Source: a virus. Taken from it: a DNA stretch of 32,756 nucleotides. The notes below the pieces were generated by a model that saw only the letters and a list, made by a program, of their open reading frames with translations, had not been told where the DNA came from and made no database searches. How positions within the stretch are numbered: the stretch's first letter is position 1; every line of letters starts with the position of its first letter. Location: positions 1 to 32,756 of the IMG/VR virus record IMGVR_UViG_3300006192_000021, one strand, 5' to 3'. A program made the position numbers and the translations under genes. Below are positions 1-32,756 of this stretch, in pieces.

Positions 1-22
1 AGTGAAAGGGGGTCATTACTAA

Positions 23-451
23 GTGAAAATGTCAGACAGGCTAAGAGAAAACATCAATAATAAGAAGAATAGTGTGAACGCAAAAGAAGAAGTAGGCAGT
101 GCCTTTAACATGGTAGCCCTCAAGCTCCTTAGAAAATTTACTGAAGAAGTGGAAGCCGGAAGTATAGAAGTCACAGATATCTCGGACGTGATGAGACTAT
201 ACAATATGTTCCTGTCTGTGAACGACCTACAGAATGGAGAAGAAGGTTCAGGTAAGTTACCTGCACTACCAAGAGAGCAAAGGAAGCTGTTAGAGGATAG
301 CATCACTACAGTGAAAGCAAGAAATGAAGAAGAGGAAGACCAGGATTATATTAACGACTTCGAGTTTGAGAATAAGACAGCAGAAGAAATTGCCGAACTG
401 TTAACAAGACGAGAAGCAGAAGTTAATAAAACCAACGAGGGGGTATTTTAA
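23..451 (+). CDS. Small acidic protein upstream of terL; possible small terminase subunit
   Basis: 142 residues. The GTG at 23 is the first start after an in-frame TAA at 20 and sits about 10 nt behind an AAAGGGGG ribosome binding site; the ATG at 29 is too far away. The N-terminal 60 residues are charged and helical, the middle holds a short linker (LQNGEEGSGKLPALP), and residues from about 100 on are strongly acidic (EEEEDQDYINDFEFE). It ends 2 nt before the terL start and is surely in the same operon. Position, size and an acidic C-terminus fit a small terminase subunit that recognises DNA and loads TerL, but I see no clear helix-turn-helix and the name is positional inference only. The window begins just before this gene, so its promoter is not visible. 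Confidence 0.6.
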   Translation: MKMSDRLRENINNKKNSVNAKEEVGSAFNMVALKLLRKFTEEVEAGSIEVTDISDVMRLYNMFLSVNDLQNGEEGSGKLPALPREQRKLLEDSITTVKARNEEEEDQDYINDFEFENKTAEEIAELLTRREAEVNKTNEGVF

Positions 452-453
452 GA

Positions 454-664
454 ATGACAAACAGTATCCCTGACGGGAAAGAACTACTAGCAATGACGAA
501 AAATATATTCAACACGGATAGGGTGACACCAGAACAACTAGCATATGTAATGGATATGTTAAGACCATCATCTTATGCACTAAGGAATCACACAATAAAA
601 GGGAGACCAATGACATTTAATGTGTCAGGACGGAACTCAGAGAAAGCACAGTCACATAGACCAT
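454..664 (+). CDS. terL: terL exon 1 (N-terminal region)
   Basis: Encodes residues 1-70 plus the first base of Trp71. Unspliced, it would end at the TGA at 664-666. The last exon bases AGACCAT pair with intron bases GTGGTCT at 674-680, seven contiguous pairs ending in the U-G wobble that marks group I 5' splice sites. Joining T664 to GG at 1982-1983 makes the Trp codon of RPWQIQML, which restores the run up to Walker A. Confidence 0.92.
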
Positions 665-3600
665 GAATTTGTTGTGGTCTTTAAACTCTACTAAACAGGC
701 ATAGCTGAATAACCAATAAGCTGGTGAGAAAGCCTAAGTCCTTGACATACTATACATAGTACTGTACAATAGGATAGTGGTAATCCTGTAGGAAAGAATC
801 CTAGTTAACTAGGAGGAAATCTCAAACGACTAAACTTCTGGATAGCTTCACAAATGGGTGAAGTGAAAACCGGATAAAAAAACTCTACTACTTATGAAAG
901 TAAAAAAAAAAATAAAAGAGAGGAGGTACCATAAGTGACTAGTATAGAAGAACGAACGAAGATGCTAATAGAAAAACTAGAGAATAAGAAAGGAAAAGAT
1001 TTTTCTCTAGTATCAGGATTCACAGCACAGGTAAATCCTGCCCTGTTCAGGCATAATGTATGCGGGCACAAGTGGGAAACTAAACCAGTAAACATACTAA
1101 GAGCTCCAGGAAAACTGGGTTGCCCTAATTGCCAATACAGAGCAAAATCTATTAGCACAGAAGAGTACTCTAACAAACTTTACAAATTGCATGGAGATGA
1201 GTACACATTAGTTGAGGGTCAGGAATATGCGAACAACTCAACGAAACTTCTATTTAACCATAACTCATGTGGTACAGTATTCTCTACTCGACCTAGGAGC
1301 ATGTTTGTTAACGAGATTAGTTGTCCTTATTGCTTTAGTAAACAACCCTCGAAGAAACTAAAGACTACCGATAGTTTTTCAAAAGAGCTCCAAGAAAAAC
1401 ATTCAGGGGAATACGCCTTGGTAGAAGGTTCTGAGTATAAAGACGCTCTGAGTAAAGTTAGAGTAACTCATACATTATGTGGGTACACTTGGGATGTCAG
1501 AGCTTCTCATATACTACACACTAGTGGATGTCCCGTGTGTCAGTCATCTAAAGGAGAGAAGTTAGTAAAGAATTTGTTAAACAAGTATGAAGTTAGCTTT
1601 ATCCAAGAGCACACTTTTGAAGATTGCAGGAACACACGACCTTTACCTTTTGACTTTGCACTAACTAACCAAACAGAGGTTGTTGGTATCATAGAGTATG
1701 ATGGTATACAGCATTACAAGCCTTTTGATTATTTTGGTGGAGAATCTAAGTTTAAAGAAACTAAGACAAATGACACCAAGAAAACTAACTATTGTAAAGA
1801 TAATGGTATCCCCCTCCTTAGAATAAAGTACACAAGCAGTAAAGCCACTGTAGAAAGGCTAGTAAAAAAATTCATAGATAAAGTAGAGAAGTAACGTAGA
1901 GAGTCCTACACCTAAAAGTAGGATTATGATATAGTCTAGACCCCTAATAAATATCGGGAAACCGAGGGTATACAATAAATGGGCAAATCCAAATGCTAAA
2001 TGACCCCCACCCAAACTTAGCGGTAATTAAATCGAGACAGCTCGGGCTAAGTGAATTAGGGGTATTGAAACTTATACACTTTATGGACACAAGAAGCTAT
2101 GATTCTATAAAAGCACTATACGCATTCCCTAGATAGATGGGGCACTACAGAGTAATTTGTAGTGGAAACATTCCGTTAAACGGGCATAGCAAAATAACCA
2201 ATATGCTGATAAGAGAGCCTAAAGTCCTTGACATACCGTACGTAATACTGTACAATAGGATAGAGGTAATCCCGTGCTAAATCAGTACGAAAGTACTGTA
2301 AATGCCTAACGACTAAATTTCTGGTTAGCTTCACAAACGGGTGAAGTGAGAACCAGGTAAGAAAATCTTGTTTTATAAAAAAAATCCTGAATAACAAATT
2401 TAAAGAGGGAGGAGGTAGAAGATGACAAAGAGAAAAACACATGAAGAGTATCTAGCAGATGTATACAATCTAGTTGGAGACGAGTATACTGTAATAGGTA
2501 AGTACACACGAACAAAAGACAAACTAGAGATGAAACATAACACTTGCGGTACTGCATGGAAGATAACACCAAATAACTTTATAAAGGGTAGGAGATGTCC
2601 TAGCTGTGCGGAAGATAACCAGTTTAAGACTAAATCACAGGACACCTTTACCGAAGAGGTGAATAATATTTACAAAGGTGAAGTTATTGTTGTAGGAAAT
2701 TACAAAGATTCCTTCACACCTGTAGAATTACACTGTAAGACTCATAGATATACTTTTAAAAAGAAGCCTTCCACAGCCCTTTCTGGAGCACGAGTATGTA
2801 AGCATTGCAGAGGAGAGTACATGAGTGAGATTCAGAGGAAATCTGAAGATACGTTCTTACAGGAACTACAAAGTAGGCATAGCGGGAGTATAGTATGCAA
2901 CTCAACGTATATCAACACTCACACAAAGATTGACTTTGAATGTACAAAGTGTGAAACGGTATTCAGTGCGGAACCCAATGCAGTACTTCGTATTAGTGGT
3001 TGTCCAGAGTGTGCAAGCTCCTGGGGAGAGAAACATATTAAACAGTATCTAACCGAGAACAAGATAATGTTTGAGTCTCAGAAATCATTTCCAGGATGTA
3101 AGGATAAGCGGTTGTTACAATTCGACTTCTACCTACCAGAGTATGATATACTAATAGAGTATGATGGGAAACAACACTTTGAGCCAGTAGAGTTCTTCGG
3201 AGGATTAACTAGATACGAGGAGCAGGTAAGAAAAGATAAAATAAAAACTGAATATGCAAAAAGAAAGGGAATTAAACTTGTAAGAATACCTTATACTGTT
3301 ACAGGAGACAGTATAGCAGAGGTACTTAGCAAGAATATAAAACAAGAAAGTAAAGCGGAAGACCTTATACCAAAAAGTAAGGTTATGATATAGTCTAAAC
3401 CGACTCTTAAATGAGTGTTAAAGTATAGCGAAAGCTACGGTAGAATTGACGAATAGTGCAATGGAAGATTTCGTAAAAACAAGATTAGACCCTGCTCTAC
3501 ATCAGGGGTATTATTCTACAATATTAGACCCAGATACGGATTCTCTTAAAGTTAAAAAAATAAGAGATTCTTTTGTTTTCTTCAGGTCAAGTTCAAAACC

Positions 3601-6467
3601 TGGTGCTCTCGAAGGGATAGATGTGGACTACGTAGCACTAGATGAGTGAATAATCACGCTCAGTTAGCTAGTAATAGCTAATACAATAAACTCTACTAAA
3701 CGGGGAAACTCTAAGGGAGCGAAGCTCCTATGACAATCCCGTGCTAAATCAGGCTCTAGCCTGTAAATGCCGAGAGACTAAATTTCTAGATAGGTATACA
3801 AAAGGGTATACTGAGAACTAGATAAAAGCCGAAAGGTGTAACGTAGAGAATCCTACACCAAAACGTAGGATTATGATATAGTCCAAGCCCCCAATAAATA
3901 TCGGGAAACCGAGGGTATTAACTGATGACCGGGTCCCAGGACTTGCAGAAGCTTCAGCAGAACAGTCCATGTCCTCATCCAAGTATCAAATATTTAACCG
4001 ATGGAGCACACCATCAATTCCGAACGATGGGATTCACCGGCTATTTGTTCAATCAGACGAGAATTGGTACCTACATAAGTGCGAAAGATGTAACCACTAT
4101 AACCAACTAAGTTATGAGGATTATGACCCAAGTTCTGAAAATGCGGGAGGTAACATCCTTAATGTTAACCCTGATGGGATTGATTATATTGCTAAAACAG
4201 TTGTTCCAGGTTCTTACCAATTCGTTTGTAAGAAATGTGGTAAGCCACTTGATAGATGGTACAACGGGCAATGGGTTGCTAAGCACCCTGAACGAGTACA
4301 AGGGAACAATGGTATAAAAGGTTATATGATTTCTCAACTCAATGCCGTCTGGATAAGTGCCGATGACCTAAAAACAAAAGAATTAAATTCAACGTCTAAG
4401 CAAGCATTTTATAACTATATATTAGGATTCCCGTACGAAGATGTTAAGTTTGCAGTAAAAGACGATGATGTATACAGAAACTTAAATGATAGAAGAGCGT
4501 ATCTACAAGATAGAGAAGACTACAAGTTTGTTGCAACAGGAATAGACTGGGGTAAATGTTTTGCCCCCTTAAGTAGTAATACTTAATGTAAAACCTTGTT
4601 AAACGGGCATAGCTGAATATCGAATAAGCTGGTAAGAGAACCTAAACCCTGAGAAGGGCAGAGGCAATCCCGTAGCAAAGAATCCTAAGTAATTAGGAGG
4701 AAGAGCTCGAACGACTAACTATTCGGGTAATCTAACAAATGTGTTAGACTAGAACTGAATGAGAGTTGCATTAGTAATACATCGTGAATAACTTACGTAA
4801 AGGAGGGTAGTAATGGTAAAAAAGAAAACTAATGAGCAGTGGAAAAAAGAGGTTAAATCTCTCGTAGGAGATGACTATATATTTTTAGAGGAATATAAAA
4901 GGAACCATAGCAAAATACTAGTTAAACATGAGAAATGTGGAGGAAGCTACAAGGTAACTCCTGGAGCTTTTAAACAAGGTAATAGATGCCCATACTGTAA
5001 TCCTTATAGGAAGAGGACGACTGAAGAGTTTAAAGATATAGTACATAAACTAGCAGACAAAGAGTACACAGTTATCACAGAATACACAGGACATCATGAC
5101 CGAGTAAAGATAAAACACTCTACTTGTGGAATTGAGTACTATGTAGCCCCAAGTGATTTTATTAAAGGAAGACGGTGCAAAGACTGCCACTTTCGAAGTA
5201 GAATAAAGGCTACTGAGGACTGGTTAAAACAAGTTTATGACTTAGTTGGTACTGATTACGAATTTCTAGAAGAGTACCACGGAGATGATATTAAACTCAG
5301 GTATAAACACTCGTGCGGAGCCATTGGAGAAGTCACACCAAATAATTTCATAAACGGTACAAGATGTTCAGCATGTAAAGAGAGTTCTGGAGAAACTAAT
5401 ATACGGAGGTATTTAACCGAGAATAATCACACCTTCCAACCACAGAAATCTTTTGAAGACTTACGAGGACAGAAGTTGTTATCTTACGACTTTTATATAC
5501 CAAGTCATGAAATCCTTATTGAGTTTCAAGGGATACAACATTATTACCCTGTCGAGTTCTTTGGTGGGGACGTAGCCTTTAAGAACCAGAAGAAACACGA
5601 TTACTTAAAGAGGGAATATGCAGATAATAAGGGGATTAAACTAATCGAAATCCCTTATACCTACGATACTTACGAGAAAGTAAAAGCGTTATTGGATACC
5701 ACGATGTCTGATAAGCACTAATGCAACGTAACACAAGGAACCTCATAACAAAACTTGAGGTTATGATATAGTCTACTCCCCTAATAAATATCGGGAAACC
5801 GAGGGTATAAAGGAATAGGCACTGGTTAACAACCATCGGGATGCGTAATAACGGACAGATTGACCTTATCGGATTAGAGAACGTAGCAAAAACAGGAGCA
5901 ACTGACTCAATGAATATTGGAGCTGACTTAGAACAAGTTAAGATGTATTTAGCTAAAGTGAAGCCAGACATAATCATTGCAGATATTGGAGACTCCGGAG
6001 ATAAAGTAGCAAAATTAATAGAGTACTATGGAAACAACAAAGTATTCGGGTGTGAGTATAACTCATCACCTAAATCAACGGGACAGCTTATACCTACATG
6101 GAATGAAGAGAGCCATAAAGTAAAAGTAGATAAGTTAATGCAAAACAAACGCTATATTAGTTGGTTGAAGGAGGGCGTAGTCACCCACCCAAATATGCCT
6201 AACGATAGACAGCTACAGGCGTACTTAAACCACTGGAAGAATGTAACCATTCGAGACGTTGAAGACGAGCGTACAGGAGAGTTTAGGCAAGTTATAGGAA
6301 GACGAGGAGACGACCACTACGCTCAGAGTGCAGTTTACGCTATGTTAGGCGTAGAAAGACTAAGAGAATTACACTTTGGTTCCGGAACATATGGATTTAA
6401 CTCAGATTTCATTGGATTACAATACAACCCAGAACCAACATTACCAGATATATTCAACAAGAATTAA
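454..6467 (+). CDS. terL: Terminase large subunit, five exons joined across four group I introns
   Basis: The join 454-664, 1982-2130, 3449-3647, 3925-4553, 5814-6467 totals 1842 nt and encodes 613 residues with no stop. TerL is the ATP-driven DNA packaging motor and headful/cutting nuclease at the portal. Motifs seen: Walker A-like VIKSRQLGLSE (85-95), Walker B GIDVDYVALDEYDR (176-189), a C4 zinc-ribbon-like insert (C239, C242, C288, C291) of the kind found in GpA-like terminases, and RNase H-like nuclease acids D394 (in IDWG), D453/D456 (ADIGD) and D562/D563 (GDDHYAQSAVYA). Without splicing every exon runs into a stop within a few codons, so active protein depends on removal of all four introns. 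The ATG at 454 follows GAGGGGGT by 9 nt. Confidence 0.95.
742..770 (+). promoter_or_regulatory. Sigma-A-like promoter sequence or coincident RNA hairpin in intron 1
   Basis: TTGACA (742-747), a 17-nt spacer and TACAAT (765-770) match a housekeeping promoter closely, 165 nt before the endonuclease start. The same bases also fold as an imperfect hairpin (TCCTTG-ACA-TACTAT against ATAGTA-TGT-CAA-AGGA), in the place where introns 3 and 4 have plain short hairpins. The promoter reading is therefore uncertain. Confidence 0.4.
935..1894 (+). CDS. Intron 1 homing endonuclease, EDxHD (Vsr-like) family
   Basis: 319 residues. GTG start at 935, 7 nt behind AGGAGGT. Three repeated modules of about 60 residues (to about residue 200), each with HxxCG...W/F...CPxC, look like small zinc ribbons and probably bind DNA. 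The C-terminal nuclease domain has E208 (GEK), D240 (FDF), H260 (in IEYDGIQHY) and a later Asp in TNDTKK, followed by GIPLLRI. This order fits the EDxHD homing endonucleases typified by I-Bth0305I, which share the fold of the Vsr mismatch endonuclease. The expected role is cutting intronless terL near the insertion site so the intron is copied in. The stop ends just before the P3 3' strand. Confidence 0.85.
   Translation: MTSIEERTKMLIEKLENKKGKDFSLVSGFTAQVNPALFRHNVCGHKWETKPVNILRAPGKLGCPNCQYRAKSISTEEYSNKLYKLHGDEYTLVEGQEYANNSTKLLFNHNSCGTVFSTRPRSMFVNEISCPYCFSKQPSKKLKTTDSFSKELQEKHSGEYALVEGSEYKDALSKVRVTHTLCGYTWDVRASHILHTSGCPVCQSSKGEKLVKNLLNKYEVSFIQEHTFEDCRNTRPLPFDFALTNQTEVVGIIEYDGIQHYKPFDYFGGESKFKETKTNDTKKTNYCKDNGIPLLRIKYTSSKATVERLVKKFIDKVEK
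1982..2130 (+). CDS. terL: terL exon 2 (Walker A exon)
   Basis: A 149-nt exon encoding Trp71 to Pro120. It carries the Walker A-like motif IKSRQLGLSE and reads on as YAFP before the intron's stop codon at 2134. The exon is too short to look like a gene by itself and is easily missed; it has no ribosome binding site of its own. The 5' boundary leaves G1981 as the last intron base, as group I introns require. Confidence 0.9.
2228..2256 (+). promoter_or_regulatory. Sigma-A-like promoter sequence or coincident RNA hairpin in intron 2
   Basis: TTGACA (2228-2233), 17-nt spacer, TACAAT (2251-2256), in the same intron position as the copy in intron 1 and 166 nt before the endonuclease start. The spacer differs from intron 1 in several bases while both hexamers and the spacing are unchanged. 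The outer arms also pair (TCCTTGACA with TGTACAATAGGA), so RNA structure could explain the conservation. Confidence 0.4.
2422..3393 (+). CDS. Intron 2 homing endonuclease, EDxHD (Vsr-like) family
   Basis: 323 residues. ATG at 2422 behind GGAGGAGG. Three zinc-ribbon-like modules: the first has HNTCG...CPSC, the second is divergent (CKTH...CKHC), the third has CTKC...CPEC. The nuclease domain carries E203 (GEK), D235 (FDF), IEYDGKQH with H252, and an Asp in RKDKIKTEYAKRKGIKL. Paralogue of the genes in introns 1 and 4, with the same 32-residue gap between the Glu and first Asp. Unusual: the last 13 or so codons cover the intron's P3, P8 and P7 3' strands, and the TAG stop at 3391 is part of P7. 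Translation and ribozyme folding must therefore compete. Confidence 0.86.
   Translation: MTKRKTHEEYLADVYNLVGDEYTVIGKYTRTKDKLEMKHNTCGTAWKITPNNFIKGRRCPSCAEDNQFKTKSQDTFTEEVNNIYKGEVIVVGNYKDSFTPVELHCKTHRYTFKKKPSTALSGARVCKHCRGEYMSEIQRKSEDTFLQELQSRHSGSIVCNSTYINTHTKIDFECTKCETVFSAEPNAVLRISGCPECASSWGEKHIKQYLTENKIMFESQKSFPGCKDKRLLQFDFYLPEYDILIEYDGKQHFEPVEFFGGLTRYEEQVRKDKIKTEYAKRKGIKLVRIPYTVTGDSIAEVLSKNIKQESKAEDLIPKSKVMI
3449..3647 (+). CDS. terL: terL exon 3 (Walker B exon)
   Basis: Encodes Thr121 to Glu186 and the first base of Tyr187. It continues exon 2 as YAFP-TNSAMEDFVKTRLDP and ends in the Walker B motif DVDYVALDE. The TTG at 3446-3448 is intron sequence, not a start. A TGA at 3647-3649 would stop it without splicing. 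Exon end TGAGT pairs with intron GCTCA (3658-3662). Confidence 0.92.
3648..3924 (+). ncRNA. Group I intron 3 of terL, ORF-less
   Basis: 277 nt with no gene. P1: exon TGAGT with GCTCA (3658-3662), extended by flanking pairs CTAG/TTAG. P3: CTCTAC (3691-3696) with GTAGAG (3843-3848). P6-like stem AGGC-tcta-GCCT near 3751-3762. P7: GACTA (3776-3780) with TAGTC (3879-3883). Between them lies a P7.2-like stem of GTATAC repeated as a palindrome. P8: AATCCTAC (3849-3856) with GTAGGATT (3865-3872). Shared P9 stem TCGG-GAAA-CCGA. It shows the minimal ribozyme and therefore the insertion point of the endonuclease genes in its relatives. Confidence 0.93.
3925..4553 (+). CDS. terL: terL exon 4 (ATPase C-terminal part, zinc ribbon, first nuclease Asp)
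   Basis: Encodes Tyr187 to Gly396. It completes DEYDR just after Walker B, carries the segment with C239xxC and C288xxC that resembles the zinc ribbon of GpA-type terminases, and ends in GIDWG, whose Asp394 is the first metal ligand of the nuclease. The ATG at 3969 (Met202) is internal, with no ribosome binding site. Exon end GGGGT pairs with intron GCCCC (4563-4567). Confidence 0.93.
4554..5813 (+). ncRNA. Group I intron 4 of terL, carries a homing endonuclease gene
   Basis: 1260 nt. P1: exon GGGGT with GCCCC (4563-4567). P3: CCTTGT (4594-4599) with ACAAGG (5733-5738). P6-like stem TCCTAA-gtaa-TTAGGA near 4683-4698. P7: GACTA (4713-4717) with TAGTC (5769-5773). P8: CCTCA (5741-5745) with TGAGG (5756-5760). 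P9 stem TCGG-GAAA-CCGA as in introns 1 and 3. Last base G5813. P3 and P8 differ in sequence from the other introns but keep pairing, which is covariation support. Confidence 0.92.
4813..5721 (+). CDS. Intron 4 homing endonuclease, EDxHD (Vsr-like) family
   Basis: 302 residues. ATG at 4813 behind AAAGGAGGG. Three zinc-ribbon-like modules of the form KH..CG......P..F..G.RC..C. The nuclease domain has E194 (GET), D226 (YDF), H243 and an Asp in KKHDYLKREY, then GIKLIEI. It differs from its two paralogues at residue 239, where IEFQGIQH replaces IEYDGxQH; the Asp to Gln change lies two residues from a conserved Glu and four from the conserved His, and could lower activity. The gene is shorter mainly in the spacers between modules. 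The stop lies 11 nt before the P3 3' strand. Confidence 0.85.
   Translation: MVKKKTNEQWKKEVKSLVGDDYIFLEEYKRNHSKILVKHEKCGGSYKVTPGAFKQGNRCPYCNPYRKRTTEEFKDIVHKLADKEYTVITEYTGHHDRVKIKHSTCGIEYYVAPSDFIKGRRCKDCHFRSRIKATEDWLKQVYDLVGTDYEFLEEYHGDDIKLRYKHSCGAIGEVTPNNFINGTRCSACKESSGETNIRRYLTENNHTFQPQKSFEDLRGQKLLSYDFYIPSHEILIEFQGIQHYYPVEFFGGDVAFKNQKKHDYLKREYADNKGIKLIEIPYTYDTYEKVKALLDTTMSDKH
5814..6467 (+). CDS. terL: terL exon 5 (nuclease domain)
   Basis: Encodes Asn397 to the stop, 217 residues. Joined to exon 4 it reads GIDWG-NRHWLTTIGMRNNG. It holds the remaining nuclease acids: ADIGDSGD at about 452-459 and GDDHYAQSAVYAM at about 561-573. The ATG at 5841 is internal (Met406) and lacks a ribosome binding site. 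The next gene starts 13 nt after the stop behind AAGGAGGTG, which overlaps the terL stop. Confidence 0.93.
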   Translation, partial: NRHWLTTIGMRNNGQIDLIGLENVAKTGATDSMNIGADLEQVKMYLAKVKPDIIIADIGDSGDKVAKLIEYYGNNKVFGCEYNSSPKSTGQLIPTWNEESHKVKVDKLMQNKRYISWLKEGVVTHPNMPNDRQLQAYLNHWKNVTIRDVEDERTGEFRQVIGRRGDDHYAQSAVYAMLGVERLRELHFGSGTYGFNSDFIGLQYNPEPTLPDIFNKN

Positions 6468-6479
6468 GGAGGTGCGATA

Positions 6480-7469
6480 TTGGATTACTCCCAAGAACAA
6501 AAAGAAACTATGTTTAAAAACATCCTAGCTTATGTTGCAGATACTAAAGCGGAAGAGGGTGTAAATGCTAAGATACATCCAGACACTATCCATAGATTGG
6601 TAGGAATTGAACTTGATGAAGATAGAGTAATCCTTCACCGAGAGGAGCTGAACAAGAACTTCGGTTACTTGTCAGCTTCTTACGGGTTTAGGGACTTCTA
6701 CGATTTCTACTTATACGCCATGGCTTGCGAAGCAGAAGAGCCTTTAGTAAAAGGGATAGGTAAGAGTTATAATAAGATAACCCGAACTATCACAAGAAAT
6801 GATAAACCTATACAAGTAGACTTTTACACAGAAGGTTCCGAATACGAACCAGTAGAAAAGAGTGGAGGTAGGAGACAGAAAGACTACTCTAAACTTAAGC
6901 AGGTTAAGCGTACTGTTACGAGAAACGGAAAACCAACAGAGATGACATTCTACGAAGACCCGAATAAGGATAGTGATGACGGAGCACAAGGAGGCGGAGG
7001 AGAAGAGGAAGATACCTCCCCTAAACCTGTAGACGCTAAAGAGTTACGGAAAGCTTCGGTAGGAGCAGAAAAGAAAAAAGTTAGTATGAAAGAGCTAAAC
7101 GCCCTAAAAGATATGCACACATCTATCGGAGGGCAAGGAGAATTCAGTGCAGACTCAGAAGTGTATCAAGTCCTTGCAGACGAGAACAATAACATAATGG
7201 GAATGGTAGGATTCAACTACGACTCGGAGTACGTCACCCTCACTTTTGGAGATAGTAACGAATTAGTTAATAACTTTGACGTAAGACTGTTTATGGAACT
7301 TGTAAACGAGGGACTCAGACGAGGGTTAGGAATAAGAACGAAACACTTAGGTACACGCACCTTCGATATCCTTGTTGAAGACCATGAGATGAATATCCCA
7401 GATACAGTAGACGGATACTACACACAAGAGAAGGACAAGTTGTTAGACGCTTATGGTTACGGTGACTAA
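6480..7469 (+). CDS. Unknown structural-region protein with an internal repeat
   Basis: 329 residues; not recognised. TTG start at 6480, 4-5 nt behind AAGGAGGTG. The N-terminal 90 residues are a mixed helical region rich in aromatic residues (YLSASYGFRDFYDFYLYAM). Two similar segments follow, NKITRTITRNDKPIQVDFYTE (about 98-118, here split: NKITRTITRN and DKPIQVDFYTE) and VKRTVTRNGKPTEMTFYED (about 142-160). A Gly/Glu/Asp-rich linker near 165-180 leads to a C-terminal domain of about 130 residues (DSEVYQVLADENNNIMGMVG onward). No signal peptide or membrane segment. It lies between terL and the lysis genes and overlaps the next gene by 17 nt. Related phages have uncharacterised genes here. Confidence 0.85.
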   Translation: MDYSQEQKETMFKNILAYVADTKAEEGVNAKIHPDTIHRLVGIELDEDRVILHREELNKNFGYLSASYGFRDFYDFYLYAMACEAEEPLVKGIGKSYNKITRTITRNDKPIQVDFYTEGSEYEPVEKSGGRRQKDYSKLKQVKRTVTRNGKPTEMTFYEDPNKDSDDGAQGGGGEEEDTSPKPVDAKELRKASVGAEKKKVSMKELNALKDMHTSIGGQGEFSADSEVYQVLADENNNIMGMVGFNYDSEYVTLTFGDSNELVNNFDVRLFMELVNEGLRRGLGIRTKHLGTRTFDILVEDHEMNIPDTVDGYYTQEKDKLLDAYGYGD

Positions 7470-8283
7470 TGTCACGATAATCTTACTAGTCGTATTCGTA
7501 ACCCTCGTACTCGTACCAGAGGTGAGGGAATACGCTAGAAAAAGGCAGGAAGAGCGAGAAGAGCTCGACAAAAAACGAGTTGAGCTACAAAATGAGATAA
7601 AACGGATTTCTGGTATAATAAGAAAAGAAGTTAACAAGGGAGCAATTTTAGGAGGAGATAGTGTAATGGAATTAAAGAACACAAACAGTTTAGGGCAGTT
7701 ATTAGATGTAAAGGCGAAAGAGGAAGATTATGAACTAGCATTGGGAATGCTTATTGAGGAAGTAAAATCTAAGTACGCAGATTTCCAGTTTAAGTTACTT
7801 AAGCCTCAACAGGGAGATTTCTTCTCTGGGTACGCAGTTACTTTTGAGCTATTACCAAAAGAAGACCATGAGTTCTTACATACATTGTTTAAAGTCGTGA
7901 TTGGTAAAAATCTATCTGAAGGTAAACTAGCCGACCTATTCGTAGAACAAGTCAAGAAAGGTAATGTACTAGACTTAGGGGATGTCACTTTAGATGAGAC
8001 AGGGACAGGAATGTCAACCTTACTATCCGGAGAAGCGGTAACTATCGCCATCTCATTCGAAACCGAAGAATATAAAGAAGAACGATTAAAAAATGAAGAA
8101 GAGAAGAAAAAAGAAGAAGAAGCACACAAAGCTAAACAAGAGAAAATGGAAAAACTACGAGTAGAAGCTCACAAAGCAATCACAGAAGCGTCAGTTATCC
8201 TCAGTGAGATGAGTAAAGAAATCGTAGCCAAGCATCCAGAGTACTTAGAAGCATATAATCGAATGAGAGAGTTATACAAATAA
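7453..8283 (+). CDS. Membrane-anchored coiled-coil protein of unknown function
   Basis: 276 residues. The ATG at 7453 overlaps the preceding gene. Residues 7-23 are a single hydrophobic segment (VTIILLVVFVTLVLV), followed by a charged coiled coil (about 25-60, REYARKRQEEREELDKKR), a globular middle, and a second Glu/Lys-rich coiled coil at about 197-225. An in-frame ATG at 7666 (Met72) has its own strong GGAGGAG site 8 nt upstream, so a soluble 205-residue form (7666-8283) may be made as well, or may be the main product. A spanin-like role is conceivable from the N-terminus and the nearby lysis genes, but nothing in the sequence proves it. Confidence 0.75.
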   Translation: MVTVTNVTIILLVVFVTLVLVPEVREYARKRQEEREELDKKRVELQNEIKRISGIIRKEVNKGAILGGDSVMELKNTNSLGQLLDVKAKEEDYELALGMLIEEVKSKYADFQFKLLKPQQGDFFSGYAVTFELLPKEDHEFLHTLFKVVIGKNLSEGKLADLFVEQVKKGNVLDLGDVTLDETGTGMSTLLSGEAVTIAISFETEEYKEERLKNEEEKKKEEEAHKAKQEKMEKLRVEAHKAITEASVILSEMSKEIVAKHPEYLEAYNRMRELYK

Positions 8284-8300
8284 GGGGAGGGAACAGATAG

Positions 8301-8690
8301 ATGGACAAAGATATCCAAAAAGAGTTAGACAAAGTCATTACGCTACCTAAAAAAGAGAAGAAAGAACTAAATACATATATTGATGTACTACTTTACCAAC
8401 TTGATGAACTGATTGGACGAGGGCAAGTCGGTTACGTCCAAGAAATCCTACTACCAATCCCCGAGGATATGGTTAAAGAACAGAATAAAGATGCCAAGAA
8501 AATTATCGCCTTGGCAGGTAAAGTGACAAGGAAAGAGGATTTAGGAGTCAAAGCCGACATTGGAACCGAACAAATTAAAGGGCGAGACAAAACATTTAAC
8601 ATGATTAACATCAGCTTCAAGTTTGAACATGTTCAGCAAGCAGTAGCCCTTAAGGACTATGTGACAGAGTTAACAAGACGTAAAGACTAA
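8301..8690 (+). CDS. Small helical protein of unknown function
   Basis: 129 residues, not recognised. ATG at 8301 behind AGGGGAGGG. The N-terminal half is Lys/Glu-rich and helical (KELDKVITLPKKEKKELN); the second half looks like a small alpha/beta domain (INISFKFEHVQQAVALKDYV). No membrane segment, Cys pair or signal peptide. It sits 17 nt after the membrane-anchored protein and 23 nt before the holin, so it is cotranscribed with lysis genes. Confidence 0.8.
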   Translation: MDKDIQKELDKVITLPKKEKKELNTYIDVLLYQLDELIGRGQVGYVQEILLPIPEDMVKEQNKDAKKIIALAGKVTRKEDLGVKADIGTEQIKGRDKTFNMINISFKFEHVQQAVALKDYVTELTRRKD

Positions 8691-8713
8691 GAACTAACAG
8701 GAGGAATAAATTA

Positions 8714-9166
8714 ATGGAAAATATTTTAATTACTTTAGGGGAAGAGTTGACCCCAATTATCTTAAACTTTGTTGTGGTACTGGTAACCTTACTATTCGGA
8801 TACTTAGGTAAAAAAGCAGGAAAGCTATTTGATAACTTATCCGAACGTGAGAGAGTGAAGACAGTTATTGACTTAGGACACAAGCACAAAGAGATTGTAC
8901 AGTCAGCAGTTGAATTCGCAGAACAAGTAGGTAAACAATTAAAACTCCATGGAGAAGAGAAGTTTAACTTAGCCAAAGAGACAGCAATCGCCTCAGCACA
9001 AAAAGAAGGTATAGATATCTCGACAGCAGACATTGACATGCTTATCGAGAGTGCAGTCAATGCCTTTAATGGAGGATTTAGTGCAATACGAACACAAGAG
9101 ATTACAACAGATGAATTATACATAGGGGAAGCTAAAAAAGAGCAAGAAGACGTAGTTGAAGGGTAA
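8714..9166 (+). CDS. Holin, LL-H family
   Basis: 150 residues. ATG at 8714 behind AGGAGGA. One clear membrane helix at about residues 14-32 (IILNFVVVLVTLLFGYLGKK) is followed by a long charged amphipathic region ending in an acidic tail. This layout, with the segment EIVQSAVEFAEQVGKQL, is that of the LL-H type phage holins. It would form lesions in the cytoplasmic membrane to release the endolysin. The endolysin gene starts 28 nt after the stop, giving the usual holin-endolysin pair. No second holin-like gene adjoins it. Confidence 0.85.
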   Translation: MENILITLGEELTPIILNFVVVLVTLLFGYLGKKAGKLFDNLSERERVKTVIDLGHKHKEIVQSAVEFAEQVGKQLKLHGEEKFNLAKETAIASAQKEGIDISTADIDMLIESAVNAFNGGFSAIRTQEITTDELYIGEAKKEQEDVVEG

Positions 9167-9194
9167 GGATGAACCTAAAAAAGGAGACAACAGA

Positions 9195-10868
9195 ATGAGT
9201 AAAAAGTTTAAAGTAGCTTTAGATATTGGACATGGTTCCAATACCTTCCCCACTAGCGGTAAAGGGGTACGAGTCAACGGGGTAGGCTATGCAGAGCATA
9301 ATTTCAACTCCAAATTAGCGATTAAAATCAAAGCACTATTAGAAAATTCAGGCGTAGAGGTGGTAATGTACCAACAACCATACAGCCCAGACACACCACT
9401 CCGTTCCAGAACAAATTGGTACAGACAACAAGGTGTTGACTTAATCATATCAGTACACGCTAATGCGAATGGTAATCGTGCAGTAAACGGGAGATGTATA
9501 TTCTTCTGGCACACCTCTACAGGTGCAAGAAACTTAGCCCAAACACTAGTCAACGAGATAGTGGGGAAAGGTTACAGCACACATAGCAATGGCTTACACG
9601 CTTCTATGGAAGACAGTTGGACAAACTTACATATGGCAAGAGTACCGGCATTATGGGGTAGAGATGCCGTACCATCTGTTTTAGTAGAATATGGATTTAT
9701 GACGGGAAGCAGTGACTTTAACCTTATCTTCGGTTCACAACAAGATAAATACACAACCGACATGGCAGAAGCAACAGCAAAAGGGATTACTAAGTTCCTA
9801 GGTACAGCCTTTAAAGGAAAAGCTGTTGAGGTTAAAAACCCAACCAACAGTATCACACCGTCAAACACAGAAACGTATACAGTTAAAGCAGGAGATACCT
9901 TATGGGCTATCGCTCAGGCGAATGGTGTATCCGTTGAAGACCTGAAACGAATGAACAACTTAGATAGTAACATTGTTAAACCAGCACAGAAATTAATTGT
10001 CAAGGTTAAAGAAGACAAGAAAGACGAAGTTATCTTAACTAGACCAGATACGTATACTATCCAACCAGGAGACACGTTAGGTGAGATTGCAACAGAGTTC
10101 GACATTAGTATGGCAGACTTAGCAACGTGGAACAACATTAGTAACCCAGATGTTATTGTTGTGGGCGAGACACTTAAGCTTAAGAGAAATGCAGTTATCC
10201 CGACACAGAAGCCAACAACTACAGCTCCACGCTTCGTAGTCGGAGAGAGAGTACAAATTAGTCAGTCTGCTAGAACCTACGCAACTGGACAGACTATTCC
10301 TAGTTCGATTAAAGGGAAGACGTATACTATCATGCAAGTAGACACAAACAGAGTCTTACTACAAGAAATTATGTCATGGGTGAGACGAACTGATATCGCA
10401 GGAAATACTGTAAGTCCTGCACCTGCTCCTAAACCTGCACCTAAACCTGCACCTAAACCAGCTCCTAAAGCAACTGGAGTGTCTATATCAGTAGGAGATA
10501 AAGTTGTATTGAATACCTCAGCTAAAAGATATACTACTGGACAAGCAATTCCAGCATCGGTTAAAGGTAAAACTTATACGGTTAGACAAATCGGAAGTCA
10601 AGGAATCTTATTGGCAGAGATTATGTCATGGGTAGGGGTTGGAGATGTATCCCGAGCAGGTACAGCAACTGCACCTAAATCAAGCCCGGCACCGTACAGA
10701 GTTGGGGACAAGGTTAAGATTAAGCAGTCAGCACGAACGTACTACACCGGACAAACTATCCCAAATAGTGTTAAAGGAAGAACGTACACGATACAACAAG
10801 TAGCTAACGGAAGAGTGTTACTACGAGAAATCGTATCATGGGTAAGAACCCACGATATAACAAGATAA
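9195..10868 (+). CDS. Endolysin: N-acetylmuramoyl-L-alanine amidase with LysM and SH3-like repeats
   Basis: 557 residues. The ATG at 9195 follows AAAAGGAGAC by 7 nt; an upstream in-frame ATG at 9156 lies in the holin gene without a good site. Residues 5-206 are an Amidase_3 domain with zinc ligands and catalytic residues at H13 (DIGHG), E34 (AEHNFN), H88 (SVHAN) and E165 (LVEYGF). It cuts the bond between MurNAc and L-Ala of the stem peptide. Two LysM modules (about 227-272 and 284-330) bind glycan. Three SH3-like repeats of about 55 residues follow (ARTYATGQ, AKRYTTGQ and ARTYYTGQ versions), with an (APKP)n linker between the first two. No signal peptide, so release needs the holin. A terminator follows directly. 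Confidence 0.95.
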   Translation: MSKKFKVALDIGHGSNTFPTSGKGVRVNGVGYAEHNFNSKLAIKIKALLENSGVEVVMYQQPYSPDTPLRSRTNWYRQQGVDLIISVHANANGNRAVNGRCIFFWHTSTGARNLAQTLVNEIVGKGYSTHSNGLHASMEDSWTNLHMARVPALWGRDAVPSVLVEYGFMTGSSDFNLIFGSQQDKYTTDMAEATAKGITKFLGTAFKGKAVEVKNPTNSITPSNTETYTVKAGDTLWAIAQANGVSVEDLKRMNNLDSNIVKPAQKLIVKVKEDKKDEVILTRPDTYTIQPGDTLGEIATEFDISMADLATWNNISNPDVIVVGETLKLKRNAVIPTQKPTTTAPRFVVGERVQISQSARTYATGQTIPSSIKGKTYTIMQVDTNRVLLQEIMSWVRRTDIAGNTVSPAPAPKPAPKPAPKPAPKATGVSISVGDKVVLNTSAKRYTTGQAIPASVKGKTYTVRQIGSQGILLAEIMSWVGVGDVSRAGTATAPKSSPAPYRVGDKVKIKQSARTYYTGQTIPNSVKGRTYTIQQVANGRVLLREIVSWVRTHDITR

Positions 10869-10876
10869 AAGAACAA

Positions 10877-10909
10877 AAGAGAGCCCTAACTAAGGCTCTC
10901 TTCTTTTTT
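10877..10909 (+). terminator. Rho-independent terminator after the endolysin
   Basis: A 9-bp stem AAGAGAGCC / GGCTCTCTT with an 8-nt loop, followed by CTTTTTT. It closes the terminase-lysis unit. Confidence 0.92.
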
Positions 10910-10933
10910 ACCAACTAAGTACTTGATACTTTA

Positions 10934-10969
10934 TGCTATATTAATACAAGAGGGTATTTGTGGTATAAT
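10934..10969 (+). promoter_or_regulatory. Two extended -10 promoter elements upstream of the portal unit
   Basis: TGCTATATT at 10934-10942 and TGGTATAAT at 10961-10969, both TGn-extended -10 boxes, lie between the terminator and the gene at 11002. No convincing -35 stands 17 nt upstream of either. The same motifs recur at six other places in the window. Confidence 0.6.
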
Positions 10970-11001
10970 AAACTTATGAGTGACTAAAAGGATGTGTTAA
11001 A

Positions 11002-11349
11002 TTGACATATGGTGATGACCTGATATGGGAGCAAGCGAAAGAGGTAGCCCGTGTAGGAGGTTGTAAGAACGAGTGGATAAAGATTATAGATTACTACAAT
11101 CTTAGTGAAGGGAAAAATGTGAACATCTTTTGTGCAATAGACCAGAAGAAATACCGCATCCTATACATCACAGACTCAGAAAAAGTCCTAATGCTAGACA
11201 GAGAGAATGAACTGGTAACAGAAGACTATCAGATAGTAGTAGAGAGTAGAAAAATATTTTTATTTCAAGAAGACCCAAAAAAAGAAATTCGTAAATTGCC
11301 CGAAGGAGAGACATTCCTAGGACAAGACACAATCGAGTTTTATGTATAG
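11002..11349 (+). CDS. Small protein of unknown function before the portal gene
   Basis: 115 residues, not recognised. TTG start at 11002, 7 nt behind AAAAGGATG; no ATG gives a comparable site. Predicted as a compact mixed alpha/beta protein, with a helical start (IWEQAKEVARVGG) and several beta-like stretches (YRILYITDSEKVLML). No membrane segment. It is first in the unit behind the double promoter, and its stop is 2-3 nt before the portal ribosome binding site, so the two genes are cotranscribed. Confidence 0.75.
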   Translation: MTYGDDLIWEQAKEVARVGGCKNEWIKIIDYYNLSEGKNVNIFCAIDQKKYRILYITDSEKVLMLDRENELVTEDYQIVVESRKIFLFQEDPKKEIRKLPEGETFLGQDTIEFYV

Positions 11350-11363
11350 AGAGGTGAAACACA

Positions 11364-13085
11364 CTGGCTAATAGATTCGATAAGATACGTATGAGGTTAC
11401 TAGGGGTAGACACCGGCACAACTACCTATATGGCTGTAGATGATTTAAGAGACAGCCAAGACTACCATATAGCAATTAGGGCTATACAAGACTCTACAAA
11501 GTCGAAAGAAGGCGAAGAGCAAACAAGTAAAGCTATGGGAGGTAAAGAGCTGGCGTACTCGGAACCGTTAATAGGCTTCATGAGTACTAACCCAGAGTTC
11601 AAGAGTAGACCTCACCAAGGGAACGGTAGAGAGCTTCACGAAGTACTTAAAGCCTTTAGTAATAACATCATACTTAATGCAATAATCAACACCCGAGCAA
11701 ACCAAGTGTCCATGTATTGTGAGCCGGCACGGTATTCCGAGAAAGGGATAGGCTTCCAAGTAAGACTAAAGGACATCAATAAGAAACCCTCAGTAACACA
11801 AAAAGAAGAGATGGAGAGGATAGAGAAATTTATCCTTCAGACTGGTTCTACTAAAGATGTGTCCAGAGGGAACTTCAATACGTTCGTTAGAAAGACAGTG
11901 AGAGATACATTTAGATACGACCAAGTTAACTTCGAAAAAGTCTTCTCTAAAGGAGGGCAGTTTGTCAGGTTTGTACCAAAAGACCCTAGCACAATATATA
12001 GAGCTACAGACAGGGACGGAAAACTGTTGAAAGACGGTTACCGATACGTACAGGTCATGGATTCTAAAGTAGTAGCTAAGTTTACGGACAGGGAAATGGC
12101 GTTCGCTATCCGAAACCCTAGAACAGATATAGAAGTAGCTGGGTACGGGTATCCTGAACTAGAGATTGCACTAAGACAATTTATCGCACACGAAAACACC
12201 GAAAAGTTTAATGATAGGTTCTTCTCACACGGAGGAACGACACGAGGAATCCTACAGATTAAAGCAGACCAGAACCAATCCCAACATGCTTTAGATATGT
12301 TTAAAAGAGAGTGGAAGAACTCACTAAGAGGGGTTAACGGCTCATGGCAGATTCCTGTTGTATCCGCAGAGGATGTTAAGTTCGTAAACATGACACCTTC
12401 TGCACGAGACATGGAATTCGAAAAATGGTTAAATTATCTTATTAACGTCATCTCTTCTCTATACCAGATTGACCCTGCCGAGATTAACTTCCCTAACAAC
12501 GGAGGAGCAACAGGTTCAAAAGGAGCGTCACTTAATGAAGGGAACTCCGCACAGAAGTTACAAGCGTCACAGAACAAAGGGTTACTACCTTTACTTAAAT
12601 TCATATCCGATACAGTGAATGACTTTATTGTATCAGAGTTTAGTGACGAATACATATTCCAATTCGTAGGAGGAGATACTTCTACAGAAATGGAGAAAAT
12701 ACTAATCCTAGGTGAAAAGGCTAAGATAGCTATGACAGTTAACGAAGTCAGAGAAGAATTAGGCTTACCAGGAAACGTAGTGGGCGGAGATGTACCACTA
12801 GACGGAGTATTAATCCAGAGAATCGGACAGATACTTCAAGAAGACCAAATCAAGTACCAAAGACAGCAAGATAGATTAAACAGGTTAATGGAGTCAACAG
12901 GAGGTAATCCAGAAGACAATGAAAGTATGGGTATCTCATTCCAAGACCTTCAACAGGGATTAGCAGGTAACTCCAAAAAAGTAAACGGCAAAGGCACACT
13001 ATCTAACGTAGGAAAAGATGGGCAATCCAAAGACGTAGAAAACACCAACTCTATGGGTCAAGCCGGCAAACAGCAAAATGAGTAA
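11364..13085 (+). CDS. Portal protein, probable CTG start
   Basis: 573 residues from CTG at 11364, or 564 from ATG at 11391. The CTG lies 7 nt behind AGAGAGGTG, while the ATG has no ribosome binding site; the extra residues MANRFDKIR look natural. The portal forms the dodecameric ring at the capsid vertex, docks TerL, and passes DNA. The sequence shows the long, Gln/Arg-rich portal pattern of SPO1/Twort-like phages (NIILNAIINTRANQVSMYCE; LYQIDPAEINFPNNGG; EVREELGLP near the C-terminal part) and ends in a low-complexity polar tail (about 510-573). Position ahead of the protease and scaffold agrees. Confidence 0.9.
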   Translation: MANRFDKIRMRLLGVDTGTTTYMAVDDLRDSQDYHIAIRAIQDSTKSKEGEEQTSKAMGGKELAYSEPLIGFMSTNPEFKSRPHQGNGRELHEVLKAFSNNIILNAIINTRANQVSMYCEPARYSEKGIGFQVRLKDINKKPSVTQKEEMERIEKFILQTGSTKDVSRGNFNTFVRKTVRDTFRYDQVNFEKVFSKGGQFVRFVPKDPSTIYRATDRDGKLLKDGYRYVQVMDSKVVAKFTDREMAFAIRNPRTDIEVAGYGYPELEIALRQFIAHENTEKFNDRFFSHGGTTRGILQIKADQNQSQHALDMFKREWKNSLRGVNGSWQIPVVSAEDVKFVNMTPSARDMEFEKWLNYLINVISSLYQIDPAEINFPNNGGATGSKGASLNEGNSAQKLQASQNKGLLPLLKFISDTVNDFIVSEFSDEYIFQFVGGDTSTEMEKILILGEKAKIAMTVNEVREELGLPGNVVGGDVPLDGVLIQRIGQILQEDQIKYQRQQDRLNRLMESTGGNPEDNESMGISFQDLQQGLAGNSKKVNGKGTLSNVGKDGQSKDVENTNSMGQAGKQQNE

Positions 13086-13096
13086 CAACTCAGTTA

Positions 13097-13105
13097 TGCT
13101 ATATT
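13097..13105 (+). promoter_or_regulatory. Extended -10 promoter element before the prohead protease
   Basis: TGCTATATT in the context TTATGCTATATTAAA, in the short gap after the portal stop, 46 nt before the protease start. Same motif as at 10934, 15047, 19641 and 28069. No clear -35. Confidence 0.5.
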
Positions 13106-13150
13106 AAAGGCAGGAAACATATGTTTGTCATGAGTAAAGGGGGTTACAAA

Positions 13151-13942
13151 TTGGAAGACGTAAAATTCGATATATTTATACCTATGGATATCGAAGGTTC
13201 GGTTAGAAAATCAGACCAAGAAGGAAAAGGGAAAGAATGGTATGTACGAGGATACGCCTCTACACCAGACCTAGACCTCCAAGGAGACATAGTACAACCG
13301 GCAGGAATAGATATTGAATACTTCAAGAAACATGGGTGGATAAACTACGAACACAAGCAAGATGCCGAGTATGCTATCGGAGTACCTACAGACGCTTGTT
13401 ACATAGATTTTGAAAGAGGATTATTCGTTGAGGCTAAGTTACTTCAGCATAATAAATATGCTAAAGATATATGGGATTTAGCCAAGAATATTAAGAAATC
13501 TGGAATCAACCGACAACTAGGATTCTCTATCGAAGGTGGGATACGTAAACGTAATGACCGAGATAACCGAATCATCGAAGAGTTAGTCATTCGGAACGTA
13601 GCTATCACAAAGAGCCCCGCTAATCCAAAAGCTACGTGGGATATGTTTATGAAATCATGGACAACAGGTCACGAAACCGACCCAGGTGCTCAAGTAAACG
13701 GCTCTGCATTACGTAGAGAGCACTTAGCACAAGCAATAACTAACTTGTCTTATACTTATAAGATTGGAAATCCAACAGAGTACAACGAATTGTGGACACA
13801 AACGTCTGAGTATCTAGATGAGTCAGGAAGAAACAGCAAAGAAGCTTCGATTATAATGCTTCAGTTAAGCAGAGGGTTATCAAGGAAAGATGCGGAAGCA
13901 TTTATAACAGAATTAGAATCTAAAGGAGGAACAAACCTTTGA
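13151..13942 (+). CDS. Prohead maturation protease
   Basis: 263 residues from TTG at 13151, chosen because AAAGGGGG ends 7 nt upstream; the ATG at 13121 would add ten residues but lacks a good site. The fold pattern is that of the HK97-type (S78/herpesvirus-like) serine protease: WYVRGYASTPDLDLQGDIV, catalytic His candidate H68 (INYEHKQ), Ser candidate S126 (LGFSIEGG), and AITKSPANPKA after it. It would trim the scaffold and capsid proteins during maturation. The C-terminal third (171-192) repeats a segment of the capsid protein N-terminus (TTG....P..Q..GSALRRE.L), perhaps a self-cleavage or docking site. The stop overlaps the next start by 4 nt. Confidence 0.9.
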   Translation: MEDVKFDIFIPMDIEGSVRKSDQEGKGKEWYVRGYASTPDLDLQGDIVQPAGIDIEYFKKHGWINYEHKQDAEYAIGVPTDACYIDFERGLFVEAKLLQHNKYAKDIWDLAKNIKKSGINRQLGFSIEGGIRKRNDRDNRIIEELVIRNVAITKSPANPKATWDMFMKSWTTGHETDPGAQVNGSALRREHLAQAITNLSYTYKIGNPTEYNELWTQTSEYLDESGRNSKEASIIMLQLSRGLSRKDAEAFITELESKGGTNL

Positions 13943-14997
13943 ATATCAAAGACGTAATCAATGAGTTTGATAAAACGCAACAAGAACAAGAAGAAGCGTT
14001 AAAGAATGTCACAGAGCACACAGAACCTGTTGAACAACCAGGAGAAGCTAAATCTGAAGGTGAGTTTGTAGAAGCACCTAAAGCCGAAGACGCACCTGGT
14101 AGTGTAACAGCCCAAGAAGCTCAAGTAGAAGCAGACGAAGCTACCGAAGATGCTGAAAAAGCTGAGAAGTCAGTAGAAGAGGGAGACAAATCCGAAGAGC
14201 ATACAAAAGCAGACGAAGAGGTCGAAGAAGCTGAGAAGTCAGTAGAAGAGGGAGACAAATCCGAAGAGCATACAAAAGCAGACGAAGAGGTCGAAGAAGC
14301 TGAGAAGTCAGTAGAAGAGCCTGTAGAGAAAGCTAAAGTAGCCCCTAAGAAAGACCAAAAAGATAAAGAAAAAGAAACAGATGAAGATGTAAAAGATTCA
14401 CTGAAAGATAAAGACAACGACCCTAAAGAGGACGGAGACGAGACAGACCAAGGTAAGCCTCGTAAACCAAAGAAAGACGACAAAAAGAAAACCGAACAAG
14501 TTAAGAAATCGGAAGATGAACTAACTGACATGGAAGGTTTAATTGGCGTAGTACTTAAATCCTATCAACAAAGTGTACAAGGACAAAATGCAATGATGGC
14601 AACTATCACAGAGTTGAAAGCACAAGTTGAAACGTTAAATGCAAAACTTGAGCAAGTTACGGTTGAAGAAGAAACTACATCTAAGAGTATTCTTCAAGAC
14701 GAAACAGACGAAGACGAAGTTGAAGACAAAGCAGTTGGCTACGCTTCGAAGAACATGGCTCCTGAAGCTGAAGTTGCGGTAGAAGAAGACCATAACAATG
14801 ACGGGGAAGCACAACCAGAAACATTTGTTTATACACAACATAGTCAAAAGTTCATGGAGAAATTCCAACAAGACCTTAGAACAGATGGACTACCAAGACG
14901 TGATGTAGATTCCTATAGACAAGCGTTCTTAGACGCTTCTGAAGGTAATGCTTCTGAATATGCACTAGCTAGTCTTTACGAATATATCAACAAGTAA
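13939..14997 (+). CDS. Scaffold-like acidic capsid assembly protein with tandem repeats
   Basis: 352 residues. TTG start at 13939, 8 nt behind AAAGGAGGA, overlapping the protease stop. The first 190 residues are extremely Glu/Lys/Asp-rich and low complexity, with two perfect 23-residue repeats; the middle (about 193-245) is a likely coiled coil (MMATITELKAQVETLNAKLE); the end is a compact helical segment (RRDVDSYRQAFLDASEG). Position between protease and major capsid protein, high charge and coiled coil all fit a scaffolding protein, which binds capsid subunits inside the prohead and is removed by the protease. Related phages have such a gene here; the exact role is inferred. Confidence 0.8.
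   Translation: MNIKDVINEFDKTQQEQEEALKNVTEHTEPVEQPGEAKSEGEFVEAPKAEDAPGSVTAQEAQVEADEATEDAEKAEKSVEEGDKSEEHTKADEEVEEAEKSVEEGDKSEEHTKADEEVEEAEKSVEEPVEKAKVAPKKDQKDKEKETDEDVKDSLKDKDNDPKEDGDETDQGKPRKPKKDDKKKTEQVKKSEDELTDMEGLIGVVLKSYQQSVQGQNAMMATITELKAQVETLNAKLEQVTVEEETTSKSILQDETDEDEVEDKAVGYASKNMAPEAEVAVEEDHNNDGEAQPETFVYTQHSQKFMEKFQQDLRTDGLPRRDVDSYRQAFLDASEGNASEYALASLYEYINK
14161..14319 (+). repeat. Tandem 69-bp direct repeat in the scaffold gene
   Basis: Two adjacent copies, 14161-14229 and 14230-14298, identical at every base, then 21 bp of a third (14299-14319). The unit encodes 23 residues (AEKSVEEGDKS... ending in EEVEE), so copy number can change without a frameshift. Perfect identity suggests a recent duplication. 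Confidence 0.95.
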
Positions 14998-15046
14998 GCA
15001 AACATAACTAATTAGTCGTGTATAAAGGTTAAAAGTTGAATACTTG

Positions 15047-15055
15047 TGCTATATT
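15047..15055 (+). promoter_or_regulatory. Distal extended -10 element upstream of the capsid gene
   Basis: TGCTATATT in the context TTGTGCTATATTATA, 173 nt before the major capsid protein start. TTGAAT lies just upstream but too close to serve as -35. First of two promoter-like sites in the 230-nt gap. Confidence 0.5.
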
Positions 15056-15106
15056 ATAGATAGGGTAATAAAGAGGTATGACAACATACTATCTTCTGTA
15101 AACAAT

Positions 15107-15128
15107 GGGGCTACTACCCTAGAGCCCC
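15107..15128 (+). other. Leader hairpin between two promoter-like sites ahead of the capsid gene
   Basis: GGGGCT / AGCCCC stem with a 10-nt loop (ACTACCCTAG). No U-run follows, so it is not a standard terminator. It would lie in the 5' leader of transcripts from the 15047 site only, and might act in RNA stability or partial attenuation. The rest of the 14998-15227 gap is AT-rich and shows no gene. Confidence 0.5.
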
Positions 15129-15166
15129 TCTCCCTTTACAAGGAAAAAAGTTATATTACATATATG

Positions 15167-15175
15167 TGGTATAAT
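15167..15175 (+). promoter_or_regulatory. Proximal extended -10 element upstream of the capsid gene
   Basis: TGGTATAAT in the context ATGTGGTATAATAAA, 53 nt before the capsid start: a perfect TATAAT box with the TGn extension. Expected to be the main capsid promoter. Confidence 0.6.
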
Positions 15176-15227
15176 AAATAGGTAGACATTACTATAAAAA
15201 TAAGAAAACACAAAGGAGATAAACAGA

Positions 15228-16646
15228 ATGACGGATAAATTAAACCCGGCACAGCTTTCAGCTCTGGATAAGTTCCAAGAAGAAGCTTCTAAAACTTTGA
15301 CAACTGGCTATGCTATCAATCCTGCCGACCAACAAGACGGTTCTGCTTTACGTAGAGAATTCTTGGAAGACCAAATCGCAACACTTACATGGACAGAGGC
15401 TGACTTACAGTTCTTCCGTGATATCACTAAAATACCTTCTGAGTCAACTGTTGCACAGTATGCTATCCAAACACGTAATGGTCGAGTAGGTCACTCTCGT
15501 TTCGTTCGTGAAATTGATGTAGCTACTAAGAACGACCCACACATCAGAAAACAATCTGTACGTATGAAATTCGTATCAGATACAAAACAAATCTCTATTG
15601 CATCAACATTAGTAAACAACATTAAAGACCCTGCTCGTATCCAAACAGACGATGCTATTGCGGTTGTTGCTAAAACAATCGAATGGGCTTCATTCTACGG
15701 AGACGGTTCATTATCAGATGACCCATCAGACAACGACAACGGAGTAGAGTTCACAGGTTTAGCTAAGTTGATTGCTAAAGAGAACGTCATTGACGCTCGT
15801 GGTGAATCACTAACAGAAGAACTACTTAACTATGCTTCAGTATTAGTTGGTAAAGGTTACGGAACTGCGACTGACGCTTATATGCCAATCGGTGTACACG
15901 CTGACTTCATTAACCAGTACGTTAACCGTCAAACTCAATTAATGCGTGATAACAACTCTGGAGACATGACATTAGGCTTCGGTGTAGACGCATTCCGTTC
16001 TTCTCGTGGACTAATCAAGTTGCACGGTTCAACAGTAATGGAATTAGACAACATCTTAGATGAGTCTTACATCCCAATGCCTTACGCACCTCGTGCACCT
16101 AAAGTTGTAGCTACAGCAGAAGTAGGCGTTAATGGTAAATTCCGTGAAGTAGACTTAGGAGCTCACGCTTACAAAGTTGTAGTATTCTCAGATGAAGGAC
16201 AATCTGCACCATCTGACGCAATTATAGCTACAGTAGTTAACAAGACTGACGGAATTAAACTAGAAATCACTGTTCAAGGTATGGCTGAACGTCCACAATT
16301 CGTAAACATTTACCGTGAAGGTAAAGAAACTGGTGAGTTCTACTTACTAGAGCGAGTTGGAATGCGTGATGCTAACGAATTCGGAGTTATCACTTTCGTA
16401 GATAAGAACGAAACTATGCCGGAAACAGCAGACGTATTCTTAGGCGAAATGACACCGAGTGTTGTTCACCTATTCGAATTACTACCAATGATGAGATTAC
16501 CTTTAGCACAAATGAATGCTACTGTAACATTCTCAGTACTTTGGTATGGAGCCCTCGCCCTCAGAGCACCTAAGAAATGGGTTCGTATTAAAAACGTTAA
16601 GTATATTCCTGTTGCAAACCCACATAGTGCTGGAATTCGTAACTAA
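15228..16646 (+). CDS. Major capsid protein, HK97-like fold of Herelleviridae
   Basis: 472 residues. ATG at 15228 behind AAAGGAGAT. Strong resemblance to the capsid proteins of Twort/K/SPO1-type phages: GRVGHSRFVREIDVA, TIEWASFYGDGSL, GTATDAYMPIGVHADF, SSRGLIKLHGSTVME and the C-terminal LWYGALALRAPKKWVRIKN. Residues of about 285-405 form an inserted beta-rich, fibronectin/Ig-like domain (YKVVVFSDEGQSAPSD, PQFVNIYREGKETG). The N-terminal 46 residues carry the GSALRRE segment shared with the protease and are probably a delta/processing region. Arginine is mostly CGT here, while most neighbours use AGA/CGA, as expected for the most abundant protein. It is a single-gene unit between a promoter pair and a terminator. 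Confidence 0.97.
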   Translation: MTDKLNPAQLSALDKFQEEASKTLTTGYAINPADQQDGSALRREFLEDQIATLTWTEADLQFFRDITKIPSESTVAQYAIQTRNGRVGHSRFVREIDVATKNDPHIRKQSVRMKFVSDTKQISIASTLVNNIKDPARIQTDDAIAVVAKTIEWASFYGDGSLSDDPSDNDNGVEFTGLAKLIAKENVIDARGESLTEELLNYASVLVGKGYGTATDAYMPIGVHADFINQYVNRQTQLMRDNNSGDMTLGFGVDAFRSSRGLIKLHGSTVMELDNILDESYIPMPYAPRAPKVVATAEVGVNGKFREVDLGAHAYKVVVFSDEGQSAPSDAIIATVVNKTDGIKLEITVQGMAERPQFVNIYREGKETGEFYLLERVGMRDANEFGVITFVDKNETMPETADVFLGEMTPSVVHLFELLPMMRLPLAQMNATVTFSVLWYGALALRAPKKWVRIKNVKYIPVANPHSAGIRN

Positions 16647-16677
16647 TATACATAAGAAAAATAAAGTATAGCCTTAT

Positions 16678-16717
16678 AAGAGGTGAGAGGTAGATTATTA
16701 CCTCTCACCTCTTTTTT
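16678..16717 (+). terminator. Rho-independent terminator after the capsid gene
   Basis: A long, nearly perfect stem AAGAGGTGAGAGGT / ACCTCTCACCTCTT with a short loop, followed by TTTT. It insulates the capsid gene from the connector genes. Confidence 0.95.
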
Positions 16718-16796
16718 CTATTTTATATGCACAGCAGGATGAAATTAATAGAGATTAGGGACGACTACAACAACATCGAGGACATATTGGATAACA

Positions 16797-16805
16797 TGGT
16801 ATAAT
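16797..16805 (+). promoter_or_regulatory. Extended -10 promoter element before the connector unit
   Basis: TGGTATAAT in the context ACATGGTATAATAGAG, 41 nt before the gene at 16846. No -35 match. The stretch between the terminator and this site holds only a 21-codon ORF (16739-16804). Confidence 0.55.
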
Positions 16806-16845
16806 AGAGTAAGGAAAACAAAAAATAAAGAGGAGAGAGTAAATT

Positions 16846-17241
16846 ATGCTAAGACATGACGCACTAAAGAATACAGAGGTAGCTACACACCTAGGGAAGA
16901 TTACATTCGATGAGAATGGGGAAAGTAAAGACCTAACGGAAGCACAGCAAAAGAGTCTAGGTAAACTGAATGGATTCCACTTCGTTGATGAGAACGCAGA
17001 AAAGAAGAAGCAGGAAGCGTTGGCTAAGGAAGAAGAAGAGTTAGCTAAACAAGAGCGTGAGAAAGAAGAAGCGATTAAAGAAGAACAAGAAGCAGTACAA
17101 GAGAATGCTCAAGCAGAGGATAAAGTAGAAGACCCTAAGACTAACCCTAAACCAGCAGAAACAACACCAGCCAAGAAGAAAGCACCTAGAAAATCAACAG
17201 CCAAAACAACAAAAGCAAAAGAGGAAAAAGAAGATAAGTAA
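16846..17241 (+). CDS. Small lysine/glutamate-rich protein after the capsid gene
   Basis: 131 residues. ATG at 16846 behind AGAGGAGAGAG. The first 48 residues look folded (THLGKITFDENGESKDL ... GKLNGFHFVDENAEK). The rest is a coiled coil of Glu/Lys/Ala (about 50-90) and then a Pro/Ala/Lys-rich basic tail resembling histone H1 tails (TTPAKKKAPRKSTAKTTKAK). The basic tail suggests binding to DNA or to an acidic surface. It could be a capsid accessory protein; I do not recognise a family. Confidence 0.75.
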   Translation: MLRHDALKNTEVATHLGKITFDENGESKDLTEAQQKSLGKLNGFHFVDENAEKKKQEALAKEEEELAKQEREKEEAIKEEQEAVQENAQAEDKVEDPKTNPKPAETTPAKKKAPRKSTAKTTKAKEEKEDK

Positions 17242-17263
17242 GACCAACTAAGGGGGCAAGACC

Positions 17264-18115
17264 ATGTACGAAAGAAGAGAAAAGAACCCTAAATTAGTAA
17301 CCCCTGAAGACTTGGAGACGTTAACGATGGCGGATTACAACCTGACCCCTGCAAGCGTGAAAGCATATATGTACGGGTTAGATGTAGTAGACCCTAAAAC
17401 GGGAGAACCTATCGGAGACGAATTCTACCAACACACCCTAGAGAATGCAGTTACGCAAGCAGAGCATTTACTAGACATAGCTATCTTCCCTAGACAGGAA
17501 AGAGAGTACCATGACTTCCACTCGGAAGAGTTTAATAGTTATGTGTATACACATGTGTTTAAGAGACCAATTATTCAGGTAGAAAAATTCAGTTTAGGTA
17601 TGAATGGGCGAGACTTGTATAACTATCCCCGTGACTGGTGGAACGTGTACAACTTATCAGGTCACATTGAGGTACTTCCAAGCCCATTAATGCAAGCATC
17701 TAACTCAATGGGGGCAGTGAGTCCAACAGGGCAACCATTCCCAATGGTGTACGCATCCAGACCAGGAACTTCTCCAGGGTTCGCACCACAGATGATTGAG
17801 ATAGACTACATAGCAGGGCTATTGCCGAGAAAGAATGCCATGTATAACAAGCAATGGGAAATGCCAGCAACACTTGAGAAACTGGTACTGAAAATAGCAG
17901 TCAGAGAGATTTTCCAAATGTGGGGGAGACTGTTAGTGCAACCAGGACTCGCTCATACGTCATTATCTATGGACGGAATCAGTGAAAGTATGGGGACAAC
18001 CCAATCAGCAATGTACGGAGCAGTGTCCGCTGATATTAACCAGATAAACGAGGATATTAAAGAGTTAGAAGCAACCCTGAGAAGTTACTTCGGAAGTAAC
18101 TTTATATCCATATAA
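17264..18115 (+). CDS. Head-tail connector/adaptor protein (putative)
   Basis: 283 residues. ATG at 17264 behind AAGGGGGC. Helical start and end with a beta-rich middle: FYQHTLENAVTQAEHLLDIAIFP near residue 45-70, KRPIIQVEKFSLGMNGRDLYNYP near 100, then a C-terminal helix (INQINEDIKELEATLRSYFG). The pattern of an N-terminal helix bundle that packs onto a portal is that of adaptor (gp6/gp15-like) proteins, and the location directly after the capsid genes fits. Function is inferred from place and architecture; the corresponding genes of K/A511-like phages are usually annotated only as structural. Confidence 0.7.
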   Translation: MYERREKNPKLVTPEDLETLTMADYNLTPASVKAYMYGLDVVDPKTGEPIGDEFYQHTLENAVTQAEHLLDIAIFPRQEREYHDFHSEEFNSYVYTHVFKRPIIQVEKFSLGMNGRDLYNYPRDWWNVYNLSGHIEVLPSPLMQASNSMGAVSPTGQPFPMVYASRPGTSPGFAPQMIEIDYIAGLLPRKNAMYNKQWEMPATLEKLVLKIAVREIFQMWGRLLVQPGLAHTSLSMDGISESMGTTQSAMYGAVSADINQINEDIKELEATLRSYFGSNFISI

Positions 18116-18131
18116 ATAGGGAGGTGAACAA

Positions 18132-18950
18132 ATGGAACCTACACGATTTCATAGTGATGAGAAGCCAAGACACAAAGTAGGCGGAAATAGATTAGAGTTT
18201 AGTGTTGATAAGCAAACAAAGTTAATCCAAGACAGGGGAGTGAACATTCTCTGGGAAAAGAGTTATCTTTGTCCTTGTAGGAACCGGATGACGAATGCAC
18301 CGGATACACTATGCCCTATATGTCACGGGAGAGGTATAGCTTACCTACCCGCCAAAAAGACAATGCTAGGTATACAGAGTCAAGAGCGGTCAACAAATAA
18401 CACTGACATAGGTTTGTATGACTCAGGAACCGCTATAGGAACAACCCTACCAGAATCTAAGATAACCTTTAGGGACCGTATAACATTACCAGAAGTAGAT
18501 GTACAGCACTCTATGTTGTTTGATGTAACCCAAAGAAGAATAGAGAATGGTATGTGGTTAGCTTACGATGTGAATAAACTAACTTATGTCATCACCGATG
18601 GGGGAGAAATCCTCTATGAAGATGATGACTATACATTCGATGAAGAGAAGAATTTATTCTTCCCGAAGGCTAAACTAAAAGGACAAAACATATCACTCAA
18701 CATAGAAACCATACTTAGGTATATCGTAATCGACCTACTGAAAGAGAGTAGAATACAGTATACTCAAAAAGGTAATCCGACTGAGAAGTTAGAGAAAATG
18801 CCAAAGAAACTCTTACTAAAGCGAGAGGACGCATGGGTCAACCCTACACCACTCACAATGGACGAAGACGATGTACCAACTGAGTTACAAGATGACCCGA
18901 AACGTATAATGAGTACGGGAGGATTCTTTGGTGGTGCTCTAAATGGCTAA
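18132..18950 (+). CDS. Head closure/neck protein with a four-Cys cluster (putative)
   Basis: 272 residues. ATG at 18132 behind GGGAGGTGA. Residues 47-64 contain C47-P-C49 and C61-P-I-C64-HGRG, a probable zinc-binding site like the CxxC knuckles seen in some neck and head-closure proteins. The middle is beta-rich (YDSGTAIGTTLPESKITFRD), and the C-terminus ends in Asp/Glu-rich coil and a Gly-rich tail. By place between the adaptor and the tail completion protein it is probably the stopper that closes the filled head. It overlaps the next gene by 8 nt. Confidence 0.65.
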   Translation: MEPTRFHSDEKPRHKVGGNRLEFSVDKQTKLIQDRGVNILWEKSYLCPCRNRMTNAPDTLCPICHGRGIAYLPAKKTMLGIQSQERSTNNTDIGLYDSGTAIGTTLPESKITFRDRITLPEVDVQHSMLFDVTQRRIENGMWLAYDVNKLTYVITDGGEILYEDDDYTFDEEKNLFFPKAKLKGQNISLNIETILRYIVIDLLKESRIQYTQKGNPTEKLEKMPKKLLLKREDAWVNPTPLTMDEDDVPTELQDDPKRIMSTGGFFGGALNG

Positions 18951-19608
18951 GAACAACCTGGACTTGTTCGATGATTTTCAAAAGAGAGTCGATAAGACAA
19001 AGGACAGAATAGCAGAAGACATAAGAAATAGACACCACAAAGCCTTATCTCAGGCGTTAGCCAAAGAGCCAGGAGTAAAGGTAAAGAAGGAAGACAAAGG
19101 GAAGACCAAAGGCGTAAGGGTAACAAAAGAAGTAGACCCGCAAGACGACAGGTTCCCGACAGATAGACCTGTAGATTTGAAGCCTTATTTCCGTAGGTCA
19201 CCGAATGCGAAAAAGAATGCGAATGGAGGGTGGTCGTTAATCGTACCAATCAGACGCTACTCCACCCATTCTAAGAAAGCATCCTACACGCAGAAGATGT
19301 CTAGGAAACTCTATGACGATGTTAGAGAGAAGGCGGGAGGAGAAACAAACAGAACGATAGTGAGTGATTACCTGTACGACAGAAACCAGGTATCACCTAT
19401 AGCCGAGTTAAACTACACACCAAGGTCTAACAACCTTTATGTACAACCTAACCCAACTGGACGAGGAAACATCTATACCGCCTTCAGGGTAGTTAGTGAT
19501 AAATCACCGGCTAACAGTTGGATAATAAACAGAGGAAAAGCAAAAGAAGAGAACCTAAGTACACGAATAAGAAAAATTATCCGTGCAGTGAAGAGAGGGA
19601 CTAAATAG
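18943..19608 (+). CDS. Neck/tail completion protein (putative)
   Basis: 221 residues. The ATG at 18943 overlaps the previous stop, so translation is likely coupled. A charged helical start (LDLFDDFQKRVDKTKDRIAED) leads to a very basic middle (about 45-70) and a domain with YFRRSPNAKKNANGGWSLIVP, then an Arg/Lys-rich end (STRIRKIIRAVKRGTK). Size and place match the HK97 gp10/neck protein position in other contractile phages. Family not firmly recognised. Confidence 0.65.
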   Translation: MAKNNLDLFDDFQKRVDKTKDRIAEDIRNRHHKALSQALAKEPGVKVKKEDKGKTKGVRVTKEVDPQDDRFPTDRPVDLKPYFRRSPNAKKNANGGWSLIVPIRRYSTHSKKASYTQKMSRKLYDDVREKAGGETNRTIVSDYLYDRNQVSPIAELNYTPRSNNLYVQPNPTGRGNIYTAFRVVSDKSPANSWIINRGKAKEENLSTRIRKIIRAVKRGTK

Positions 19609-19640
19609 TCCCACAGTTTAGTATCATTTAGTAATAGGTA

Positions 19641-19649
19641 TGCTATATT
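19641..19649 (+). promoter_or_regulatory. Extended -10 promoter element before the tail terminator gene
   Basis: TGCTATATT in the context GGTATGCTATATTAATA, 30 nt before the start at 19679. The flanks (TAATAGGTATGC before, ATAGCAGG after) resemble the copy at 28069. Confidence 0.5.
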
Positions 19650-19678
19650 AATAGCAGGCAAACAAGGGAGGGGAACTG

Positions 19679-20527
19679 ATGATACCCAGTGTAGATACGT
19701 ATGTTTATCATCAACTAGAGCGAAATATCAAAGCTATTTTAAAGCACCCGGATATCTTAGCACAAGCCTTAGCAGGAATTGATGAAAAAGCACGAACGAA
19801 CTTTATAAAAACCTACGCAGGAGACAGACCAAAAAAAGAGGTTGAAGTCAGCTATCAGTTCCCCGGTGTTAAAGAGACATTCGATGCTAGGTATGTCGTA
19901 CAGATGGGCTCAGGTCATGAAACTTCACGTTCACTCGGCTCTGTAGAAGGGACGTTCACCTTCAGAGAAGGGGAAGAAGCATTCGAGCACTCAGTCATAA
20001 TGGACGGAGGAGACAGATTATACATCGAACTCTCTCAGTTAGTAGGGCTATTCCATAGTGCAGATAATCTCTCATTCTCTGAGCAAGATAACCTAACGAT
20101 AGAGGGTAATAGAATCAACTTCCGAAAATCAGGTAATGAACGATTGGTTGGCTTACAGGTCGGAATACATTACTTAAGTAAAGTCGATTCGGGCGAAGAA
20201 GAAGACCCTGTAGGATTGCAAAGAGGCTATACCTCGAACGAAGAAATAGAAGTTACTCCAGTGAGTACGAATATGGATACGGCTAGGTGCTTGGATGCAA
20301 TACTAAAAGTTATCATGATTATTATGCTCGACAACCGGGAAGAGAAGACAGGGTTCCTACTACAGAAACTAACATTCGGAAGAATGATGGACATAGTAAC
20401 GGACGCTGACCGTTTAGCATTTGGACGACCTTTGACTATAGAGTACGTAGTAACCTACTCAGTAGATTACGACCTAACTCAGAAGTTAACATCAGTAATA
20501 CTAAGGGGGTTAGATAGCATTGAGTAA
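19679..20527 (+). CDS. Tail terminator protein (putative)
   Basis: 282 residues. ATG at 19679 behind AAGGGAGGGG. Helical N-terminus (ERNIKAILKHPDILAQALAG), then a beta-rich domain with GSGHETSRSLGSVEGTFTF, and a helix followed by strands at the end (LAFGRPLTIEYVVTYSVDYD). A small alpha/beta protein just before the sheath gene is the usual place of the tail terminator, which caps tube and sheath at the head-proximal end. The assignment is by position; no diagnostic motif. It overlaps the next gene by 8 nt. Confidence 0.65.
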   Translation: MIPSVDTYVYHQLERNIKAILKHPDILAQALAGIDEKARTNFIKTYAGDRPKKEVEVSYQFPGVKETFDARYVVQMGSGHETSRSLGSVEGTFTFREGEEAFEHSVIMDGGDRLYIELSQLVGLFHSADNLSFSEQDNLTIEGNRINFRKSGNERLVGLQVGIHYLSKVDSGEEEDPVGLQRGYTSNEEIEVTPVSTNMDTARCLDAILKVIMIIMLDNREEKTGFLLQKLTFGRMMDIVTDADRLAFGRPLTIEYVVTYSVDYDLTQKLTSVILRGLDSIE

Positions 20528-20813
20528 AGAAGAGCAAAAAGAACTTGAAGTAGCTAACGCTATTGAAGAGGTTAAGAAACAAAAAGAAGAAGCACCCGAT
20601 AAAAAAGAAACGAAGAAAAAACCAAAAACTAATAAGAAGCCAAAGAAACTAGTCCATATAGATAGTTTTATAGAAGCAATCCGAATCCGAATTGATTTGA
20701 GCGATGCTCAGGCTAAAGGGTTTAAGGCATACATGACAGGAAATCATTATGCTAAAAGTCTAAACGACTTTGTACCTTATTTAGAAAAATACACCGGAAA
20801 GAAAGTAGGTTAA
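20520..20813 (+). CDS. Small basic protein before the tail sheath gene
   Basis: 97 residues, not recognised. TTG start at 20520, 9 nt behind AAGGGGGT, overlapping the previous stop. The first 45 residues are a Lys/Glu low-complexity coil (KKETKKKPKTNKKPKKLVH); the rest is a compact helical domain (SFIEAIRIRIDLSDAQAKGF ... YLEKYTGKKVG). The stop is 4 nt from the sheath start, so the genes are cotranscribed. Confidence 0.75.
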   Translation: MSKEEQKELEVANAIEEVKKQKEEAPDKKETKKKPKTNKKPKKLVHIDSFIEAIRIRIDLSDAQAKGFKAYMTGNHYAKSLNDFVPYLEKYTGKKVG

Positions 20814-20817
20814 ATAA

Positions 20818-22509
20818 ATGGCAACAGAATTATTTCCAAGACGACCAATCGACAGACCACACACTAATATCAAAGTAGACACTTCTGCTATTACTGGGGC
20901 TTCTTCTGGTTCAGATAAACTTGTCATGCTTATCGGTTCAGCTAAAGGTGGACAACCTAACACTGTGTACCGTGTACGCAACTATATCCAAGCTAAACAA
21001 CTGTTCCGTGAAGGTGAATTGTTAGACGCATTAGAACTAGCATGGAACCCTTCAAGCGAATCGGCAGGAGCAGGAGACATCCTGGCAATGCGTGTTGAGG
21101 ACGCTCAAGGAGCAAAACTAGAAAAAGGTAATGTGGTATTCCACTCTCGCCTATTCGGTAATGAAGCTAACCAGATTCAAGTAGAGGTGGAAACAGAAGA
21201 ACTGGCAGGAATCACTACCCGTAACTTAACGGTATCTTTTGCACCAGACGACTACGAGTATGTTTACCGTAACTTAGGTACTATCTTTACAGTAACTTAT
21301 GATGGTAACGAAGCTTACGCAGGAATCGAAATCGTAAACAACCAGCTAACACTTCACGTAGGGGCTGACGCACTGACAGCTTCTGTAACTTCATTCAACT
21401 TAGGTGGAGGACGTTATGAAAAAGCCAACATCCTAGCAAATGCTATCAACTCTGTTAATGGGTTCACTGCTGTTATGCCAGGTGGAGCAGACAAAAACAT
21501 TAACACTGGTGAGTTGGATGCACTAGCATTAACTCCAGTAACAGCAAGCGGAGTTCAAGTAACAGGATTCCTAGCTGACCTAGAAAGACAGCTACGTTTT
21601 GACGAGTATGTTAGAGTAGAAGTTACAGGACAAGGAGACTTGGCTGACTTCGGATTAACTAACTTGGTAGGCGGAGATGATGGAGTCGTTCCTGAAACTT
21701 GGTATGCTAAGATGCAAAGATTCGCTAACGAAGGCGGATTCTACTTAGTTCCACTTACCGGCAAACAAGCTGTACATGCAGAGGCACTAGCCTTTGTTAA
21801 AGAGCGTTCAGATAATGGAGACCCAATGAGAGCTATTGTAGGAGCAGGAATGGATGAAACTCCAGAACAGTTACTTGCACGAGCTTCAGGTTTACGTGAC
21901 GGACGAGCAAGCTTAGTAGGATTTAGTGGAAGCAAGACACTAGAAAGCGGAGTTGTAAAAGAAATTCCAGCCTACATGTACGCTTCACAAGTTGCAGGAT
22001 TAGCAAGTGGATTAGGTATCGGTGAAGCCATTACCTTCAAACAAATTGCTATTAACGAGTTGTCAACTATCTATGATGGCGGTCAACTAGACGCACTTAA
22101 CTCAGGTGGAGTTATCATGGCAGAGTTCGTACGTAACAGAACAGCAACTAAGTTCCGTATCGTAGACGATGTCACAACTTACAATGATAAATCAGACCCT
22201 GTTAGAAACCAGATGGCTGTAGGGGAAGCGAACGACTTCTTAGTTTCTGAGTTGAAGATTCACTTAGATGAGAACTTCATCGGAACTCAAGCAAGAAACG
22301 TATCAGCTTCATTGATTAAAAACTCAATCCAATCATTCTTAGACCAGAAGAAGAGAGATAACGAGATTCAAGACTACAACCCAGAAGATGTACAAGTCGT
22401 CATTGATGGTGAAGTAGCAGACATCTCACTAGTTATCTTCCCAATCAGAAGTCTTAAGAAGATTAATGTATCGCTTGTCTACAGACAACAAGTACTATCA
22501 AGTAACTAA
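20818..22509 (+). CDS. Tail sheath protein
   Basis: 563 residues. ATG at 20818 behind AGTAGG. The contractile sheath subunit surrounds the tail tube and shortens on infection. It shows the sheath pattern: an N-terminal segment with SGSDKLVMLIGSAKGGQPNTVYRV, variable middle domains, and the conserved C-terminal domain with IAINELSTIYDGGQLDALNSG, VIMAEFVRNRTATKFRIVDD and IQSFLDQKKRDNEIQDY, ending in IFPIRSLKKINVSLVYRQQ. Length is close to the roughly 580 residues common in Herelleviridae. CGT arginine codons are frequent in the first half, fitting high expression. The tube gene follows in 54 nt. Confidence 0.95.
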   Translation: MATELFPRRPIDRPHTNIKVDTSAITGASSGSDKLVMLIGSAKGGQPNTVYRVRNYIQAKQLFREGELLDALELAWNPSSESAGAGDILAMRVEDAQGAKLEKGNVVFHSRLFGNEANQIQVEVETEELAGITTRNLTVSFAPDDYEYVYRNLGTIFTVTYDGNEAYAGIEIVNNQLTLHVGADALTASVTSFNLGGGRYEKANILANAINSVNGFTAVMPGGADKNINTGELDALALTPVTASGVQVTGFLADLERQLRFDEYVRVEVTGQGDLADFGLTNLVGGDDGVVPETWYAKMQRFANEGGFYLVPLTGKQAVHAEALAFVKERSDNGDPMRAIVGAGMDETPEQLLARASGLRDGRASLVGFSGSKTLESGVVKEIPAYMYASQVAGLASGLGIGEAITFKQIAINELSTIYDGGQLDALNSGGVIMAEFVRNRTATKFRIVDDVTTYNDKSDPVRNQMAVGEANDFLVSELKIHLDENFIGTQARNVSASLIKNSIQSFLDQKKRDNEIQDYNPEDVQVVIDGEVADISLVIFPIRSLKKINVSLVYRQQVLSSN

Positions 22510-22518
22510 AACACATAG

Positions 22519-22536
22519 AGGGGCTACTAGCCCCTT
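22519..22536 (+). other. Intergenic hairpin between sheath and tube genes
   Basis: AGGGGCT-ACT-AGCCCCT, a compact GC-rich stem followed by TAGCAATT rather than a U-run. Probably an RNA-stabilising or weak termination element that sets the ratio of sheath to tube mRNA. Confidence 0.55.
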
Positions 22537-22563
22537 AGCAATTATGATAGGAGGAATCGTTAA

Positions 22564-22986
22564 ATGGCTACACAAGCTAATCAAAAAGTCCATTCAGGTA
22601 ATACAGTCTACCTTATGGTTAACGGACGTGTAATCGGTAGAGCACAAAGTATTGACGGCACACGAAGCTACGGTACGGAAGCAGTACACGAAATCGGTAG
22701 TATCATGCCACAAGAGCACGTATACTTACGATATGAAGGGTCAATCTCCTTATCCCGTATGCGTATGAAGACTGAATCATTAGACCAATTAGGTTTAACA
22801 GCTCTAGGTGAAGACATTCTTCAAAGAGACGTAATTGATATAGTCGTTATGGATAACTTAACTAACCAAGTAATTGTAGCGTATCGTGGATGCTCTGCAA
22901 ACAGTACAAGTGAATCATTCGCAGAAGGTCAAGTATCGACTGAGGATGCAGAATTCTCTTACTTAGAAGCACGAAGCGTTAGATAA
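22564..22986 (+). CDS. Tail tube protein
   Basis: 140 residues. ATG at 22564 behind AGGAGGA. Small beta-rich protein directly after the sheath gene, as in all SPO1/K-like phages. Visible segments include GNTVYLMVNGRVIGRAQSID, GTEAVHEIGSIMPQEHVYLR and the strand-rich IDIVVMDNLTNQVIVAYRGC. It polymerises into the rigid tube through which DNA passes. Followed by a strong terminator 15 nt after the stop. Confidence 0.93.
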   Translation: MATQANQKVHSGNTVYLMVNGRVIGRAQSIDGTRSYGTEAVHEIGSIMPQEHVYLRYEGSISLSRMRMKTESLDQLGLTALGEDILQRDVIDIVVMDNLTNQVIVAYRGCSANSTSESFAEGQVSTEDAEFSYLEARSVR

Positions 22987-23000
22987 AGTTACATAGATTA

Positions 23001-23029
23001 AACCCCTCTACTTGAGGGGTTATTTTTTT
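23001..23029 (+). terminator. Rho-independent terminator after the tube gene
   Basis: AACCCCTC / GAGGGGTT stem with a 5-nt loop (TACTT), then A and a run of T. Ends the sheath-tube unit. Confidence 0.95.
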
Positions 23030-23054
23030 TTAATCCTACCGTTTAAGTAGTTTA

Positions 23055-23079
23055 TGTTATAATAGAGGTGTGCTACATT
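23055..23079 (+). promoter_or_regulatory. Paired promoter-like elements before the tail chaperone genes
   Basis: TGTTATAAT (23055-23063) and TGCTACATT (23071-23079) with 16 nt between box starts, the same spacing and connecting bases (AGAGGTG/AGGGGTA) as the pair at 28053. TTTAAG lies upstream at a fair -35 distance. Confidence 0.55.
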
Positions 23080-23120
23080 ATACTAGTAGAGAGACATCAC
23101 TACAAAAGGGAGAGTAAAAA

Positions 23121-23519
23121 ATGGTAGATAAAGAGAAAGATATGCAAGCAGTAACAGCAGAAGAGGTAGAGACAAGTAAAGATACAGAAGCGATTAACCG
23201 AGTATTAGTAGGTAAAAACGATTTATTTAAAAAGCATTATAAGATAGACGAGTTAGGTTTAGAATTTGATATCGAAATCAAACACCCTAACGCACTAGAA
23301 CAAGCTAAGATTCATGCGAAGACAGCTCTATATTTTGACGGGTTAGGACGATTCATGGCAGATTCCATTATCCTAGCATATACTACGTTAGCTACATTAC
23401 GTGTATGCGGTAAAAAAGTACCAGACTTTTTAGCGAATGACGAAGACATCTACAACATGAACTTACTAGTCATGATAGGAGAGGACTACAGGGACTGGTT
23501 AGACTCCTTTCGATACTAA
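23121..23519 (+). CDS. Tail assembly chaperone, upstream frame
   Basis: 132 residues. ATG at 23121 behind AAGGGAGAG. First of the gpG/gpT-like pair encoded between tube and tape measure genes. An acidic N-terminus is followed by a helical domain (LEFDIEIKHPNALEQAKIHA, FLANDEDIYNMNLLVMIGED). Such proteins coat the tape measure and help tube assembly, and are not part of the virion. The frame ends at TAA 23517-23519; a minority of ribosomes is expected to shift +1 at TCC-TTT-CGA (23505-23513) and continue in the next ORF. Confidence 0.88.
   Translation: MVDKEKDMQAVTAEEVETSKDTEAINRVLVGKNDLFKKHYKIDELGLEFDIEIKHPNALEQAKIHAKTALYFDGLGRFMADSIILAYTTLATLRVCGKKVPDFLANDEDIYNMNLLVMIGEDYRDWLDSFRY
23505..23513 (+). 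other. Probable programmed +1 frameshift site in the tail chaperone gene
   Basis: The downstream frame opens at 23503 (TAG at 23500) and the upstream frame closes at 23517, leaving a 14-nt overlap. Within it TCC-TTT-CGA allows tRNA-Phe to slip from TTT to TTC before CGA. A -2 shift would give the same frame but no repeat suits it. Confidence 0.65.
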
Positions 23520-24129
23520 AATTGTACAGGAGCAAGGGGGAGTTAGGGTTCTCGCTAAAAAACCTTATGCAAGGAATCTGTGGCGGATAATGGAGAAGTT
23601 CAATGTCCTACCTACAGACGAAAGGTTCCAAAACCTTTCTAACGACCAGATAGGATTTATTCTTGAGAGTATGATTCTTGATAGGAAAGAAGAAGAGAGA
23701 GCAATGAAAGGGCTCAATTCTAAGAATCACTATGAAGATGAAGACGACTCATTCTGGAATGTGCCTATGGAAGACTTTGTTGCCCTTAAAGAGTACCATG
23801 ACGAGAGTAACATTGCTAACCAAGTGAATGAGCTAGTTGGAAAAGAATCCATGCAAAAAGCAAAAGAGAGATTCAAGTCAACCGAAGAATACAACCAGTT
23901 CTTAGAGTCAGGCGGTAAGTTAGCCAAACAGATGCAAGTAGACAATTACATAGAAGACAGACTACAAGCTGTATATGATGAGGTTGCAGAATTAGAGAAA
24001 GCAAAAGCTAACGGAGTAGAAGCACCCAAACGAGAAGGACAAATAAACTTAAAACCAACAGAAGTAGATACAATCAAGGAAGCTATTGACCTATTCGATG
24101 GCGAAGATGATGACGACTTCTATATTTAA
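23512..24129 (+). CDS. Tail assembly chaperone, C-terminal frame reached by +1 frameshift
   Basis: 205 residues after the shift; the first ATG is at 23590 (179 residues), but no ribosome binding site precedes it and the frame reads openly back to 23503. The predicted fusion is about 335 residues and continues DWLDSF as DTKIVQEQGGVRVLAKKPYA. The sequence is acidic and helical (ANQVNELVGKESMQKAKERF, YIEDRLQAVYDEVAELEKAK) and ends in the DDDDFYI tail. The extension is the part that binds the tape measure in lambda-type pairs. The tape measure gene follows after 21 nt. Confidence 0.8.
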   Translation, partial: DTKIVQEQGGVRVLAKKPYARNLWRIMEKFNVLPTDERFQNLSNDQIGFILESMILDRKEEERAMKGLNSKNHYEDEDDSFWNVPMEDFVALKEYHDESNIANQVNELVGKESMQKAKERFKSTEEYNQFLESGGKLAKQMQVDNYIEDRLQAVYDEVAELEKAKANGVEAPKREGQINLKPTEVDTIKEAIDLFDGEDDDDFYI

Positions 24130-24150
24130 AGAAGGAGGTGACAGACTCAC

Positions 24151-27100
24151 ATGGCAGAAAGAGATGTATTTAATTTTCAGATAGGTGCGGATAATCAAAA
24201 GGCGAAAGAAGCCTTTACGGAACTGAAGCAACTAGCTAAAGAAGTATCTGAAGCATCGAGTAATTTGACAGCGTCCCCGGGGATAAACAGAAACTTCTCT
24301 AACTTAATAAAAGAGATGACAGAAGCACAAATCAAGTATACAGAGTTCAAGACTAGTATGGACGAGAATATACAGATTAAGACAAGTATTATCTATGATA
24401 CACGAGCGGACGCAGATACAAAAAGAAAAGCCCAAGAATCCATAAATGCGATGAGGCAACAAGTTAAGAGAGCAAGAGAAGACTTCATGGTAATGAATAA
24501 TGAAGGTGCTCGTGCGATAACTAATTATGAGCGGACTACCGGCAGGAAAGGGAGAGCCGTACCTAAATCTTCATTCTACTTAGACGACTTAAATGCCACT
24601 GAGCGGTCACACAACTTTGTTAACAGTACAGCTAAGTCTATAAAATCAGAAACGCAAGAAGCATTACGGATAGGTAGAAGTGCCCTGAGTTCTAAATTTA
24701 TTAACAACAATAACGCCTCTACATACAAGAGAATTACAGGTGAGCTGTTAAGCGAAGACGTACAAGGAGCATCAATAGACCAGATTCGAAGTGGACAACC
24801 CATAGACGCACCCACCCCAGGAAGTCTACGCCACCAGATAATGTATGAACGGGAACAAGCCAAAGAGCGTGGAGCAGGTATTTACGCTAACATGACTGAA
24901 ACCGCTCCTACTGAACACATGAATAGACTTGAAGATATGAATAATCGGTACGGGAAAGCTCTGAGAGATATAGACTCTCCAATAAGGGAGTTGGAGTCCA
25001 AAAAAGCAGTGACAGAACAAACCGGAGGAATATTCCCCGAAAGTGAAGCTCAAGAGCTAGAAGAGCTCCTGCAAAAGAGGAACCGAATCGAGCAGAAGTA
25101 TAACTTAGCCGTAGAAGAAGAGACTATAAGACATGAGCTCCAAATGAGTGCCTTCAGAAAAGAGTTCAAACTCACAGAAGACGTTGTACAAAGCACAACT
25201 AAAACACTAGACTTACTAGATGACTCTGCTAAGAAACTAGCAGAACAAGTAGAGGAAGTCACAACAGCTAACGTCAGACAGAAACATGACCGAGACGAAT
25301 GGCAAGGTAGGGTTTCTGAACGTGCTTCTGCTATCGGTTTAGCTGTTGCCGGAGCTATGGCGTATGCGGTAGGTTCTAGATACTCAAGTGGTAAACAGAC
25401 AGTAGACAGTATGCGTGAAGATAGCTTGAACATTGGATACCGTACAGGTAACGCAGATTTCCGAGGTATTAGGCAAGACTATATGGAACAAGGAGCACCG
25501 CAAGGATGGAAAGGGCAAGACATGATTGCCTTTTCTGAAGCTGTGCTTGGCTCCCTTGGCTATATTGACGGGGATAACCTAACGAGTAATATGCAAAACA
25601 TAGCGGACTTCTCTAAGTTCTCTGGAGCAGGACAAGAGTCTGCCACAGCCTTCACATCGGGCTTACTTAGTACCGGAGGCATAACTGATGCAGACCAAGC
25701 AAGAGCTGTACAGGAGGGCTTCATAGGGGCTATAAAAGCGTCAGGAATGGAAGGACGAGAAAGAGAGCAACTAGACGCAGTAACAGCGATAAATGATAAC
25801 ATCTATCGTGGACGAGAAGCTAGTGAGGAGGAAATAAACTCACGTAACGCAATGATGGCTGTACTAGCCGGTACAGGTAATAGAGGACTACAAGGCGAGA
25901 ACCTAGCCGACTTTATGATGGGAGCGGACAATGCTATCAAAGGTGCAGACCCGTTCTCAAACATGGGAATGTTACTTGGCGTAGGTTCGGACGAAGCCTT
26001 CTCGGGAACAGACTGGCTATACGAGTTTATGAAGATACAAGAACAAGGGTTCTCACCAGAGAACTTTAACACAATACTCCAAAACTTAACCCCTATGACA
26101 GACGGCTCACCAGAAGCGATAGCTTCCCAGCTTAAAGCCTTGACGGGAGTAAGCACTGGAGTAGAGCCATTAAGAGACTTTATTGCTAAATACCCTGATG
26201 GGGTACCTATTGGGGCGGATGGCGAAGCTTTACTTAAAGAATTAGAGGTTATAGGTGCAGGAGAACTGGACACCAGAGAATCAAACTATATGGAAAGTGG
26301 AGACCAATCCGCACAAGCACAAGAAGCTTACTTAGCTAAAATGGACTCATTACTAAACGATAATGCGATGATTGACTCTATAAATAGTCTGAAAGAGTCC
26401 TTCGGGGACTGGGCTAGTGATAGTGCCGGGCGAGCAATCGGAACATCTATAGCTATCGGTCTTGGAGCAGGTATAGGGAGCTTCCTTACCGGTGTTATAG
26501 GTACTATGATGGGTACAGTCGGACTCAAAATGTTCAGTAAAACCCTCTTCGGTGGAGGTAGTCCGATAATAGCTAAACTGCTTGGTAAATTCGGAGCAGG
26601 TGCCGGTGGAGCTGGGGCTGGGGCTGGAGCTGGAGGTATACCAACTGTAGCACCATACGCAGGACAGAAAATAGCACAATACGGAGCAGGAGGTGCAGGT
26701 TCCGGAGGTGGAGGACTGTTCTCAGGCGGAGGAGAGGCACTAGCCGGAGGATTAAAAGGTGGAGCTTCAAAAGTTATGAGCACGATATCAAAAGTGGCTC
26801 CTTGGTTAATGGTAATGAACGGAATGTACCAGACCGCAACCGCAGACGATAAAGTTAAAGAGGGTTACACGCAAGCCGGAGGTATCGGAGGAGCTTTAGT
26901 AGGAGGTAAAGCAGGAGCAGTAGCCGTAGGTAAGTTAGGAGCAACCATCGGAACAACGATTCTACCAGGTATAGGTACCGCTATAGGTGCTACTTTGGGG
27001 GGGCTAGCAGGAGGTATCGGAGGTTACTTCTTAGGAAGTAAGGGTGGCGAGGCAATAGGTACTGCACTCAGCCCCCAAGAAAAAGCTAAACGGGAAGAGG

Positions 27101-28017
27101 CAGAGAGACTACAACAACAAGCAGATGCGGTCTTGAAAGTTAAAGGAACTCACAAAGTCAATGAAGACTTCAACTCAGTAACCGAACAGGAAGAGAAGTC
27201 TACTGTATCTCAACGAGTACACGCAGAACAACTAAGAGACAGCAACATCATTCAAGAGAACAAGAACTTATCTAAGTATGAAACCTTACTAGCCGAAACC
27301 AGAAGATTACTACAAATGTCAGCTACACAAAACGGCATTATAGGATTCTTAACTGGGCTACCTTCTGGTGGTTCTGGGGGAGCTTCGGGACAGCAGAAAG
27401 CTGTAGGAGACGGAAGGTACTGGACGAACTCAGATATAACTAAGCATGACTTAGGCTCAACGTCTAATGAGTTATCCGCACAAGAACTAAACGATTGGAT
27501 TAATTCAAAAGCACCGGCTAACTCAATCATGCGAGGTATGGGCGAAGCCTTTATGACAGCTGGACAAGAATCCGGACTAGACCCTAGATACCTTGTAGCA
27601 CACTCAGCCTTAGAAACCGGGTGGGGTACAAGTAACATAGCCCGAGATAAAGGTAACATGTACGGAATAGGTGCCTTTGACGCTTCACCATATGCTTCCG
27701 CTTACGAGTACTCGGGTACTGAAGCGGGAATCATCGAGGGAGCAAAATGGATTAGAGGAAACTACTACGACAAAGGGAACACAGACTTAACCAAGATGCA
27801 CGAAGCCGGGTACGCTACTGACCCAGAATGGGCGAGTAAAATAGGTAACACGATGAAGGGTGCTGAGAAGTATACCAGCCCATCACAAGAGGTTAACGTG
27901 AACACAACAGTTAACTATCAAGGTACAGGAGACACCACAAGAGACGCAGAACGGATAGGAACTGTAATTTCCAACAACATATCAGCTACCTTTAGGCACG
28001 AGAGAATTAGAGCATAA
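24151..28017 (+). CDS. Tail tape measure protein with C-terminal glucosaminidase-like domain
   Basis: 1288 residues. ATG at 24151, about 10 nt behind AAGGAGGTGA. The N-terminal 400 residues are long helices and coiled coil. Gly/Ala-rich hydrophobic stretches follow at about 770-990 (IGTSIAIGLGAGIGSFLTG; GGLAGGIGGYFLGSKGGEA), likely the membrane-inserting part. Residues of about 1125-1260 resemble GH73-type glucosaminidases, with candidate acid E1155 in AHSALETGWGTSNIARDKGN and GNMYGIGAFD after it. The protein sets tail length (at about 0.15 nm per residue, near 190 nm if fully helical) and may open peptidoglycan during injection. The terminator at 28024 follows directly. Confidence 0.95.
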   Translation: MAERDVFNFQIGADNQKAKEAFTELKQLAKEVSEASSNLTASPGINRNFSNLIKEMTEAQIKYTEFKTSMDENIQIKTSIIYDTRADADTKRKAQESINAMRQQVKRAREDFMVMNNEGARAITNYERTTGRKGRAVPKSSFYLDDLNATERSHNFVNSTAKSIKSETQEALRIGRSALSSKFINNNNASTYKRITGELLSEDVQGASIDQIRSGQPIDAPTPGSLRHQIMYEREQAKERGAGIYANMTETAPTEHMNRLEDMNNRYGKALRDIDSPIRELESKKAVTEQTGGIFPESEAQELEELLQKRNRIEQKYNLAVEEETIRHELQMSAFRKEFKLTEDVVQSTTKTLDLLDDSAKKLAEQVEEVTTANVRQKHDRDEWQGRVSERASAIGLAVAGAMAYAVGSRYSSGKQTVDSMREDSLNIGYRTGNADFRGIRQDYMEQGAPQGWKGQDMIAFSEAVLGSLGYIDGDNLTSNMQNIADFSKFSGAGQESATAFTSGLLSTGGITDADQARAVQEGFIGAIKASGMEGREREQLDAVTAINDNIYRGREASEEEINSRNAMMAVLAGTGNRGLQGENLADFMMGADNAIKGADPFSNMGMLLGVGSDEAFSGTDWLYEFMKIQEQGFSPENFNTILQNLTPMTDGSPEAIASQLKALTGVSTGVEPLRDFIAKYPDGVPIGADGEALLKELEVIGAGELDTRESNYMESGDQSAQAQEAYLAKMDSLLNDNAMIDSINSLKESFGDWASDSAGRAIGTSIAIGLGAGIGSFLTGVIGTMMGTVGLKMFSKTLFGGGSPIIAKLLGKFGAGAGGAGAGAGAGGIPTVAPYAGQKIAQYGAGGAGSGGGGLFSGGGEALAGGLKGGASKVMSTISKVAPWLMVMNGMYQTATADDKVKEGYTQAGGIGGALVGGKAGAVAVGKLGATIGTTILPGIGTAIGATLGGLAGGIGGYFLGSKGGEAIGTALSPQEKAKREEAERLQQQADAVLKVKGTHKVNEDFNSVTEQEEKSTVSQRVHAEQLRDSNIIQENKNLSKYETLLAETRRLLQMSATQNGIIGFLTGLPSGGSGGASGQQKAVGDGRYWTNSDITKHDLGSTSNELSAQELNDWINSKAPANSIMRGMGEAFMTAGQESGLDPRYLVAHSALETGWGTSNIARDKGNMYGIGAFDASPYASAYEYSGTEAGIIEGAKWIRGNYYDKGNTDLTKMHEAGYATDPEWASKIGNTMKGAEKYTSPSQEVNVNTTVNYQGTGDTTRDAERIGTVISNNISATFRHERIRA

Positions 28018-28023
28018 ACACAC

Positions 28024-28051
28024 ACCCCTATTAAAGTAATAGGGGTTTTTT
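28024..28051 (+). terminator. Rho-independent terminator overlapping the next promoter
   Basis: ACCCCTATT / AATAGGGGT stem with a 5-nt loop and a T6 run (28046-28051). Its U-run touches TGTGGTATAAT of the next promoter, so one unit ends where the next begins. Confidence 0.93.
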
Positions 28052-28052
28052 G

Positions 28053-28077
28053 TGGTATAATAGGGGTATGCTATATT
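28053..28077 (+). promoter_or_regulatory. Paired extended -10 elements before the baseplate unit
   Basis: TGGTATAAT (28053-28061) and TGCTATATT (28069-28077), 16 nt apart, immediately behind the terminator U-run. Same layout as at 23055. Confidence 0.6.
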
Positions 28078-28101
28078 TACATAGAGAGGGGATGAACTCG
28101 A

Positions 28102-30027
28102 TTGGAAAACCCAATGACAACAACCGTACTAAGAAGACCAACATTTGACTTAAGATTTATAACCGAGAACAGTGAGTATCATATTGTCCATGACCTATCT
28201 GTATCCTTGAAGAACAAGTTTATGACAGAAAGTGTCATCAGTATGACGACTGCAAACGCAATGGAAGATGATTCCTCAGCTTTCTCTTTTGTCCTTGCCG
28301 GAGATATGGAATGGACGAAGATACTTAATGCGAATGATATGGTCGTACTTAAAATAAACCCAAATGAAGTTACACCAAATGACTTAAGTAAAAAAGACAA
28401 AGTAAAAAACGATGTCATCATGATAGGACTAGTCACAGAAGTAAGACTAGAAGGTACCTATAGTGATAACACAAAAATGTATAGAGTAACCGGACAATCA
28501 TTCGCTAAAGCATTCATTCAATTTGAACTAAGTACCATAAGGCAAGTAACCTATACAGGGGTTACTGGCTGGTTAGAGAATGAGAGTACTGATTCTGGAG
28601 GAACTGGCGGAGGATTCTACGCAGAGCTATCCAGAAAGACAGTGGCAGAGACCGTTAAAGCTATGCTAGATAGGTTCATGCAATACATGGAATATAACTT
28701 TGTGAGTGACGAAACAGACAATACAAAACTCCTAACACGAATCCGAACAGAAATAACAAGTTGGTCTGAAGACGAGATGCTACAAGACCCCACACCCTTC
28801 TTGAACTTTGAAGGTTCCTTTAACCAACTACTAGGAGAGATAGTAACCAAACCTTTCTGTGAGAAATTCTTTGAAGTATGGATAAGTGAAGAAGGTAACG
28901 AGAAAGCTAAATTTGTTGTAAGACGAACACCATTTGATGAAGAGGACTGGAAGAGACTGCCGAGACATGAACTATACTCTAGGGACGTAATCACAGAGAG
29001 TGTAGCCCACTCAGACATGGATGCCTACTCAGTGTTCAGTATATTCCCAGAAAACAGTATTGTATCAAACACCTCCGCCTTAGTCAGACCGAAATACCAC
29101 CCGAGTTTAATCAAGAAGTATGGGTACAAAATGCTAGAAGTTACACACAGTTACCTGTCACCTATGAACGATAATGCTCCAGACTCGGACGTTGGTAATC
29201 TTATAGATAGATACTCCACGAGGCTGTATAACTGGTACTCAAATAACCCTAACTTCTATGAAGGGGAAATTGTAGTGATTGGGCACCCAGATTACCGACT
29301 TGGTAACCGACTACTATACAGAGACACAGAGAATAGTGATGTATGGGAGTATTACATTGAAAGTGTTGAACATGAGTTTACATATACACAAGGGTACACA
29401 ACAACACTAGGAGTTACAAGAGGCTTACGAATTGAAACCAACCCAGACTCACCAAACTACGACTTAGACGGGGGACGATTCACTAACACAGTAGGAGACC
29501 CGCAAGACTTCAAAGGAGGCTACTTCGGAGAAGCATCTATCGGAACCATGATTAATATGATGGAAGGGGCTCAAACAGATAGCCCAGAAAGAGCCGGATT
29601 AGGAAACACTGTCAACAACTCAAATACCGTAAAGCCTGCTGAAGGGGTAAAGACTTCAGGATACGGAAACAGATACCACCCAATTTCTGGGCAATGGCGA
29701 ATGCACGAAGGGACAGATATAGCCGGAGGAAGTTCCGTCATCAGAGCTATGGCAAGTGGGGTAGTCGTTACCGCAAGGTTTGATTCTGGATGGGGTCGGT
29801 ACATAGAGATAGACCATGGCAATTTAAACGGAGAAGGTAAGGTACTATCCCGGTACGCTCACTTGGAACAAAGTCACGTAGCCGTAGGGCAGAACGTAAC
29901 AGCCGGAGAACAGATAGGCGTTATGGGGCAAACCGGAACCGCTACAGGGGTCCATTTACACTTTGAGATGGAAGTGAATGGGCAGAAGATAAACCCTGAA
30001 ACGTGGTTTACTTGGAGGGAAGCTTAA
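28102..30027 (+). CDS. Tail hub protein with C-terminal M23 peptidase (tail-associated lysin)
   Basis: 641 residues. TTG start at 28102 behind GAGAGGGGATG. Residues 1 to about 480 have the hub (gp27/gpD-like) pattern of beta-barrel segments (LVTEVRLEGTYSDNTKMYRV, YIESVEHEFTYTQGYTTTLG). A Gly/Asn-rich linker leads to an M23 (lysostaphin-type) zinc metallopeptidase at about 515-641, with H535 and D539 (HEGTD) and H618, H620 (HLHFE). It would cut peptide cross-bridges of the cell wall at the tail tip. The stop overlaps the next ATG by one base (TAATG). Confidence 0.92.
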   Translation: MENPMTTTVLRRPTFDLRFITENSEYHIVHDLSVSLKNKFMTESVISMTTANAMEDDSSAFSFVLAGDMEWTKILNANDMVVLKINPNEVTPNDLSKKDKVKNDVIMIGLVTEVRLEGTYSDNTKMYRVTGQSFAKAFIQFELSTIRQVTYTGVTGWLENESTDSGGTGGGFYAELSRKTVAETVKAMLDRFMQYMEYNFVSDETDNTKLLTRIRTEITSWSEDEMLQDPTPFLNFEGSFNQLLGEIVTKPFCEKFFEVWISEEGNEKAKFVVRRTPFDEEDWKRLPRHELYSRDVITESVAHSDMDAYSVFSIFPENSIVSNTSALVRPKYHPSLIKKYGYKMLEVTHSYLSPMNDNAPDSDVGNLIDRYSTRLYNWYSNNPNFYEGEIVVIGHPDYRLGNRLLYRDTENSDVWEYYIESVEHEFTYTQGYTTTLGVTRGLRIETNPDSPNYDLDGGRFTNTVGDPQDFKGGYFGEASIGTMINMMEGAQTDSPERAGLGNTVNNSNTVKPAEGVKTSGYGNRYHPISGQWRMHEGTDIAGGSSVIRAMASGVVVTARFDSGWGRYIEIDHGNLNGEGKVLSRYAHLEQSHVAVGQNVTAGEQIGVMGQTGTATGVHLHFEMEVNGQKINPETWFTWREA

Positions 30028-30623
30028 TGAGCGAAATGCACAAACCACATAATAAAACACAAGAAGAGATAGAACGCAACAGGCAACTAATACAACGAAC
30101 AGAAGAAACGAATATATCAACACAGTTGCTGAGAGCACTTGAAGAAGAGAAGCAACCAACTGAGCAGGCGAAAGAAGCAACCGATTTTGCATTAACCTTC
30201 CTAGACCAGATAACTATCTACTCAATCCATGAAGGGTGGAGAGATACCAACCCTCTTCTAGGGGAAGCACCCTACGCAATGGATAATGCTTCCTTTGTCT
30301 ACTGGTGCTATCACAAAGCGGGGGTACAGTTAAGAGGTGGGAACAAGAATCACACAGTTCAGACCATTAAGAATGATTTTAACCTCACTACCGTAGGGAA
30401 CATAGGGGCGAACTTAGACTATGAAGACTTGGCTTATGGAGACATACTGTTCTTCTATAATGACAAGCATATTGGAATATACATAGGGGACGGAGATTTC
30501 ATAAGCTTCCTAGGTACAGGAGCTAACAACCCTTCTGGTGGGTTAAGAAAAAGAAACATGATTAAAGGTAAGTGGAGAAACCACTTCCAAGGACACGTAA
30601 TGAGACATAGAGAGGAGGCATAA
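30027..30623 (+). CDS. NlpC/P60-like tail protein lacking the usual catalytic Cys
   Basis: 198 residues. The ATG at 30027 has GGAGGGA 6 nt upstream; an in-frame GTG at 30003 lies inside the hub gene without support. N-terminal helix (about 1-50), then an NlpC/P60-type fold: PYAMDNASFVYWCYHKAGV, LAYGDILFFYNDKHIGIYIG, FISFLG. In active enzymes the motif is DCSxFV; here N87 replaces Cys and A88 the next Ser, while H148 (KHIGIYIG) is kept. It may be inactive and serve as a wall-binding or structural plug, or C94 could substitute, which I think less likely. Cotranscribed with the hub and the next baseplate gene. Confidence 0.85.
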   Translation: MSEMHKPHNKTQEEIERNRQLIQRTEETNISTQLLRALEEEKQPTEQAKEATDFALTFLDQITIYSIHEGWRDTNPLLGEAPYAMDNASFVYWCYHKAGVQLRGGNKNHTVQTIKNDFNLTTVGNIGANLDYEDLAYGDILFFYNDKHIGIYIGDGDFISFLGTGANNPSGGLRKRNMIKGKWRNHFQGHVMRHREEA

Positions 30624-30625
30624 GT

Positions 30626-32756
30626 TTGGCACAGAGAAGACAATCCAGTTTAGGTAACGAATTCAAACGAGTATGGAAAGAAGACAAGAACCAGGTCAAG
30701 TTAGTTTTAGCTAGAGTTATAAAAGTGAACCCTAGATATAACACAGTAGACGTGGAGTCTGTTAGTGGTAAAGTTAAGATAAGTAAGTCTGGAGAAGACA
30801 GTGGTATGTTCTCAGCCAAACTTCCTGTACAGTTCGGAGGTAGAACAGCTTCTGGAAAGCCTTTCGGGCAAACAACACCCGTAGAGGTAGGGTCTCTTGT
30901 CCTTGTCGGATTCATAGACGGACGAAGAGGGGTGCCTGTAGTCCTTTCAGTCTATAGTGACATTATGGAAGCTAAAGAGTTATCTCGTTCCCCTGTGGAA
31001 GGGGCAGACCCTAGAGACGAAGAGATAAAGACACACACGCAACACCAATTCACTGTTTACCCTAGTTTGACCTATGAGGACATAGATGGGGAAGGGAACC
31101 GCACTGTATCCTTCACAGGTAAATCCTTTATATCCATGGAGTCAGACGTAGACCCAGATATTGGAGGATTGACTGATGATGGTTTAGGCTCAAACTACGC
31201 AGAGTTAGACTCATCTTACTATTATTCCGGGGAACTAATAGAACCTAAAAGTGGGAAAGCCCCAAACATCCTATTTCGGCATGTTGGCAACCGAGTAGAC
31301 ACTCAAGGAAACTATATAGAAGACGACCATGTAACCATGTTAAGTCTCGCACAGGACGGAACCTTTAGAACGAGTGTTCTTCGAGAGACGGAGGACTGGA
31401 GAAGTTACTTCGAATTAACTAAGGACGGAGACATCCGCTTTAGAAGACAGCAAGACTCAAAAGCTATCGGACAAGGGGAAAACAACCATGAGATAGCTAT
31501 CACTGAACAAGGGATTTTACTTCGTTCAGGAGACAAGTACATGCTCTTCAACCAAGACGGGACAAGCGGTAACGCAGGGTTCGGTGGAGGCGGTAACTAT
31601 GATGCAGACATCAGTAGGTTAACAGAAGGAATAAGAGAACTAGGAACCTCCTTCAAGCAAACAGATGAGTTCATCAAAATGTCCGCACGAAGAGTCGAAG
31701 AGATGGACGGGAAATTAGTAGAATTTGGGGCTACTTTCGAGATAACAGCTAAACAGATAGAAACAAGAGTAACAGAGACAGTAACCGGTTTGTATGACGT
31801 TCAACTAAAGAACCTATCTGGAGATATTGATAGCCTAAACGAAGGGGCACTGGTAGCTCTAAACACCTTGAGAGACTTAAGCGAAGACGGGATACTCACC
31901 TCCGTAGAGAAGAAAGTCGTAGCATTGGAATGGGACATGATTAAGGCAGAGTTCCCAGGATACAAGATGCAAGCAGAGATGGCAGAGGTAGAACACACCC
32001 CTTACCAAAATGCCTACAACGCACTACAGGTTTACTTGGAGCCTTTACTAGTAGATTTGGAAGTTAGTTCCAATGTAGTCCGAGCTACCTTCTTAACCCA
32101 TTTCCAAAACTACTTTAACGCCAGAGGGAATCTTCTATATGCAGTATTCTCTCACTTGAAGACGGCTTTGGACGAAACAGCTAGAGTAGCTATTGAAGCG
32201 GGCTTAGACGCAGTTAGGGCATCATCCGAAGCAGAAGGGGCAAGCATACTAGCCAGAAATGCAAACAGAATCCTAACAGACATTGCCTCGGATAGTGTTA
32301 TCACCGCTCAAGAGAAGCTACCGTTACGAAGAGAGTACAGACGAATTCAATCCGAGTGGCAAAGTTACCTAGCCCAAGCACAGGAGTATGAGATACTCAC
32401 AGCACCTTTCATTAGCTCAAAAGAAGCGATAGACACATACATAAACACCACTGGTGTGTTTACTGACATGCTGTCTGATACAGCGGTTAACGGTGAGCAG
32501 TTAACGCAAGTATTCGCAAATTACTATACGGAACTGGCTAAACTGTTAGCAGAGGTAGCACACCAAGCAAGGGTAACCCTATTGGGATTCAAGGGAGACT
32601 TAGAACACTATGAGACTCGTATAACCGAAACCGCAAGAGAGATATCCTTAATAGCTGAATCGGTTAAGATGATAGGTACTGAAGTGGAATTAGCCAGAGC
32701 GGAGCTATCCGTTCAAGCAGACAGGATTACTACCCGAGTCACACGAGAAGAGTTCA
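30626..32756 (+). CDS. Large baseplate protein, spike-like N-terminus and helical repeats (runs off window)
   Basis: At least 710 residues; open to the window end. TTG start at 30626, 7 nt behind AGAGGAGG, 2 nt after the previous stop. Residues of about 17-112 form an OB-like domain (VKLVLARVIKVNPRYNTVDV ... SLVLVGFIDGRRGVPVVLSV), as in gp5/gpV-type baseplate proteins. A beta-rich middle follows (to about 320), a Gly-rich turn (GGGGNYD), then coiled coil. Two related helical domains of about 100 residues come next: one from about 405 (DLSEDGILTSVEKKVVALEW), one from about 548 (TDIASDSVITAQEKLPLRRE). Such repeats occur in long tail-fibre and baseplate proteins of Gram-positive phages. The C-terminus lies outside. 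Confidence 0.88.
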   Translation, partial: MAQRRQSSLGNEFKRVWKEDKNQVKLVLARVIKVNPRYNTVDVESVSGKVKISKSGEDSGMFSAKLPVQFGGRTASGKPFGQTTPVEVGSLVLVGFIDGRRGVPVVLSVYSDIMEAKELSRSPVEGADPRDEEIKTHTQHQFTVYPSLTYEDIDGEGNRTVSFTGKSFISMESDVDPDIGGLTDDGLGSNYAELDSSYYYSGELIEPKSGKAPNILFRHVGNRVDTQGNYIEDDHVTMLSLAQDGTFRTSVLRETEDWRSYFELTKDGDIRFRRQQDSKAIGQGENNHEIAITEQGILLRSGDKYMLFNQDGTSGNAGFGGGGNYDADISRLTEGIRELGTSFKQTDEFIKMSARRVEEMDGKLVEFGATFEITAKQIETRVTETVTGLYDVQLKNLSGDIDSLNEGALVALNTLRDLSEDGILTSVEKKVVALEWDMIKAEFPGYKMQAEMAEVEHTPYQNAYNALQVYLEPLLVDLEVSSNVVRATFLTHFQNYFNARGNLLYAVFSHLKTALDETARVAIEAGLDAVRASSEAEGASILARNANRILTDIASDSVITAQEKLPLRREYRRIQSEWQSYLAQAQEYEILTAPFISSKEAIDTYINTTGVFTDMLSDTAVNGEQLTQVFANYYTELAKLLAEVAHQARVTLLGFKGDLEHYETRITETAREISLIAESVKMIGTEVELARAELSVQADRITTRVTREEF

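Follow-up and report, generated by a model that had tools for sequence, protein, structure and literature searches.

A stand-alone NlpC/P60-like protein without its catalytic cysteine is encoded beside an M23-bearing hub among the tail genes of a herellevirus-like phage

What becomes of a cell wall hydrolase domain in a phage tail once its nucleophile is gone? The question is raised by IMGVR_UViG_3300006192_000021, an IMG/VR fragment of 32.8 kb that comes from a Herelleviridae-like myophage and is analysed here over its whole length of 32,756 nt (hereafter the window). PHROG matches identify portal, major head, sheath, tape measure and hub genes, and the nearest match of the hub is that of the herellevirus Aerococcus phage AVP. 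An initial annotation of positions 28102-30623 had proposed three wall-acting domains in the tail, one of them apparently dead; Pfam places all three types, GH73, M23 and NlpC/P60, in consecutive tail genes (Table 1), the tape measure lying outside the interval originally described. The M23 motifs of the hub and the GH73 motif of the tape measure, whose residue roles we presume, look intact. The start codon of the small third gene overlaps the stop codon of the hub (TAATG), which probably couples the translation of both, and its reading frame is intact.

Table 1. Features of the tail region of the window.
Feature	Coordinates	Strand	Evidence
Tape measure / tail-associated lysin, 1288 aa	24151..28017	+	phrog_1047, E 2e-162
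GH73 (Glucosaminidase) domain, tape-measure residues 1132-1238	27544..27864	+	Pfam E 4e-18; HSALETGWG kept
Baseplate hub / tail lysin, 641 aa	28102..30027	+	phrog_1015, E 8.5e-157; hub tree
M23 peptidase domain, hub C-terminus, residues 533-632	29698..29997	+	Pfam Peptidase_M23 E 1.3e-24; MHEGTD, YAHLE, GVHLHF present
Stand-alone NlpC/P60-like protein, 198 aa, without catalytic Cys	30027..30623	+	Pfam PF00877 33.1 bits; phrog_1015 C-terminal part, E 1e-27; model and fold search
Codon AAT, Asn87, nucleophile position	30285..30287	+	Alignments
Codon CAT, His148, kept catalytic-site His	30468..30470	+	Alignments

Elsewhere in the window, the terminase large subunit gene is found in pieces between 935 and 6467, with 3969-4586 and 5841-6467 matching consecutive parts of phrog_675, and three HNH homing endonuclease ORFs (935-1894, 2422-3393 and 4813-5721) lie in the same stretch. 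An Rfam search of positions 1-7000 placed a group I intron at 3638-3904, above the gathering score at 56.1 bits; a scan of the whole window (1-32756) at gathering scores returned nothing, and its fast filters seem to miss the group I intron. A 570 aa endolysin-like protein is encoded at 9156-10868, its matches being to endolysin, LysM-motif and transglycosylase families.

The small protein is predicted to have the papain-like NlpC/P60 fold. Its NLPC_P60 match spans residues 79-187 and exceeds the curated cut-off of 23 bits, and around 45 aa precede the NlpC domain. An AlphaFold model, built with 23 sequences, has a pLDDT of 91.2 and a pTM of 0.79. With VIA-align, this model superimposes on the endopeptidase CwlO with a Z score of 19.5 over 131 residues at 2.0 Å, and further fold matches are ORF57 of phage phi812 (Z 16.2, 145 residues) and RipD (Z 13.4). 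The PHROG match of the gene, which directly follows the hub, is to positions 647-793 of the hub family itself.

The core helix of NlpC/P60 enzymes begins with the catalytic Cys. The corresponding motif in the small protein is D86-N87-A88-S89-F90 (codons GAT AAT GCT TCC TTT), with His148 present, just as the initial annotation had read it in reporting DCS replaced by DNAS. N87 falls on the catalytic Cys in an ungapped match to the solved CwlO (DCSSF versus DNASF) and in the alignments with phage homologues, and in the model it begins the helix formed by residues 87-97; the structure-based comparison proposed with the original claim thus bears out a fold kept without its nucleophile. C94, the sole Cys of the protein and formerly raised as a possible nucleophile, lies in the middle of this helix and is aligned with the second Cys of many intact DCSSFVWWCY relatives; it can be ruled out as a displaced nucleophile, since active relatives keep that second Cys. 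A single read error is an unlikely origin of N87, because two adjacent codons differ from those of DCS and the exchange of Cys for Asn takes two base changes.

Other parts of the site have changed as well. The GGGR loop is altered. Fourteen positions beyond the His, 34 of the 35 intact hubs that have no second peptidase carry N or Q, and the remaining one, Goe2, has Ser; the window has Leu162 at this place, with a polar Ser160 at +12. The alignments and the model together show that the catalytic Cys has been lost from the small protein, and the peptidase activity would almost certainly have gone with it. That the protein remains enzymatically active, Asn87 or some other residue taking the part of the Cys, is highly improbable: although His148 is kept, as it is in some dead relatives with Ser at the nucleophile position, we know of no role for Asn as a papain-fold nucleophile, the polar residue at +14 has disappeared, C94 is away from the site, and relatives with N, S, T or I at this position have mostly lost the His too. 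Across 76 distinct domain sequences, not dereplicated by similarity, the nucleophile position is occupied by C in 57, S in 10, T in five, N in three and I in one.

The origin of the small protein can be traced through its relatives. In Bastillevirinae and in the Listeria, Schiekvirus and Lactobacillus herelleviruses, a homologous and intact NlpC domain is fused to the C-terminus of the hub. Most herellevirus hubs have it in this form, and comparison of these proteins identifies this C-terminal lysin domain as the source of the small protein. The window hub groups with those of AVP and the metagenomic contig L104 (support 99/99 in the hub tree). L104 encodes hub, M23 and NlpC as a single polypeptide whose nucleophile position is occupied by Ser, and AVP has its NlpC piece split from hub-M23 by in-frame stops and keeps the Cys, the two NlpC domains being 91% identical. 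Between L104 and AVP, dN/dS is higher for the NlpC domain (0.26) than for the hub (0.07). The AVP stops, TAA and TGA, lie at positions 7960-8100 of its record (L002), where the near-identical L104 reads through; they represent either a recent gene splitting or a sequence error in one record. Single-protein scans of viral contigs with the small protein or the hub found no close relatives of the window, and in the domain tree its NlpC domain sits on a long branch (1.34) with unsupported placement.

The survey of position 87 in relatives that had been suggested at the outset was extended to hubs across the family. Two alignment-query scans of viral contigs, one using the patterns D[CN][SA][SA]F and H[IV]G, which favours intact copies, and the other hub patterns only, together with phage-collection records, gave 143 hub sequences, of which 51 remained after dereplication. 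Trees used 50 of these, L018, whose hub annotation is broken into two parts with no NlpC paired, being dropped. M23 and CHAP domains were called with profiles built from hubs of the survey set; Pfam agrees well with these calls for the window, AVP, L104 and Twortvirinae hubs, the M23 domains of Kochikohdavirus (EFLK1), L040 and L050 fall below its cut-off, and in L022 Pfam finds no M23, which was called only by the profile built from the survey hubs. Among the 50 hubs, all 35 that lack a second peptidase have the Cys, and 14 of the 15 with M23 or CHAP are without it, the exception being AVP.

Pfam detects M23 in none of the 35 intact hubs. It does match CHAP in 15, which we read as cross-matches, the matches overlapping NlpC in the four proteins where positions were checked, and a profile of our own from Twortvirinae CHAP domains called none. 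A glycosidase domain accompanies the intact NlpC in five (Lysozyme_like in four, Glucosaminidase in one), each keeping its Cys, which rules out the broader idea that a second wall enzyme of whatever kind frees the Cys from constraint.

The hub tree requires five changes to account for the dead state, four of them forced by well-supported branches, in the Twortvirinae, Kochikohdavirus, the second hub copy of L040 and L050, the window and L104; the NlpC-domain tree likewise gives five changes, of which three are forced. Well-supported branches yield just three independent contrasts, all in the same direction (sign test, p 0.25), hence the association of Cys loss with M23 or CHAP on the hub is suggestive and not proven. 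In Kochikohdavirus, the motif is DSAGF in all four records read, and the domain DNA is at least 95% identical to that of EFLK1 in 37 of 38 matching records, the remaining one being 94.9% identical. The metagenomic contigs L040 and L050 each contain two complete tandem hub genes (L040:1919-7597 and L050:1832-7653), the first with an intact NlpC and without M23, the second with M23 and an NlpC domain that has Asn and lacks the His; there are possibly two kinds of hub in one virion.

Dead domains of this kind appear to be maintained. In the Twortvirinae, dN/dS of the dead NlpC domains ranges from 0 to 0.15 in five of five pairs, and ORF57 of phi812 has been modelled, together with the CHAP hub ORF56, in the cryo-EM entries of the pre-contraction baseplate (PDB 9euf and 9eug); the equivalent value for the second hub copies of L040 and L050 is undefined, synonymous sites being saturated. 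A non-enzymatic role is therefore well supported in the Twortvirinae lineage, and by analogy the dead domain of the window probably has one too.

We consider it probable that the small protein is a pseudo-hydrolase that has been retained as a component of the baseplate after M23, here, or CHAP, elsewhere, took over the cutting. What was once the C-terminal NlpC/P60 lysin domain in the tail hub of a herellevirus now has a gene of its own and lacks the catalytic Cys. Cutting at the tail tip would instead fall to the hub M23 domain for peptides and to the tape-measure GH73 domain for glycans, given that the motifs of both are intact. The dead domain would be retained as an integral part of the baseplate beside the hub, like its dead homologue ORF57 in phi812, and, on the precedent of RipD, it might also still bind stem peptides of the wall. 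The general process would be one of replacement, in which a hub gains M23 or CHAP, after which the old NlpC active site decays freely and the fold stays. Against this reading, AVP has M23 and yet keeps its Cys, the independent contrasts number just three, several M23 calls fall below the Pfam cut-off or have no Pfam match, and dN/dS between L104 and AVP is higher in the NlpC domain than in the hub. The branch of the window domain is also long and its placement unsupported, such that this domain could be decaying.

Decay could go further, leaving a functionless remnant of the M23 takeover that is on its way to being lost. The long branch and the separation of the domain from the hub would fit such a history; however, the reading frame is uninterrupted and its start overlaps the stop codon of the hub, the AlphaFold model shows a confident and complete fold, and dead homologues persist across the Twortvirinae under purifying selection and occupy a place in a solved baseplate, which makes a mere leftover quite unlikely. 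Alternatively, in line with the wall sensor or binding plug suggested by the initial annotation, the domain may serve as a peptidoglycan-binding module or sensor, the dead cleft binding stem peptides and thereby holding or positioning the tail tip before M23 cuts. RipD, which matches the fold and is non-catalytic, is reported to bind peptidoglycan (PMC12067865), and the window keeps His148 along with the core of the fold, but the GGGR loop and the +14 residue around the cleft have changed there, and in the Twortvirinae the whole site differs; such a function is unlikely as the main role. A more general proposal, that herellevirus tails repeatedly turn a tip lysin made redundant by the gain of M23 or CHAP into a reader of wall peptides that is no longer an enzyme, with the dead cleft binding stem peptides and contributing to the gating of contraction or the placement of the live peptidase, is speculative and in our estimation rather unlikely.

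Proteins that phage annotations describe as tail lysins or hydrolases are, in several whole phage groups, probably not enzymes, a point of consequence for the mining of lysins and for modelling how the wall is penetrated. The repeated, lineage-specific loss of a single residue beside a second peptidase constitutes a natural experiment on how one enzyme replaces another within a molecular machine, and the L104 and AVP pair, differing by Ser and Cys, makes this directly testable. Dead NlpC/P60 domains as such are already known from RipD, and the phi812 structure has been deposited. A search of open-access literature, covering part of the literature only, returned nothing relevant on inactive NlpC domains of phage tails; recurrent loss of the nucleophile in association with a further peptidase on the hub, the separately encoded form with Asn, the fused L104 protein and the tandem live and dead hubs were not found in it, and the recurrent loss on phage hubs is apparently the new element.

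The known systems resemble the window to differing degrees. RipD (Rv1566c) of Mycobacterium tuberculosis shares a non-catalytic NlpC/P60 domain, but is a cellular protein and no part of a phage tail. JS1_0031 and JS1_0032 are listed in PMC12977511 as virion tail proteins with lysin activity. The Bastille-type hubs Gp189 of Deep-Blue and Gp110 of Vp4 are reported in PMC11406892 (section 10) to be lytic in a turbidity assay; as described there, they have the same tail gene position and domain family as the window protein, but fused to the hub. The homologous Bastillevirinae hubs whose sequences were compared have an intact Cys. Kochikohdavirus hubs of the EFLK1 type, like the window, combine M23 with an NlpC domain that lacks the Cys and keeps the His; section 13 of PMC10194240 reports the two domains and does not mention the lost Cys. 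In contrast to the window, both lie within one hub protein, the nucleophile is Ser rather than Asn, and the Asn at +14 is kept. The sister hubs of AVP and L104 also have M23 on the hub with NlpC adjoining, AVP differing from the window in keeping the Cys and L104 in being fused and having Ser. The homologous ORF57 of phi812, named TmpE in some records, is likewise a stand-alone NlpC/P60 protein that directly follows the hub gene and has lost its nucleophile. It is a baseplate component with Thr where the window has Asn, its His has also been lost (to Asn), it has around 140 extra N-terminal residues that are absent from the window protein, and its neighbouring hub carries CHAP, whereas that of the window carries M23.
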